A stretch of 64,000 bases of DNA from Gloeocapsa sp. PCC 7428 (GTDB lineage: Bacteria; Cyanobacteriota; Cyanobacteriia; Cyanobacteriales; Chroococcidiopsidaceae), in assembly GCF_000317555.1 (NCBI RefSeq), contig NC_019745.1:1054001-1118000 (forward strand), given 5' to 3'. The position numbers and the translations under genes were made by a program. The notes under the pieces were generated by a model. The model was not told the DNA's origin and searched no databases. It saw only the letters and a program-made list of their open reading frames with translations. Shown piece by piece: positions 1 through 64,000 of the stretch (positions within the stretch are counted from its first letter, which is position 1; the number at the start of each line of letters is the position of its first letter).

Positions 1-101
1 AATATGCTCAGTATCATTTTGGTCGTCCAATTCGCTCTGCTGCCTTAATCGATAGTTATTTTGCTTTGCCGACTTCTACAAACGATGATGCAACCGCCTA
101 A
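1..101 (+). CDS. C-terminal fragment of an unidentified protein (cut by window edge)
   Basis: An open frame read from base 3 ends at TAA 99-101 and gives a 32-residue tail containing [17 protein letters not shown]. The start lies outside the window. I do not recognise the family. The stop lies just inside the beginning of the following transporter gene (ATG at 85), so the two frames overlap by about 17 bases, which would fit a co-transcribed pair. With so little sequence it may also be chance open frame. Confidence 0.35.
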
Positions 102-1617
102 TTTAGATACAGAAAGCTTTTTATCATCTCCTCGCTTACATAGCACCAACCGGAGGAAGGAGACATCATTTTATCATCACTATCCAGATACCTCGTATGT
201 TTATCAAGTTTCGCACGAAAATACAACGAACAGCGATGTCGTCAGCAATAAAGTTGCTCAGGGAGCAACGAATGGTTCATTACTGAAACACAGCGGCGAA
301 GAAGACACAACGATTGCAACGACACCAGCCGATGGCGAAGCTGCCGAGGTCGGTTTTTTACCTGTATTAAAAAATCGCAATTTCCTGGCACTGTGGAGCG
401 GTCAAGTTTTTTCACAGCTAGCGGATAAAGTCTATTTAGTTTTAATGATTGCGATTATTTCCACCCGTTTTCAGGCAAGCAACCAAAGTATCAGCGGTTG
501 GGTATCAGCAATCATGATGGCGTTTACAATTCCTGCGGTACTGTTTGGTTCCGTTGCTGGTGTCTTTGTAGACCGATGGTCTACAAAAGCCGTGCTGGTA
601 GTGACAAATTTAGTACGTGGTGGTTTAGTGTTATCAATTCCAGTGCTGTTGTGGATGACGCAAGACTGGAGTGCAGTTGGTAGTTTGCCGGCGGGTTTTG
701 CAATTTTACTTGTATTATCTTTTCTCGTTTCTACCTTGACACAGTTTTTTGCTCCCGCAGAGCAAGCAGCAATTCCCTTGATTGTGGAACGGCGTCATTT
801 ATTGTCGGCAAATTCCTTATATACGACAACGATGATGGCGTTAGTCGTTGTTGGGTTTGCTGTCGGCGAACCGCTGCTAGCAATTGCCGATGCCTTGACG
901 ATGCGATTTGGTTCTGAGATTGGTAAAGAACTCGTTGTCGGTGGTAGTTATGCGATCGCGGGTTGTTTATTAATGCTATTGAAAACAGGTGAGAAAAATC
1001 GCGAAACTGAGGAAGCGCCGCACATTTGGCAAGATTTACGCGATGGATTGGAATATTTACGGAAAAATCACCGAATTCGGACGGCTCTCATTCAGCTTGT
1101 CATTTTATTTTCTATTTTCGCAGCGCTGGCGGTTTTGGCGGTGCGGATGGCAGAGGTGATTCCGCAAATGAAATCTTCGCAGTTTGGCTTTTTACTCGCG
1201 GCTGGTGGTTTAGGAATTGCCGCAGGTGCAACGCTATTAGGTCAGTACGGACAGCGTATTTCTCCGATTCAACTGAGCCTTTATGGTTCCGTGGGAATTG
1301 CAGGGTGTTTAATTGGGTTAGCGATATTTACTGAACAACTTTTAGCTGTACTATTATTAATTACACTTTTAGGCGGCTTTGCGTCTTTAGTCGCGATTCC
1401 GATGCAAACGGCGATTCAAAAAGAAACTTCTCCAGAAATGCGAGGGAAAATTTTTGGACTACAAAATAACGTCATCAATATTGCCTTGACACTACCGCTA
1501 GCGTTAGCCGGAGTCGCCGAGACATTTATCGGCTTGCAGGCAGTTTTTTTGAGTTTAGCAGCGGCAGCGATCGCAGGAGGTGTCTTAACCTGGTATATTT
1601 GCCGTACAGAGACATAA
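85..1617 (+). CDS. MFS transporter
   Basis: A major facilitator superfamily permease of about 510 residues. From about residue 95 onward the protein is a series of hydrophobic segments consistent with 10-12 membrane helices. Charged cytoplasmic loops follow helices 2-3 ([10 protein letters not shown]) and sit near the middle, as in MFS proteins of the drug-efflux/enterobactin-exporter type. The substrate cannot be told. The first roughly 90 residues are hydrophilic, rich in Ser, Thr and His, and unusually long for the family. ATG codons at 85 and 88 are the first good starts; the frame also opens at a TTG at 61. A glycosyltransferase follows on the same strand after about 100 bases. Confidence 0.85.
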
Positions 1618-1724
1618 ACTCTCAAATAAAAAACACGGCAAGGAAATGAGCAGGAGGAACCTGTTTCAACTTTGCGCCCCTCATTGATCCCTCACTTACC
1701 TGAGAAAATCGCACCTCAACCTGA

Positions 1725-2873
1725 ATGCATATTGCCTGGCTCGGAAAAAAATCACCATTTTGTGGCAATGTCACGTATAGTCGAGAAGTCACTAATGCCC
1801 TATTAGAGCGGGGACATCAAGTCAGCTTTCTTCACTTTGCGCAAGAGGAAGAAGAGCCTGATAACTGGCCAGATTGTCCAGAAGTTTCCCTACCATTTTT
1901 GTACAAATCCCAAGTTTACACAATTCCGACGCTAAAAGCTGCCAAGGTCTTAAGTCAATCTTTGCAGCAACTTAAACCTGATATCGTCCACGCGTCGTTA
2001 ACACTATCCCCGCTTGACTTTCTCCTCCCAGACATCTGCGGAGAACTCAACTTACCGCTGGTTGCCACTTTTCATACTCCGTTTGCTGGCAAAGGCGCTA
2101 AGCTCAAATCGGGAACACAGCTTTTGGCGTATCAACTCTATGCACCTTTTCTGGTGAACTACGATCGCGTAATCGTCTTCTCGCAGGTACAACGCGAATT
2201 ATTAGCACGTTTAGGACTAATACCCGAAAATGTTGCTGTTATCCCCAATGGTGTAGATATTCAAAAATATTCTCCTGGTTCGTCAAAAATTAAAGCAAAG
2301 CTAAACGCACAGCGTTTGTTTATTTACCAAGGTCGCTTGGCACCGGAGAAAAATGTAGAGCCTTTATTACGCGCCTGGAAGCACTCAGAAATGCATCCAG
2401 ATAGCAAATTACTGATTGTCGGTGATGGTCCATTAACACCTTCACTAGAACCGTTCTATGGTTCTGAACATGGTATTCACTGGTTAGGATTTATCGCCGA
2501 GGAAGAACAGCGCATTGAAATCCTACGAGGCTGTGATGTTTTTATTTTGCCGTCTTTAGTCGAAGGACTGTCAATATCCTTGCTAGAGGCAATGGCTTGT
2601 GGTGTAGCTTGTCTAGCAACTGATGTTGGTGCAGATGGCGAAGTTTTAGAGGGTGGTGCTGGTGTCATTCTCACACCACGCCGCGTAGAATCACAGTTAC
2701 GAACCTTGCTGCCACTCTTCCAAGACCATCCTGAATTAACCACTTTATTAGGACAGAAAGCCCGTAAGCGCGTTGTCGAACGCTATACACTGAGCCAAAA
2801 TATTACCCAAGTCGAGAAACTCTATGCTCAAGTTTTAGAGCAACGGCGGTTTCATTTCAGTCGTGGGGCGTAA
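1725..2873 (+). CDS. Glycosyltransferase family 4 protein
   Basis: A 382-residue GT-B fold enzyme expected to move a sugar from a nucleotide donor to a lipid or polysaccharide acceptor at the cytoplasmic membrane. The N-terminal Rossmann half starts MHIAWLGKKSPFCGNVTYS, where GT4 enzymes usually have a glycine-rich GG loop; here it reads CGN. The C-terminal half has IYQGRLAPEKN and the donor-binding signature EGLSISLLEAMACG, with the conserved first Glu. Donor and acceptor are not determined. It lies 107 bases after the MFS gene and could be transcribed with it. Start ATG at 1725 agrees with the family N terminus. Confidence 0.85.
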   Translation: MHIAWLGKKSPFCGNVTYSREVTNALLERGHQVSFLHFAQEEEEPDNWPDCPEVSLPFLYKSQVYTIPTLKAAKVLSQSLQQLKPDIVHASLTLSPLDFLLPDICGELNLPLVATFHTPFAGKGAKLKSGTQLLAYQLYAPFLVNYDRVIVFSQVQRELLARLGLIPENVAVIPNGVDIQKYSPGSSKIKAKLNAQRLFIYQGRLAPEKNVEPLLRAWKHSEMHPDSKLLIVGDGPLTPSLEPFYGSEHGIHWLGFIAEEEQRIEILRGCDVFILPSLVEGLSISLLEAMACGVACLATDVGADGEVLEGGAGVILTPRRVESQLRTLLPLFQDHPELTTLLGQKARKRVVERYTLSQNITQVEKLYAQVLEQRRFHFSRGA

Positions 2874-3053
2874 CAAGGTGCAAACGAACAGAGGCGCAAG
2901 AAAGCATAAATACGAATTGATATAGAGCAGTTTCGTTGGGGTAGTTAGGACATTGAAGGTACGAATAACCATTACCTTAATTAATCTTCAACTCTGACCT
3001 CTGCTATAGCAATACCCGTTTTAGCTCTGAGTGTAACCTCTGCCATAAAATCT

Positions 3054-3818
3054 CTAAGCCCTTGGTAACAGCCATCCTAATCGTGTTGGTTGCTGATAAA
3101 CTCGCTTGAGCGTGTTCACATCTCTAGCAGAAATTGGTGGTGGATTCCGCACTTGGGAAAAGTACAACGCATCGTTTGGGTTTGGGCTATGTCCCCAAAT
3201 TCCTAATGCATGACCGAATTCATGGCGCGCTGCGGCTTGAAGATACTGACCTGTTTGATTAGGACTCAGCAAAATTGAACAACGATGAGATAAAACACGA
3301 TTGGAACTTACATACAACTCGTAGGTCGTTTCAGCCGATCGCGCACGCGGAAATTTCTCGTTAGGGGCAATTCGCAACGGAGGAGATAAACGCAAAATTT
3401 TAATGTCTGCAACCTCAGGTTGTTCTACGACTTGCAAGGGTAAATAAACGTTCCATTCTTGAATGGCTTGCAAGACTTCGTTTGCCCAGCTTTGTAGTCT
3501 GTCAGCGTTGTGGGTTTCGGCGTGTGGTTGTTGGATGTAAACTTTAACTGGCAACTGCGACCATACTAAATAGCCGACTTCGGTTGGTTTGATTTCTGAA
3601 AAGTAATCGCCACTGTTACTTTGGTCTTGCCACTGTGCCAAGCTAGCAGGCAAAGGATGTTGCTGAAGTTGCGGTAATTTTGAAGCTTGTGCTACTTCAG
3701 TCAGCTTGGTATTGGCTTTAGAGGTATCATAACTAATAGCAACCACTAGCGCAGCGATCGCCACCAGAATAAATATAAAAAATTCCTGCCGCAAAGCAGA
3801 TTTGATTCGCGTCAGCAA
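3054..3818 (-). CDS. Membrane-anchored metzincin-type zinc protease
   Basis: A predicted zinc protease of 254 residues. Residues about 12-30 form one hydrophobic segment, giving a signal anchor that places the rest outside the cytoplasm. The catalytic motif HEFGHALGIWGHS begins at residue 199. It resembles the matrixin-like HExxHxxGxxH motif but has one extra residue before the third His, so the spacing is HExxHxxGxxxH. The C-terminal part has PPPISARDVNTLKRVY, typical of cyanobacterial relatives of the M10 clan. The substrate is unknown. The gene ends 180 bases from the glycosyltransferase, which converges on it, and lies downstream of secG on the same strand. Confidence 0.75.
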   Translation of the reverse strand: MLTRIKSALRQEFFIFILVAIAALVVAISYDTSKANTKLTEVAQASKLPQLQQHPLPASLAQWQDQSNSGDYFSEIKPTEVGYLVWSQLPVKVYIQQPHAETHNADRLQSWANEVLQAIQEWNVYLPLQVVEQPEVADIKILRLSPPLRIAPNEKFPRARSAETTYELYVSSNRVLSHRCSILLSPNQTGQYLQAAARHEFGHALGIWGHSPNPNDALYFSQVRNPPPISARDVNTLKRVYQQPTRLGWLLPRA

Positions 3819-3856
3819 AATTAAACAAAAAACTTATTAAGCAACAGCGCTCGTAA

Positions 3857-4102
3857 TTAACGAGGTAACCAGTTAGCACTCAGAACAACAGTTAAACCAA
3901 GAAAAAGTACTGTGAGTGCCCAGGTAACTCGGTTCAAAGTTGTTTCAGCACTTTTTGTACTGCTGAATAGTTGTGCTTGTCCGCCAATTGCTCCAATACC
4001 ATCACCTTTAGGGCTATGTAATAGTACCAATACAGTTAAACCTACCGCAGATACAACCCACAGGATTTCTACAATGTTGTAAATTGTCATGCTGACACTC
4101 AA
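3857..4102 (-). CDS. secG: Protein translocase subunit SecG
   Basis: The small auxiliary subunit of the SecYEG channel (81 residues). It has two hydrophobic helices (about residues 8-26 and 58-77) joined by a polar loop containing KGDGIGAIGGQAQLFSS, the typical SecG loop. ATG codons at residues 1 and 5 are both possible starts. It lies 24 bases after gpmI on the same strand. A gpmI-secG pair is a common cyanobacterial arrangement, so the two are probably co-transcribed. SecY is encoded 13 kb away in the ribosomal cluster. Confidence 0.93.
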   Translation of the reverse strand: MSVSMTIYNIVEILWVVSAVGLTVLVLLHSPKGDGIGAIGGQAQLFSSTKSAETTLNRVTWALTVLFLGLTVVLSANWLPR

Positions 4103-4126
4103 TCCAAAAATGAACGTTACAAGGCT

Positions 4127-5728
4127 CTATAGTGCTGATTGTACAGGAGTACGTTGACTATGTAAGGTGCTGTACTCGGCTGGTGCGAGCAGCGAGCGTC
4201 CAGTCATTTCAAGAGGCTGCGGGATCTGGAGGATTTCCAGAATTGTGGGAGCAATATCACACAGACGACCGCCATTACGTAGCCCTACGTTGCCACCGTA
4301 CCCTTGTATTTTAGCTCCTTCACCTTCGATTAAGATCAAAGGAACAGGGTTAGTTGTATGCGCTGTCCAAGGATTACCTTGTGGATCGCGCATATATTCA
4401 GCATTGCCATGATCGGCAGTGACAATCGCAGTACCACCTGCTTTGCTAACGCTTTCTAACAAACGTCCTAAACAACGGTCAACGGTTTCTAAAGCTTGAA
4501 CGGTTGCTTCAATTTGACCTGTATGCCCTACCATGTCAGGATTGGCGTAATTGATGACAACCAAGGAATAGACGCCTCGTTCAATCGCTGCGCTAGCAAC
4601 ATCAGTCACGGCTTCTGCTGACATACTAGGAGCGCGATCGTAAGTTGCTACCATCGGACTCATCACCAGTTCGCGTTCTTCACCCTCAAATGGCTCTTCT
4701 AAACCGCCGTTGAAAAAGTAAGTGACGTGGGCATACTTTTCTGTTTCTGCCGTGCGGAACTGCTTCATTCCGTGTTCCGAAACGACTTGCCCTAAGATGT
4801 TGTTTAAGTTTTGCGGTGCAAAAGCAACTGCTACTGGTAATTCAGGGTCGTATTGGGTAAACGTTACAAAAAACAATTGGCTAATTTTCTCGCGCTCAAA
4901 GCCATCAAAATGCGGAGCTACGAAAGCTTGGGTTAGCTGTCTGGCGCGGTCTGGACGAAAATTGAAGAAAATGACGCCATCGCCCGATTCTACGGCTCCT
5001 GGTGCGACACGTTGGGGTACGAGAAATTCATCTGTGACTCCCGCATCGTAGGAAGCTTGTAAAATCTCATCCGCAGCACGACCATCACCTTCGCCGTCTT
5101 GGGTCATGACATCGTAAGCGAGTTTTACGCGATCCCAGCGGCGATCGCGATCCATCGCGTAATACCGTCCGCTCACTGTGACTATTTTTCCTACACCTAA
5201 TTTCTCAGTGTAGTCTTGAATAAGCTGAATGACGCCGATACCCTCGGTTGGCATTGTATCGCGACCATCTGTAATTGCATGAATGCACACTTGGGAAATT
5301 CCTTGTGCTTTCGCAAAGTCAAGCAGTCCTAGCAGATGATTAACGTGCGAATGAACGCCGCCTTCGGAACAAAGACCGATTAAGTGTAACTTGCCATTTC
5401 GTTCGCGAACGTCTTGACACACTTGCAGCAATGCGGGATTTTGGTGGATTGATCCATCTTCTACCGCATCAGAAATGCGCACGAGTTCTTGTGGTACAAC
5501 GCGTCCCGCGCCAATGTTAAGGTGCCCGACTTCGGAGTTTCCCATTTGACCTTCGGGTAAACCGACTGCTTTACCTGAAGTTTGGATAAGTGTTTTGGGA
5601 TATGCCTGCCAAAGGCTACTCATTACTGGGACTTTAGCAGCAGCGATCGCATTACCGTCTGCTTCTTCTCGATAGCCCCACCCGTCTAAAATGACTAGCA
5701 CCACGGGAGCAACAGGTGCTTGGGTCAT
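4127..5728 (-). CDS. gpmI: 2,3-bisphosphoglycerate-independent phosphoglycerate mutase
   Basis: Interconverts 3- and 2-phosphoglycerate in lower glycolysis, using a Mn-dependent alkaline-phosphatase-like fold. The protein of 533 residues has the metal and catalytic motif LDGWG near residue 14, the phosphoserine motif GNSEVGHLNIGAGR with Ser65, and the late metal motif TADHGNAE. The frame opens six codons earlier at 5746, but MTQAPVAPVVLVILDGWG at 5728 matches the family N terminus. The length is standard. It is followed closely by secG. Confidence 0.95.
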   Translation of the reverse strand: MTQAPVAPVVLVILDGWGYREEADGNAIAAAKVPVMSSLWQAYPKTLIQTSGKAVGLPEGQMGNSEVGHLNIGAGRVVPQELVRISDAVEDGSIHQNPALLQVCQDVRERNGKLHLIGLCSEGGVHSHVNHLLGLLDFAKAQGISQVCIHAITDGRDTMPTEGIGVIQLIQDYTEKLGVGKIVTVSGRYYAMDRDRRWDRVKLAYDVMTQDGEGDGRAADEILQASYDAGVTDEFLVPQRVAPGAVESGDGVIFFNFRPDRARQLTQAFVAPHFDGFEREKISQLFFVTFTQYDPELPVAVAFAPQNLNNILGQVVSEHGMKQFRTAETEKYAHVTYFFNGGLEEPFEGEERELVMSPMVATYDRAPSMSAEAVTDVASAAIERGVYSLVVINYANPDMVGHTGQIEATVQALETVDRCLGRLLESVSKAGGTAIVTADHGNAEYMRDPQGNPWTAHTTNPVPLILIEGEGAKIQGYGGNVGLRNGGRLCDIAPTILEILQIPQPLEMTGRSLLAPAEYSTLHSQRTPVQSAL

Positions 5729-5947
5729 AACTTTGTTGCCCTTCACTTTTTATGTAATTCACCGCAATGATACCATTGCTACTCGCTGCTGCAAGTAGAT
5801 TTTTGCTTATTCTTGCAATTATCAGATATTTTTTGCTACTTTGACTACTTTTTTCCGTGGGGATCGCATTTTATGTCATGAACCTTAGATTTTTTGCAGT
5901 TAACATTGAAAATCTTATATTTTTCTTTGATCCCCAATAGTATGTGT

Positions 5948-7636
5948 TTATGATTTTCGTTTTGCAGTTGCTTTTGCAGCTTTCTTTGCGGCTTTTTCCG
6001 CTGCGATCGCGGCCAATCGAGCTTGTTCTTTCTCTGCGGCTATTTTCTCCAAATAATAGTGATAATCTCCGTTATACAGCCGAAATTCTCCATCCCGAAT
6101 CTCGACAATTTTGTTTGCGACCTGAGAGATAAAATATCGGTCGTGTGAAACGACAATCACCGTACCATCATAGTGTTGAATCGCTTCTTCGAGCATTTCC
6201 TTTGCAGGAATGTCTAAATGATTCGTCGGTTCGTCTAATATCAATAAATTAGCCGGACGTAACAGCATTTTTGCTAACGCTAGCCGCGCTTTTTCGCCAC
6301 CACTTAAGGCGACAACTTGCTTGAATACTGTGTCGCCGCTAAACAAAAATCGCCCTAGCAGCGTCCGAACTTCTTCGTTCTTCCAATCAGGAACTTCATC
6401 ATGAATCGTTTCCATCACCGTTTTGTGAAGTTCTAGCGCTTCTGCCTGATTTTGCTCGAAGTAACCTGGAATAACGTTATGATTTCCTAACTTAACGGTG
6501 CCTTCTGAAGGCAACTCTAGTCCCATAATCAAGCGCAGTAAAGTAGATTTACCTGCACCATTGGGACCTAAAAAGGCGATGCGATCGCCGCGTTCGATTA
6601 ATAGATCCGCACCTAAAAAGAGAATTTTCTCTTCGTAAGTGTGTACCAAGTCTTTGATGACTACAACTTCTCTACCACTGCGGGGTGCTGGCGGAAAGCG
6701 AAAGTGAAGGCTTCGTAGTCCAGCGACTGGTGCTTCAATTCGCTCAATTTTTTCAAGTTGTTTTTCGCGGCTTTTTGCTTGAGTACTGCGTGTAGCACTC
6801 GCGCGGAAGCGATCGACAAACGTTTGCTGCTTTTCTAGTTCTTTTTGTTGACGTTCGTAGGCGCTGAGTTGTGCAACTTGCGCTTCGGCTTTTTGCTGTA
6901 AGTAAGCCGAATAGTTACCTAAATAAGTCGTGGAAACGCCACGTTCGGTTTCGACAATTTGCGTACACAGTCGGTCGAGAAACTCGCGATCATGCGAGAC
7001 TATCACCATTGGAGTGGTTAAGCTTTTTAAGTAATTTTCCAACCACTCGATAGTTTCTAAGTCAAGATGGTTTGTCGGTTCGTCGAGCAGCAACAAATCT
7101 GGCTTTTGCAATAGAATTTTGCCTAAACTCATGCGCATTTGCCAACCGCCACTAAAAGAACTCACTAAGCGATCGCCGTCGGTTGGCTCAAAGCCCATTT
7201 CTGGTAAAATCTTCTCGATTTGCGCTTCGAGTCCATAACCGTCTAATGCTTCAAAGGTACGTTGTAGGCGATCGAGCTTGTGAATCAAGCGCTCTAACTC
7301 TTCTGGCGTCGCCGTTTCCATATCACGCTGTACATGTACGAGCGATTGTTGCACTTCATTTGCTTGCTTAAAGACTGTCCAAAATTCTTCACGGACAGTG
7401 CGCCCAGGATCGACTTCAAATTCTTGTGTAAGATAAGCGACGTGCAAACTTGCTGGACGAATCACTTCTCCTGCTGTTGGTTCAATTTCGCCAGCAATGA
7501 TTTTGAGTTGAGTCGATTTTCCTGCACCGTTAACCCCTACTAAACCGATGCGATCGCCACTTTTGACTTCCCAATTAACATCTTTAAGCACTTCACCGGT
7601 AGGGTAGATTTTACTGATATGTTCTAGTCGCAGCAT
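5948..7636 (-). CDS. ABC-F family ATPase (ribosome-associated type)
   Basis: A soluble twin-ATPase protein of 562 residues with no membrane segments, as in the ABC-F translation factors (EttA, Uup and YbiT groups). The first cassette has GVNGAGKST at residues 34-42, a signature FSGGWQMR and LLLDEPTNHLD. The second has GPNGAGKST, LSGGEKARLALAK and LILDEPTNHLD. A charged linker, the probable P-site-tRNA interaction motif, separates them. The C-terminal 25 residues are rich in Ala and Lys. These proteins act at the ribosomal E site or give antibiotic protection; which applies here cannot be said. It is transcribed alone, about 200 bases upstream of gpmI. Confidence 0.9.
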   Translation of the reverse strand: MLRLEHISKIYPTGEVLKDVNWEVKSGDRIGLVGVNGAGKSTQLKIIAGEIEPTAGEVIRPASLHVAYLTQEFEVDPGRTVREEFWTVFKQANEVQQSLVHVQRDMETATPEELERLIHKLDRLQRTFEALDGYGLEAQIEKILPEMGFEPTDGDRLVSSFSGGWQMRMSLGKILLQKPDLLLLDEPTNHLDLETIEWLENYLKSLTTPMVIVSHDREFLDRLCTQIVETERGVSTTYLGNYSAYLQQKAEAQVAQLSAYERQQKELEKQQTFVDRFRASATRSTQAKSREKQLEKIERIEAPVAGLRSLHFRFPPAPRSGREVVVIKDLVHTYEEKILFLGADLLIERGDRIAFLGPNGAGKSTLLRLIMGLELPSEGTVKLGNHNVIPGYFEQNQAEALELHKTVMETIHDEVPDWKNEEVRTLLGRFLFSGDTVFKQVVALSGGEKARLALAKMLLRPANLLILDEPTNHLDIPAKEMLEEAIQHYDGTVIVVSHDRYFISQVANKIVEIRDGEFRLYNGDYHYYLEKIAAEKEQARLAAIAAEKAAKKAAKATAKRKS

Positions 7637-8150
7637 TCAAAGTCTCCATGCGCAGAAAGGCGATCGCGAGTCGTCGCTTCCAATCGTAACAAAATTTAAT
7701 CCTAAAATTTGGCTACTACTAAATTGACTGTCCTCTGTTGCCTGCTGACAGTGCCCAATTCTAGCGATCGCCTGCACCTTACCTGAGTAATATTTCAATA
7801 TCAACTATCAAATTGATAGAGCTTTATAAACAGCAATTATTTCTTTATAGCTTCATCTTCATTTATTCAATAAGTGCTATGGGTAGATATTAAAATTGAG
7901 TACAATATGAATAATAAAAACACAATTAAAAAAAGATAAACAGGCATTTAATTTATAAAAATAATTGATTTATATCATTATTTTTGAAGTTTAATTTATT
8001 TATTTTACAACTAACAAACAAATGCCCTACCCAGGGATTGTATTGCGATTAACACACGGTTTATTTATAGCTTTAGTGCTTGATTATCATTCCCATAAAT
8101 AATGAAGTGTATGGGGCAAGTACGCAATACAGACTTATTAGGAAACTCAA
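7637..8150. other. AT-rich intergenic region between divergent genes
   Basis: This 514-base spacer separates the ABC-F gene (-) from the exported DUF4198-like gene (+) and must hold promoters for both. It is very AT-rich between about 7800 and 8010. At 7805-7819 there is a perfect odd palindrome, CTATCAA-A-TTGATAG, a possible operator. At about 8081-8104 TTGATTATCATTCCCATAAA followed by TAATGA resembles half of a cyanobacterial Fur/Zur box but is not symmetrical enough to call. No small ORF stands out. Confidence 0.45.
7805..7819. promoter_or_regulatory. Perfect 7-bp inverted repeat, possible operator
   Basis: CTATCAA and TTGATAG flank a single A. The palindrome sits about 330 bases before the DUF4198-like gene and about 170 bases before the ABC-F gene, within AT-rich DNA. 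The symmetry suits a dimeric repressor site, but I cannot match it to a known regulator. Confidence 0.25.
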
Positions 8151-8876
8151 ATGATCAAGTTTTTAAAAGAGTTAGTGCTAAGTGCAACACTGCTTCCGCT
8201 ATTGATTCAACCTGCTTTTGCGCATAGTATTTGGATTGACAAAGGGGATAAACCAGGGGAATTAAAGATATTATATGGTCATCCAGAACTTAACGAGATA
8301 GACTCCTACGATTCAATTAAGTTCCAAGGGGCTAGAGCTTACGATAAAGCAGTCTTTCCTGTTCAGCTTTCAGTGCAACGCAGATACAACGGTGTTACTC
8401 TAGTTCCGCAAGGGAAAATTGTTGCTTTAACGGCTCGCCACAATAATGGCTACTTTGTTGTTAAAGACGATAATTATATCAATGTTTTTCGACCTGATGC
8501 ACTAGCAGCTAACAACAAACAAACTAATGTTGTTCATACTTATAAGTATGCAAAAGCTTTTTATGAATCATCAGGATTAGTTTCATTGTGGTTTGGTTTA
8601 CCTTTAGAAATTGTCCCGCAGCAAGATCCTTTTACTGTGGGCGCGGGAGGAACTTTAAAAGTTCTTGTATTATATAGAGGCGCACCACAACAGGGAGCTA
8701 CTGTAGAATACAGAGGTAAAAAGTTAACAACAAATCAAAATGGTTTTGCGTTTGTGACGCTCGGACAAGGACCATTTCACGTCATTGAATCAGAGTATAG
8801 TACCCCTTCACAAGACCCTGCTGCGGATGAAATTGGTCACGCAAGCAGTTTAACAATCGATAAAAGAGGATTTTAA
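8151..8876 (+). CDS. Exported DUF4198-like metal-related protein
   Basis: A 241-residue periplasmic protein. Residues 1-24 form a signal peptide ending QPAFA, so the mature protein would begin His-Ser-Ile-Trp. The body resembles DUF4198 proteins, which are often found with nickel or cobalt uptake genes, and includes the C-terminal carboxypeptidase-regulatory-like stretch LKVLVLYRGAPQQGATVEYRGK. I infer a role in metal handling; no metal is proven. AGGA lies 8 bases before ATG 8151. It is monocistronic, with a terminator-like hairpin directly after. An HupE-type transporter gene lies 47 kb away in this window. Confidence 0.65.
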   Translation: MIKFLKELVLSATLLPLLIQPAFAHSIWIDKGDKPGELKILYGHPELNEIDSYDSIKFQGARAYDKAVFPVQLSVQRRYNGVTLVPQGKIVALTARHNNGYFVVKDDNYINVFRPDALAANNKQTNVVHTYKYAKAFYESSGLVSLWFGLPLEIVPQQDPFTVGAGGTLKVLVLYRGAPQQGATVEYRGKKLTTNQNGFAFVTLGQGPFHVIESEYSTPSQDPAADEIGHASSLTIDKRGF

Positions 8877-8899
8877 TAATTAAATAGGGATAAACACTA

Positions 8900-8930
8900 G
8901 GGGTTTGATAATGCCAAACCCCCATAATTT
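8900..8930 (+). terminator. Rho-independent terminator after DUF4198-like gene
   Basis: The stem GGGGTTTG / CAAACCCC has a 7-base loop and is followed by CATAATTTATTT. It begins 23 bases after the stop of the exported protein gene and ends just before the GrpB-family start, so it should separate the two transcripts. Confidence 0.6.
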
Positions 8931-8935
8931 ATTTC

Positions 8936-9463
8936 ATGGATGAAATTATTATTGTGGAATACGATCCCCATTGGTCGCAGCAATTTGAAGCGGAAGCCAC
9001 AACGATTTGGCAAGTCTTAGGAAATGATTTAGTGACGCGCATTGATCATTTTGGCAGTACAGCGGTTCCTGGATTAGCTGCAAAACCAATTATCGATCTT
9101 TTAGTGGGCGTGCATTCTTTAGAAGAAGCTAGGCATAACCTTCCGTTACTAGAAGCATTAGGATATATTTACTGGCAAGAAGATCCCCGTCCTGAGCGAA
9201 TGTTCTTAGTTAAAGGAATGCCCCCTTATGGTTTACAGCGTACTCATCATCTGCATATAGTTGAGGCAGATAGTGCTTTGTGGGAACGTGTTTTGTTTAG
9301 AGATTACTTGCGATCGCACCCCGAAGAAGCCCAACAATATACCGATTTAAAACGTCAATTAGCCAAACGTTTTCAAACAGATCGCGAAGCATATACCCTT
9401 GCCAAAAATGACTACATTCAAGCTGTTATGGCAAAGGCGCGCTTCTTCTACAAATTATCTTAA
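8936..9463 (+). CDS. GrpB family protein (UPF0157, nucleotidyltransferase-like)
   Basis: A 175-residue cytoplasmic protein of the GrpB/UPF0157 family, which has a nucleotidyltransferase-like fold but no agreed function. The family hallmarks are VEYDPHW near the start, DHFGSTAVPGLAAKPIIDLLVGV at about residues 40-62 (given here as the G-S-T-A-V-P-G loop and the paired acidic D-L motif), and HHLHIVEADSALW. The length is normal and the start ATG 8936 matches the family. It converges with prfA, with no gap between the two stop codons (9463/9464). Confidence 0.8.
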   Translation: MDEIIIVEYDPHWSQQFEAEATTIWQVLGNDLVTRIDHFGSTAVPGLAAKPIIDLLVGVHSLEEARHNLPLLEALGYIYWQEDPRPERMFLVKGMPPYGLQRTHHLHIVEADSALWERVLFRDYLRSHPEEAQQYTDLKRQLAKRFQTDREAYTLAKNDYIQAVMAKARFFYKLS

Positions 9464-10597
<1,134 letters not shown>

Positions 10598-10633
10598 TCA
10601 CAAAACAGTATCCGGTTCGACTATCTAGCCTGG

Positions 10634-10873
10634 CTACTTTTTCTTGTCGTCGCCTGTAGAGTCGGCTTCCATCATGCCGTACTTCCGTAAGAAGCGTTCT
10701 ACTCGACCTTCGGTGTCGATAATCTTTTGCGTACCTGTATAGAAAGGATGGTTGCCTGACCACACATCAACGTGTAGTTCGGGTTTAGTTGAACCAACAG
10801 TCGCAACAAGTTCACCATCACAGTAAACTTTTGCCTCAGGATACCACTGCGGATGAATATCAGATTTTGCCAT
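10634..10873 (-). CDS. rpmE: 50S ribosomal protein L31
   Basis: A 79-residue L31 with HPQWYPEAKVYCDGE and VDVWSGNHPFYTG. Only one Cys (C18) is present, so this is the zinc-free form without the CxxC pairs. The C-terminal tail EADSTGDDKKK is charged. It lies between rpsI and prfA, the usual cyanobacterial position. Confidence 0.95.
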   Translation of the reverse strand: MAKSDIHPQWYPEAKVYCDGELVATVGSTKPELHVDVWSGNHPFYTGTQKIIDTEGRVERFLRKYGMMEADSTGDDKKK

Positions 10874-10977
10874 TGTCTGTTTTCTTTGTAATTGCTTATA
10901 TCTATTGTAGCTTTTAGCCTTCAGCGCTCAGCATATTGACGAGCCACAAACCTCCAAAAGCTGATCGCTGATAATTT

Positions 10978-11394
10978 TTATCGCTTGGAGAACTGAGGAG
11001 CTTTCCGTGCTTTGTGTAAACCGTATTTCTTGCGCTCTTTTGCACGGGGATCGCGCGTTAAATAGCCTTCAGACTTTAGTGGCGAACGGTTTTCTGGATC
11101 GAGTTGACACAGAGCGCGGGCGACACCTAAACGAATTGAATCGGATTGTCCGGTTAAGCCACCACCGTGTGCCGTTACTAGGATATTGTATTCATTTTCT
11201 AGCCCCAGAGTTTCTAAAGGAGCTTTAGCGACTGCGAGGTAATTCGGGTTGAATTGGAAATACAAATCGCCTGGTTTACCGTTAACAATCATTTGTCCGT
11301 CACCAGGAACCAAGCGGACTCTAGCGACGGAAGATTTGCGGCGACCAGTGCCTCTATACATCACGCGATCGCTTGTTGTATCTGTTGCTTGCAT
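10978..11394 (-). CDS. rpsI: 30S ribosomal protein S9
   Basis: A 138-residue S9 with [14 protein letters not shown] near the N terminus and the Arg/Lys-rich tail ending QFSKR. In S9 that tail reaches the P-site tRNA. Its ATG overlaps the rplM stop by one base (TAATG), so the two are translationally coupled, as rplM-rpsI is in most bacteria. Confidence 0.96.
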
Positions 11395-11849
11395 TAGTTT
11401 TGTTCTCCTGGAATTGTTTGAATTTTAATTTCTTTTGGTTGTTGTGCTTGGTGAGGATGTTCTGCACCTGCGTAAACTTTTAGCTTGGTAAATAATTGAC
11501 GCCCTAAACTATTTTTAGGCAGCATTCCTTTAACTGCGTGTTCTACAATGCGCTCTGGTAGTCGCGATTGCAGTTGAGCAAAGGTTTCTGTTTTCATCCC
11601 GCCAGGACGTCCTGAGTGACGACGATAGAGCTTTTGGCTGCGCTTTTTCCCAGTAACAATCACTTTCTCAGCATTCACAACAATAACAAAGCCGCCTGTA
11701 TCCATGTGTGGCGTAAATTCTGGTGTATTTTTACCGCGCAAAATCATGGCGATTTCAGTTGCTAATCTGCCCAAGCGCTGGTCAGTTGCATCGACAACAT
11801 ACCACTCGCGTTCGATGGTATCTTGTGCTGGAACATACGTTTTGTTCAT
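11394..11849 (-). CDS. rplM: 50S ribosomal protein L13
   Basis: A 151-residue L13 with the family segments [26 protein letters not shown] and [13 protein letters not shown]. It lies 81 bases after truA and is coupled to rpsI by a one-base overlap. Confidence 0.96.
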
Positions 11850-11930
11850 GGGTGTTTTCGTGTCCTTTAAATTTCAAATAACAAATAAATCAATGGTGTA
11901 TGATTTTGTTTACAAGCTCATTTGAAGCAT

Positions 11931-12824
11931 CTAAGTGTTGACATTTGAAGAGAGTACTTGGTCTAGCGCTTGCCTTTGTCCCCCTGCTGAAGAAACGTAG
12001 TTTGTATCTGGTAGCACCAACTGAGGTAAGGTGTCATACCAAACTTCTGGAGGAAAAGGAAAATCGCTATAGCCAACGCGGAGTAAGCACAAGCCTTGCG
12101 GTGGAGCCGCATATTTCACATTTTCGCGGCGTTGCTGTTGCCAAAGCTCAGTGAATTTCTCAAGTGATAAGCTACCTTTCCCCACATCGACAAGTAATCC
12201 TACTATTAACCGTACCATTCCATATAAAAAACCATCTGCTTGAATTTCTATATGGATAAATGGTCCTTGGCGATCGCACGTTACTGCTTGGACTTCTACC
12301 CATGAGTGCTTGCGACGCGACCCTGCGCGATGAAAAGCTGCTAAGTGATGTTTGCCAAGTAACGGCTGTAACGCAGCCCGAATCAGATTTTCGTCTAAGT
12401 TCGCATAGTAATAATGCCAACTAAACGGCTGAACAAACAAGTTAGGTCGGGCATCGGTATAGAGCGTATAACGATAACGTCGCCACTTGGCATCAAACCG
12501 AGCGTGCCAGTCGCTCTTAACAGCAGCAGAACCGCGAATCAAGATGTCTTGAGGAAGATAGCTATTGAGAATTGCTGCCCAACGTTCTGCCGGAATGGGA
12601 CCTGATGCATCAAAGTGTGCCACTTGTGCAGCAGCATGAACTCCTGTATCAGTACGCCCTGCACCATGCAGTGTGACAGGATAACCGAGTACGCGAGCGA
12701 TCGCATCTTCGATTTCTGCTTGTACTGTCCTTAATTTTAGTTGCCGCTGCCATCCATGAAAATGAGTACCCAAGTATTGAATGACTAGGGCTACTCGTTT
12801 TAGCTCGGATTTTGAGGCAATCAT
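11931..12824 (-). CDS. truA: tRNA pseudouridine synthase A
   Basis: Converts uridines 38-40 of the tRNA anticodon arm to pseudouridine. The protein of 297 residues has the catalytic motif GAGRTDTGVHA, with the nucleophilic Asp, near residue 59, and HYYYANLDENLIRAA downstream. The C-terminal 30 residues are Gln/Ser-rich and poorly conserved. Its place between rplQ and rplM is characteristic of cyanobacterial ribosomal clusters. Confidence 0.94.
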   Translation of the reverse strand: MIASKSELKRVALVIQYLGTHFHGWQRQLKLRTVQAEIEDAIARVLGYPVTLHGAGRTDTGVHAAAQVAHFDASGPIPAERWAAILNSYLPQDILIRGSAAVKSDWHARFDAKWRRYRYTLYTDARPNLFVQPFSWHYYYANLDENLIRAALQPLLGKHHLAAFHRAGSRRKHSWVEVQAVTCDRQGPFIHIEIQADGFLYGMVRLIVGLLVDVGKGSLSLEKFTELWQQQRRENVKYAAPPQGLCLLRVGYSDFPFPPEVWYDTLPQLVLPDTNYVSSAGGQRQALDQVLSSNVNT

Positions 12825-12842
12825 GCAACTATCTCACTGCAT

Positions 12843-13193
12843 CTACACGAGTTCAATAATCGCCATTTCGGCGTTATCGCCTCGACGTGGAACAGTGTGC
12901 AAAATTCGCGTATATCCACCAGCCCGACTACCGTAACGGCTAGGTGCTTGTTCAAACAAAGCATGAACAAGTTGTTTGTCATAAATATAGCCAAGTGCTT
13001 CTCGACGTGCAGCCAAGGAGCCATCTTTCGCTAAAGTAATCATTTTCTCGGCTTCTGACCGAACTGCTTTAGCGCGAACTGTAGTAGTCGTAATTCGTCC
13101 GTGACGAATTAACTCTGTTGTTAATGCTCTCAAAAGAGCGCGACGCTGATCAGCTGGTTTACCGAGTTTGTGAACACGACGACGGTGACGCAT
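12843..13193 (-). CDS. rplQ: 50S ribosomal protein L17
   Basis: A 116-residue L17 with the N-terminal family motif [20 protein letters not shown] and the C-terminal [21 protein letters not shown]. It follows rpoA by 71 bases, the conserved rpoA-rplQ order. Confidence 0.96.
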
Positions 13194-13264
13194 GGTGATG
13201 TTTACAATTTAAGGTGATGTGCAATGCTGTCTTGAGTTACTGCTAGCAACTTCATAACAGTCAA

Positions 13265-14212
13265 CTACGATGGTTTTGCGGACTTTTCATGCGGTAGCGT
13301 GATGCCTAAGCGATCTTGTAAGGCTTCGATGACTTCTTCTGCGGACTTCTGCCCAAAGTTTTTGATTTCTAGCAAATCTTCTTGGGTGTAATCTAATAAG
13401 TCTGCGACTGAGTTGACTTGCGCCCGCTTCAAGCAGTTGTAAGCTCTTACAGAAAGCTGAAGTTCTTCGATGGGAATTTGGCTAGTCGGATCTTCATCGG
13501 TCGGCGACTCATCTTTCATCGCCTCCAGCGAAATATCTTTGAGTGGGTTAAACAGATCGACCAAAATATTTGCAGCCGACGACAGCGCCTCTTGGGGAGT
13601 TAAGCTACCATTTGTCCAAATCTCTAGAATCAAGCGGTCTTTCTGCAACGAACCATCAACGCGAGCATCTTCGACACTATAGTTGACTTTGCGTACCGGC
13701 ATAAAAATCGAGTCGATTTGGAGAAAGTCTAAAGCAGTAGCTTCATCGCGCCCCCGCTCAACTGTACGATAGCCTTTACCGCGATCAATCCGAAATTCCA
13801 TTTCGAGTTTCGCACCCTCAGCAACGGTTGCGACGTACTGACTTGGGTCGATAATTTCTACCTCGGATGGAAGGTCGAAGTGTTCAGCTGTTACGGTTGC
13901 AGGTCCTGTTACGAGTAAGCGCCCAATTTGCGGTTGCGAAGAGTAGCTTTTAAGAACAATTTCTTTCATGCGCATGAGAATCTCTAGCACATCTTCCCGA
14001 ACACCTGGAATTGTGGCAAATTCATGACTGACGCCAGCAATCCGAACGGCTGTAATTGCTGTTCCTTCTAGATTAGATAGTAAAATCCGTCTTAACGCGT
14101 TACCTACGGTCGTTCCTTGACCGCGATCGAGAGGTTCCAGGACAAATCTACTGTATTGACTCCGATTCTCTAGCGTATTAGACTCGACACATTCAATTTG
14201 AAACTGCGCCAC
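13265..14212 (-). CDS. rpoA: RNA polymerase subunit alpha
   Basis: A 315-residue alpha subunit. The N-terminal dimerisation domain (about 1-230) has GQGTTVGNALRRILLSNL. The C-terminal domain (about 245-310), which binds UP elements and activators, has LSVRAYNCLKRAQVNSV and LLEIKNFGQKSAEEV. The start is GTG at 14212, preceded by a good Shine-Dalgarno GGGAGG about 8 bases upstream. The gene is separated from rpsK by about 200 bases; rpsD is not between them, as usual for cyanobacteria. Confidence 0.96.
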   Translation of the reverse strand: MAQFQIECVESNTLENRSQYSRFVLEPLDRGQGTTVGNALRRILLSNLEGTAITAVRIAGVSHEFATIPGVREDVLEILMRMKEIVLKSYSSQPQIGRLLVTGPATVTAEHFDLPSEVEIIDPSQYVATVAEGAKLEMEFRIDRGKGYRTVERGRDEATALDFLQIDSIFMPVRKVNYSVEDARVDGSLQKDRLILEIWTNGSLTPQEALSSAANILVDLFNPLKDISLEAMKDESPTDEDPTSQIPIEELQLSVRAYNCLKRAQVNSVADLLDYTQEDLLEIKNFGQKSAEEVIEALQDRLGITLPHEKSAKPS

Positions 14213-14413
14213 GGAGTGACCTCCCTTAGTAATTTAGATGCCAATCTAGGCAAATATGCCTAATTTAAATGCGCAAATGCCTCGTCGCCACTGTTTCATC
14301 AACGGCGGCTACCGCAAACGAGACAATGTGCTTTGTCTTTACAAAATGGGTTTTTGGCTTGCCTCAAAAGCTTGCTCAAGCAAAATTTAAGAATGCTGCC
14401 GCATTAACTTAAA

Positions 14414-14806
14414 TTAGACTCGACGGCGCTTTGGCGGACGGCAACCGTTGTGAGGAATTGGGGTAATATCTCGAATTAGCGTGATTTCTAACCCTGCTCC
14501 TTGCAGTGCCCGAATTGCTGTTTCTCGACCTGCGCCAGGTCCGCTCACCATGACTTCAATTTGACGCATACCTTGGTCAGTTGCTTGTCGGGCTGCACTT
14601 TCTGCTGCTGTTTGCGCAGCATAGGGAGTTCCTTTTTTTGCTCCTTTAAAGCCACTCGAACCGGCTGAAGCCCAAGAGATAACGTCGCCGTTTTGGTCAG
14701 CAATCGTGACGATACTGTTGTTGAAAGTGGATTGGATGTAAGCAATGCCATTCGGAACATTGCGTTTTTGCTTTTTCGTACCTGATTTTTTCTGTTGTCG
14801 CGCCAT
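14414..14806 (-). CDS. rpsK: 30S ribosomal protein S11
   Basis: A 130-residue S11, a component of the 30S platform. Markers are [30 protein letters not shown] and the C-terminal [18 protein letters not shown]. It follows rpsM after 58 bases. Confidence 0.96.
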
Positions 14807-14864
14807 AATACTAAGAAATAATTGGCTTGGTTTTTCGTGGGAGTTTCACTGAACGAGTTAAGTT

Positions 14865-15245
14865 TTACTTACCAGGGGCTTTCTTTTTACCTGCTACGGT
14901 TTGACGTCTACCACGGCGAGTCCGTGCATTTGTCCGCGTCCGTTGTCCGCGTACAGGTAGACCCATGCGATGGCGACGACCACGATAAGTACCAATATCG
15001 ACTAAGCGCTTGATGTTCATTGCTTCCAAGCGTCTTAAGTCACCTTCGACTTGATAGTTGCTTTCGATCGCACTTCTTAATGCTGCAACATCGGTGTCGC
15101 TTAAATCTTTGACGCGAGTATCTGGATTAACACCCGTTTGTGCCAAAACTTCTTTTGAGCGAGTTAGCCCAATTCCATATATGTAAGTCAGACCGATTTC
15201 AACACGCTTATCGCGTGGAAGGTCTACACCTGCAATTCTTGCCAC
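14865..15245 (-). CDS. rpsM: 30S ribosomal protein S13
   Basis: A 126-residue S13, a head protein touching the P-site tRNA and the B1 intersubunit bridge. It begins [20 protein letters not shown], has YGIGLTRS, and ends in the basic tail [18 protein letters not shown]. The start is GTG at 15245, with AGGGAG about 10 bases upstream. Confidence 0.96.
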
Positions 15246-15329
15246 AATGAATTTCTCCCTGTTCCTGCGATCGCTACGATAATGTTTGAAGATGCCTCTA
15301 AGGACGTCACACTTGTACTGTGCTAGTGT

Positions 15330-15443
15330 TTAGCCTTGGCGTTGCTTATGTTTGGGATTTTCGCAAATTACCATTACCCGACCTTTGCGGCGGATAATAC
15401 TGCATTTTTCGCAGATTTTCTTGACTGATGCTCTAACTTTCAT
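15330..15443 (-). CDS. rpmJ: 50S ribosomal protein L36
   Basis: A 37-residue L36 whose first residues are [14 protein letters not shown] and which ends KHKQRQG. The zinc-ribbon ligands C11, C14, C27 and H32 are all present. It lies between infA and rpsM, its standard place. ATG 15443 is preceded by AAAGGAAAAA. Confidence 0.95.
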
Positions 15444-15550
15444 TTTTTCCTTTATTACAAACTCTATATTATATCAATATTTTTATGAGTGAAGCAAGGA
15501 GCGAGGAGTGCGCTTATCAGCCAAAAACTGCTGCTAGACTTGAAAGAATG

Positions 15551-15775
15551 CTATTTCTTGCGCAAACGGTACGTGATTCTTCCTTTTGTTAAATCGTATG
15601 GCGTTAGTTCCACTTTGACGCGATCACCAGGTAAAATTTTGATATAGTTACGCCGGATCTTGCCAGAAATGTGTGCTAAAACATTAAAACCATTGTCAAG
15701 GTCTACCCGAAACATCGCATTGGGCAATGACTCGGTGACTGTGCCTTCCATCTCAATTAAATCTTGTTTAGACAA
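15551..15775 (-). CDS. infA: Translation initiation factor IF-1
   Basis: A 74-residue OB-fold factor that occupies the A site during initiation. The sequence [13 protein letters not shown] through [10 protein letters not shown] is full length. The start codon is TTG (15775): the conserved N terminus MSKQDLIE begins there, GAGG lies about 10 bases upstream, and the next in-frame ATG would remove a conserved strand. The gene is 233 bases downstream of adk. Confidence 0.95.
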
Positions 15776-16008
15776 TTTAAACTTTCCTCAACTCAACACG
15801 CTGCTATAAAGTAAAGCAGCTAATCGTATCATCTTCGTTATCGATTGATGACGAGTATTAAAATATCCCAGCATATCATTAATATATCTTATTAAAGATT
15901 GACTTGGGATTTGAGATATCAAACCAGAAGCTGGCAGTAAGCGGTAATATTTAATCGTACTAGATGTATTACTGCCAACTGCCATAAGCGCCTTTAAGAT
16001 ACCTTTCT

Positions 16009-16566
16009 TTAAGAATCAATTACAGCGAGTAATTCCGCAGTAACTTCCTCCAAAGATTGATTACCATTAACAGAGACAAGTTGCTGGCGATCGCGGTAAT
16101 AGTCGATTAACGGAGCAGTTTGCTCGCGGTACACTTCTAAACGCCGACGAATAACATCTTCGTTATCATCTGCACGACCGCGCCCTAAAAGTCTTGCCAT
16201 GAGTACATCGTCTGGTACTTCTAAATTGATAACTCGAACATGGCGATCGCTGTGCTTTTGTTGAAGCAATTCATCCAAGAAGCTTGCTTGACTCACCTTG
16301 CGCGGAAATCCATCTAAAATCCAGCCGTGCTCAACATCAGGTTCATCGAGCCGTTCCTCAACTAAGTCGTTGACTAATTGATCGGGAACTAATTCACCCC
16401 GCGAAACATAATCTTGCGCTTTCACCCCCAAAGGTGTTTGCCTTTGCATTGCTTGGCGCAAAATATCGCCAGTGGAAATATGAGGAATATTCCTGTGATG
16501 AGCCAAAGTTTGAGCTTGAGTACCTTTACCCGCGCCAGGCGCTCCCAGGAAAATCAATCGCGTCAC
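16009..16566 (-). CDS. adk: Adenylate kinase (short-LID form)
   Basis: Balances AMP, ADP and ATP. The protein of 185 residues has the P-loop GAPGAGKGTQ at about residues 8-17, the AMP-binding ISTGDILR, and DGFPRKVSQA. The LID region is short (LLGRGRADDNEDVIRRRL), lacking the roughly 30-residue insert of the 214-residue enzymes, as in many cyanobacteria. It starts with GTG, which overlaps the secY stop (TAGTG), so translation is coupled. Confidence 0.95.
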   Translation of the reverse strand: MTRLIFLGAPGAGKGTQAQTLAHHRNIPHISTGDILRQAMQRQTPLGVKAQDYVSRGELVPDQLVNDLVEERLDEPDVEHGWILDGFPRKVSQASFLDELLQQKHSDRHVRVINLEVPDDVLMARLLGRGRADDNEDVIRRRLEVYREQTAPLIDYYRDRQQLVSVNGNQSLEEVTAELLAVIDS

Positions 16567-17879
16567 TATTGTTTCACCATTCCTTCATAACGTTGGGAAA
16601 TCACATAAGTTTGAATTTGCTTTGCTGTGTCAATAGCAACACCAACTAGAATGAGCAAAGACGTTGCGCCTAGACCTTGGAAAGTACGAACTTGAGTCGC
16701 GCTTTCTACAGCAGTCGGAACAATTGCGACCAAACCTAAAAAGATTGCGCCTAAAAAAGTTAAACGGTTCAAGACGCGTTCGACGTATTCACTTGTAGCT
16801 CTCCCAGGACGAATTCCAGGAATCGTAGCGCCCATTTTCTTTAAGTTTTGCGCTAAATCTACCGGATTAACGATTAATGTGGCGTAGAAGTAGCTGAAGA
16901 ACAGAATTAAAACGAGATAAGCAAGCGCATAAACCCAAGGTGTAGGACCATTGGGGCTAAGATAATTGGCAATTCTTAAGAGAAACTCGTTACGGGTAAA
17001 ACTCGCCAACGAAGCGGGCAAAATCAGAACAGCAGAAGCAAAAATGATTGGCATAACGCCGCCTTGGTTGAGCCGCAAGGGTAGGTAGCTACGCTGTTCT
17101 TGGAAAAAGCGTCGCCCAACTTGTCTACGTGCAGAAATAATCGGAATGCGGCGGGTTCCTTCTTGAACGAAGACAATCCCGACAATCATAACGAGGAAGA
17201 CTAAGAGCAGAACAACAACGCCGCCTACCGCTTCTCTGCTACCCGTTTGCGCAAATGCGATCGTGTCTCCTAATGCTCTTGGAAGTGAAGCAACAATATT
17301 GACAAAAATCAAAAGCGATGCGCCGTTACCAACACCGCGTTCGGTGATTAATTCCGATGCCCACATAATGAACATCGAACCTGCGGTGAGTGCGATCGCC
17401 GTTTGAGCAACAAAAATAGGTCCTGGGTTGAAAGCATACGGTTGCAGCCAAAAAGCCGCAATAAAAATACTTTGGAGAATAGCCCAACCTAAGGAAACAT
17501 AGCGCGTGATTTGGGAAATTTTCCGCCGTCCAGCTTCACCTTCATTTTTCTGAAGATTTTCTAAAGCTGGGATAGCAGCGGTCAATAATTGGATGATAAT
17601 AGAAGCATTAATGTACGGCAAAATTCCTAGAGCAAAGACTCCCAGCGTTGAAAGTCCGCCTCCAGAAAAGATATCTAAGAAACCGAATAAAGCATTATTG
17701 CCAGATTGACTTGCTTGGGCGAACAAAGCGCGATTAATTCCTGGGACAGGCAAAAACACGCCAAGACGAGCCAAAATTAAAATACCAACAGTCACAAGCA
17801 GCCGCCTTCGCAAACCAGCTGCTTGTGCCATCTGCATAAAAGTTTCTTGTGCCGTTGGGGCTTTGTCTCTGCTAATCAT
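16566..17879 (-). CDS. secY: Protein translocase subunit SecY
   Basis: A 437-residue core of the Sec channel with ten membrane helices. Markers are VPGINRALF, GGGLSTLGVFALGILPYINASI, and the cytoplasmic loop RRIPIISARRQVGRR used by SecA and ribosomes. Cyanobacteria use the same SecY in the plasma and thylakoid membranes. It lies between rplO and adk. Confidence 0.96.
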   Translation of the reverse strand: MISRDKAPTAQETFMQMAQAAGLRRRLLVTVGILILARLGVFLPVPGINRALFAQASQSGNNALFGFLDIFSGGGLSTLGVFALGILPYINASIIIQLLTAAIPALENLQKNEGEAGRRKISQITRYVSLGWAILQSIFIAAFWLQPYAFNPGPIFVAQTAIALTAGSMFIMWASELITERGVGNGASLLIFVNIVASLPRALGDTIAFAQTGSREAVGGVVVLLLVFLVMIVGIVFVQEGTRRIPIISARRQVGRRFFQEQRSYLPLRLNQGGVMPIIFASAVLILPASLASFTRNEFLLRIANYLSPNGPTPWVYALAYLVLILFFSYFYATLIVNPVDLAQNLKKMGATIPGIRPGRATSEYVERVLNRLTFLGAIFLGLVAIVPTAVESATQVRTFQGLGATSLLILVGVAIDTAKQIQTYVISQRYEGMVKQ

Positions 17880-17950
17880 AAAGAGGTACCTTTTTGGGAA
17901 TCCAGCTGGGTTTGTTTAAGGTACTCGTCTACCAAAAAACAGGGCTTCGA

Positions 17951-18403
17951 TCATTTGGATTCGAGGACTTCACAATTTCCACCAGCTGCTGTGATTTTCT
18001 CACGCGCTTGTTTGGTGAAAGCTGCGGCTTGAACTCGTAAGGGAATATTAATTTCCCCGTCTCCCAAAATTTTCAGTGGTCCCTGTACAGCAGTAAGAAT
18101 ACCAGCTTCGCGTAAGGAAGCTAGATTGACTTCTGTATTGGCAGGAAGTGATGCCAGCTTATATACATTGATCGTAGTGTACTGCTTACGATTAACGATC
18201 GGAAAGCCTTTGAGCTTGGGAATGCGCCGATACAGAGGTTGTTGACCGCCTTCAAAGCCTGGTCGGGTACTGCTACCTGAACGAGCTTTTTGCCCGCGCA
18301 TACCTAGACCAGCACTTGCTCCTTGACCTGCCGAAATACCGCGCCCAACACGACGGCGGCGTTTTTTTGAGCCTGCTTGAGGCTTAGGATCAGTTAGTCT
18401 CAT
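17951..18403 (-). CDS. rplO: 50S ribosomal protein L15
   Basis: A 150-residue L15 with the Gly/Arg-rich N-terminal extension ([20 protein letters not shown]) and [18 protein letters not shown]. It follows rpsE directly; rpmD (L30), present between them in many bacteria, is missing here as in other cyanobacteria. Confidence 0.96.
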
Positions 18404-18438
18404 TAACTTGATACTCGTTTTGAGTTGGACAAAATTGA

Positions 18439-18966
18439 TTAAGCGTAGAGGTTTTCAATTGGGACGCCACGCTCTTCTGCAACTTCGGAGAAAGTCCGTA
18501 AGGTAGATAGCGCGTTAACCGCCGCACGAGCGTTGTTGAGTGGGTTATTCGAGCCGAGTTGCTTAGCTAAAACATTACGCACGCCAGCAAGTTCTAGCAC
18601 GGTACGAACCGCACCACCCGCGATGACTCCTGTTCCTGGGGCAGCAGGGCGCATCATCACTTGTGCGCCACCACCACTTCCATTGATAGGATGGGGAATC
18701 GAGTTGGAATTAGTGAGTGGAACATCGACAAGATGCTTTTTGCCATCGGCGACACCTTTTTTTACTGCCCCGATCACATCTCCAGCCTTGCCTACGCCGA
18801 TTCCGACTTGACCGCGTTCATTTCCAACTGCGACAACTGCACGAAAGCTGAGTTTTTTACCACCTTTTACTACCTTGCTGACACGGCGAATTTGAATAAC
18901 TCGCTCTTGCCAGTTCGTTTCTTTTTCTTTTACACGGTTACTTTTACGACGACCACCAGTTGCCAT
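18439..18966 (-). CDS. rpsE: 30S ribosomal protein S5
   Basis: A 175-residue S5 with [18 protein letters not shown] (start of the double-stranded RNA-binding half) and [19 protein letters not shown] in the C-terminal half. S5 lines the mRNA entry channel and contributes to decoding accuracy. It lies between rplR and rplO. Confidence 0.96.
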
Positions 18967-19026
18967 AGTTTGTATCCTTCTTAAGTATTTTTATGCTCTG
19001 TTGCTAATGGTTAGCTCCTGGCACAA

Positions 19027-19389
19027 TTAAAAATCTAACCCTGCTTCGCGTGCCGCTTCGGCTAAGGCTTTTACACGACCATGATACAAGTTTCCCCCAC
19101 GGTCAAAGACGACTCTGGAGATACCTTTTTCGAGCGATCGCTGCGCAATTAATTTGCCTACCTCAGTAGAGGCTTCACAAGTTGCGCCAGATTTCAACGA
19201 TTGCTTCAAAGTCGGCTCTAGCGACGAAGCCGAAACAAGCGTGTGATGTTGTGTATCGTCAATCACTTGAGCATAAATATGCTGATGCGAACGAAACACA
19301 GCTAAGCGAGGACGTTCTTGAGAACCGCTAACTTTTCCTCGGATGCGGCGATGTCGAATCTTTTTAGATTCTCTACGATCTAACTTCAT
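19027..19389 (-). CDS. rplR: 50S ribosomal protein L18
   Basis: A 120-residue 5S-rRNA-binding protein. Markers are [20 protein letters not shown] and [20 protein letters not shown]. Its ATG overlaps the rplF stop by one base. Confidence 0.96.
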
Positions 19390-19928
19390 TACTTCTTACC
19401 TGCCTTACCAGCTTTACGTCTGACAAATTCACCAGAATAGCGAATGCCTTTGCCTTTATATGGTTCGGGCGGACGAACATCGCGAATTTTTGCCGCCGTA
19501 TTGCCTACCAGTTCTTTATCAAAACCAGTCACAATGACGTTCGTATTGTTTTCTACAGCGATTTGAATTCCTTCAGGAGGTTCGATTTGTACTGGATGGC
19601 TGTATCCTACGTTCAGCGTTAGGTTGCGACCTTGAACCGCCGCACGATAGCCGACTCCTTGAATTTCTAACCGACGTTGAAATCCTTGCGAGACTCCATC
19701 GACCATATTGGCAACCAACGTGCGTGCCAAACCATGCATCTGGCGGGCGGTACGCGAGTCATCTTTTCTTTTAACGAGTAGCGTATCGCCTTCTTGCTCA
19801 ATCGTTACTGCGGATGGCAGTTCGCGTGAAAGTTCGCCTTTTGGTCCTTTAACTGTAACTTGTGACCCGTCAAGAGTGACTTGTACTTTGGCGGGAATCG
19901 CGATTGGGCGCTTACCAATTCGAGACAT
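19389..19928 (-). CDS. rplF: 50S ribosomal protein L6
   Basis: A 179-residue L6 beginning [17 protein letters not shown] and carrying the C-terminal signature [16 protein letters not shown]. It lies near the factor-binding site of the large subunit. It is coupled to rplR by a one-base overlap. Confidence 0.96.
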
Positions 19929-19976
19929 GACTTATTAACTCCTAATCAACTAGCAATGTGTTGTGAGCTAGCTGTT

Positions 19977-20378
19977 TTACCAAACATAGCAAAGCACTTC
20001 ACCGCCTAAGCCTTGACGTCGGGCTTCGCGATCGGTCATGATGCCGCTAGAAGTCGAAATAATCGCAATACCAATTCCACCGAGTACGCGTGGTAACTCT
20101 TTGCGGTTTGAGTAAACGCGTAAACCAGGTTTACTTATGCGCTTCAACGCAGTAATCAAAGGCTGGCGATTTTTACCTTTGTATTTGAGCGAGATGACTA
20201 AGTTACGTTTTACGCCTTCGCCCACCTCTTCAAAATCGGCGATAAACCCTTCTTCTCTTAACACTTGAGCAATGCTGCGGGTCATCTTTGTGGCTGGTAT
20301 CTGTGTTGTCTGATGCCGCGCCATATTAGCATTGCGGATGCGCGTCAGCATATCTGCAATTGTGTCGTTAGCCGCCAT
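19977..20378 (-). CDS. rpsH: 30S ribosomal protein S8
   Basis: A 133-residue S8 with [18 protein letters not shown] at the start and the C-terminal [18 protein letters not shown]8 binds helix 21 of 16S rRNA. rpsN (S14), which lies between rplE and rpsH in many bacteria, is absent. Confidence 0.96.
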
Positions 20379-20397
20379 CGTTTCCTCTTAATAAACT

Positions 20398-20943
20398 TTA
20401 TTGATCCCGAAAAGGCATTCCCATTGCTTTGAGTAATGCGCGACCTTCTTCATCGTTTTTTGCTGTTGTGATGATGGAAATATCCATACCTCGGATTTGG
20501 TCGATGCTGTCGTAATCAACTTCTGGGAAAATAAGTTGTTCGCGGACGCCGAGGGTATAGTTACCACGACCATCAAAGCTTTTGGGGCTAATACCACGAA
20601 AGTCGCGAATGCGCGGTAACGCTAGGTTGACGAGTCGATCGACAAAGGCGTACATTCGTTCGCCGCGTAATGTCACCATCAATCCCACTGGCATACCTTG
20701 GCGAATTTTGAAGCCAGCGATCGCCTTTTTCGCGCGTGTCACAACGGGTTTTTGACCTGTAATTGTGGCAATCTCGTTAATCGACGATTCGAGCGCTTTC
20801 GCATTTTGTGCGGCTTCGCCCAAACCTCGGTTTACCGTTACTTTTACAAGCTTTGGCACCTGATGGATATTCGTGTATTGAAATTGCTCCATCAGCTGCG
20901 GGACTATTTTTTCTTGGTATAAGGTTTTGAGTCGTGCTGTCAT
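20398..20943 (-). CDS. rplE: 50S ribosomal protein L5
   Basis: A 181-residue L5, part of the 5S RNP with L18. Markers are [39 protein letters not shown] and [14 protein letters not shown]. It lies between rplX and rpsH. Confidence 0.96.
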
Positions 20944-20996
20944 AGTTTTTACTTCTACTACTTCCTGGTCTTGGTCAGGAAAACTTAGCTTTAAAG

Positions 20997-21353
20997 CTAT
21001 TTATCAAGGATTTCACCAGTTTTTTTGAGCATTCGGACTTTACGACCTTGCTCATTAAAGGTGTAGCAAACGCGACTTGCAACGTTTTGCTTTGTCGAGT
21101 AGAGCATGACGTTAGAACTGTGGATCGGAGCTTCTGAGGTCACGATTCGACCGGATTCACCTTCTTGTGTCGGTTTGACGTGCTTGGTTTTGATATTCAC
21201 GCCTTTAACGATGACTTTGCTTAACTTGGGATACGTCTTGAGGACTTCGCCGACTTTGCCTTTGTCACTACCTGAGATGACTTGTACCGTATCTCCGGTT
21301 TTGACGTGCATTTTGTGGCGAATCGGCGCATTCCCGTTCTTATGTGCAGCCAT
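20997..21353 (-). CDS. rplX: 50S ribosomal protein L24
   Basis: A 118-residue assembly-initiator protein with a KOW motif ([20 protein letters not shown]) at about residues 18-37. Its ATG overlaps the rplN stop (TAATG). Confidence 0.95.
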
Positions 21354-21721
21354 TACAGCACCTCCGGAGCCAGGGAAACGATTTTGGTAAAGTTTTTGTC
21401 GCGTAGTTCGCGGGCAACAGGTCCAAAAACACGCGTACCTCTGGGATTACCATCGGCATTAATAATGACCGCAGCATTGTCATCAAAGCGAATGCTCATG
21501 CCACTATCGCGACGCAATCCTTTACGCGTACGCACGATGACTGCGCGCACAACATCTGATTTTTTGACTGCCATATTCGGAATGGCGTCTTTAACAACGG
21601 CGATAATCACATCGCCTACATTGCCATAACGGCGATTACCTGCGCCCATAACGCGAATGCACATGAGTTTGCGCGCACCGCTATTATCAGCAACATTAAG
21701 GTAAGACTGGGGTTGAATCAC
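21353..21721 (-). CDS. rplN: 50S ribosomal protein L14
   Basis: A 122-residue L14 beginning [20 protein letters not shown], with the signature [12 protein letters not shown]. It contacts the small subunit in bridge B8. It is coupled to rplX. Confidence 0.96.
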
Positions 21722-21739
21722 GGTTTGTCTCCCGATTGT

Positions 21740-21991
21740 CTAGCTAGTAGTGGCACTACTCAGAATTTCTTTGACTACCCAGCGTTTTGTGCGACTGAGT
21801 GGTCTAGTTTCTTGAATACGGACGCGATCGCCTTCTTTACACTCATTTGCCTCGTCATGAGCTTTATATCGCCGCGTTTGGACGACGATTTTTCCGTACT
21901 TGGGGTGAGGAGCGCGGTTTTCTACGGCGACGACAACCGTTTTTTCCATTTTGTCGCTCACCACTACGCCAACTCGTTCTTTAATTGCCAT
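21740..21991 (-). CDS. rpsQ: 30S ribosomal protein S17
   Basis: An 83-residue OB-fold primary 16S-binding protein. Markers are [20 protein letters not shown] and [18 protein letters not shown]. It starts 6 bases after the rpmC stop. Confidence 0.96.
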
Positions 21992-21997
21992 AGTTAT

Positions 21998-22228
21998 CTA
22001 TTTTTCTGCAACCGACTGTGATGATTGTGCTGCTAACTTTCTTTCGTGTTCCACAGTGAGCAATTGGGCTAGCTGGTGCCGAGCGTGCTTGAACTGATGT
22101 GGTTTTTCTAACTGTCGCGTAGCTTTTTGCAAACGCAGTTGAAATAGTTGCTTTTTCAGCGCCGCGATTTGAGTCGTTAGTTCTTCGTCACTCAAGTTTC
22201 TCGCTTCGGAAATTTTCGGAAGTGGCAT
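21998..22228 (-). CDS. rpmC: 50S ribosomal protein L29
   Basis: A 76-residue L29 at the peptide exit tunnel. It begins MPLPKISEARNLSDEEL and has LFQLRLQKATRQLEKPHQ. The frame runs open far upstream into rplP, but ATG 22228, four bases after the rplP stop and preceded by a GAGGAGG Shine-Dalgarno within the rplP end, is the conserved start. Confidence 0.94.
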   Translation of the reverse strand: MPLPKISEARNLSDEELTTQIAALKKQLFQLRLQKATRQLEKPHQFKHARHQLAQLLTVEHERKLAAQSSQSVAEK

Positions 22229-22232
22229 TGAA

Positions 22233-22652
22233 TTAAACCTCCTCCTCAGAACGCACAATAAACTTTGTTTTGATTGGCAACTTGTACATTGCCAAGCGCA
22301 TCGCTTCGCGGGCGGTTGCTTCGGGAACACCCGCGATTTCAAATAATATCCGTCCTGGTTTAACAACTGCTACCCAGTATTCTGGCGAACCTTTACCCGA
22401 ACCCATCCGTGTTTCGGCTGGGCGCATCGTTACCGGCTTATCAGGAAAAATGCGAATCCAAATTTTACCACCACGGCGGATGTAGCGAGTCATTGCTCGA
22501 CGTGAAGCCTCAATTTGACGCGAGGTGATCCAAGCGGGTTCTAAAGCTTGAAGACCAAAGTCACCAAAATTAAGGGTACTACCTCGCGTGGCGACTCCTT
22601 CCATCCGTCCGCGCTGTTGTTTGCGGAATTTTGTTCTTCTAGGACTTAACAT
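22233..22652 (-). CDS. rplP: 50S ribosomal protein L16
   Basis: A 139-residue L16 beginning [17 protein letters not shown], with the signature [21 protein letters not shown]16 helps position A-site tRNA. It lies between rpsC and rpmC, the universal order. Confidence 0.96.
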
Positions 22653-22694
22653 GATTTAGTACCTTGTGTGCAATTAACTAACCGCTAACGGATT

Positions 22695-23444
22695 TTATTC
22701 TTCGTTGGAACGGTCTTCAAACTGCTGACGACGGCGCTGTTGTGGTTGGCGACGACGTGGCTGATTTGATGAAGGTGTTTGTACTGGTTCTTGTCCAGGA
22801 ATAATTTCTCCTTTAAAGATCCACACCTTGATGCCTAGAATGCCGTAGATTGTTTGAGCAGTAGTATAGGCATAGTCAATATCTGCCCGTAACGTATGTA
22901 AGGGAACTCTACCTTCACGAGTCCACTCGGTACGTGCAATTTCTGCACCGTTCAATCGACCACTGACTTGAATGCGGATACCTTGGATACCAGCTTTTTG
23001 AGCGCGTTGGATCGTTTGACGGACGACGCGACGAAAAGAAACACGTCGTTCTAACTGCTGTGCAATGTACTCAGCAATGAGATAGGCATCAGCATCGACT
23101 TGTTGCACTTCGACTACGTTGATACGAATTTGGCGATTTCCACCGAGTAATTCTTGTAGTCCTGTGCGCAGCGATTCGATACCAGTACCACCACGACCAA
23201 CAACAACACCAGGGCGAGCGGTACGTACTTCTAGATCGATTTGATCCGCTTTACGCTCGATCCGGACTTCTGAAATTCCTGCGTTGTTTTGTGCTAGCCT
23301 GCCCAGCTTTTGCTCGACATAATTGCGTAGCTTATGGTCTTCTTTTAAAATTTCAGGATAGCGCGCTGGTTCAGCAAACCACCGCGATTGGTGTTCCTGA
23401 GTCACTCCTAGACGAAAACCAACTGGATGAATTTTCTGTCCCAC
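22695..23444 (-). CDS. rpsC: 30S ribosomal protein S3
   Basis: A 249-residue S3 at the mRNA entry site. It begins [20 protein letters not shown] and has a KH domain at about residues 40-110 with the [11 protein letters not shown] loop, then [21 protein letters not shown]. The last 30 residues form a Gln/Arg-rich, probably disordered tail ([13 protein letters not shown]) longer than in E. coli. Confidence 0.96.
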
Positions 23445-23462
23445 AAATACTTCCTCTAGTTA

Positions 23463-23831
23463 CTAACTTTCTGCTGCCAATGCTGCATCTGTAGCAACGG
23501 CTACAGTAATATGACACGTAGGTTTACGAATTTGGTAAGCTCGCCCTTGCGCTCTAGGTTGAAAACGCTTGAGCACGGGACCTTGATCCGCGTACGCTTG
23601 AGTTATTTTGAGTTCCGCTGGATTTAATCCGGCGTTATGTTCAGCATTAGCAACTGCACTTCTGAGCACTTTGAGGATTGGATCGCACGCTCTGTAGGGC
23701 ATGAATTCAAGAATAATCAGCGCCTCGCGGTACGATCGCCCGCGAATTTGATCGAGAACGCGACGTACTTTATAGGGAGACATCCGAATGTAGCGCGCAC
23801 TTGCTTTTACTTCTGTAGTATCACTAGCCAT
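23463..23831 (-). CDS. rplV: 50S ribosomal protein L22
   Basis: A 122-residue L22 that lines the exit tunnel. Markers are [20 protein letters not shown] and the C-terminal loop region [20 protein letters not shown]. It ends with a short Ala-rich tail. Confidence 0.96.
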
Positions 23832-23843
23832 AACCTTTCTCCT

Positions 23844-23871
23844 TTAGCTGTTAGCTGTTAGCTATTAGCTA
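23844..23871. repeat. Heptanucleotide tandem repeat, four units
   Basis: Two copies of TTAGCTG are followed by two of TTAGCTA, head to tail, filling most of the gap between rpsS and rplV. The layout is that of the short tandemly repeated repetitive (STRR) sequences known from cyanobacteria. It lies just upstream of the rplV Shine-Dalgarno. Confidence 0.75.
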
Positions 23872-23872
23872 T

Positions 23873-24151
23873 TTATCTCCCTGCTTTCTTATCGCTTTTG
23901 GCATGACCGCGAAAAGTACGTGTTGGCGCAAACTCGCCTAGCTTGTGTCCTACCATTTGCTCGTTGATAAAGACTGGTACGTGTTGGCGTCCGTTATGGA
24001 CGGCAATTGTATGACCAACCATCTGGGGCAAAATGGTAGACGCTCGCGACCAGGTTTTGATAACTTGTTTTTCGCCTTTTGCATTTAGCTTTTCAATTTT
24101 GCTGAGCAAACTGTCAGCGACAAAAGGACCTTTTTTGAGAGAACGACCCAT
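23873..24151 (-). CDS. rpsS: 30S ribosomal protein S19
   Basis: A 92-residue S19 beginning [19 protein letters not shown], with the signature [22 protein letters not shown]. It is a head protein adjacent to S13, in the standard place between rplB and rplV. Confidence 0.96.
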
Positions 24152-24188
24152 AGCTCAATTTTGAATATTGGATGTGTTGGATGTGGAA

Positions 24189-25052
24189 TTATGATTCTCT
24201 GCCACCGCGACCGCGTTTGGAGGACTTACGTCGGCGACGAACAATCAAAGCATTACTTGCTTTTTTCGGCTTACGTGTTTTAGCTCCCAGCGTTGGCTTA
24301 CCCCACGGTGTCACAGGTCCTGGTCTACCAATTGGCGCTCTACCCTCTCCGCCACCATGCGGGTGATCGACTGGGTTCATCACACTACCTCTGACTTTGG
24401 GTCGCCGTCCTTTCCAACGATTGTGTCCAGCTTTTCCTGAACTGAGGTTACGTGCATCAATATTCCCGACTTGTCCAATTGTGGCGTAGCATTCGCGACG
24501 TATAAGGCGGACTTCACCGGAAGGAAGCTTGAGCGTAACGTAGTTACCTTCTTTGGCGACAACCTGGGCACTAGCACCTGCGGCACGGACAATTTGCGCA
24601 CCACGACCAGGATACAGTTCAACATTGTGAACGGTTGTTCCTAGAGGAATGCGGCTGAGTGGTAATGCATTACCGTCCTCGAAAGGTGCATCAGGTCCAG
24701 AAATTACGGTTTGCCCAACTTTCAAGCCATTCGGTTGAAGAATGTAGCGCTTTTCGCCGTCTTGGTAATACAGCAGTGCAATGCGCGCGTTACGGTTGGG
24801 ATCGTACTCGATCGCGGCAACTTTGGCGGGAATGTTGTGTTTGTTGCGTTTGAAGTCGATAACTCGATACAAACGCTTGTGTCCGCCGCCACGACGACGG
24901 CTCGTAATCACACCACGATTGTTCCGACCTTTGGCGCGGTGGACTGATACGGTTAGCGATCGCTCTGGCTCAGTTTTGGTAATTTCGCTAAAGTCAGAGA
25001 CAACGCGTTGGCGCGTACTGGGTGTATATGGTCGATAAGAGCGTGTACCCAT
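24189..25052 (-). CDS. rplB: 50S ribosomal protein L2
   Basis: A 287-residue L2 close to the peptidyl-transferase centre. It begins [17 protein letters not shown] and has the highly conserved [20 protein letters not shown] near residue 225, including the functionally important His. The C terminus is basic ([12 protein letters not shown]). Confidence 0.97.
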
Positions 25053-25122
25053 AAGTTGTTTTGTTGTTGTGTTGACAATTTTGAATTGTTTGTTAAATCA
25101 GCTTGGACTAACTAACAATTCA

Positions 25123-25437
25123 CTAAACATCTGGGAACAGGACTTTTCTAATCTTGTCTTCTTCCCCAGTCGCTACGGTGACAATAGCTTTCTTGTATTG
25201 GGGCTTAAAACCAATGAATTTTCCGACACGGCGCTGCTTGCGCGGTTGTTGTTGAGTGTTAACTTGAACAACTTTGACTTCAAATAAGTCTTCGATCGCC
25301 GCTTTGATTTGTGGTTTTGTTGCTTTCGGCGTGACTTCAAAAGTAAATTTGTTTTCCTCCATCAGCCGCGTCGCCTTTTCGGTAAGGATGGGGCGACGTA
25401 CTAAATCAGGGAGCGATCGCCGATCAATTTTAGGCAC
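25123..25437 (-). CDS. rplW: 50S ribosomal protein L23
   Basis: A 104-residue L23 that docks trigger factor and SRP at the tunnel exit. I place the start at GTG 25437 ([13 protein letters not shown]). It has AGGAGGT seven bases upstream, whereas the longer frame adds eight residues that are not conserved. The start overlaps the last eight bases of rplD, so the two are coupled. Markers are [17 protein letters not shown] and [16 protein letters not shown]. Confidence 0.93.
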
Positions 25438-26062
25438 CGTAGACCTCCTGAATCTTTTCAATAGCAGCTACCGTCGTCACGATCCGGTCGGCGTTCAACA
25501 GGTCGTAAACATTTAACTGATCCGCAGCGATCAGCTTGACTTGAGCTACGTTACGCGCCGATAAGTAAACTGTTTCTACCATTTCTGGTAAAATCAACAA
25601 AACTTTGGTATCTGTATCGATTCCCCAGCGCGCGATCGCTGCGATTAAGTCTTTAGTCTTTGGTCTGGGTAGCTCACTTGCAAAGTCTTCCACAACGACC
25701 ATATCTTCAGCCCGACTTACTAAAGCGGTGCGTAAAGCTAGCCGTCGCTCTTTGCGATTCATCTTAATTTCATAATCTCTGGGCTTAGGACCAAAGATGA
25801 CGCCACCGCCACGCCATAATGGCGAACGGATCGAACCAGCGCGCGCGCGACCTGTACCTTTTTGCCGCCAAGGTTTGCGACCACCGCCACGGACTTCTGC
25901 ACGAGTTTTGCTGCTTGCTGTGCCTTGTCTGGCATTTGTTGTTTGCCGTACTAATGCTCGGTGGACTATATGCGCCGCACTCTTTTCATTTGCGACCTGC
26001 AAATCTAGTGCTGCTTGCCCTACCTCTTCTCCCTGCCAGTTTTTTACTACACACTCTACCAT
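25430..26062 (-). CDS. rplD: 50S ribosomal protein L4
   Basis: A 210-residue L4 with the extended tunnel loop ([20 protein letters not shown], then the AGSIRSP motif) and VLLILPE in the globular part. In E. coli L4 represses its own operon; whether it does so here is unknown. It lies 93 bases after rplC. Confidence 0.95.
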
Positions 26063-26155
26063 TTCTTCTTTACCCCTTTTTTGTAGTCTCTTGGTGTATT
26101 AAGTAAACTTACACGTTCACCCTGAACACCTGTAGCGGCAATTCATTAGGTCGCC

Positions 26156-26794
26156 CTACTTTTGACTACCTCGCTTAGCTGGCACAATATTCAATAAAGC
26201 ACCAGGCTTACCAGGAACGGCTCCTTTGATTAGCAATATGTTTCGTTCAGAGTCTACTTTGACGACAGTCAGTTGAGGAATTGTCACGCGTTTTCCACCG
26301 AGACGACCTGCCATCTTTTTCCCAGGATAAACACGCCCTGGAGTCGTACCCGCACCAATTGAACCAGGTAATCGATGGTTTTTAGAACCATGCGACATGG
26401 GTCCGCGACCGAAGTTATGCCGTTTTTGATAGCCAGCAAAACCGCGACCGATGCTTGTACCGATGACATCGACCATTTGCCCAGCGGTAAATATGTCTGC
26501 TTTAATTTCTTGACCTAGATTGTATTCACTCGAATTATCTAAGTGATACTCGCGCAGATGGCGTAAAGATGGAGCAGAAGATTTAGCCAGATGACCTAAC
26601 AAGGGTTTGTTAAGCGCTTTCGGCTTGACTTCTTTATAGCCAACTTGGATAGCAGCGTAACCATCTGTTTGTTTAGTTTTGATTTGCGTAACTGTGCATG
26701 GACCGGCTTGAACTACAGTTACAGGAATTGCTTTTCCTGCCTCGTCAAACACTTGGGTCATGCCCAGCTTTGTGCCGAGGATACCTACAGCCAC
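26156..26794 (-). CDS. rplC: 50S ribosomal protein L3
   Basis: A 212-residue L3 beginning [20 protein letters not shown] and carrying the signature [20 protein letters not shown] near residue 120. It starts with GTG at 26794. It is the first gene of the block: rpsJ (S10) does not precede it, in keeping with cyanobacteria where rpsJ lies with tufA. It is preceded by an 860-base region with strong hairpins. Confidence 0.95.
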
Positions 26795-26871
26795 AGTAAC
26801 TGGTTTCTCCTTTTTTCAAGGTTGAATTAGCACCGGATATCGCTGATTCGCTGTAACCGGTTTGACATGAA

Positions 26872-26901
26872 CTTATTTACCCAAGCTATTGGGCAAGTAA
26901 G
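26872..26901 (-). promoter_or_regulatory. Hairpin in the rplC leader
   Basis: On the minus strand CTTACTTGCCCAA and TTGGGTAAATAAG flank a TAGC tetraloop, giving a 13-bp stem with one wobble pair and one A/C mismatch. It is about 80 bases upstream of the rplC GTG, so it probably lies in the mRNA leader. It has no U-tract and is therefore not a plain terminator; a site for ribosomal-protein feedback is possible but unproven. Confidence 0.4.
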
Positions 26902-27303
26902 CCATTTTTGGTTTTGAGCCTGCGCGTGGAAAGACAATTTAAATTCAGCGCGATCGCTATTGCAGTTAACTACCCACCTAGACTTAAACGGCTTGCCGCT
27001 TAGTATCTACATCGGTGAGTTGACGAGCTTTAAACCATAATGCTGGTGTTAATACATTGCTGTCTACTTCTGCTATACTACTCGCTCGTTGAACTAAAGT
27101 TCATCACTCAAAAGCTTGGGCGATTCCAAGCACTCCAGCGCATCTAGCCTCACACAGCCTTTGTCGTAGGCGTCAAGCAATCGCATTGCTTTCTAACCTA
27201 CTTCCCGATCAAGATTATAGTCTGACAGCTTAACGCTATAAGCTACTATAGCAACGCCTGCTAAACCTATAAATCACGTTTTTTACCACGCAGCTTGCGT
27301 TGT

Positions 27304-27328
27304 CAATAACCTAGCATCAAGGTTATTG
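27304..27328. repeat. Perfect 9-bp inverted repeat upstream of ribosomal operon
   Basis: CAATAACCT and AGGTTATTG flank a 7-base loop. It lies about 510 bases before rplC and 330 before ndhN. It could be an operator, or the terminator of a short unannotated RNA, but no U-run follows on either strand. Confidence 0.4.
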
Positions 27329-27658
27329 CTGACTCAAACTTGAGGCATTTTGGTCACGATCTAACACTATAAACTAATTCTTTATTTTTGTCCAATAGTT
27401 GTCCCAGTATTCTAGATATAACATGACAGGTTAGTCTTGGCGCAAGAATTATTAATTTTTTTGAATAGAAAGATTAGGTATTTCTATCAATCACAAAAAA
27501 CTCTAAAGAATAAGAAGTGACGAGCTTTCAGAAAAAATGAGAGGCATTAAGCAAGTCACGATATGAGCGATACTTAAAATTAGACACAATCCCCCGCGCA
27601 GGACATCGCAAGCATATTGCAGTACCTAAAATGTTGAGTAAGTGAGAATCACAAATTT

Positions 27659-28147
27659 ATGGCACTCATTGTTATCGGTAATAAATTTATTAAAGACTTA
27701 GAAAAGTCGGGCGCTCTTGGTGTTTATGTACCACTTGAGGGAGGCTTTGAAGGTCGCTATCAACGCCGACTACGGGCAGCAGGATATACTACATTGCATA
27801 TTACGGCGCGGTCTTTGGGTGATGTCGCTGCCTATTTGACCAAAGTCCACGGAGTTAGACCGCCACATCTTGGTAAAAAAAGTATTGGTAGAGGTGCTGC
27901 GGTAGGAAACATTTATTATGCACCACCGATAGTCAATTATCATTTGCAACAATTACCGCCGAAGTCAAAAGGATTAGTGTTGTGGATGATTGAGGGGCAT
28001 ATGTTGTCTAATCAGGAAATTGAGTACTTAGCGAAATTACCAAGCTTAGAGCCACGGGTAAAAGTTGTACTTGAGCGGGGTGGCGATCGCTATTTCCGGT
28101 GGACGCCTTTAAAAGATACGTTACCGACAAGCTATCAAAGCGCTTAA
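27659..28147 (+). CDS. ndhN: NAD(P)H-quinone oxidoreductase subunit N
   Basis: A 162-residue peripheral subunit of the cyanobacterial/plastid NDH-1 complex, which carries out cyclic electron flow and respiration at the thylakoid. Its full length matches NdhN: start MALIVIGNKFIKDLEKSGAL, then EGRYQRRLRAAGYTTLHITA, the GRGAAVGNIYYAPPIVNYHL block, and end LKDTLPTSYQSA. NdhN has no cofactor; it helps build the ferredoxin-binding arm. It is transcribed alone and converges with the NACHT gene. Confidence 0.93.
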   Translation: MALIVIGNKFIKDLEKSGALGVYVPLEGGFEGRYQRRLRAAGYTTLHITARSLGDVAAYLTKVHGVRPPHLGKKSIGRGAAVGNIYYAPPIVNYHLQQLPPKSKGLVLWMIEGHMLSNQEIEYLAKLPSLEPRVKVVLERGGDRYFRWTPLKDTLPTSYQSA

Positions 28148-28170
28148 TTGGTGTTTAAAAGTTCTTGATT

Positions 28171-28199
28171 AAAGGTAAGAAGATAACTTTCTTACCTTT
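28171..28199. terminator. Bidirectional terminator between ndhN and NACHT gene
   Basis: A perfect 10-bp stem, AAAGGTAAGA / TCTTACCTTT, with a 9-base loop sits in the 65-base gap between two convergent genes. The A-run on one arm and T-run on the other give modest U-tracts in both directions, so it can serve both transcripts. Confidence 0.65.
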
Positions 28200-28212
28200 G
28201 ATAATATTATTG

Positions 28213-30507
28213 TTAAATTGCTATCTGAAATAGCTCTGATGAGGATAGTAACAGAGAATTTTCTATTTCTTGTCGAACTTCAGAGGACACTTGACACTTA
28301 GATTTAAGACAGTTAAGTAACAATGTATTGGCATAATAGTACTGCTTTAATAAATTTTTCTGGTGAGGATTAAAGTGCCAATTATGCGCAAAGTTACGCT
28401 GTGCAATTACTGCACTTTGTAGAAGTTTAATTTCGTCCTGACCAAACACTTTCCACCACTCGACAAACTTGCTGTCATTCTGAGTACATTTTGTAGCACG
28501 TTGTTTGAGCATTTTTAGCACCTGCTTTAACTCAGGAGCAGTGCTACTCGCACGTATAATTGCTCGGTCAAGCACGCGATGATAAATTAAAGAAGGCTTC
28601 GTCGTTCCTAATACGCTATTAATTGTAAGAACGCGGTCAAGAGCAAGATCGAGACATAGTTGATCGTTAAGGTAACGTGCAAATTCGCGATTACAAGCGC
28701 TAGCCAACTCTAATCTTCCTGCTGTGGTATCACAAACTCGCGCAAGTTCTAAGTCAAGATAAAATGCTCTGATGATGAACGAGGGACAAGAACCTCTCAC
28801 GCTTTGAGCTTTTGTGCTTAGCCAGTTAAGAAACTGGATTAATTGAGGTTCATTAATCAATAAATCATCAATATGTTTCTTTGCTAGCAATAATAAATAA
28901 TCTGCTTGCGGGAGCATTCCCGCGCATAGTATAAAGACTTCGTGCCAGCGTTTATCAGTGATACGGCTGACAAGTTGCGTTAAAGCTATCGTTAAAGCTT
29001 GAGGTTCGGTGTTAAAAACGATGTTTTTTGCAGTGAAATATTCCTGAAATGTAATATGCGAGAAAGAATAAATTCCTCTAGCACGTTCTATGAGTAAACC
29101 ATGTTGTGCTTCGATTGCTTTAAGTAGAGCCTCAGGATCAATTGGTAGATTTACATGAGAACTTACGTCAGGTAGTTTGGCGATATACTTAGTAATGTAT
29201 TGTTCTAAGTCTTGCTGTTTAAAGAAATATTCTCCACGCTCAAATGTATTACGTGCAATATGACTTAATAAATCATGTTTTCTCTGCACTGACAGATATT
29301 CATAAAGTTCGTCACGCTCAACATGGCGTTTAGCGTCCCATTTTTTAAGCAAAATACTTAGTGCTTCTTGATACAGTTTTGCACGATTTGCAGGGAAATC
29401 TCCCGCTTCTGCAAATACTAAACAAAGTAAGGTTAATAATAATGGATTTGTCGCAAGTTCTCTTAGCCGCGAATTTTGCTGTAACTTGAGAATAAACTGG
29501 TTACTCTTAGCTTGAGTGCCTACAAACCATTTATGCACAAACTCGATAATTTGCGATTGGTTAAAATCAGCAAGTTCTACTTCGGTGAATTGTTCTAGAT
29601 TATAGTCTAGCGATGCTATACGACAAGTAATAATAAACTGATTGCTGTGATACTGAGTACTAAGTTGATTGATCTGTTGTAATACGCGATGAACCTCTTT
29701 TTGCCGTACTTCATCGAGTCCATCGAGTAGAATTAAGGCTTTACCTTGATTTAATATTTGAGAAGTAAAACTGGCATTGATATCATAATTAGTAAGTTCC
29801 TGATTAATATACGTAAGTAAGCTAGACGTATAAGCGCTTGCTGCAAAATTTTTGAGACCGATAAAAATGGGAATTTGGAAATGTAACTTTCCGAAAGCAC
29901 ATTCTGTAGCAAGATGTTTAAGAAAAGTTGTTTTGCCTGAACCAGGTTTTCCTAAAATTATCAACTTAGAATAATTCTGGACAGCTTGCAATCCAGAAAT
30001 CTGCTGTTTATTAGCGTTACATAATTCTAGTTCTTTTTTGTCTGATACATTGTATTTTTGTTGTAACTGCTCAATTTCTAGCCAACGACGGCTACTAATG
30101 CTTTTTAAAACGTTTATGTTAGTATAAAGCTCTTGTAGTGGTCGAGGGTAGGACATATCCAAAGCTCTAATTCGGCCATGCTGGTGTTGAATATCAGCTT
30201 GGATCTTTCGCCATATTTCATTTTCAGTATTTACTTCTAGCTTAAACGTTGTTTCTTGCTTAGTGCTGACTGAGTAATTCTCTGGCAACTCTGCTATTTC
30301 TTGCCAAGGTAATGCTAGTTTTTCACAGATTTTATGAAAGTTTTCTCTGTCGATTGGCTTACCAGCAAAGAAATTTTGTACGGTAGCACGTGAGACTCCT
30401 ATTTCTACTGCTAGTTCAATCTTTGTAGCAAAATTCAATATCGCTTTATTTGCTCTTTGTATTCCTTCTGTCGTAGCTTTTAATGAGCGGCTCGATCGTG
30501 TTTTCAT
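28213..30507 (-). CDS. HTH-NACHT domain NTPase (NLR-like)
   Basis: A 764-residue STAND NTPase. Residues about 27-75 form an XRE-like helix-turn-helix (TKIELAVEIGVSRATVQNFF, then KICEKLALPW). Residues about 180-340 form the NACHT domain, with Walker A GKPGSGKTT at 186-194, Walker B LILLDGLDEV at 258-267, and the sensor-like ITCR and WFVG segments after it. The remaining roughly 400 residues are predicted helical, with a winged-helix-like part up to about residue 500; no WD40, LRR, TPR or pentapeptide repeats are seen. Bacterial NACHT proteins include antiphage factors, and the HTH-NACHT form is frequent in cyanobacteria. The trigger and output here are unknown. No partner effector gene is adjacent. 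Confidence 0.85.
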   Translation of the reverse strand: MKTRSSRSLKATTEGIQRANKAILNFATKIELAVEIGVSRATVQNFFAGKPIDRENFHKICEKLALPWQEIAELPENYSVSTKQETTFKLEVNTENEIWRKIQADIQHQHGRIRALDMSYPRPLQELYTNINVLKSISSRRWLEIEQLQQKYNVSDKKELELCNANKQQISGLQAVQNYSKLIILGKPGSGKTTFLKHLATECAFGKLHFQIPIFIGLKNFAASAYTSSLLTYINQELTNYDINASFTSQILNQGKALILLDGLDEVRQKEVHRVLQQINQLSTQYHSNQFIITCRIASLDYNLEQFTEVELADFNQSQIIEFVHKWFVGTQAKSNQFILKLQQNSRLRELATNPLLLTLLCLVFAEAGDFPANRAKLYQEALSILLKKWDAKRHVERDELYEYLSVQRKHDLLSHIARNTFERGEYFFKQQDLEQYITKYIAKLPDVSSHVNLPIDPEALLKAIEAQHGLLIERARGIYSFSHITFQEYFTAKNIVFNTEPQALTIALTQLVSRITDKRWHEVFILCAGMLPQADYLLLLAKKHIDDLLINEPQLIQFLNWLSTKAQSVRGSCPSFIIRAFYLDLELARVCDTTAGRLELASACNREFARYLNDQLCLDLALDRVLTINSVLGTTKPSLIYHRVLDRAIIRASSTAPELKQVLKMLKQRATKCTQNDSKFVEWWKVFGQDEIKLLQSAVIAQRNFAHNWHFNPHQKNLLKQYYYANTLLLNCLKSKCQVSSEVRQEIENSLLLSSSELFQIAI

Positions 30508-31028
30508 ACAGCATTAAAATTTTATACAAAACTAATTTGGTTTTGTATTTACCCCTTGAAAAAATATGTTTTTATTTAACTACTATAAGGAAAAAAATAA
30601 GGCTACATCTTCGCCTTCAACGCCCTTTCAAGTACAAAAAATACAATAACTTAGAGTAGGAATAATACTATAAGTTACATCTTTTGCTTCGCTCAACAAT
30701 TGAACAAATATTTAATTTTTCCTTAGCTTATCTGGTTTATAAATCCTATTGTAGATTGCTTTTCTTCCTTATCTACTATCGTAGGACATAACTCAGCTGA
30801 GTACGAGTTCATGTATGTTGAGAAGTCTAGTACTAGAAACATGTAAATAAATACACTGGCACTTTGATTACCTACTGAATAGTGTGTAGCCACTCGGTTT
30901 GAAAAACTATAAAGAAATTTATAGGATTAAATATTAGATGAGGCGATCGCAAAACTACTAGAATTTTTGTAAGAATACAGACAAGCATTTGTGCTATTTA
31001 TTCCTCTTCTGTACTACATAAACGTCTT
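30508..31028. other. Promoter region between NACHT gene and conserved unknown gene
   Basis: These 521 AT-rich bases separate divergent genes and must hold both promoters. A HIP1 octamer is at about 30944-30951. I see no small ORF with a good start, no RNA gene and no clear direct-repeat array. The NACHT protein carries its own HTH, so an autoregulatory site here is conceivable but not identified. Confidence 0.35.
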
Positions 31029-31532
31029 ATGCCGCCTAAAATTACAGATCCAATAGTTTGGCAACAAGCTGAACTATTAATGCAACCAGCATTTATTCGG
31101 GTGATCGACCATATTGGTAAGCAACTAGAAGGATCTGATTGGCGAGGAAAGTACGAAGATGTGATGGTGTGGCCTGAAGGAACAACAGACGAAACCAAGG
31201 ACACGGTAACACAACTTGTACAACGCTTAGAAACAGCGTCTCCAGGTCAGGTTGTAGAGATCGAACAGGCTTTGATTCATTTACCAACACCACAACCAGA
31301 ATACCACTTATGCTTGCAGCATCAAGGTGTACCAGAGGTAAAAGTAAATTTGTGGGAACTGTGCTATCAAATTTGCTTTCGTGATTACGATCCGGCGCAA
31401 ACAGCAATAAATTATGGAGTGATTATTGATACTAGCTTGATTGATGAAACGGGAGATATTGACTGGCAGCGTTTGGATCTCAAAGCAGGACAATTAGTTG
31501 AGCAGATATTTGCTAACTTACCAGATGTATAA
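31029..31532 (+). CDS. Conserved cyanobacterial protein of unknown function
   Basis: A 167-residue soluble, acidic protein with no signal peptide or membrane segment. Features include KQLEGSDWRGKYEDVMVWPE, HLCLQHQGVPEVKVNLWELC, and an acidic C terminus DETGDIDWQRLDLKAGQLVE. The style suggests a conserved family restricted to cyanobacteria, but I cannot name it or give a role. It lies 37 bases upstream of ygfZ on the same strand, so the two are likely one operon and it may share the Fe-S or folate context. Confidence 0.7.
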   Translation: MPPKITDPIVWQQAELLMQPAFIRVIDHIGKQLEGSDWRGKYEDVMVWPEGTTDETKDTVTQLVQRLETASPGQVVEIEQALIHLPTPQPEYHLCLQHQGVPEVKVNLWELCYQICFRDYDPAQTAINYGVIIDTSLIDETGDIDWQRLDLKAGQLVEQIFANLPDV

Positions 31533-31569
31533 ATAAGCTAGTGGCAAAATTGGTAGAAAGGTAAGTATC

Positions 31570-32595
31570 ATGCAGCAACTGCGGAATATGCAAGCAAATA
31601 CGGGAGCAAGTTTTAGCGATGATGCGACTGCGCTTCAAGTATCTCAACAGAAAGCTGTTTTATACGATCGCTCACACTGGGGAAGAATTGAAGTAAGTGA
31701 CGGCGATCGCTTGCGGTTTTTACATAACCAAAGCACGAATGATTTTGAGCAACTTAAACCAGGACAAGGCTGCGATACTGTATTTGTCACGTCTACCGCC
31801 CGTACAATTGATTTAGCTACGGCGTATGTCACTGAAGATGCTGTTCTCTTACTCGTTTCACCAAATCGCCGCGAGTTTCTCATAGAATGGCTAGACCGCT
31901 ATATCTTTTTTGCCGATCGAGTCCAGCTAAAAGATGTGACACCTGAGACTGCGGCATTTAGTTTAATTGGACCTGAGAGCGATGCCGTTGTACAGCAGTT
32001 AGGGGCGGGTACAATTATCAATCAGCCGTATGGACATCATACAGTAGTTCAGCTAGGAGAAAGTGAGGTAAGTATCGCGGTAGGTAGTGGTTTGGCGTTA
32101 CCTGGATACACGCTGATTGTTCCTGTTGCAGCAGCCGCAACAGTATGGAATAAGATTGTGCAAGCTGGAGTGGAACCCATAAGCGATCGCGTGTGGGAAC
32201 AGCTACGGATTCTTCAAGGTCGTCCTGTACCAGAATGTGAATTGACCGACGACTATAATCCTCTAGAAGCAGGTTTGTGGAATGCGATTTCTTTTAATAA
32301 GGGATGTTACATTGGACAAGAAACGATCGCCCGCTTAAATACATATCAAGGAGTCAAGCAAAAACTTTGGGGTATCCGCCTCGAATCCTTGGTTGAACCT
32401 GGAAGTGCGATCGCGGTTGCAGATGAAAAGGTTGGTAAACTTACCAGTTGTATAAAAACTGCGCAAGGTTATTTTGGACTTGGTTACATCCGCACTAAAG
32501 CTGGTGGAGTGGGTTTAAAAGTAAAAGTGGGAGAAAGTGAGGGAGAAGTGATTGATGTTCCCTTTCTTACCCATGAATACTATCGAGGTGAATAA
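31570..32595 (+). CDS. ygfZ: YgfZ-like folate-binding protein (GcvT superfamily)
   Basis: A 341-residue protein of the YgfZ/GcvT family. YgfZ proteins bind tetrahydrofolate and support assembly or repair of some iron-sulfur enzymes. The family signature K-G-C-Y-I-G-Q-E is at residues 244-251, with the functional Cys at 246. The N terminus has VLYDRSHWGRIEVSGD-like GcvT sequence and LRFLHNQSTNDF. It is not glycine-cleavage T protein, which lacks the KGC motif. Several in-frame ATGs near the start make the exact N terminus uncertain. The last 16 bases overlap the convergent ferredoxin-like gene. Confidence 0.88.
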   Translation: MQQLRNMQANTGASFSDDATALQVSQQKAVLYDRSHWGRIEVSDGDRLRFLHNQSTNDFEQLKPGQGCDTVFVTSTARTIDLATAYVTEDAVLLLVSPNRREFLIEWLDRYIFFADRVQLKDVTPETAAFSLIGPESDAVVQQLGAGTIINQPYGHHTVVQLGESEVSIAVGSGLALPGYTLIVPVAAAATVWNKIVQAGVEPISDRVWEQLRILQGRPVPECELTDDYNPLEAGLWNAISFNKGCYIGQETIARLNTYQGVKQKLWGIRLESLVEPGSAIAVADEKVGKLTSCIKTAQGYFGLGYIRTKAGGVGLKVKVGESEGEVIDVPFLTHEYYRGE

Positions 32596-32879
32596 AGCAT
32601 ATTTGCTACCGGACATCCACCACGAAGATGCCTTTCTACTACCGCTGGCACTTCAGCAGGTTGAACGCGACTGTACCAAATTTGTTCAGGCAAGACGAGT
32701 ACCATCGGTCCATTACCGCATTGCCCTAGACAGTTGCTACTAACAACTGTAGTTTTAGGTACTGGATGCAATTGAAACGCAGCAAGAACTTTTGCCGCGC
32801 CTTGTTTACGACAAGTGCGATTTTGACACACCATAACGCATCTTGAAGATGGTGACTTATCAGGTAATATATCTGACAT
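32580..32879 (-). CDS. Thioredoxin-like [2Fe-2S] ferredoxin
   Basis: A 99-residue electron carrier of the thioredoxin-fold 2Fe-2S family. The cluster ligands are arranged CX4C...CX3C: C18 and C23 (VCQNRTCRKQG), C50 and C54 (SSNCLGQCGNGPMV). This is the same arrangement as in Aquifex-type ferredoxin and the NuoE subunit. A further Cys at 14 is unusual. The electron partner is unknown. Its 3' end overlaps that of ygfZ, itself tied to Fe-S metabolism. Confidence 0.85.
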   Translation of the reverse strand: MSDILPDKSPSSRCVMVCQNRTCRKQGAAKVLAAFQLHPVPKTTVVSSNCLGQCGNGPMVLVLPEQIWYSRVQPAEVPAVVERHLRGGCPVANMLYSPR

Positions 32880-32957
32880 TAGTACTAAAGCGCTTTCGTT
32901 AGGTGAGATGATATAGCCCTAGTCAACAGAGTTAAGACACGATAAAAGCTTCTATTA

Positions 32958-32990
32958 ATTTCCCTGAGGAGAATTTAACCCTGACCCCTG
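32958..32990. repeat. Left arm of an inverted repeat flanking cysK
   Basis: About 33 bases, including TTTAACCCTGACCCCTG, are present in inverted orientation at 34109-34141. The arms align along their length with a few differences, notably around GAGGAGAA versus the CAGGCAAG-like counterpart. They bracket cysK at distances of 11 and 132 bases. Confidence 0.6.
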
Positions 32991-33001
32991 ACTCTGCTAT
33001 A

Positions 33002-33976
33002 TTAATCAGGCAATAGCCCTTTTGCGGCTAACCACTCCTGATTAAAAAGTCGTGACTGATAACGTCCACCGCTATCACAAAGAATTGTGACTATCGTGTG
33101 TCCTGGACCCATTTGTTTTGCAAGTGCAACGGCTGCTGCAACATTAATTCCAGAAGAACCACCAACAAAGATTCCTTCCTCGCGTAGGAGTCGATAAACA
33201 ACGCGGATACACTCAGGATCGTCGATTTGGATGGCGTCGTCAATTGGCGCACCTTCCATATTTGCGGTCACGCGGCTATTGCCAATGCCTTCGGTGATCG
33301 AACTACCTTCGCTTTTAGTTTCACCAGTTTTAATATAACTGTAGAGCGCACTTCCCATAGGGTCAGCTAAGACGGTTTTGATCGCTGGATTTTTTTCTTT
33401 GAGAAACATGGCTACACCCGCAAGCGTTCCCCCTGTTCCTGTAGACGTTATCCACGCATCAACTTGACCATCTGTTTGCTGCCAAATTTCTAATCCGGTT
33501 GTTTCGTAATGCGCTTGACGGTTAGCGAGATTATCGAACTGATTAGCCCAGATGGCGTTTTCCATCTCTGAGGCAATTCTTCCAGAGAGTTTGACGTAGT
33601 TATTAGGGTCTTTGTAGGGGACAGCAGGAACTGGGCGAACTTCTGCGCCTAAGGTTCTCAATGCATCCATTTTCTCTTGCGACTGAGTTTCTGGAATCAC
33701 GATGAGACACTTGTAGCCTTTGGCGTTGCAGATATGCGCTAAACCTATACCCGTATTGCCCGCAGTTCCTTCTACAACAGTACCACCTGGTTTGAGTAGT
33801 CCTTTTTCTTCAGCATCTTTGATAATGTAAAGTGCCGCCCGATCTTTTACGGAACCACCAGGATTGAGAAACTCCGCTTTACCTAGAATTTCACATCCTG
33901 TTTCTTCACTGAAGTGTTTTAATCTAATCAGTGGCGTGTTACCAACAGTACCTACAAAACCATTCTTGATATCCAC
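33002..33976 (-). CDS. cysK: Cysteine synthase (O-acetylserine sulfhydrylase)
   Basis: A PLP enzyme making cysteine from O-acetylserine and sulfide. The 324-residue protein has VGNTPLIRL, the PLP lysine K44 in NPGGSVKDRAA, the substrate loop EGTAGNTGIGLA, the phosphate-binding loop STGTGGTLAGV, and GGSSGINVAAA. The EGTAGNTG form of the loop (Ala for the usual Ser) marks a cyanobacterial/actinobacterial subgroup. The start appears to be GTG at 33976. It is monocistronic, flanked by inverted repeats. Confidence 0.9.
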   Translation of the reverse strand: MDIKNGFVGTVGNTPLIRLKHFSEETGCEILGKAEFLNPGGSVKDRAALYIIKDAEEKGLLKPGGTVVEGTAGNTGIGLAHICNAKGYKCLIVIPETQSQEKMDALRTLGAEVRPVPAVPYKDPNNYVKLSGRIASEMENAIWANQFDNLANRQAHYETTGLEIWQQTDGQVDAWITSTGTGGTLAGVAMFLKEKNPAIKTVLADPMGSALYSYIKTGETKSEGSSITEGIGNSRVTANMEGAPIDDAIQIDDPECIRVVYRLLREEGIFVGGSSGINVAAAVALAKQMGPGHTIVTILCDSGGRYQSRLFNQEWLAAKGLLPD

Positions 33977-34108
33977 TGCACTTTAATTCCAGTCTTTTTG
34001 ACAATATTAACTATTTTCTCATACTGGTTTTTGCTATTTTGAAGCTTGGCGATTTTAATTGCGCTTGACAAACCTTGTCTACCGTCGTGGACAACATCTG
34101 TTTTGTAG

Positions 34109-34141
34109 CAGGGGTCAGGGTTAAACTTGCCTGAGGGAAAT
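34109..34141. repeat. Right arm of an inverted repeat flanking cysK
   Basis: The reverse complement reads ATTTCCCTCAGGCAAGTTTA followed by ACCCTGACCCCTG, matching 32958-32990. The CCCTGACCCCTG core is a motif often seen in cyanobacterial intergenic DNA, so the pair may be two dispersed copies rather than the ends of one element. Confidence 0.6.
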
Positions 34142-34199
34142 CACTACGAACTTCGATAATGTCCTAATTTTATTGACTAGAGTTTTAGATTCTCTAGGT

Positions 34200-34224
34200 A
34201 AAAAAAGGTGGGCTTTTGCCCACC
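34200..34224 (-). terminator. Rho-independent terminator of the peroxiredoxin gene
   Basis: On the minus strand GGTGGGC-AAAA-GCCCACC is followed by seven T. It begins 22 bases beyond the stop of the 1-Cys peroxiredoxin gene. Confidence 0.9.
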
Positions 34225-34245
34225 AGAATCACTCACAACTTTAAA

Positions 34246-34884
34246 TTACTTATTCGGTTGGGGAGTCATCCGCAAGTAGGGCTTGAGTTCAGTATGACCT
34301 TTGGGGAATTTCTGCTTGATCTCTTCAGGATCTTTGATTGAAGGAACAATCACGCAGTCATCGCCATCTTTCCAGTTTGCTGGAGTCGCTACGCTGTAGT
34401 TATCGGTAAGTTGCAAAGAATCGATAACGCGCAAGATTTCATCAAAATTGCGCCCAGTGCTAGCAGGATAAGTGAAGTTGAGACGCAGTTTTTTGTTTGG
34501 GTCGATAATGAAGACTGAGCGGACTGTGAGAGTGTCATTGGCATTAGGGTGAATCATGTCATAAAGGTTGGAAACCTTTTTGTCAGGATCTGCCAAGATC
34601 GGATAATTAAGACCGACGTTTTGGGTTTCTTCAATATCTCCAACCCAACCTTGGTGCGAATCTACGTCATCGACACTTAGCGCGAGTGCTTTAACGTTGC
34701 GCTTGTCAAATTCTGGCTTGAGGCGGGCAACTTCACCGAGTTCGGTTGTGCAAACTGGGGTAAAGTCTTTGGGGTGGGAAAATAAAATAACCCAGCTATC
34801 GCCAGCCCATTCGTAAAAATCGATTTCGCCTGCGGTAGAAGCTTGCTTAAAGTTTGGTACTGTGTCACCTAGTCGAAGAGCCAT
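34246..34884 (-). CDS. 1-Cys peroxiredoxin
   Basis: A Prx6-type peroxiredoxin that reduces peroxides with one catalytic Cys. The 212 residues start MALRLGDTVPNF. The active site is SHPKDFTPVCTTELGEVARL with peroxidatic C45. The long C-terminal domain (KDGDDCVIVPSIKDPEEIKQ) is that of Prx6 and lacks a resolving Cys. It is a cytoplasmic antioxidant enzyme. It is monocistronic, with terminators on both sides. Confidence 0.93.
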   Translation of the reverse strand: MALRLGDTVPNFKQASTAGEIDFYEWAGDSWVILFSHPKDFTPVCTTELGEVARLKPEFDKRNVKALALSVDDVDSHQGWVGDIEETQNVGLNYPILADPDKKVSNLYDMIHPNANDTLTVRSVFIIDPNKKLRLNFTYPASTGRNFDEILRVIDSLQLTDNYSVATPANWKDGDDCVIVPSIKDPEEIKQKFPKGHTELKPYLRMTPQPNK

Positions 34885-34940
34885 AACTCGATTCCTATGC
34901 TCTGAAAGTCTGTAACTCGTTTACTTTGCGATCATGACAT

Positions 34941-34967
34941 AAAACCCCGATTCTCCGGTCGGGGTTT
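34941..34967 (-). terminator. Terminator downstream of glmM
   Basis: A 9-bp stem AAACCCCGA / TCGGGGTTT with an 8-base loop, followed on the minus strand by TTTATG. It lies between the glmM stop and the peroxiredoxin start and should isolate the two genes. Confidence 0.65.
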
Positions 34968-35015
34968 AGCGGTTTTCAACAAAATTTTAGGTTTAGTAAT
35001 TCAGTTTACAGATGA

Positions 35016-36476
35016 TTAAGCAAGGTGTTGTTGAACGGCGAGAACTAAGTTATCTGTCCAATATTGCGTAAGGTCGGCACTCGCGGCTTCCACCATGACG
35101 CGAATTACGGGTTCAGTACCAGAAGCGCGGACAAGAATTCTTCCTTGATCTCCCATTGCGGCTTCGGCTTGCGCGATCGCTTTTTGCACAGGTGCGCATT
35201 GGTTCCAGTTCATGCGGCGATCGCGGCTCTCAACACGCACATTACGTAACAACTGCGGATAAGTCGTAAAGCTTTGATTCACCATTTCTGATAATGGTAC
35301 TTTAGCGTATTGTACTAGCGCCGCAATATGCAAAGCTGTTAGTAATCCATCACCTGTAATACCGTAGTGGCGACAGAGAATGTGACCTGATTGTTCACCG
35401 CCGAGCATTCCACCAGTACGAGCCATTTCTGCTTGTACGTACTGATCGCCTACTGGCGTACGAATCATTTTACCACCAATTTTCTCCCAGGCACGCTCAA
35501 AGCCAAGATTTGCCATTACGGTTGAAACGATTAAGTTATCTGGCAGTTGTTTTTGGGTTTGTAACGCTTGACCCCACAGGTAAAGAATATAATCGCCATC
35601 AACAGGTCTACCTTTGTCATCGACCGCGAGAACCCGATCTGCATCTCCATCAAACGCAAAACCTAAAGTTGCGCGATGTTCTTGTACCGCAGCTTGTAAG
35701 GATGTTAAGCAGGTAGAACCACAGTCCACATTGATGCGATCGCCATTGGCGCGATCGTGTAAGCAAATGACTTCAGCACCCATATCCCGAAATACCACTG
35801 GTGCTAAGTCTACAGCCGCACCCCATGCTAAATCCAACACAATGCGCATTCCTGCAAAGTCACGATTGCGTAGCAAAGGTTTTTTGAGCGATTCAGTATA
35901 ATTTTGTACTAAGTCGGAACGTAGATACGAACGTCCCCAAGCATTTTGGCTAATACAAAGGTTTGTCTGACTGCGCACGCCTGCTTCAATTTCAGCTTGC
36001 CAAGCTTGCGGTAATTTAGCACCATCTGAACCAAAGAATTTGATACCGTTATCTGCGGGTGGATTGTGGCTGGCAGAAATCATCACACCGCCGATCGCAT
36101 TGGTGATACTCGTCAAGTAGGCAACGCAAGGTGTAGGACATAAACCGAGATGCCACACTTCTAACCCAGAAGACGCTAAACCTGATGCAACCGCCATCGC
36201 TAGCATATCGCTAGAATTACGCGAATCTTGCCCGACAATAATAGGTCCTAGTTCGCGCGAATTTTGGCGCAGTACCACTCCAGCCCAGAAGCCTACTTGC
36301 AACGCTAAAGACGCCGTGAGTAATTCTCCCACGCGTCCACGGATGCCATCAGTACCAAATAATGGAGAATTTGGTAATGCGATCGCGGCTTGATATTCTG
36401 TTGTTTTTGGCAGCGATATCACTTGGGTAAATTCAGTGCTTGCCGTACTTTGAATGCCAACGGGAGACGATACCAT
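35016..36476 (-). CDS. glmM: Phosphoglucosamine mutase
   Basis: Converts glucosamine-6-phosphate to glucosamine-1-phosphate for peptidoglycan and LPS synthesis. The 486-residue protein has the phosphoserine loop [15 protein letters not shown], the metal loop [12 protein letters not shown], the sugar-binding GEQSGHI, and the phosphate-binding [14 protein letters not shown]. An earlier GTG lies four codons upstream, but ATG 36476 has GAGGAG at the right distance. The N terminus is about 30 residues longer than in E. coli. Confidence 0.9.
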
Positions 36477-36828
36477 AATTTTTTTCACTCCTCACACAAC
36501 TAGTTCACGCTAGGAGAATATCATTTTCTAATCTGGCGCTTAATATTGTTTTAACTTTATTCCAACTTTATTAAATAGATATAAAAAATTTATTGTATGT
36601 CAGATTATTTCACCTCAGTATAAGCCGCAATCTCTTTACAGATGCTTCACACTTGGGTGATAAGTTGATTCATCAATAACAAAGCTGACAATTTACTGCT
36701 ATTCAAGCAAGTATGTGATTAATTGTACGCGTAATTACGTAAGAATTTGTCAAGCTAGTATGAAATTATTGCTAAAATTCTATGTAATATTACTGAAATT
36801 TTGAGTATTTGCTTACAGCTATCTGCTA
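36477..36828. other. Intergenic region upstream of glmM
   Basis: These AT-rich bases hold the presumed glmM promoter and the 3' flank of the next minus-strand gene. I see no ORF, repeat or strong hairpin. Confidence 0.3.
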
Positions 36829-37128
36829 TTAAACTCCAACCTCTAACAAGAGTACTTGCATACTGTCCCACGTCAGTTCTTGCTCGATATAACGCGGTGA
36901 TTGCGGGTTATAAGGACTTGCTACTCGATCAATCGTGAGAATTTTGGCATTATCTGATAGCACTGGTACTTCTGGATCAAAGGCTGTAGGGCGCATCAAT
37001 GAGCTAGAAAAACCCTTGAATATCGCAATTTGATCGAGTTCTCCATCAACTTCTACTGTAACAACTAATACTTCTTGCGGTCGCTTTACTGTGTATTGTT
37101 CTAAACGTTTCCCTATAGAATTATTCAT
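36829..37128 (-). CDS. Small conserved cyanobacterial protein
   Basis: A 99-residue cytoplasmic protein of unknown function. It has LEQYTVKRPQEVLVVTVEVD, GFSSSLMRPTAFDPEVPVL, and an acidic end TWDSMQVLLLEVGV. I recall close homologues across cyanobacteria and plastid-bearing plants but cannot assign a role. It lies 122 bases downstream of the membrane protein gene on the same strand, possibly co-transcribed. Confidence 0.65.
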   Translation of the reverse strand: MNNSIGKRLEQYTVKRPQEVLVVTVEVDGELDQIAIFKGFSSSLMRPTAFDPEVPVLSDNAKILTIDRVASPYNPQSPRYIEQELTWDSMQVLLLEVGV

Positions 37129-37250
37129 GCTTACTTGAAGGAGTTACGTACTAGGGCTAGGGGCTAGAAATCAAGATTACCGCATACCATTTCACAAACA
37201 GCACGTTCTAAGTAGGCTTTCTCATTCGTTACCCCTTACCCTAAGTCTCA

Positions 37251-37847
37251 TTATTGCGGTAGCGCAGAACGTCCTTGCTTACCTAGTTTAAACAGAACAA
37301 AATAGCCGAGGCAGATAAAGTAGAAAATCAAGCCAACGATGCCTAAAAAGCCAAGGAACTGAGGTGTAGAGTTGGGGTGGAAATATTCTCTAAAGAGTAA
37401 AGGTGGCTCTCGCAGGATTGTACAAAAAGGATTGGTAGCAGCGCCGCTAATGAATGCGCATCTTAAGAAGGGTATGCTCGCGATCGCGCCTAACACACTA
37501 TAGACTGTCATAGCCCAGCGCCACGAGTTAAACGTGAGTTTTAATGCGCCTGAAGGTTGATCGTCGATTTCTTCGTTGAGATCAATCCAAAACCACAGCG
37601 CGATCGGAATTAAAATTCGCGCGATCGTTCCTGAAATATACCCGACTGGCAGTGCGGCAATAAGTAAGTAAACGGAGATCGCAAGCAAGCTTGATACGCG
37701 CCAGTAAATTGTTAATAAACGTTGGATTGCTTCCGCTTTTTGAACAAATGCCCAAATCAGCAGAATGAGGGGGATGATGACTGTAAATAATACGGCTAGG
37801 CGGTAGTCCATCCAAACGAGAGGACGTAGCCAAACTTCATTTTGCAT
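37251..37847 (-). CDS. DUF3177-like membrane protein
   Basis: A 198-residue integral membrane protein with about five hydrophobic segments (roughly 14-34, 45-68, 70-88, 110-130, 163-187). An N-terminal motif WLRPLVWMDYRLAVLF and an EEIDDQP loop resemble the cyanobacterial DUF3177 family. The function is unknown. A loop near residues 130-145 has two Cys (C128, C142) that could form a disulfide if it faces outward. Confidence 0.65.
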   Translation of the reverse strand: MQNEVWLRPLVWMDYRLAVLFTVIIPLILLIWAFVQKAEAIQRLLTIYWRVSSLLAISVYLLIAALPVGYISGTIARILIPIALWFWIDLNEEIDDQPSGALKLTFNSWRWAMTVYSVLGAIASIPFLRCAFISGAATNPFCTILREPPLLFREYFHPNSTPQFLGFLGIVGLIFYFICLGYFVLFKLGKQGRSALPQ

Positions 37848-37958
37848 AGCTTCAGGATGATTGACTCAGCAGAAATTTGTATCTAACTCACAAATACGAG
37901 TAATTTTGCACAAAACTTGTTTGTTAAAGATGAACAGCAATAGCAACCTTTAAGTCCA

Positions 37959-37992
37959 CAAAAAATGAAAAGGGACACTTTGTCAAGTGTCC
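37959..37992 (-). terminator. Rho-independent terminator of the CP12 gene
   Basis: On the minus strand GGACACTT-GACA-AAGTGTCC is followed by CTTTTCATTTTTTG. It lies 48 bases beyond the CP12 stop. Confidence 0.85.
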
Positions 37993-38039
37993 TCTCGCAT
38001 ACGTTAAGCGTCTTGTCGAAAAGGAATTACATTAACTAA

Positions 38040-38261
38040 TTATTCATCGTAAATACGGCATTCAGCAGCTTCTGGATTTTCGTCGCAGTATTGCTCTAGA
38101 GAGTTTTTGGGTTTCATTTGCTTTTGATGGGATGCTTCTGCTTGTAGTTCTTCTACAGCGTCCCAAGCTGCGGCACATTCACCAGATTCAGCACCAGCAG
38201 TATCACAGACAGCACGTGCCTGTTCACGTTCTTGTTCAATTTGTTCTTGGATGTTGCTCAT
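38040..38261 (-). CDS. Calvin cycle protein CP12
   Basis: A small disordered regulator that in the dark bridges glyceraldehyde-3-phosphate dehydrogenase and phosphoribulokinase into an inactive complex under redox control. The 73 residues from ATG 38261 (MSNIQEQI) have both redox Cys pairs, C19/C29 and C59/C68, and the core motif AAWDAVEELQAEA. The frame opens seven codons earlier, but MSNIQ is the family start. It is monocistronic, with its own terminator. Confidence 0.93.
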   Translation of the reverse strand: MSNIQEQIEQEREQARAVCDTAGAESGECAAAWDAVEELQAEASHQKQMKPKNSLEQYCDENPEAAECRIYDE

Positions 38262-38282
38262 AGATTTTGTCGTTTCTGTCAT

Positions 38283-38739
38283 CTTTTATATAGTATAGAA
38301 AACCTACAATGCTCTATGTTCTGTGCGTTATGAACTTCTAACCTATTACAGGAGCATTGCACTTGCCTAAAAAGCGATCGCCTTATAGAGGATAACTCTA
38401 TAACTAGGGATCAGCAACGGTAATCACCAGTACCACCTTTCATTAATAACAAGCAGTGGAGACGTGATTTGTAAATTGATTTTATGTTTTAATCTTTCAG
38501 CAACGATCCTGCAAAAGAAGGAATTTCAAAGCAGATTAGGTATAAATACGCGAGCTTGCTTAGATTTGTACAGCGAAGCTCTATCTTAGGTTATAGGTGG
38601 TTGAGGAAGTGAATGAAGGTGCGATCGCTTTGATAGCTCTTGACACAAAGTTGTCATTGAAGCGCAAAGATGCTGAAAAATTTGTCCAAAGATGAGCGAA
38701 TATCGAATAGACTAATCTTGCCGCGATTGAATTGGCGCT
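38283..38739. other. Intergenic region between CP12 and SAM-hydrolase genes
   Basis: These 457 bases lie between divergent genes and hold both promoters. HIP1-like GCGATCGC occurs at about 38376 and 38620. I see no gene or notable repeat. Confidence 0.3.
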
Positions 38740-39528
38740 ATGCTCATTAGCTTAATTGCAGACTACGGAAACGGCGATCCAGCTTTTGCAGAAGTTACTC
38801 AACGTTTATTATTGGCTTTACCCAAGGCTCAAGTTAGCTTGTTGTCGGTTCCTCCCTTTAGTACCTTGGCAACTGGGTTTTGGGTAGCGCAACTTGGTCT
38901 GAATCCAGGTCCACAAGAACGTTTAATTTATCATAACTGCGCACCTCGTCAAGATAAGTCGGAACCAAGACTCGACAATGAAGGAGAGGGATTAACTTAC
39001 GCCTTGCTAACCAACGGAGTGAAAGTTGTAGGTGTCAATGCGGGATATACACTATCTTTTATAAAAGACTATGCACAAGTTGTTCAAATAGTCAAGGTAT
39101 CGCGCGGAGGGTCGCAGTTTCGTTCGCGAGATGTATTTCCGCAAGCAGCAGCGGCGATCGCCCTAGACGATTTTAGCCTTTTGGGAGACGAGTTACGTCC
39201 TGAGCAAATTCCTGATGCACCAAGCGATCGCGTAGCGTGGATCGATGGCTACGGTAATATCAAAACAACAATTCCTGCGCACAGTGTGAATCTCAATCCA
39301 GAGGATAAGGTGATCGTCCGCGTTGGTGACGTTGTAAGTGATGCGGTATATTCTGACGGTAGTTTTAAAGTTCCTGAAGGTACTTTAGCTTTTGCCCCTG
39401 GTAGTTCGGGCTGGCAAGGAAAGGACGGGAAACCTATACGATGGATGGAATTATTCTTACGCGGGGGGAATGCGTGGGAACGTTTTGGTAGACCAAAAGT
39501 AAATCAAGTTGTCACTCGGTTGAGTTAG
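38740..39528 (+). CDS. SAM-dependent chlorinase/fluorinase-family (SAM hydrolase-like) protein
   Basis: A 262-residue member of the DUF62/COG1912 family. Characterised family members hydrolyse S-adenosylmethionine to adenosine using an activated water; a few are halogenases. Family features are the N-terminal LIADYGNGDPAFAEVTQRLL, where the metal-free active-site Asp is expected in the DYG segment, and the C-terminal VAWIDGYGNIKTTIPAHS with the conserved D-GYGN block. The halogenase-specific loop is not evident, so hydrolase is the likelier activity. It is transcribed alone; a dead Uma2 gene follows. Confidence 0.75.
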   Translation: MLISLIADYGNGDPAFAEVTQRLLLALPKAQVSLLSVPPFSTLATGFWVAQLGLNPGPQERLIYHNCAPRQDKSEPRLDNEGEGLTYALLTNGVKVVGVNAGYTLSFIKDYAQVVQIVKVSRGGSQFRSRDVFPQAAAAIALDDFSLLGDELRPEQIPDAPSDRVAWIDGYGNIKTTIPAHSVNLNPEDKVIVRVGDVVSDAVYSDGSFKVPEGTLAFAPGSSGWQGKDGKPIRWMELFLRGGNAWERFGRPKVNQVVTRLS

Positions 39529-39535
39529 GAGTTGT

Positions 39536-39883
39536 GGCAGCGGCTCGATTGTTCCAGATATTGCAGTGTTTACTTGGAGCCGGATTCCGCGCCAGGAAGA
39601 TGGTGGAGTTGCTAATGTGTTTGCGATCGCACCTGATTGGGTAATTGAAATTCTCTCACCTGACCAAAGTTAAACGAAAGTCACAAAGAATATTTTGCAC
39701 TGTTTGAAACACAACACACAGATAGGTTGGTTAATCGATCATAAAGAGCGATCGGTGTTTGTCTATTAATCTGATCAGCCAACAGATGTTTTTGATAAAC
39801 CAGAAATTCATCTACCTGTACCCGCATTTGCCCAAGATTTTAGTTTATCAGTGAAAGCATTGTTTGATTGGTTACTAGAGTAA
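39536..39883 (+). pseudogene. Uma2-family nuclease gene, two in-frame stops
   Basis: One reading frame from 39536 to TAA 39881-39883 encodes the C-terminal half of a Uma2 (PD-(D/E)XK fold) protein: PDIAVFTWSRIP, DWVIEILSPDQS, IGWLIDHKERSVFVY, and LSVKALFDWLLE. The frame is never shifted, but it is broken by TAA at 39671-39673 (right after LSPDQS, where a Gln codon is expected) and TAA at 39767-39769. The N-terminal half is missing. Uma2 genes are very abundant in cyanobacteria and many copies decay. It begins only 7 bases after the preceding stop. Confidence 0.8.
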
Positions 39884-39927
39884 TCCAACGCAGCAAGAAA
39901 GCTTCACACATCCACTATAGTAACGTT

Positions 39928-40956
39928 TTATGCTGCCGTAACCTGCTCAACAACTGACCAGATCCAGCTTTTCATGATGTAAAGTTGAGTGTCTAAGTCA
40001 ATCTCTTGAAATGAATAATTTGTGCGCCCTGTCTCCTTGAAATCTCTGTTGCACTGGTCAATTTCTGTAAGTGAAGCCTCCGCTAAAGCGGGGCAGATTG
40101 CTAAAGGCATCTCTGAGGCTCCAATGTACTGAGGTTGAAACCTATGCATAACAAAAGCAAGCGAACTACCAGGATTAGGAGCACCTAAACTTTCAAATTT
40201 AGGGATATCTAGCTCAAAAAATCCTGATGACAAAGCGTTTTGAGAAAGTCCAGTTGGATCGTGAGACAATAATGAAATCCAATCTGGTGTTGTATTAGCA
40301 ACTTGACTTGCAACTTGGCTCACCCAAACCGAATTAGAAGTGTTACCTACATAGAAAAATAACCCTGGACTAATACAATGGGCGGAGTGCAGAGAAAAAT
40401 AAGCATCAACTCGGTTGAAACGCTCAATCCATTGGCGAATTGCTACACACTCAAGATAAGTATCTGTTGTGAAATGACCCTCCAAATCTCGTTGATGATT
40501 TAGATTAAGTAGAGCTTGCAAGGTAACAGTTGTGGGTAACTCACTGGCGTTCCGAGACACAAAATCTGGATCTGCCACAGGAACAATACAGAATTGTACT
40601 GTTGGAAGCTTATGACAAACTAAAGTTTGAAGAATGGATATAGCGGTTAGTGGTGCAATAACTTCAGCAGCATGAAGCCCAGCTACAATAACGACTCTAG
40701 GAGATGCCTGTTCATTTCCTACCGTCACTCCATAAATTGATCGCCCCTCACCCGATACACCAATTTCCTCAACATAAGCCCCCAAGGTTTTTGTCTGCTG
40801 AATTAGTGTATCTAGGTGTTTCAGATCAGCCCATTCCATGACACCACCCGTGAACTCCTCTTCAAGAATAGCGACAGAACGCTGATTTGACTTGGTTTTG
40901 TGTTCCGACACAATCTCTAAAGCACTTTTACACAATAGCTTGAGGTGGCATAACAA
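39928..40956 (-). CDS. M14-like zinc carboxypeptidase / deacylase
   Basis: A 342-residue protein of the zinc-carboxypeptidase (M14/succinylglutamate desuccinylase) superfamily. Metal ligands are H95 and E98 in GLHAAEV (HxxE) and H190 in FSLHSAHC. The spacing of about 92 residues to the third ligand is in family range. There is no signal peptide, so it is probably cytoplasmic. The first 39 residues are weakly conserved and the real start could be MEWADLKHL at 40839. The substrate is unknown; other members cut acyl-amino acids, peptides or toxins. It stands alone between a dead Uma2 gene and the divergent TrpB2-like gene. Confidence 0.7.
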   Translation of the reverse strand: MLCHLKLLCKSALEIVSEHKTKSNQRSVAILEEEFTGGVMEWADLKHLDTLIQQTKTLGAYVEEIGVSGEGRSIYGVTVGNEQASPRVVIVAGLHAAEVIAPLTAISILQTLVCHKLPTVQFCIVPVADPDFVSRNASELPTTVTLQALLNLNHQRDLEGHFTTDTYLECVAIRQWIERFNRVDAYFSLHSAHCISPGLFFYVGNTSNSVWVSQVASQVANTTPDWISLLSHDPTGLSQNALSSGFFELDIPKFESLGAPNPGSSLAFVMHRFQPQYIGASEMPLAICPALAEASLTEIDQCNRDFKETGRTNYSFQEIDLDTQLYIMKSWIWSVVEQVTAA

Positions 40957-41117
40957 TGCTTTTTGTTCTTCATCGAAAGTTTTGTTTTCGTCGCACTAAT
41001 CATCAATACACGAGTTAATCTGCCAAAGTGCGATCGCGCTTCACCAAATGTGAAACCTTCTTAGATTATCAAGTGCGTTTCCGGTATAATGTGTGGCTTC
41101 TTACCACAACACCACTA

Positions 41118-42479
41118 ATGGAAACGATTAAATATACACTTACAGAAGACCAAATGCCGACAGCTTGGTACAACATCCAAGCTGATTTACCGACTCCAAT
41201 GCCACCTGTTTTACATCCTGGAACAGGACAGCCAATTACTCCTAGCGATCTTGAACCTTTGTTTCCGAGCGAGTTAATCGTGCAGGAGGTGAGTCAAGAA
41301 CGTTGGATCGAGATTCCTGAACAAGTACAATCAATTTATCGTCAATGGCGACCAACACCACTTTATCGCGCCCGACGTTTAGAACAAGTTCTCGATACTC
41401 CTGCCAAAATTTATTACAAATACGAAGGTGTTAGTCCTGCGGGTAGCCATAAACCGAATACAGCAGTAGCGCAGGCATATTACAACAAACAAGCAGGAGT
41501 CAAACGTTTAACAACCGAAACAGGTGCAGGACAGTGGGGTTCTTCTTTGGCTTTTGCTGGCGCGTTGTTTGGGTTAGAGGTCGTGGTATACATGGTGAAA
41601 GTCAGCTACCGACAAAAACCTTATCGTCGGGCGTTGATGGAAACTTACGGTGCAAAAGTTGTCGCAAGTCCTAGTGAAGAAACAGCAGCAGGCAGAAAAA
41701 TTCTCGCGCAGTATCCTGAAAGCAACGGTAGTTTAGGGATTGCGATTAGTGAAGCTGTGGAAGTCGCTGTACAGGATCAGCAAACGAAATATGCTTTAGG
41801 TAGTGTCCTTAATCACGTCCTACTTCATCAAACTGTGATTGGGTATGAAGCGATCGCACAGTTAGAACAAGCTGGAGACTATCCTGATATTGTTGTTGGC
41901 TGTACAGGCGGTGGTAGTAACTTTGCAGGAATTGCTTTTCCGTTCATCGGGGCAAAGCTACGTGGTGAGCAAAATAATATTAGGTTTATCGCAGTCGAAC
42001 CAGCAGCTTGTCCAACACTCACCAAGGGTAAATACACCTATGATTTTGGTGATACCGCACATCTGACTCCGCTTGTCAAGATGCACACTTTAGGTAATTC
42101 TTTTATGCCTGAAGGCGTTCATGCAGGTGGATTACGATATCATGGCATGGCTCCTTTACTAAGCCATGTTGTCGAGTTAGGGCTAATTGAAACGCGTGCT
42201 GAACCGCAATTGAGTTGTTTCGCAGCGGGACTCACATTTGCGCGGGCTGAGGGTATCCTTCCTGCACCGGAAGCGAATCATGCGGTAAAAGCTGCAATTG
42301 ATGAAGCGTTGCGCTGTAAAGAGGAAGGAACGAGTAAAACTATTTTATTCAATCTCTGCGGTCACGGTCATTTTGATATGCAAGCTTATATGGATTATCA
42401 AGCTGGGTTACTGCGCGATACAGAATACAATGCTGAGGAAGTCGCAATGGCGTTAGCAGGATTACCTGTGTTTAATTAG
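41118..42479 (+). CDS. TrpB2-like tryptophan synthase beta subunit
   Basis: A 453-residue PLP enzyme of the TrpB2 class, which makes tryptophan from indole and serine without a tight TrpA complex. Features are the long N-terminal part typical of TrpB2 ([19 protein letters not shown]), PLP lysine K112 in [26 protein letters not shown], the phosphate loop [11 protein letters not shown], and [11 protein letters not shown] at the C terminus. The frame opens 30 codons earlier, but ATG 41118 matches the family. It may serve as indole salvage beside a normal TrpB encoded elsewhere. Confidence 0.88.
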
Positions 42480-42499
42480 GTGTTGCTGGATAGTCTCTA

Positions 42500-42534
42500 G
42501 CCCCCTAAGTTCCCTACACATGGGGGACTTTGAA
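42500..42534. repeat. Dispersed repeat, copy A
   Basis: GCCCCCTAAGTT and GGGGGACTTTGAA frame the unit. It matches the reverse complement of 42786-42820 over its whole length with several substitutions. The form CCCCTAA...GGGGGACTT is a pattern often met in cyanobacterial intergenic DNA. Confidence 0.65.
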
Positions 42535-42609
42535 AGGTGCGGCTTCTTCGTAATTAAATACTGTGGGTTAGAGGTGACGATCAATACTTCTTCGTATTAA
42601 AAAAGCCTT

Positions 42610-42654
42610 CCGACTGAAGTCGGGGCTACCGAGCGAAGTGTGCATACGCACACT
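42610..42654. repeat. Two-hairpin palindromic repeat, copy 1
   Basis: Hairpin one, CCGACT-GA-AGTCGG, and hairpin two, AGTGTGC-ATAC-GCACACT, are joined by a 13-base linker GGCTACCGAGCGA. The same architecture, with the same linker length, recurs at 56639-56685 in the opposite orientation. This layout matches a class of MITE-like palindromes widespread in cyanobacterial genomes. Confidence 0.75.
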
Positions 42655-42785
42655 AAAACGAAAGAATCTCAGTAATTTTGCTGAAGATGACTTTGTTTAG
42701 ACTTTCTGCATCAATGTTTCGCTTGCTAGCTATAGTGAACATAGGTTTGTCTTATCTTCTCGCTCAACGGCAAGATTAAAAGGAG

Positions 42786-42820
42786 GTTGAAGTCCCCCAG
42801 GTTGGGGGATTTAGGGGTTC
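42786..42820. repeat. Dispersed repeat, copy B (inverted)
   Basis: It contains a perfect hairpin CCCCC-AGGTT-GGGGG followed by ATTTAGGGGTTC. It is the inverted partner of copy A and could also act as a transcription stop for the convergent genes on either side. Confidence 0.65.
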
Positions 42821-42842
42821 TTTGTTTAGCAGCGAACTGATT

Positions 42843-44291
42843 CTATTCCGCAGCAGCAGAAGCTAATTCTTCTTTAGGGTTAGAATCTGTGATACTTGGT
42901 TCGACAACTTCCTCTTCTGGCAAACCAAGCATGGATTTATACAGCTTGATGTAATCTTTGGCAGATGTTGTCCAACTGAAATCTTGGCTCATACCGCGTT
43001 GTTGAAGGACTTGCCAGTAGTCTTTATAGCGGAAGCCTTCCCAAGCGCGTACCATACACGTATAAAGGTCTAACGGTTCGTAACGGTCAAAGCAATAGCC
43101 TGTACCCGTATGATTAATAGGATCGTGGTGCGATACAGTATCAACTAAGCCACCTGTGCGGCGAACAATTGGCACACAGCCATAACGAAGTGCAAGCATT
43201 TGGCTAATTCCGCAAGGTTCAAAGCGACTTGGCATGAGGAAAGCATCACTACCAGCGTAAATGCGTCGTGCTAGGGCATCGTTGTAGAGTAGATACGTTG
43301 CCATGCGACCAGGAAAACGCGATGCCATCTGCCACAATTGGCTTTCGTAAGCGCGATCGCCTGTTCCTAACACGACAAACTGGGCATCGGTATAAGCCAA
43401 GAAGCGATCGAGCGTTTGCAAGATTAAATCAATGCCTTTTTGCTCAACCAACCGCGTAACGATACCAATTAAAAAAGCACCTGAATTGACTTCTAAACCA
43501 ACTTCTTCTTGCAGTGCGACTTTATTTGCCTTGCGCTTGTCTAGAGTTTCAGCAGTAAAAGTTTGCGCAATGTATTTATCGGTTACTGGATCGTAAACTT
43601 CGGTGTCAATGCCGTTAACGATACCAGATAATTTACCACTAATAAACGACAATAAACCTTCTAATTTTTCGCCATACTCAACTGTTTGAATTTGTTGCGC
43701 GTAGGTGGGAGAAACAGTTGTGACGCGATCGGCATATTGTACAGCAGCTGCCATCGTGTTGTGTCCTTGCATATACCACGGACACCAGGTAATTTTCTCT
43801 AAGTACCAGCGCCAAGGTCCTTGATATGCTAAGTTGTGGATTGTAAACACTGTTGAAATATCTGGAGATTGATGCATCCACACAGGAATCATTCCTGTAT
43901 GCCAGTCGTGACAGTGAATAATTTCGGGCTTCCAGTAGTTCCAAGCAAATTCTGCTGCACCGTTGGCAAATAGCGTGAATCTCCAGTCTTCGTCCTCTCC
44001 AGAATAAATGCGACGCGGCCAAAAAGCTGGGTGTCCAAACAAGTACAAGGGGACATCAGTACCAGGAAGGACAGATTCGTAAACTGCGAAGGATTGAAAC
44101 ATCGCATTACCGTACCAAACTGGATCTTTAGGAATCTCCATTTTGTCGGGCAAAAAGCCATAATATGGCATGAATATCCGGACATCATGCCCCATTGCTC
44201 GTAGCACTTTGGGTAAAGCACCAACAACGTCTCCCATTCCACCAACTTTGGCGATGGGGGCTGCTTCTGCGGCAACAAACAGAATTCGCAT
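42843..44291 (-). CDS. glgA: Glycogen synthase
   Basis: Transfers glucose from ADP-glucose to the growing alpha-1,4-glucan. It is a 482-residue GT5 enzyme. The ADP-glucose-binding K-V-G-G motif is at residues 15-18 ([20 protein letters not shown]). Further markers are [22 protein letters not shown] and the C-terminal catalytic [20 protein letters not shown]. The upstream in-frame extension to 44375 is not conserved and is rejected. The C terminus has an acidic tail. Confidence 0.94.
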
Positions 44292-44370
44292 CTTAATTTT
44301 TATGTCCCCTATTTGTATTGCGTCGAAATCATGATAGCGGATGTGAGAGGCGAGTGGGGGAGGCGAGAGA

Positions 44371-44389
44371 GGCAAGGCAATGCCTTGCC
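44371..44389. repeat. Perfect 9-bp palindrome
   Basis: GGCAAGGCA and TGCCTTGCC around a single A lie between hemC and glgA. Palindromes of this form are common dispersed repeats in cyanobacteria. On RNA it cannot fold tightly because the loop is one base, so a DNA-level or mobile-repeat origin is more likely than a terminator. Confidence 0.55.
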
Positions 44390-44419
44390 CGGACTATTTC
44401 CCCTGCATTCAAGCTGAAT

Positions 44420-45400
44420 TCATCCGCGTTGCACGGTTTGGAAAATTTCTTCTAAAATTTCTTGTGCGCCTTGTTGACGTAATCGTTGGGCAAGTTCAGT
44501 TCCCAGTTGTTCGGCGTTACTGGCGCTACCTGTAACGGTGTCTTTGACAAACTTTGTCCCGTCTACGCTAGCAACAATGCCTGTTAGGGTAAGGGTATCG
44601 CCTTCGAGTTGGGTATTGACGCCGATGGGAACTTGACAACCACCTTCGAGAGAACGGAGAAAGGCTCGTTCAGCTAATGTGCGATCGCGTGTGGGTACGT
44701 GTTCAATTGCTTTAATTAATGACAGCACTTCGGTATCATCCGCGCGACATTCGATGCCTAACGCACCTTGTCCGACGGCGTGGAGCGAAACTTCTGCGGG
44801 TAAAACTTGGTGAATGCGATCGCCCATTCCTAAGCGTCTTAACCCTGCTACGGCTAAAATAATTGCGTCATATTCACCTGCATCGAGTTTTGCTAAACGA
44901 GTATTTAAATTGCCTCGGATATCTTTAAAAGTCAGATGTGGAAAGTGATGGCGTAACTGCGCTAAGCGCCGTAAAGAAGACGTACCAACGACAGCGCCTT
45001 CGGGTAATGTATCGATTTGTTTATCTTTATGCTTTTCGTGTACGACTAGTGCATCAGCAGGATCTTCGCGTTCGGTGACAACTCCCAACATTAACCCTTC
45101 CGGTAAGTTTGTCGGTAAGTCTTTGAGCGAATGCACGGCAAAGTCAATTTCATGGCTTTGCATCCCGACTTCAAGTTCTTTAGTAAATAGCCCTTTATCG
45201 CCAATCTTCGCGAGGGCGACATCTAAAATTTTGTCGCCTTGCGTAGACATCGTGTGGACTTCAAAGGTGCGATCAGGAAAGGCTTTTTGTAGTTGTTCTT
45301 GCACCCAGTAAGTTTGTACGAGCGCAAGTTGACTTTTACGCGAACCAATGCGAATTGTGCGTGTTGAAGTGGAAACAGTAGGAGAAGCGTTGGGGGACAT
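44420..45400 (-). CDS. hemC: Porphobilinogen deaminase (hydroxymethylbilane synthase)
   Basis: Assembles four porphobilinogens into hydroxymethylbilane for heme, chlorophyll and bilins. In this 326-residue protein the dipyrromethane cofactor is carried by C255 in [11 protein letters not shown]. Other markers are [24 protein letters not shown] and [13 protein letters not shown]. Length and motifs are standard, with a short Ser/Thr-rich N-terminal extension. Confidence 0.95.
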
Positions 45401-45784
45401 ATAAGCAGTTCAAAATTCAAAATTTAAATGTCTAACAGCGGATTGTGTTGTAGCAGCACAATATTAAATCACTTGATCTAGACTACCGCAGTGCTTGACC
45501 AACAAAAGCAGAAAGGAGAAATCAAGACGCACCACTTCGTAATTTGTAATTATCTCTCTTCGCTGTGTCCTACTCGCTTCCTAGTCCTATAGATATGTCT
45601 AACGTAATTAATACAAGTAAAAATACTGGGCGATCGCTATCAATTTACCGCCTCTATCTCCGCATTTGCACGGTTTTTACACTAATTTTTTAACTGATAC
45701 ATTAAGCTTAGAAAAACACTCTACAGTTGTTGCACGTTTGATAACTCTCAAGCCGCGTAGTTACTCTTTGCCATCTCTATTTTG
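45401..45784. other. Intergenic region between hemC and pentapeptide gene
   Basis: The region lies between divergent genes and holds the promoters of both. A HIP1 octamer is at about 45631. I see no gene or RNA. Confidence 0.3.
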
Positions 45785-46546
45785 ATGAAAGCTTCTAACA
45801 TAGCCATTACTACACTGCTCGTAATTTCTGTCGTACCTCCAGCATCGGCTAATACCGAGCAACTTCAACAACTTCTAGCGACGAAAGAGTGTCAAAACTG
45901 TAATTTGAGCGGTGCTGGCTTGGTTTTGGCGAATCTAGCAGGTGCCGATCTAAGTGGGGCGAATTTAAGTGGGGCGAATCTCAGCCGTGCCAATTTAAGT
46001 GGTGCAAACCTTGTTGGTGCGAACCTTATGGGTGCAAGTTTGTTTGGTGCAAACTTGAGTGGCGCTATTTTGAGTGGTTCGGATTTAAGTGCGGCTGACT
46101 TGCGAGAAACTTTTTTAGTAAATACTAATTTAACTGGTGCGCAGTTAGGTGGAGCAAATTTGCAAGGTGCAGTAGGTATACCACCTCAAATCGGGAATGC
46201 AGAAGATTTTTACGGTTGGGGTGTCGTGCAAGGTAAAAAAGGAGATCCGCAAGGTGCGATCGCGTATTTCAATCAAGCATTAAGTATTAAACCTGATTAT
46301 GCTGCGGCGTATCTCGCAAGAGGTGTGGCGCGTTACCAACTTTACGATCGCCCTGGTGCGCTTGCGGATGCTAAACAAGCCGAAAAACTTTTCTTGACGC
46401 AAGCTAATAACGATGGGTTACAAACCGCACAAATTTTTATTACAGAATTAGAAAATCCTCCAAGCGATTCTGTACCAAAAAGTAAACCAAATTTTATGAA
46501 CTTTCTGGGTGCGGTAGGTTCAGTTTTATTAAGATTTTTATTTTAA
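45785..46546 (+). CDS. Exported pentapeptide-repeat and TPR protein
   Basis: A 253-residue protein. Residues 1-23 form a signal peptide (VISVVPPASA). KECQNC follows, and then an array of about 17 A(D/N)LXX pentapeptide units at about residues 38-125 (e.g. ANLSGANLSRANLSGANL), which should fold as a right-handed quadrilateral beta helix. Residues about 140-205 form one or two TPR-like units (GAIAYFNQALSIKPDYAAAY). It is probably periplasmic or lumenal. The function is unknown; such proteins are abundant in cyanobacteria. The ATG follows directly on a TTG. Confidence 0.8.
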   Translation: MKASNIAITTLLVISVVPPASANTEQLQQLLATKECQNCNLSGAGLVLANLAGADLSGANLSGANLSRANLSGANLVGANLMGASLFGANLSGAILSGSDLSAADLRETFLVNTNLTGAQLGGANLQGAVGIPPQIGNAEDFYGWGVVQGKKGDPQGAIAYFNQALSIKPDYAAAYLARGVARYQLYDRPGALADAKQAEKLFLTQANNDGLQTAQIFITELENPPSDSVPKSKPNFMNFLGAVGSVLLRFLF

Positions 46547-46646
46547 ATATTTTTTGGGTAACGGCTCAAATCATCGGCAGCAGAGGGTTTGAAACGAAGC
46601 AGAAAGCATCTCGGTATGTCCACTGCATTTGAATTGTTATGCTGCG

Positions 46647-46907
46647 CTATAACTTGCCAATCAACTTGTCATACTCTGTATGTGTTCCAATCCAGAACCA
46701 GGAAATACCATTTTCGACTTCAACACCCAAAGCTCAATAACTTAGCCCTGCGCGAACTGACCAATACTTCTTGCCCAACTTCTTGAAATGCAAAGATGGA
46801 TGGGATGAGTCAGCTTTGAGCAACTCGTAGCACTCGTCTGCTGTTCGCTGAACGATTTCGGGTAGAGCGTTGTAGCATTGCCAAAACCGTCGCGTTGTGT
46901 AGTGCAT
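46647..46907 (-). pseudogene. RelE/ParE-family toxin gene with internal stop
   Basis: The first 57 residues from ATG 46907 (MHYTTRRFWQCYNALPEIVQ, then LHFKKLGKKYWSVRAGLSY) are the N-terminal two-thirds of a RelE-like mRNA-interferase toxin. TGA at 46734-46736 then interrupts. The frame continues intact for 28 more codons (ALGVEVENGISWFWIGTHTE and the end KLIGKL) to TAG 46647-46649. TGA stands where related toxins have Arg (GLRYRALG), a one-base CGA to TGA change. The truncated toxin lacks the last strands, so it is probably inactive. Its ATG overlaps the antitoxin stop by one base. Confidence 0.8.
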
Positions 46908-47107
46908 CAAATTTCTCGGCAATGCCCCGCTTCAAACTCAGCGATCGCCTCTTGAGCAAATACCTCTAATTTACCGTCTTCAATATCTTGCTCTATCTGT
47001 TCATCCCAGCGTTCGTAGTCTAAATCAAGGAACCACAGCCTTAACTTCTCGAACTCATTGGATGGCAATGAAAGAATTGCCGCCTCGATTTGCTCAAGGT
47101 TTGACAT
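46907..47107 (-). CDS. Antitoxin of a RelE-type toxin-antitoxin pair
   Basis: A 66-residue acidic protein. The start MSNLEQIEAAILSLPSNEFE and the segment LDYERWDEQIEQDIEDGKLE are typical of antitoxins partnered with RelE/ParE toxins in cyanobacteria. It has no recognisable DNA-binding N terminus, which is common in this subgroup. It precedes the toxin gene and overlaps it as TGATG, implying translational coupling. It appears intact while its toxin carries a nonsense codon. Confidence 0.75.
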   Translation of the reverse strand: MSNLEQIEAAILSLPSNEFEKLRLWFLDLDYERWDEQIEQDIEDGKLEVFAQEAIAEFEAGHCREI

Positions 47108-47485
47108 AACCAGTTGTACCTCTCTGCCCTTGAGGAAATTATAGCTTCACCAAAAAGGGTAGAACACTCTGCCCTTTTGGCTACCAAGTCTTCACTGACA
47201 TCTCTTGAACACCGATAGATAAGATTACGGCTGCGCCCCCATCAAAGACTATCGGCATAACAATTTATTGTACAAAGTTTAGCTGTAGATTCACCCTTTC
47301 GATAGTGAATAAACAAACTCTTTGCTGTAGATTTACCCCAGATGGTTAGATCTACAGCAGGGCTGGTGTGTATCTGCCTTAATTAAGGTGGATCTGCATT
47401 ACAGTTCCGTATATTCGTTCAGGCAGTAACAGTAAAATGACTACAACATAAAGATATATTTTATACAAAAAATAACAACCATCTG
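47108..47485. other. Intergenic region between antitoxin and integrase remnant
   Basis: These 378 bases have no gene. They contain GCTGTAGAT at 47282-47290 and again at 47324-47332, with its inverse at 47350-47358, and the palindrome CCTTAATTAAGG at 47377-47388. The position directly upstream of an integron-type integrase is where an attI site would be expected, but no core site can be assigned. Confidence 0.4.
47324..47358. repeat. 9-bp inverted repeat upstream of integrase remnant
   Basis: GCTGTAGAT and ATCTACAGC flank a 17-base spacer; a third direct copy of GCTGTAGAT lies at 47282-47290. This could be a recombinase or regulator binding site. No independent support. Confidence 0.4.
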
Positions 47486-48240
47486 ATGTTAGAACCTCGT
47501 CCTCGAAAACTGCTCGACCAGGTGCGGGATGCAGTGCGGGTTAAGCATTACTCTTATAGCACTGAGAAGACTTACGTTTACTGGATTCGCCGCTTCATTT
47601 TTCACAACAAACGCCATCCTAACGAGATGGGTACACCAGAAGTCACGCAGTTTCTAACTCACCTAGCTATGACTGAATATGTTGCTGCAACTATCCAGAA
47701 CCAAGCGCTCAATACCATTGTTTTCCTTTATCGTGTCGTCGTGCAACAAGAGTTAGTCGGTATTGATGCAGTGCGGGCAAAGAAATCGCGCTATTTGCCT
47801 ACAGTTTTGACCCCCGATGAAGTACAGCAAGTCATTTCTTATCTATACGGGGTGTACAAGCTGGTGGGTCAACTGCTCTTGTGTGTGTGGGCTACGATTA
47901 AGTGAGGGGTTGCAGTTGCGAGTTAAAGACATTGATTTCGCTCAACAGCAATTAGTGATTCGGGATACGAAGGGCAAAGAGAATCGGGTGACGATGTTAC
48001 CGAACGTGTAATAGAACCGTTACAAACGCATCTTCAGACTGTACGGCAATTACACCAGCAAGACCTTGATCGCGGCTATGGCTCAGTCTATCTTCCGTTT
48101 GCCTTGGAGCGCAAGTACCCTCACGCTGATCGCCTATCACAAGACCCGCGCAGTGGTGTAACACGACGGCATCACCTGCACGAAACGGGAGTCCAACACT
48201 AAATCGTTAAGGCGATAAACGTGTTAATTGACGCCACGAT
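47486..48240 (+). pseudogene. Integron-type tyrosine recombinase (IntI-like), frameshifted
   Basis: The N-terminal SAM-like DNA-binding domain is intact (LLDQVRDAVRVKHYSYSTEK, WIRRFIFHNKRHPNEMGTPE). The frame then shifts at a GTGTGTG run near 47880 into [18 protein letters not shown], which holds the first catalytic Arg. It shifts again near 48004 into [20 protein letters not shown] and [18 protein letters not shown], ending at TAA 48200-48202 with weak similarity up to about 48240. Sequence between the AL-ERKYPHA and DRLS parts is deleted, and the catalytic His-x-x-Arg, the second His and the Tyr are absent. The RRHHLHE segment is typical of integron integrases rather than XerC/D. The gene is dead. 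Confidence 0.8.
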
Positions 48241-48356
48241 GTTGTTGTAGAACCCATATTACTGACATTCTGATCTTGAGCCTACGCATATAAAGTGCTG
48301 ATTGAATTAAGCTTTTATTTATAAATGCATTTTATGTTTACTACCTAATATTTCTT

Positions 48357-48992
48357 ATGGTATCTGCTCAATTGTGGCAAGCAAACCAAGATTTAGCTCA
48401 AGCTTGTCTCGAACATCCGTTTGTCCAAGGTATTGGGAATGGTACGCTGGCGCGACATAAATTTGCATTTTATGTAGGACAAGATGCTTTTTTCTTAGAA
48501 GCTTTTGCCCGTGCTTATAGTATTGCAGCAGCGAAATCACCTGATTGGGAAGGATTTAGTATTTTTCATAATCTAGCCAATGGCGTGTTAGAAGAATTGC
48601 GATTGCACGAAAGTTATGCAGCGGCTTGGGGTGTTAACTTACGCGATGTAGAACCACAGCCTGCAACGCGGCGTTATACTGATTTTTTATTGGCGACTGC
48701 TTGGGGTAGTGATGTTGGGTTGATTGCGGCGGCGATGTCGCCTTGTATGGTTTTGTATGGTTTTTTAGGACAGCAATTAGCACAAAATGGCATTGCTGAA
48801 CATTCTTACAGCGAATGGATTCGGACTTATAGCGGTTCTGAGTTTGATCAACTGGCGGCGCAGTTAGAAAGTTTATGCGATCGCTATACCAGCACAACAC
48901 CTCTAGCACAATCAACATATCGCTACGCTATGTTATGCGAACGCGATTTTTTTCAAGCCGCATGGGAAGAAGGTGTACTAGAGAAACTGTAA
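48357..48992 (+). CDS. tenA: TenA-family aminopyrimidine aminohydrolase (thiaminase II)
   Basis: Recovers the pyrimidine part of thiamine by hydrolysing aminopyrimidines. The 211-residue all-helical protein keeps the catalytic set: D43 (GQDAFFLEAF), C130 (AAAMSPCMVLYGF) and E195 (AMLCERDFFQAAW). This is the TenA_C type with the active Cys. The end is slightly shorter than in Bacillus TenA. No TPP riboswitch is seen upstream. It is followed 36 bases later by murD on the same strand. Confidence 0.9.
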   Translation: MVSAQLWQANQDLAQACLEHPFVQGIGNGTLARHKFAFYVGQDAFFLEAFARAYSIAAAKSPDWEGFSIFHNLANGVLEELRLHESYAAAWGVNLRDVEPQPATRRYTDFLLATAWGSDVGLIAAAMSPCMVLYGFLGQQLAQNGIAEHSYSEWIRTYSGSEFDQLAAQLESLCDRYTSTTPLAQSTYRYAMLCERDFFQAAWEEGVLEKL

Positions 48993-49028
48993 GATAAGGT
49001 TGCTTGAGTTTGGATTACCATTCAATTT

Positions 49029-50384
49029 ATGCCGAATGCTCATGTGATCGGATTAGGAAAATCCGGTATTGCCGCTGCACGACTGTTAAAACGGCAAGGT
49101 TGGGAGGTAGCGTTGAGCGATCGCAGTTCTGCTGCTTCGCCAGAACAACCGCGACTAGAAAGTGAGGGTATTGCTGTTAAACTCGGTTACTCATGGCATC
49201 CCGATGTTGATGATTCAACCCAACTTGTGGTTGTCAGTCCTGGGGTTCCTTGGGATATTCCAGCATTAATCGCGGCACGCGAGCAAGGTGTTGAAACAAT
49301 TGGCGAAATGGAATTAGCTTGGCGCAACCTGCGATCGCATCCTTGGGTAGCTGTTACAGGGACAAATGGCAAAACAACAACAACAGCTTTAATTGCAGCT
49401 ATTTTTCAAACCGCTGGGCTGAATGCTCCTGCGTGTGGCAATATCGGTTATGCAGCGTGTGAATTAGCTTTAGAATCAGCTAAACCGCTAGACTGGGTAG
49501 TTGCAGAAATTAGTAGCTATCAAATTGAGTCTTCGTCTTCAATCGCGCCTCGCATTGGTGTTTGGACAACGTTTACACCGGATCACCTCAGTCGTCATTA
49601 CACTTTAGAGAATTACTACAACATTAAAGCGCGGCTTTTGCGTCAAAGTGCGTTGCAAGTGTTTAATGGTGATGATGCGTACTTAAGAGAAGTTGGCGCA
49701 AATTGGCAAGATGCCTACTGGACGAGTGTTAAAGGAAAGGCGCATTCGATTGGAAATACCCCAGGAACTTATATAGAAGATGGTTGGGTTGTGTTTCAAG
49801 GCGATCGCATTGTGCAAGTTTCAGCGTTACGCATGGTGGGAGAACACAATCACCAAAATCTTTTGATGGCAGTAGCAGCCGCGCGGTTAGCGGGAATTGA
49901 TAAAGAAGCGATTTCTCAAGCTGTTACTAATTTTCCTGGTGTTCCGCATCGTTTGGAACACATTTGCACAATTGCTGGAGTTGATTTTATTAACGACAGT
50001 AAAGCAACTAATTATGATGCGGCGCAAGTGGGTTTATCGGCGGTAGTTAGCCCTGTCATTTTAATTGCTGGGGGTGAAGCGAAAGCTGGTGATGATACAA
50101 GTTGGCTGCAAACAATTCAAGAAAAAGCTGCGGCTGTCTTACTAATTGGCGACGCTGCACCTCGTTTTGCTCAGCGATTGAAAGATGTGGGATACTCTCA
50201 CTACGAAATCGTCGAAACTATGGAAAGGGCTATCTCAAGATCTGCTGAATTAGCCCCACAAACGAATGCCCGTGTTGTGTTATTGTCGCCTGCGTGTGCA
50301 AGTTTTGACCAATTTCAAAATTTTGAACAAAGAGGCGATCGCTTTCGCGAACTCTGTCTAGCTTTAGCTTCATCTCAAGTATGA
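49029..50384 (+). CDS. murD: UDP-N-acetylmuramoylalanine-D-glutamate ligase
   Basis: Adds D-glutamate to UDP-MurNAc-L-Ala in peptidoglycan synthesis. The 451-residue protein has the N-terminal UDP-binding [15 protein letters not shown], the ATP loop [13 protein letters not shown] near residue 112, the central domain with [10 protein letters not shown] and TPDHLSRH, and [13 protein letters not shown] in the C-terminal domain. Length and order of domains are standard. Confidence 0.95.
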
Positions 50385-50556
50385 CAGCCTATCTTTTAAC
50401 AAAATCAATAAATAATTATAAGTATTGAAATAGTACCAACTCATTCAAATAATGTGCTGAGCAATATCTAGGTTTTAATTTATTAGTAAAACATAAAAGG
50501 TTGATATAAATCTAAAAACCTATTTAATCCTATTGAGTTGAGTTTTGCTTTCAAGA

Positions 50557-51045
50557 ATGCTTCTCAAAATTTTGATTGCAGTCACTGCATTACTCGGTGT
50601 TACAAGTATTATTACTAATGTCGGAAATATAAGAACGCAAAGTATTATTTCTCACGATCCTAGCAACCATAATCAATCGGATAACCACGATCAAATTATG
50701 AAAATTTCTTCAGGACAAGCTGTGCCAACTGTTGATTTAGTTGTGCATAAAGATACCATCAAAGGCTATAACTTAGAAGTTAAAGTAACTAATTTTAAAT
50801 TTGCACCAGAAAGAGTTAATTCAACAGCTATACCTGGAGAAGGTCACCCGCACATTTATGTTAATAATCAAAAGCTTACACGCTTGTACGGCTCTTGGTA
50901 CTATTTAGAAAACTTACAACCAGGAAGAAACAAGATTACATTAAGTTTAAATGCTTATAATCATATGGCTCTAGCTCATAACGGCAAGCGAATTTCTGAT
51001 ACTAAAGTTGTTAATGTTCCTGGAGTAACTCAATCACAAAAATGA
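50557..51045 (+). CDS. Exported His-rich protein, first gene of a membrane redox/metal operon
   Basis: A protein of about 162 residues with an N-terminal signal or anchor (MLLKILIAVTALLGVTSIIT). A His/Asn/Asp-rich linker follows (SHDPSNHNQSDNHDQ), then a compact beta domain with PERVNSTAIPGEGHPHIYVN and LYGSWYYLENLQPGRNKITL. The E-GHPHIYVN and LNAYNHM His residues could bind metal. I do not recognise a named function. A TTG four codons upstream is an alternative start. Its stop is three bases before the next ATG, so it is translated together with the following two genes. Confidence 0.65.
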   Translation: MLLKILIAVTALLGVTSIITNVGNIRTQSIISHDPSNHNQSDNHDQIMKISSGQAVPTVDLVVHKDTIKGYNLEVKVTNFKFAPERVNSTAIPGEGHPHIYVNNQKLTRLYGSWYYLENLQPGRNKITLSLNAYNHMALAHNGKRISDTKVVNVPGVTQSQK

Positions 51046-51048
51046 TCA

Positions 51049-52290
51049 ATGGTTGACCTGTTGTTAATGATAACCTTGGGATTTCTGGGGAGTTTCGGGC
51101 ACTGTATAGGAATGTGTGTTCCATTGACGACAGCGTTTTCATTGTCATTGACGCAGCAGCAAACTTCTCCCCCTTGGCAGCAACAGTTTACATTTCATCT
51201 CTTACTAAATTTGGGTAGATTGCTAAGCTACACTTTAGTGGGTGCCGGAATTGGGGCTTTGGGTTCTGTCTTAATTGCTGGCGGACAGATGGCGGGGGAT
51301 GGTAGTTGGCTACGCCAGGGAATTGCTATTCTGACGGGGTTGATGCTGATTTGGTTTGGCATTGTTCAGGTTAAACCACAATTTTTGCCACGTTTGCCGT
51401 TTCTGCATCCATTATCTCAGGGCAATTTACACAAGCGCTTAAGTGCTGCAATGGTAAGGTTATCGTTTCATACTAAGTGGTGGACACCAGCCGCTTTGGG
51501 TATAGTTTGGGGTTTGATGCCATGCGGTTTTTTGTATGCGGCACAAATTAAAGCTGCTGAAACCGGAAGCCTTTGGCGTGGCGCGGCGATATTATTTGCT
51601 TTTGGTTTAGGTACAGCACCTACGATGTTGGGTGTAGGTGTCTCGACTGCGGTTGTGGGTACAAATCGGCGCAGTCAGTTGTATCGTTTGGCAGGTTGGT
51701 TAACGATTTTTATTGGCGTGTTGACACTCGTGCGCACGGGTGATGGTCATGGGTTAATTTATATTACAGGTCATGGTGCATTGTTGTGTTTGATGCTTGC
51801 ACTAATTGCGCGTCCGCTGCGGCGTGTGTGGGCGCAACCGTTAAAATACCGTCGCACGTTGGGGGTGGGGGCGTTTGTATTGGCGCTTGTTCATGTTGGT
51901 CACACGATTCAGCATACCTTGGGTTGGAATTGGGAAGCCGTATTTTTTATGTTGCCGCAACATCAAATCGCGATCGCTTGTGGAATAATGGCTTTACTGT
52001 TAATAACTCCAGCAGCTTTTACGAGTTTTGATCGTCTGCAAAAAACTTTGGGTAAGCGTTGGCGACAACTTCACTTGTTAAGTGTTCCAGCTTTAGTTTT
52101 ATGCACAATTCATATTGTGTTGATCGGATCGCATTATTTAGGAACTTTGCAGCAGACGTGGCGTAATTATCTGTTTGTAGCTGCGTTGGGTTTACTAACA
52201 CTAGGAGTCTTGTTAGTGCGATCGCGTTCGTTTTGGTCAATATTATCATTGGAGAAGTTTTATGCTCCCCCGCTACGCCACGATCAGTAG
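51049..52290 (+). CDS. Fusion of SafE/UreH-like transporter domain and ferric-reductase-like domain
   Basis: A 413-residue polytopic membrane protein. The N-terminal half (about 1-225) resembles the SafE/UreH/DsbD_2 group (COG2836-like). It carries GHCIGMC at residues 17-23 and MPCGFLYAAQ from 157, with one Cys in each of two Pro/Gly-containing helices plus C23, a layout suited to thiol chemistry or metal passage. The C-terminal half (about 230-405) resembles the ferric-reductase/MsrQ transmembrane domain. It has candidate heme-b ligands H282, H285 and H289 in one helix, H355 and H362 in another, and the loop GKRWRQLHLLSVPALVL. I infer coupled electron and metal transport across the membrane. 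It is between two small exported proteins, overlapping the next gene by 29 bases. Confidence 0.75.
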   Translation: MVDLLLMITLGFLGSFGHCIGMCVPLTTAFSLSLTQQQTSPPWQQQFTFHLLLNLGRLLSYTLVGAGIGALGSVLIAGGQMAGDGSWLRQGIAILTGLMLIWFGIVQVKPQFLPRLPFLHPLSQGNLHKRLSAAMVRLSFHTKWWTPAALGIVWGLMPCGFLYAAQIKAAETGSLWRGAAILFAFGLGTAPTMLGVGVSTAVVGTNRRSQLYRLAGWLTIFIGVLTLVRTGDGHGLIYITGHGALLCLMLALIARPLRRVWAQPLKYRRTLGVGAFVLALVHVGHTIQHTLGWNWEAVFFMLPQHQIAIACGIMALLLITPAAFTSFDRLQKTLGKRWRQLHLLSVPALVLCTIHIVLIGSHYLGTLQQTWRNYLFVAALGLLTLGVLLVRSRSFWSILSLEKFYAPPLRHDQ

Positions 52291-52846
52291 TTTTACTGTA
52301 GTAGTTTCGCTGGCGATCGCATCACCCGTTTTTGCGCACAAAGTTCAAACTGCTACAGATGTCGGTGCAACTTTACATATTGAACCAAATGATAATCCGC
52401 GTTCTGGAGAATCTTCACTAACTTGGTTTGCGTTGACTCGTAAGGGAGGACAAATTATTCCTTTATCTGAGTGCGATTGCAAGTTAGCCGTTTATTCAAA
52501 ATCATCGTCATCTCAGCCGCTACTAGAACCACCTTTAAAATCCATCTCAGCAGAACGCTTTGAGAATATTCCTGCTGCTGAAATCGTTTTTCCGCAACCT
52601 GGCGCTTATCAATTAGAGTTTACTGGTTCTCCCAAAGTCGCAGGAAGTTTCCAACCGTTTGAATTAAGCTATCAAGTTAATGTTGCAAAGGGAGTCGCGC
52701 CATCACCATCGCCAACTGTAGCACAGTTACCGTCACAACCACAGTCAGCAGAAAATCAGTGGTTAATACCAGCGATCGCATCTACACTCGTCGTACTGGG
52801 GTTAATTTTGGCGGGGTGGATTGCTAAAAAGATATCGATAAAGTGA
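52262..52846 (+). CDS. Exported membrane-anchored protein, last gene of the redox/metal operon
   Basis: A 194-residue protein. The signal peptide (residues 1-25) ends SPVFA, leaving His-Lys at the mature N terminus. A beta-rich domain follows, with the SECDCKLAVY Cys pair and VFPQPGAYQLEFTGSP. A Pro/Ser/Gln-rich stretch then leads to one C-terminal membrane helix (about residues 167-187) with a basic stop-transfer KKISIK. The N-terminal His and the domain style recall CopC-like copper proteins, but the CopC ligand set is not evident. GGAG lies seven bases before ATG, inside the end of the preceding gene. Confidence 0.65.
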   Translation: MLPRYATISSFTVVVSLAIASPVFAHKVQTATDVGATLHIEPNDNPRSGESSLTWFALTRKGGQIIPLSECDCKLAVYSKSSSSQPLLEPPLKSISAERFENIPAAEIVFPQPGAYQLEFTGSPKVAGSFQPFELSYQVNVAKGVAPSPSPTVAQLPSQPQSAENQWLIPAIASTLVVLGLILAGWIAKKISIK

Positions 52847-52864
52847 TTTAGTATTTGAAGCTCA

Positions 52865-52886
52865 CCCCACCTTGAAGAGGTAGGGG
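52865..52886 (-). repeat. Subterminal hairpin at the tnpB end of the IS
   Basis: CCCC-ACCT pairs with AGGT-A-GGGG around TGAAG, leaving one bulged A. It starts four bases beyond the tnpB stop. In IS605-type elements this end also forms the 3' scaffold of the omega-RNA that guides TnpB, with the guide coming from DNA beyond about 52860. Confidence 0.6.
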
Positions 52887-52889
52887 ATT

Positions 52890-54227
52890 CTATGCTATTT
52901 GTGTCGAAAACCACAAATCACAAAGACAAGCCCAGCTTCTAGGCGAACGAGTAGAACTTTTGCTACCTCGTTCCTCACGATACTTTCGTTCGGTGAGTTT
53001 TTGCCAACCTCTAGCTGCTATGTTATAGCTGCCATTAAGGTCACAATTATAGTGTTTGCCTGTATTAAATGTAGCTAAAGTATAGTTTTTGCTATCTCTT
53101 TTTAGAAATCCCGAACCATCAAAAGCTAACTTAGAGGTGTAAGCAGCTATTACGGATATTATTTTTCCACCTAACTCAATCCATTTATTTTGAGTTAACG
53201 TAAAAATTAAAGATTTTAACCAACCGTGAAAACGTTGTTTTAAGTTAGAACGTTTTTTTCCACCTTTTGGTTTCCAGTTTTTAAGGTTCTCAAAAACTAT
53301 AGCTTCAGTCTTAAAACTTTTAGCTATATTTACTATTCGCTTAGAAACGATATGACCTATTTGTTGATTAATATTTCTACATTTACGATATGTATGTTTG
53401 CAGAAACCACAAGATAATTTTTTCGTTTTCTTCGCTTTCATAGATATAGATTTCAGTCGCTTATCTCGTCGGTCTATGTCTCTTCCAGGGTGAATAAATT
53501 CACGATAGATTACAGTACCTTCTTGACTTACAACTGAAACAGTAGCTGTTGTATTTATTCCTAAATCAACAGCCAAAACTACTCCTGATTTTGTTATCTT
53601 TTCAGGATTGCACTCAAATGGAACTGATAAGTGACCTTGTTTACTACTAACAATTAATGAAGGAGATTTTATTTGATTAGTCTCTACTTGATGTCGTTCT
53701 CTTAGAGAGATAATAGGTACAGAAATCCAAATCCAATCTGAACCTGTAAAGACTTTGATCTCAACAATTTTAAACTCATGCAATTTATAACACTGACCTT
53801 TGTATAGAGAAGGATAGCAGCCAGTATCAGGATTAAGAACTGGTGGTTTTGCATCTCTACGTTTTCTAATACCACTTTGCCATTCATAATATCGTGTCAT
53901 GTAACTACTAACTTGACCAACTGCAAACATAATTGCAGCACGTCTTAAGTAACTAGGAAATTTATGAAATGACTTATTGAATTGTGGGTATTTAGGTTTA
54001 GTGTTTTTACTAGTTGCGTGTACTAATTTTTCTACAGCAGGTACAACTTGGTCAGACTTTAGACCTCCTAACTCCACCCAGTGAGTAGACACGACTGTTA
54101 CTAGAAATCTACACAGACGGCGATATTCTTTTACCGTTAAAAGCATTAATTCTTTCTGCTCTCTTGTTGGCGAAAGCTTCCATTTGTCTGTTCTGATAAT
54201 TTTCTTGTAACTAGTTTTTTGTGTCAT
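52890..54227 (-). CDS. tnpB: TnpB-family RNA-guided endonuclease / IS605 OrfB
   Basis: A 445-residue TnpB. The RuvC-like nuclease is split: the first acidic motif in VVLAVDLGINTTATVS, the second in EAIVFENLKNW, and the third Asp in HYNCDLNGSYNIAARG. The first half carries the Arg/Lys-rich nucleic-acid-binding part. The usual C4 zinc finger between motifs two and three is degenerate: the region TSKLAFDGSGFLKRDSKN has no CxxC. A Cys pair (CGFCKHTYRKC) lies earlier instead. TnpB enzymes use an omega-RNA to cut the empty donor site and keep the element in place. Start ATG 54227. Confidence 0.88.
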   Translation of the reverse strand: MTQKTSYKKIIRTDKWKLSPTREQKELMLLTVKEYRRLCRFLVTVVSTHWVELGGLKSDQVVPAVEKLVHATSKNTKPKYPQFNKSFHKFPSYLRRAAIMFAVGQVSSYMTRYYEWQSGIRKRRDAKPPVLNPDTGCYPSLYKGQCYKLHEFKIVEIKVFTGSDWIWISVPIISLRERHQVETNQIKSPSLIVSSKQGHLSVPFECNPEKITKSGVVLAVDLGINTTATVSVVSQEGTVIYREFIHPGRDIDRRDKRLKSISMKAKKTKKLSCGFCKHTYRKCRNINQQIGHIVSKRIVNIAKSFKTEAIVFENLKNWKPKGGKKRSNLKQRFHGWLKSLIFTLTQNKWIELGGKIISVIAAYTSKLAFDGSGFLKRDSKNYTLATFNTGKHYNCDLNGSYNIAARGWQKLTERKYREERGSKSSTRSPRSWACLCDLWFSTQIA

Positions 54228-54258
54228 AGTAAATATAGTGTACTACATAGAGATAAGA

Positions 54259-54678
54259 ATGGCAAGGAGTTTAAGGTCTTTTGCTCACAGTCGTTGCGAC
54301 ATTCAGATTCATATAGTGTTTGTTACTAAATTCAGACATCCTGTATTAAACGAGCAGATAGAGTATGAAATAATTGAAATGTGCAAAAATATATGTGAAA
54401 AGAATAGATGTTACTTAAAAGAAGCGAAAGCTGATTTGGTTTTAAAAGACCATATACATTTATTAATAGATTTTGCACCTGACGTTTCTGTTTCGACTAT
54501 TGTTAATACAATGAAGACTGTAACAAGTAGAGAAATTAGAAAACGACACGCACAATATCTAAAACCTTTTTATTGGAAACCTTTCTTTTGGAAGCGTGGA
54601 TATTGTGCAGTATCAGGTGGTGGAGCAAGCATAGAGGTTATTAAGCAATATATCCAGTCACAAGGAAATGAAGATTAA
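54259..54678 (+). CDS. tnpA: IS200/IS605-family Y1 transposase TnpA
   Basis: A 139-residue HUH single-strand transposase. The HUH motif is HIH at residues 65-67 (KDHIHLLIDF) and the catalytic Tyr is Y131 (VIKQYIQSQ). FVTKFRHPVL and FYWKPFFWKRGYCAVSGG are family hallmarks. An in-frame GTG at 54238 is possible, but ATG 54259 gives the canonical N terminus. All catalytic residues are present and the length is normal, so it is probably functional. Confidence 0.92.
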   Translation: MARSLRSFAHSRCDIQIHIVFVTKFRHPVLNEQIEYEIIEMCKNICEKNRCYLKEAKADLVLKDHIHLLIDFAPDVSVSTIVNTMKTVTSREIRKRHAQYLKPFYWKPFFWKRGYCAVSGGGASIEVIKQYIQSQGNED

Positions 54679-54830
54679 TAAGAAAAGCGAAATCGGGCTA
54701 ACTCCAACTTGTGCCGAAGTTAGAGAGTGCGCCCGACGTAGCGTTCAAATTAAAGGTTAGCAGGAAGAGGCGATCGCGGTAAGATTATTGATAATTGCTA
54801 GCAGCAAGCTCGACGTTGCTCAGTTCTCTA

Positions 54831-55328
54831 ATGACTCTCATCCTTTCCGAAGCCAACTTCTGTGAATTGATGTCTGAACCTGCTCAATGCAGCAAATATC
54901 ACTTTGATGGTGAAATGTTTATTGTGTCTCCTCGGATAGGTCAGGGATATCGCCGAGATGTAGAACTACTACAAGGGCTGTGGCTGGAAATTTTTAACTA
55001 TGAATTGCATGATGACATAGAAGTTCCGGTACCTGTTCATGACCATCTAGTACAGTTTCTGATACTTTTATCTGGGTTATTTACTTATAACAACGTTTAT
55101 CCAGCTATTGATGGAAAATGCTGCTACTTGTCTGGAAGTGGGATTTCACCTGCATTTGTAATAAAGAGGCAGAAGTTACAGCTGATAGCTGGAATTAATG
55201 TGCATCTATCACCAGAATTGCTTAGAGGGTTCATGGCTGGAGAACCAGAGCAAATTATCAAGCTATTTATTAAAGAGAACGAATGGAAGGTAGCAGAGTT
55301 TTTTTGCAGCGCGATCAACTGTCGTTAA
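54831..55328 (+). pseudogene. AraC-family regulator, N-terminal fragment without HTH
   Basis: The frame begins MTLILSEANFCELMSEPAQ and has DVELLQGLWLEIFNYELHDD, FLILLSGLF and INVHLSPELLRGFM. This is the sensing half of the cyanobacterial AraC/PchR-like regulators that often control siderophore uptake. After about residue 157 (55300) similarity stops and the frame runs into the tail of the convergent Rpn-type pseudogene, ending at TAA 55326-55328. The C-terminal double HTH is missing. The fragment cannot bind DNA in the usual way. A TTG 12 codons upstream extends the open frame. Confidence 0.65.
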
Positions 55329-55767
55329 CACCATCACCGCTACCCACAAAGGTAACAAAGGAATAACTCCTAACTCATCCAAATACACCCGATACACTTG
55401 CTCGCCATTGAGCATAGAGCGATGAGGATAAATATCGCGTGATAAATGACTACTGCTTGCCAATCACTAAATTGATCGCGGTTGCGGTAGAAATATAAGG
55501 AGAATTCAGCAAATACTCGTTCACACAGCCATTCCTCTTTTTGAAATTGAACCTGCCGGAGGCACGCTTCGCCAACACACAAATACACCACACCTGGACT
55601 TTGATATCTGGTGGTAGAAATACCCCATCGATTTTAAACTTGGGTTCTTTGACAGCCACTGAATCAAACCGATATGCCTCAGCATTAACTGGTGGATTTG
55701 TCAATAGCTCAAATCGTAAGGTAGGAGATTGCTGAAACAGTTTATAAAATATTGAATCCCGCCGCAT
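55310..55767 (-). pseudogene. Rpn/DUF2887-family nuclease-transposase gene, frameshifted
   Basis: Reading from ATG 55767 gives MRRDSIFYKLFQQSPTLRFE and DSVAVKEPKFKIDGVFLPPDI, the start of a DUF2887 (Rpn, PD-(D/E)XK) protein. A one-base loss near 55603 shifts the frame into SPGVVYLC. A 21-base insertion at 55555-55575 keeps that frame, and QVQFQKEEWLCERVFAEFSL follows, then YFYRNRDQFSDWQAVVIY. A second shift near 55445 leads to DIYPHRSMLNGEQVYRVYLD. The gene ends abruptly at about 55310 where it abuts the AraC fragment. It is dead. Confidence 0.75.
55555..55575. repeat. 21-base small dispersed repeat inserted in the Rpn pseudogene
   Basis: On the minus strand the insert starts TTGGCGAAGCGTG and ends CCTCCGGC. 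Removing it restores C-E-V-Q-F-Q, the family sequence, from C-VGEACLRQ-V-Q-F-Q. Its length is a multiple of three. The form GGCGAAGCGTGCC...GGC matches the small dispersed repeats known from filamentous cyanobacteria. Confidence 0.65.
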
Positions 55768-55775
55768 CAAGCATT

Positions 55776-56426
55776 TTACCCAAACAACAAATTAGTCATA
55801 AAAACAATACCAATTGAAGCGATCGCTAAACCACAAAGTCGCATGATTTGTCGATTTGGTGTTTTGTGAGTGATCAAATTACCTATCGCACGCGCTAACA
55901 TTGCTACACCATACTGAATAATGGTGAATCCTAGTAAGTAAGCAACTAAAGGCATCATTCCGGCACCAATAATTGCTTCTGCGTAAGCGTAGCCGTGAAA
56001 TAAACCAGCGATCGCACCTAAAATGAGTAACACAATCCAATCAGGTTTACGTGGAATCGCTAGCATTGCGCCAAAGATGACCACGGATAAGGCGATCGCA
56101 ATTTCTGCTGCTGGTAAATCGAAGTTGAGTAAATGAATTCCTGTTCCTACGAGTGCGGCTAAAACAAATCCTGCTGGAATGACAGCGCCATTTACCTGTC
56201 CTGTGGCGATGAAACCAATTGCAATAACAAACGCCAAATGATCTAAACCAATCACTGGATGCGCTAAGCCTGAGAGAAATCCCTCAACAAAATTTGTTGG
56301 CGTTTCGCCTCCTGTGGCGTGATGTGCTAAGGCTTGTTGTACTGTGCTTAAAAAGATGATCCCTAGACTAGCACTTACAATAAAAGGATTCAGTCGCCGA
56401 AATGGCGCAAAATGCTTACTGGACAT
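55776..56426 (-). CDS. hupE: HupE/UreJ-family nickel/cobalt transporter
   Basis: A 216-residue membrane protein. The signal-like N terminus ends VQQALA, and the mature chain would start His-His-Ala-Thr-Gly. Six membrane segments follow. The family motif HPVIGLDHLAFVIAIG (HPxxGxDHxxxxxxxG) is near residues 56-71, and a second His-bearing helix is GLFHGYAYAEA. HupE/UreJ proteins take up Ni or Co. The cobalamin-riboswitch-like leader upstream points to cobalt for B12 synthesis. It is monocistronic. Confidence 0.88.
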   Translation of the reverse strand: MSSKHFAPFRRLNPFIVSASLGIIFLSTVQQALAHHATGGETPTNFVEGFLSGLAHPVIGLDHLAFVIAIGFIATGQVNGAVIPAGFVLAALVGTGIHLLNFDLPAAEIAIALSVVIFGAMLAIPRKPDWIVLLILGAIAGLFHGYAYAEAIIGAGMMPLVAYLLGFTIIQYGVAMLARAIGNLITHKTPNRQIMRLCGLAIASIGIVFMTNLLFG

Positions 56427-56524
56427 ACTCTGTACCTCGCAGATAAATCGGTAATTGATACCTAGCTACTTTATGCAGAAATGATTCAAAACACAATGTT
56501 TTGCTTTCTAGGCGATCGCAGCTT

Positions 56525-56735
56525 GGTGTAAACTCCCTTCGGCAGGCATTCTGACTTTAAATTTTGAGTTCTCAGTTTGGAGTTAGATTGACTTACCTTT
56601 GCTCAAGTACGCGCTCTTGGAAAGACTTTGATTAATATAGTCCACCTCCGTGGACTTCTTTTGTCTAGAGGCGAATTCATTCGCCAAGCTTTCCCCGTTA
56701 CCTCTGGTATCCAACCGAACCGATGGGAGAATCAT
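56525..56735 (-). promoter_or_regulatory. Cobalamin-riboswitch-like leader, interrupted
   Basis: On the minus strand the 3' part has AAGTCAGAATGCCTGCC (56541-56557), a clear B12-box match, 115 bases before the hupE ATG. The 5' part has CGGTTGGATACC and GGTAACGGGGAAAGC (56688-56702), resembling the GGGAA side of the cobalamin aptamer. Between them, where the conserved GGTG..AATCC and CCCGCAACTGT segments should be, lies a 47-base two-hairpin repeat followed by unrelated sequence. The aptamer therefore seems split or partly replaced, and B12 binding is doubtful. Confidence 0.55.
56639..56685. repeat. Two-hairpin palindromic repeat, copy 2, inside the hupE leader
   Basis: AGTCCAC-CTCC-GTGGACT, a 13-base linker, then GGCGAAT-TC-ATTCGCC. 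It has the same build and linker length as 42610-42654, in opposite orientation. Sequences of the AGTCCAC...GTGGACT / GCGAAT...ATTCGC form are common MITE-like repeats in cyanobacteria. Confidence 0.75.
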
Positions 56736-56780
56736 TTTATCACTGTTCAGCAGTTGCAATGAATTTAGTTTTGAGAAGCT

Positions 56781-58526
56781 TTATTGCAATAATTCTTTCA
56801 TTTGATGCTGGTTCCACAATGTACGGTATAGTCCTGGCTGTTGCACAAGTTCCACGTGAGTTCCTGCTTGCACAATTTGACCTTGATCCATGACAAAAAT
56901 ACGATCAGCAGTTGCGGCGGCGGACATTTGGTGCGAGATGAAGACAACGGTTTTTCGTTGTGTTCCGCGTGAGAGGTTGTTGAGAATTTCGGTTGCGGTT
57001 TGATTGTCTACGCTGGATAAAGCGTCGTCGAGAATTAATACGGGTGCATCGACTAACAAAGCCCGTGCTAAAGCAGTTCGTTGTCTTTGTCCGCCAGAAA
57101 GTGTAATACCGCGTTCGCCAACTATGGTTTTGTATTGATGCGGAAAATTGAGAATTTCTGGATGAATTTGCGCTTGTTTTGCACTATACTCAACTTCAGT
57201 TTGTTCGCTTAAAGGATCGCCGTAGCGAATGTTGTTTTTGATTGTGGTACTGAAGAGAAAACTATCTTGGGGAACGTAGGCGATCGCACTACGTAAGTCG
57301 TGTAGTTTGATTTGAGTAATATCGTTACCGTCTAAAAAGAGTTGTCCTGGTTCAATGTCGAGGAGGCGGGGGATAGCATTTGCAAGCGTTGACTTTCCTG
57401 CACCGATGGGACCAACAACGGCGACAGTCTCTCCTGGCATAATCTGGAAGCTAATTTCTTTTAACGCTGGTATTTTAGAACCAGGATAGGTAAAGCTTAA
57501 GTTTCTGGCAATGAGTTCACCTCGGACAGGTTGAGGTATCGCGATCGCCGCATTAGTGTCTTGAATGTTTGGTGATACAGTCAAAATTGATTCAATGCGA
57601 TCAATACTGACTTCGCCACGTTGATAAGCTGTAATGGTAAATCCTAATAGTGCGGTGGGAAAAACAAGTCGCTCGACGTAGAGTATGAGAGCAATAAAAT
57701 CACCTATAGAAAGAGTACCAGCAATTAGCTGTCCTGAACCCAACCATAAGAGAATAAGTAAGCTGACGTAGGCAAGTCCACTGACAAGCGGAAACAAAGT
57801 GTTGCGTGTTTTTGCTAACTTTAGATTCGCATCGAGTAACTGCTGATTTTTGTGGCGAAACGCACGGCGTTCGTTTTGCTCCTGTGCATAAATTTTGATC
57901 AGGGCAATACCGCTCATGTCTTCTTGGATCAGTTCGCTCACTGTAGAGAGTTCTTCTTGCACCTGTTGCTGTTCTTTACGGAGGCGATCGCTGAATAGCT
58001 GCACCAAAAACATCATGACTGGGTAAACGGCGATCGCGGCTAGCGTGAGTTGCACGCTAATTGCCAGCATGACGGGAAGTGTTAAAGCATAAGCAAATAT
58101 CGTATTCGCGATGCTCAAAACGGCAAATCCTAATAACCGTCGAATATTATCAACATCGCTCGTTGCACGGTTAATTAAATCACCTGCGGTATTCGCGGCA
58201 AAATAGGATGGCTCAAGCCTTAATAAATGTTCAAAAATTTTTTGTTTGAGGTCAAACTCAACTTGGCGTCCCACACCAAATAGCGCTACTCGTGACACCA
58301 TGCGGATGACCCACATAACGGAACTCAGCACAAAGATGAGTACGACATACTGAATAACTTGCCCAAAGCTAAACGTAACTTGCAGCGTGTCAATAATGTT
58401 ACGAATCAGTAAAGGGATATAAACACCTAAAGCATTAACAATCAATAAAGCCAAGATTCCTACTGTACACGTTCGCCAGTGAGGACGTAAGTACGAAGCA
58501 AGTTTAGCCAGCCTTGAATTTGCCAT
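56781..58526 (-). CDS. ABC exporter, fused permease and ATPase (MsbA/MdlB type)
   Basis: A 581-residue half transporter expected to dimerise. The N-terminal membrane domain (about 1-310) has six helices. The ATPase has Walker A GPIGAGKST (an uncommon Ile in the loop), Q-loop VPQDSFLFS, signature LSGGQRQRTALARAL, Walker B LILDDALSSVD with Ala in place of the usual catalytic Glu-Pro-Thr region, and H-loop FISHQ. D-D-A rather than D-E-A removes the catalytic glutamate, typical of the weak site in heterodimeric exporters. The substrate is unknown. It lies downstream of psaB, separated by a terminator. Confidence 0.88.
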   Translation of the reverse strand: MANSRLAKLASYLRPHWRTCTVGILALLIVNALGVYIPLLIRNIIDTLQVTFSFGQVIQYVVLIFVLSSVMWVIRMVSRVALFGVGRQVEFDLKQKIFEHLLRLEPSYFAANTAGDLINRATSDVDNIRRLLGFAVLSIANTIFAYALTLPVMLAISVQLTLAAIAVYPVMMFLVQLFSDRLRKEQQQVQEELSTVSELIQEDMSGIALIKIYAQEQNERRAFRHKNQQLLDANLKLAKTRNTLFPLVSGLAYVSLLILLWLGSGQLIAGTLSIGDFIALILYVERLVFPTALLGFTITAYQRGEVSIDRIESILTVSPNIQDTNAAIAIPQPVRGELIARNLSFTYPGSKIPALKEISFQIMPGETVAVVGPIGAGKSTLANAIPRLLDIEPGQLFLDGNDITQIKLHDLRSAIAYVPQDSFLFSTTIKNNIRYGDPLSEQTEVEYSAKQAQIHPEILNFPHQYKTIVGERGITLSGGQRQRTALARALLVDAPVLILDDALSSVDNQTATEILNNLSRGTQRKTVVFISHQMSAAATADRIFVMDQGQIVQAGTHVELVQQPGLYRTLWNQHQMKELLQ

Positions 58527-58623
58527 TAAAGCCTATAAAAATAACTTTCTCATCCTAGAACTAGCATAAACAAGAGGTTGGAGGTCGGGGATCGGGGATT
58601 AGAGTATTTAATCTTGCTTTAGC

Positions 58624-58654
58624 AAAAAAAATCCCCCACAGTGGTTGTGAGGGA
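58624..58654 (-). terminator. Rho-independent terminator of the psaAB operon
   Basis: On the minus strand TCCCTCACA pairs with TGTGGGGGA (one wobble pair) around a 5-base loop and is followed by eight T. It begins 26 bases after the psaB stop. Confidence 0.92.
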
Positions 58655-58680
58655 ATTAGATTAATCTTCTCAACAGCTAG

Positions 58681-60894
58681 TTAACCAAACTTACCAGCCG
58701 TTGAAGCAATCACAAACGCTGCGTACGTCAGAACATAGCCAACGGTGAAGTGAGCTAAACCAACTAAACGACCTTGAACGATGGACATAGCAACTGGCTT
58801 GTCTTTCCAACGAACCAAGCTTGCAAGTGGAGTCCGTTCGTGTGCCCAAACAAGAGTTTCAATTAACTCTTGCCAGTAGCCTCTCCAGGAGATCAAGAAC
58901 ATGAAGCCGGTTGCCCAAACGAGGTGTCCAAATAAGAACATCCAAGACCAAACGGCTAGGTTGTTCATACCATATGGGTTGTAACCGTTAATCAGCTGTG
59001 CTGAGTACAACCATAGGTAGTCGCGTAGCCAGCCCATGAGGTACGTCGAAGACTCATTAAACTGTGCGACGTTACCTTGCCAAATACCTAGGTGTTTCCA
59101 GTGCCAGTAGAAAGTTACCCATCCCACTGTGTTTAGCGCCCAGAATAAAGCGAGGTAGAAGGCATCCCAAGCTGAGATGTCGCAAGTACCGCCGCGACCT
59201 GGACCATCGCAAGGAAACGCATAACCAAAGTCTTTCTTGTCTGGCATGAGCTTGGAACCACGAGCGTCCAAAGCACCTTTCACCAGAACGAGAACTGTGG
59301 TGTGAATACCTAGCGCAAACGCATGGTGAACTAAAAAGTCACCCGGACCAATCGTTAAGAATAACGAGTTTGTACCGTTATTGATTGCATCTAACCAGCC
59401 TGGTAGCCATGCTGCACCAGCGGTAGAAGCAACGCTATCTGGGTTAGATAGCAAGGTGTTCAAGCCGTAAAGCACTTTACCGTGCGAAGCTTGGATAAAT
59501 TGAGCAAATACTGGCTCAATCAAAATTTGCTTTTCCGGTGTACCGAAGGCGACTACTACGTCGTTATGTACGTACAAACCTAAGGTGTGGAAACCTAAGA
59601 ACAGTGATACCCAGCTTAAGTGCGAGATGATCGCTTCTTTATGCTGTAGTACGCGGTCAAGGACGTTGCCTTTGTTTTGTTCAGCATCGTAGTCACGTAC
59701 CCAGAAGATGCCTGCGTGCGCAAATGCACCAACCATCAGAAATACAGCAATGTACTGGTGATGGGTATACAGCGCAGCTTGGGTTGTGAAGTCTTGACCC
59801 ATGAACGCATACGGAGGCAGCGCGTACATATGCTGGGCTACCAGGGAGGTAATAGTTCCCAGTGCAGCGAGTGCCAAAGACAACTGGAAGTGTAGCGAGT
59901 TATTAATTGTGTCGTACAACCCTTGGTGTGGCAGGTTGAACTGACCTTCAGTTTTGGTGCCAAAGAAATTCTTGGCGTTGAGCATCTCTTTGATGCTGTG
60001 ACCAATTCCGAAGTTTGTCCGGTACATATGACCAGCGATGATGAACAGCACTGCGATCGCTAAGTGGTGATGTGCCATATCCGTCAGCCACAACGACTGC
60101 GTTTGCGGATGGAAGCCACCTAAGAAGGTAAGAATCGCAGTTCCTGATCCTTGTGACGTACCGAAAACATGATTTGCTGTGTCAGGGTTAGCGGCGTAAA
60201 CGCCCCAATTCCCTGTAAAGAATGGTCTTAAGCCCTCGGGATGAGGAAGTGTTGTTAAGAAGTTATCCCAACCAACGTGCTGTCCGCGCGATTCGGGAAT
60301 CGCAACGTGAACCAAGTGACCTGTCCAAGCAAGCGAACTAACACCGAATAAACCTGCCAAGTGGTGGTTGAGGCGTGGTTCTGCACTCTTGAACCAAGAC
60401 AAGCTAGGACGGAATTTAGGTTGGAGGTGCAACCAACCGGCAAACAAGAATACACCAGCAAGTATCAATAGAAATACTGCACCGCTGTATAAGTCGTTGT
60501 TTGTCCGCATCCCAATGGTGTACCACCAGTGGTAGACACCCGAGTAAGCAATATTAACAGGGTATGTCGCACCAGCTTGCGTAAACGCATCGACTGCGGC
60601 TTTACCAAAATGAGGGTCCCAAATTGCGTGCGCAATGGGACGGATATTGAGTGGATCTTTGATCCACTGTTCAAAGTTACCTTGCCAGGCTACGTGGAAC
60701 AGGAGGCTGGAGGTCCACAAGAAAATGATCGCCACGTGACCAAAGTGGGTTGCGAAGAGTTTCTGATACAGATTCTCTTCGGTCATCCCGTCGTGGGTTT
60801 CAAAGTCGTGGGCTGTGGCAATCCCGTACCACAGACGCCGTGTTGTCGGGTCCTGTGCGAGATCCTGGCTAAATTTTGGAAATTTTGTTGCCAT
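58681..60894 (-). CDS. psaB: Photosystem I P700 chlorophyll a apoprotein A2
   Basis: One half of the PSI heterodimeric core, binding P700, the A0/A1 cofactors and cluster FX. The 737-residue protein has eleven membrane helices, starts [20 protein letters not shown], and carries the FX loop [17 protein letters not shown] with two cluster Cys. Many His residues in helices bind antenna chlorophyll. The sequence is full length. It is the second gene of psaAB, 72 bases after psaA. Confidence 0.98.
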
Positions 60895-60919
60895 AGGTTT
60901 AGTGAATCCTCTGACCTTA

Positions 60920-60961
60920 AGCCATCAGCTGACATCGCACTGAAACGCTGTGCTGATGGCT
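60920..60961 (-). promoter_or_regulatory. Hairpin in the psaA-psaB spacer
   Basis: A perfect 10-bp stem AGCCATCAGC / GCTGATGGCT encloses 22 bases in the 72-base spacer, directly after the psaA stop. There is no U-run, so it is not a full terminator. It could stabilise or process the dicistronic psaAB mRNA, or set the psaA:psaB ratio. Confidence 0.55.
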
Positions 60962-60966
60962 AAATG

Positions 60967-63225
60967 CTAACCTACTGAAATTATGCGCGCCTCGAAGAAC
61001 GCCCAGATTGTCACGATCGCTCCTAACAAGTAGTGAGCTACTCCTACCGCACGACCTTGGATAATACTGAGTGCGCGGGGTTGAATTGTTGGGGCGACCT
61101 TTAGTTTATTATGTGCCCAAACGATCGACTCAATGAGTTCTTGCCAATAGCCACGTCCGCTGAAGAGGAACATGAGGCTAAAAGCCCAAACAAAGTGAGC
61201 GCCTAAGAACAGCAGACCGTATGCAGAGAGTGCTGAACCGTAGGACTGAATCACTTGCGCTGCTTGCGCCCATTGATAGTCACGCAACCAACCGTTGATG
61301 GTGTTTGCACTCATCGCAAAGTTACCACCCGTGATATGCGCTATGGTTCCGTCTGGGTCAATCGTTCCCCACACATCCGATTGCATCTTCCAGCTAAAGT
61401 GGTAGACCGCGATCGCGATCGTGTTGAACATCCAGAATAAACCTAAGAACACGTGATCCCAGCCTGATACTTGACAAGTACCGCCGCGACCTGGACCATC
61501 GCACGGGAAGCGGAAACCAAGATTCGCTTTATCTGGAATCAAACGCGAGTTGCGAGCAAATAAGAAGCCCTTCAGTAGAATCAATACTGTAACGTGAATT
61601 TGGAAAGCATGGATGTGGTGGATCATAAAATCCGCCGTACCCAAGGCGATCGGCATCATGGCAATTTTGCCACCTACAGCAACCACACCACCACCGAAGG
61701 CATAGCTCACAGGCTCAAGCGCATTAGGTGCGGTAGAACCAGGTGCTAAGGTGTGGATATTTTGGACAAACTGCGCAAACACAGGCTGCAATTGAATTGC
61801 GGTGTCCGAGAACATATCTTGCGGACGACCCAGCGCTTGCATTGTATCGTTGTGGATGTATAAACCAAAGCTGTGGAAACCAAGGAACATACACACCCAG
61901 TTCAGGTGCGAAATAATCGCATCGCGGTGACGAATTACCCGATCTAGCACGTTGTTTTGGTTCACTGCTGGATCGTAATCACGCACCATAAAAATCGTCG
62001 CGTGGGCTGCTCCACCAACAATTAGGAAGCCGCCAATCCACATATGGTGAGTGAAGATCGATAGCGCTGTGGCGTAGTCAGTTGCCAAGTACGGATAGGG
62101 AGGCATCGCGTACATGTGATGCGCCACGATAATTGTCAACGAACCAAGCATCGCGAGGTTTGTACCTAGCTGGGCGTGCCACGACGTGGTCATGTTCTCA
62201 TAGAGACCTTTGTGTCCATCACCTGTAAAAGGACCTTTGTGGTTCTCTAAAATTTCTTTAATACTATGACCAATACCCCAGTTCGTGCGGTACATATGAC
62301 CTGCAACGATGAATAGCACAGCCAAAGCTAAGTGATGGTGCGCTGTATCGGTCAACCATAGACCACCTGTTACAGGATTCAATCCACCCTTAAAGGTGAG
62401 AAAGTCAGCGTATTGTCCCCAGTTCAATGTCCAGAAGGGCGTTAACCCTTTGGCAAAACTAGGATACAACTCTGCCATCAAACTATTATTCAGGATGAAT
62501 TCGTGGGGTAGGGGAATATCCTTTGGTGCTACTCCAGCATCCAATAGCTTATTGACTGGTAAAGCTACGTGAATTTGGTGACCTGCCCAAGATAAACAAC
62601 CTAAGCCCAGTAAGCCTGCCAAATGGTGGTTTAGCATCGACTCCGCATTCTGGAACCATTCCAGCTTAGGAGCGCGCTTATGGTAGTGAAACCAGCCAGC
62701 AAATAGCATCAAAGCTGCTGCCACTAAACCGCCAATTGCAGTTACGTATAGCTGGAAGGAATTTGTAAAACCAGCACCACGCCAAACTTGGAATAATCCA
62801 GAGGTGATTTGGATGCCGTGGAAACCACCACCAACGTCGGCGTTAAGAATATCTTGACCAACAATTGACCAAACAACTTGCGCACTTGGCTTAATCCCAA
62901 TTGGGTCACTTAGCCAAGCTTCGTAGTTTGAAAAGCGAGCGCCATGAAACTCCATGCCGCTCAACCAGAGGAAGATCACAGCCAGCTGACCAAAGTGCGC
63001 CGCAAAGATTTTGCGCGAGATATCTTCTAGGTCGCTGGTATGAGTATCAAAATCATGGGCGAGAGCGTGTAGGTTCCAAATCCAGGTTGTTGTTTTTGGA
63101 CCTTTAGCTAAGGTGCGGTCAAAGTGACCAGGCTGTCCCCATCTTTCAAATGAAGTAGGTACAGGGTCGTTATCGACGATAACCCTTGCCTTTTTTTCCT
63201 CTCGCTCCGGAGGACTCATCGTCAT
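60967..63225 (-). CDS. psaA: Photosystem I P700 chlorophyll a apoprotein A1
   Basis: The other half of the PSI core. The 752-residue protein starts [20 protein letters not shown] and has eleven membrane helices, the FX loop [18 protein letters not shown], and the conserved C-terminal part near [13 protein letters not shown]. Together with PsaB it carries light-driven electron flow from plastocyanin/cytochrome c6 to ferredoxin in the thylakoid. It is the first gene of psaAB. A second Met at residue 3 is an alternative start. Confidence 0.98.
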
Positions 63226-63759
63226 TTAGACTCTCCTCTCTAGACAAGGAAACAGAACTTGTGGACACCACCAGCTGTCTTCGGGCTGAATCATCCTATC
63301 TTCCTCAAATTAGGAGTCCGGTTGACCCAGCAATGAAGGTCACTCGTGGAAAGTGCTTTCTGATGAATTATAGGGTCATGATTACCTGAGTGTTGAAAGT
63401 TTTTTAACAATAATTCAAAAACCCTGGAGAGTAAGTCAATTCTGCTATGCGAGTTCAAACCAGTGGAAAAAAAGTCAAGAGTATCTTCATATAATTTACA
63501 AAGCTCAAACATTCGTAAAACTTATACTTCAAAAATAAATATTGTGCGTGTAAAGTAAAGAATTATTAATAAAAAGGCTAAAAGTTCTGCCACTCAGTGA
63601 TTTTGCCGCGTACTTGTGCTTATTTTTTGGTTGATATTTGCTACCTATTTGCTAATGCTATTTTTACCACTGTCATACTAGTAACTATTACTGAGAATCA
63701 ATTAGAGATAGCAGTAATAAACTAGGAAAGTTTGACGTCAGTTGCGAGGATTCAGCGAC
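63226..63759. other. psaAB promoter region
   Basis: These 534 bases separate divergent genes. The psaA leader and promoters must lie here; cyanobacterial psaAB usually has more than one light-regulated promoter. I looked for paired HLR1 (RpaB) boxes and did not find a convincing pair. The stretch 63390-63600 is AT-rich. No gene or RNA was recognised. Confidence 0.4.
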
Positions 63760-64000
63760 GTGTTGGATATAAATTGGTGGCAAAAAGTTATCAAAACAGT
63801 TGTGTCATTTTTACTGACAGGGCTAATTGTCTTGAGTTTAATTAGTTGTGGCGATCGCTTCACCGAGGAAGCACGCAACCCTAACGACACGCGCTCAGCT
63901 TCTAGTATTGCACCACGTTCTACGAAGATCGCTGAAGTCTCTCCACCTGAAGTGATTCAGCAGCTACGTCAAAGCTTAGAAGCTCGCCGCCCACAAGTAT
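63760..64000 (+). CDS. N-terminal part of a lipoprotein (cut by window edge)
   Basis: An open frame of 80 codons reaches the window end. It begins with GTG at 63760 (or TTG at 63763), with GAGGA about 10 bases upstream. It encodes MLDINWWQKVIKTVVSFLLT and then LIVLSLISCGDRF. The hydrophobic stretch ending LISC-G is a lipobox, so the product should be lipid-anchored after cleavage before Cys. A polar, Ser/Arg-rich linker follows, then EVSPPEVIQQLRQSLE. The family cannot be told from this part. Confidence 0.65.
   Translation, partial: MLDINWWQKVIKTVVSFLLTGLIVLSLISCGDRFTEEARNPNDTRSASSIAPRSTKIAEVSPPEVIQQLRQSLEARRPQV

Follow-up and report, generated by a model that had tools for sequence, protein, structure and literature searches.

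A REPIN-like element in place of the ligand-binding core of a cobalamin riboswitch ahead of hupE, and its probable movement between cyanobacterial genera

The 354-nt gap between an ABC transporter gene and hupE, on the minus strand of the window (the whole 64-kb stretch of DNA analysed here, from Gloeocapsa sp. PCC 7428, a cyanobacterium with a genome of 5 contigs and 5,882,710 bases), houses the relic of a cobalamin riboswitch. In cyanobacteria HupE is a cobalt importer under a B12 riboswitch, according to excerpts of PMC7689651, which also give its HPxxGxDH motif; the PCC 7428 translation reads HPVIGLDH. Judged by substitution rates, hupE is still under purifying selection, because dN/dS lies at 0.12–0.22 in all 15 pairs formed by six genomes. 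A consensus scan found no promoter ahead of hupE; a putative −10 region is retained in 6/6 close genomes with one base varying, including the leader-less genome G002. No terminator-like site directed at hupE was found, and a role of the repeat described below as a transcription terminator was rejected because the sole terminator-like site faces away from the gene. In the following features of the locus, the P1 strands are assigned from the alignment to intact leaders, the RF00174 structure of the G004 leader and the minimum-free-energy pairing of the PCC 7428 leader itself.

56781–58526, minus strand: ABC transporter gene, the upstream neighbour (Pfam PF00664/PF00005), used for a gene tree
56734–56745, minus strand: putative −10 region, CAGTGATAAAAT, placed by eye in the leader alignment
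56720–56729, minus strand: 5′ strand of P1, CTCCCATCGG
56690–56696, minus strand: GGGGAAA, the 5′ side of P3 and the final native bases ahead of the element
56597–56688, minus strand: foreign stretch of 92 nt, a 3′-truncated copy of a dispersed REPIN-like element, delimited by alignment with G001, G004 and G014
56670–56685, minus strand: element hairpin A, GGCGAATGAATTCGCC, a perfect hairpin, from the element consensus
56639–56656, minus strand: element hairpin B, AGTCCACGGAGGTGGACT, a perfect hairpin and the sole match in the window
56540–56556, minus strand: B12 box, AGTCAGAATGCCTGCCG, retained
56533–56542, minus strand: 3′ strand of P1, CCGAAGGGAG
56429–56443, minus strand: expression-platform hairpin (P13/L13), UCUG-CGAGGUA-CAGA, surviving; its loop contains the ribosome-binding GAGG
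55776–56426, minus strand: hupE, encoding a 216-aa HupE/UreJ-family cobalt permease, intact (Pfam PF04955, E 1e-40)

The relic runs from 56729 down to 56533 and keeps P1, the 5′ side of P3 and the B12 box. A first-pass annotation of the sequence had recognised the B12 box and the 5′ GGGGAA side, and both are borne out. RF00174 gave no match at its gathering score against the whole 64-kb window and nothing at E ≤ 10 against 56200–57200 or the fetched locus holding the PCC 7428 leader (L002), so neither side of the repeat is matched by RF00174 alone in the native sequence; yet this result is overruled by the orthologous alignment described below and by a clade-specific covariance model (R1), built from the aptamers of 20 relatives without the PCC 7428 locus, which finds 56739–56524 on the minus strand with 37.9 bits and an E value of 5.7e-9 over 64 kb. 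Two intact, RF00174-positive leaders left out of the model alignment, L009 and L022, score 118.2 and 90.6; together these values indicate that both outer sides of the PCC 7428 aptamer are real beyond chance and that its core is missing. The leader of a second genome, G010, scores 38.4. Since the shell retains such a score and the fold predicted for the PCC 7428 leader has P1 paired (the one predicted for G010 does not), the relic appears incompletely decayed, which could mean a recent loss or some residual role.

What has been lost is defined by orthologous leaders from close relatives, of which G001 and G002 belong to the genus of PCC 7428 and G004, G010 and G014 to the genus Gloeocapsopsis (G010 and G014 by the kinship table). 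RF00174 matches the leaders of G001, G004 and G014 with 39.9, 57.5 and 45.6 bits, and matches none of those of PCC 7428, G010 and G002. After GGGGAAAG (GGCAAAAG in G001, GGGGACAG in G014), the three intact leaders read TCCGGTGTAAATCCGG...CCCGCAACTGTGAAAG; at the same point PCC 7428 and G010 read CTTGGCGAAT..ATTCGCCTCTAGACAAA.GAAGTCCACGGAGGTGGACT and more, up to the common GTAAGTCAATC. This comparison, which the first-pass annotation had proposed and which, by using relatives naturally free of the element, also addresses what an RF00174 search with the repeat excised would ask, reveals that 47 native nucleotides are gone from PCC 7428 and that the foreign stretch stands in their place. In the RF00174 structure of the G004 leader, the 47 nt correspond to P4, P5/L5, P6 and the foot of a peripheral arm, and they hold 18 of the 41 columns that are invariant in the 20 relatives, loop and junction residues among them. 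The annotation had thus been right that a two-hairpin repeat replaces the central core, and right about the relic, the repeat and its position before hupE; the riboswitch is not split, as it had also put it, since the core is replaced, and the two hairpins it placed within 56639–56685 belong to the longer foreign stretch, 56688–56597. Without the P4–P5–P6 core and the UCCCG of L5, the PCC 7428 aptamer is very probably dead, and we infer that adenosylcobalamin binding, and with it control over hupE, has very probably been lost.

The foreign stretch belongs to a dispersed family. Hairpin B has a chance expectation of 0.02 in the window, at up to 3 mismatches. With the hupE locus counted, a 101-nt query from the leader has 31 matches in the PCC 7428 genome at E ≤ 0.01 and a 66-nt query has 25 at E ≤ 0.001. 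At the latter threshold the 66-nt query matches 6 of 19 family genomes and none of the other 13, and the six are confined to the genus of PCC 7428 (25 matches in PCC 7428, 17 and 5 in two congeners) and the Gloeocapsopsis genus (at least 40, at least 40 and at least 41), so that match numbers vary between species from 5 to at least 41. We aligned copies in 29 rows, 28 of them from PCC 7428 (the hupE copy included) and one being the G010 hupE copy; the rows derive from 30 loci fetched with the 101-nt query, two rows having been dropped as duplicate stretches. The consensus, of about 150 nt, reads AAAGCTTGGCGAATGAATTCGC-GCTA-ACAAACAAAGTCCACCTNCGTGGACT, a spacer, and then AGTGTGC..GCACACTTTGTTTNGGTAGCCCCGACTTCAGTCG..GGGCATCTGTGATTCATGCA, its right half being present in only part of the 29 rows. 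In hand-transcribed consensus halves, the reverse complement of the left half aligns to the right half over 39 columns, and 0 of 1,000 base shuffles aligned as well; on this alignment the halves are inverted copies of one unit, the layout given for REPINs in excerpts of PMC3116915. By a strict pattern, the foot of the right unit is NTAGC in 15 of 29 aligned copies and GTAGC in 10 of the 29; GTAG REPs carry a GTAG foot according to the part of PMC3733652 consulted.

Filled and empty states of this insertion are both found among the relatives, yet 47 native nucleotides have also been lost. The G010 insert retains the right end of the element (GGGCATCTGTGATTCATCC), which the PCC 7428 copy lacks. 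At the left junction, an AAAG is also the left end of the element; because it is common to the aptamer and the element consensus, the event may have been steered by microhomology. Hairpin A has GA at its centre in PCC 7428 and TC in G010 (L005), so that one hairpin is the exact reverse complement of the other, a difference that could reflect an inverted palindrome or a pair of substitutions. Two other stretches of the window match the element in part, 42605–42657 and, weakly (E 0.024), 34044–34092. When the right part of the leader served as query, 12 of 19 family genomes gave matches at E ≤ 0.1; outside the hupE leaders of PCC 7428, G010 and G004, the listed matches span 22–38 nt and mostly cover a AACTCAAAA-like stretch.

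Separately, an IS200/IS605-type pair (a Y1 transposase and an OrfB/TnpB-like gene) occupies window positions 52890–54678, about 1.1 kb downstream of hupE, and was not found in the 12–13-kb hupE regions of five close relatives. PF01797 (Y1_Tnp) has 3 matches in the PCC 7428 genome at E ≤ 0.001. A search for a RAYT beside the element found no element match at E ≤ 1 in the 3.4-kb loci of two of these genes, and the third locus, also of 3.4 kb, has element matches of only 10–14 nt (E 0.19–0.68). A link between the element and the IS200/IS605 genes was rejected, there being no convincing copies near the three Y1_Tnp genes.

How the intact riboswitch would act on hupE is suggested by its expression platform. 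We compared 30 riboswitch loci, comprising 22 from the hupE search and, from RF00174 matches read beyond hupE loci, 5 before other genes and 3 of cbiX type. The motif GCGAGG, which includes the ribosome-binding site, lies at most 109 nt after the aptamer match within a potential hairpin of 3–10 pairs in 27/30 loci, and the stem of this hairpin differs in sequence between loci but remains paired (for example ATCTG/CAGAT and CATCC/GGATG). L5 carries CCCGC in 26/30 loci, and all 26 have GCGAGG in a potential hairpin, although these counts are not independent because the loci are related; in the 4 loci lacking CCCGC, GCGAGG is absent from 3 and present in L014 (L5 = TACCGC). GCGAGG can pair with the UCCCGC of L5 with one mismatch (GCG.GG against CC.CGC), a pairing that covariation cannot prove because L5 and L13 are nearly invariant in these related loci. 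Kissing of L5 with L13 is the published mode of repressing corrinoid riboswitches, with an L5 consensus of UCCCG, in the excerpts of PMC10653944. Energy folding of whole leaders, intact or broken, did not show clearly and consistently whether the ribosome-binding loop is accessible and, being uninformative on this point, is not used as support. In the cbiX-type riboswitches (L001 1501–1650, L109 and L110) both the CCCGC of L5 and the GCGAGG hairpin are absent, and so these probably use another expression platform.

In the intact relatives, then, a translational adenosylcobalamin riboswitch would control hupE: bound B12 would let L5 (UCCCGC) kiss the GCGAGG loop before the start codon, and translation would be blocked. 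In PCC 7428, replacement of the ligand-binding core (P4, P5/L5 and P6) by the REPIN-like copy would have inactivated the riboswitch. With L5 lost and the ribosome-site hairpin left without its partner, the leader is predicted not to sense B12 and always to permit hupE translation, so that hupE has probably been freed from vitamin B12 control and would be expressed regardless of B12. Loss of B12 control over cobalt uptake, which the first-pass annotation had offered as one of two readings, is the better of them given the absent core and the missing L5. Taken as a whole, the account in which core replacement inactivated the riboswitch, made hupE independent of B12 and was followed by spread of the broken core through recombination is one that we hold with considerable confidence.

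Leaders of other genomes place this loss in a series of states. Matches to hupE were found in 32 of the 60 genomes searched, PCC 7428 included, and RF00174 matches 22 of the 30 hupE loci fetched (8/11 and 14/19); L019, L020, L025, L027 and L031 are among the loci without a match. In 14 of the 22 positive loci, no more than 164 nt separate the end of the RF00174 match from the hupE match; in the other 8 the riboswitch lies more than 250 nt upstream of the hupE match and probably serves another gene, but these 8 were retained both for model R1 and when hairpins were counted. GGGGAA is present in 20/22 positive loci, the exceptions being G001 (GGCAAA) and G014 (GGGGAC). The G001 leader (L003 2246–2425), the sole one of its genus with an RF00174 match, has the lowest RF00174 score among the positive hupE loci and carries mismatches in P1 in addition to GGCAAA; its riboswitch may be losing function too. 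In G002 the whole leader is gone: 83 nt separate the ABC stop codon (inclusive) from the hupE start (L006), the start codon comes directly after a GGGGAAAACTGT remnant, and a −10-like sequence is retained. The three genomes of this genus thus have altered (G001), replaced (PCC 7428) and deleted (G002) leaders.

The same broken core occurs in G010, and several observations bear on how it came to be in two genera. First, gene trees of the ABC transporter and of the adjoining psaB (named from its sequence) join G010 with G004 with support 1.0, and the ABC tree joins PCC 7428 with G001 with support 0.999. Second, identity between the G010 and G004 leaders is 99% and 95% in two upstream 100-nt windows and 96% downstream, and only 70% and 81% in the two core windows, where PCC 7428 and G010 are 95% and 91% identical. 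Third, of the sites that divide the four genomes two against two, all 27 between −310 and −120 group PCC 7428 with G010; outside the tract 18 of 75 do so and 57 are concordant (12 sites of the third pattern, all outside the tract, were left out of these counts). Because 21 of the 27 lie inside the element they are not independent; the remaining tract sites group PCC 7428 with G010 in 6 of 6 cases (Fisher p 4.1e-4 against the surroundings). The shared segment is delimited by informative sites as follows.

56560–56712, minus strand: minimal tract common to PCC 7428 and G010 against the gene trees, with outer bounds 56510–56754

The tract therefore measures from 153 nt (−286 to −134) up to 243 nt (inside −328 to −84). 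Because so short a tract contradicts the flanking gene trees, the broken core has probably moved between the genera by recombination: it would have spread between the genus of PCC 7428 and a Gloeocapsopsis-genus species in a short homologous-recombination tract. The hupE gene tree is mixed, placing PCC 7428 with G010 (support 0.865), and discordant sites recur at 200–600 (6 against 1); the history is thus more complex than one transfer, perhaps with several rounds of recombination in this region.

Both states are present in both genera, and to the eye the G002 remnant TTCAGTTGG looks like the broken type, as would be expected had the common ancestor of the two genera carried the broken leader and had G001, G004 and G014 regained intact leaders by recombination. 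At least two regains would be required, and intact leaders occur throughout the order (the 22 of 30 hupE loci with RF00174, 14 of them within 164 nt), and we regard this history as unlikely. The near identity of the broken leaders in PCC 7428 and G010, at a hupE dS of 0.34, together with retention of P1 (in PCC 7428) and of the ribosome-site hairpin, could also speak for an element that has become a new B12-independent regulatory module of hupE and is kept as such in two genera. Recent transfer accounts equally well for the identity, however; the two leaders differ by 29 nt in length and in predicted fold, in single-sequence folds the element was not seen to pair in a conserved way with the ribosome-binding site, and a new module is accordingly quite improbable. 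Abundance of the element in both genomes (25 matches in PCC 7428, at least 41 in G010) and an AAAG microhomology able to direct insertion would suit independent insertions at the same place, but the left junction, the lost stretch and six flanking substitutions outside the element are all common to both, making this very unlikely. Least probable is the annotation's other reading, in which a peripheral loop or arm tolerates the repeat while a drifted core still binds B12: P1, the P3 5′ side and the B12 box are kept, and long peripheral arms, partly of simple repeats, occur in the intact L009, L011, L012, L016 and L022, but in the orthologous alignment the repeat takes the place of P4–L5–P6 and the arm foot with their 18 invariant columns, the sequence past the hairpins resembles the element spacer and right part and not a drifted core, and RF00174 finds nothing at E ≤ 10. 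The annotation's suggestion that a hairpin substitutes for an aptamer stem fails as well, because those 18 columns, loop and junction residues included, are lost with the stem and because these hairpins are found at many other places in the genome (25–31 matches, this one included).

Returning to core replacement followed by transfer, one speculative extension, which we think unlikely, is that the broken leader acts as a transferable 'off-to-on' allele, kept since B12-independent cobalt uptake is favoured, with the hairpins inert or a new filler that keeps the architecture of P1 and the ribosome-site hairpin.

The relic is best explained as a dead riboswitch in which both the RNA and the element that inactivated it are of known kinds, and it does not represent a new class of system. 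It resembles the translational cobalamin riboswitch (RF00174, with an L5–L13 kissing loop) in its P1/P3 shell, its B12 box, its position before hupE and an expression platform whose hairpin loop carries the ribosome-binding site; it differs in lacking P4, P5/L5 and P6 and any RF00174 match, and is predicted not to bind. The element resembles the GTAG-tagged REPs and REPINs (GTAG-12, -15 and -16 in cyanobacteria) in being dispersed, in its two inverted palindromic units and in the GTAG-like foot of its right unit, a comparison with the published families at the level of layout and foot motif; it differs in its length of about 150 nt, in an extra inner hairpin per unit and in that no flanking tyrosine transposase was found. 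In the parts of the literature consulted, a shared replacement with transfer and a ladder of states is not described, and the nearest precedent comes from pneumococcus, where the trp operon has a BOX element between two T-box riboswitches; regulation there seems kept in the account excerpted from PMC3049150. Both cases place a small repeat inside a riboswitch leader; as far as that excerpt goes, BOX sits between two whole T-boxes, whereas here the repeat replaces the ligand-binding core.

Loss of a riboswitch is usually visible merely as an absence. Here, six close genomes present intact, altered, core-replaced and deleted leaders before a conserved gene, so that it can be tested directly in what order B12 control over cobalt uptake is lost and with what consequence. 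The locus also offers an example of a small palindromic element destroying a riboswitch, the broken version of which apparently passed between genera on a tract no longer than about 240 nt.

Elsewhere, the PCC 7428 genome retains one RF00174 riboswitch (41.9 bits), ahead of a sirohydrochlorin-chelatase-like gene, named from its sequence. In G014 (L087), psaB is only 81–83% identical to that of the other five genomes; because this is lower than the 87–90% of the adjacent ABC gene, it suggests that the psaB photosystem gene of G014 has been replaced.
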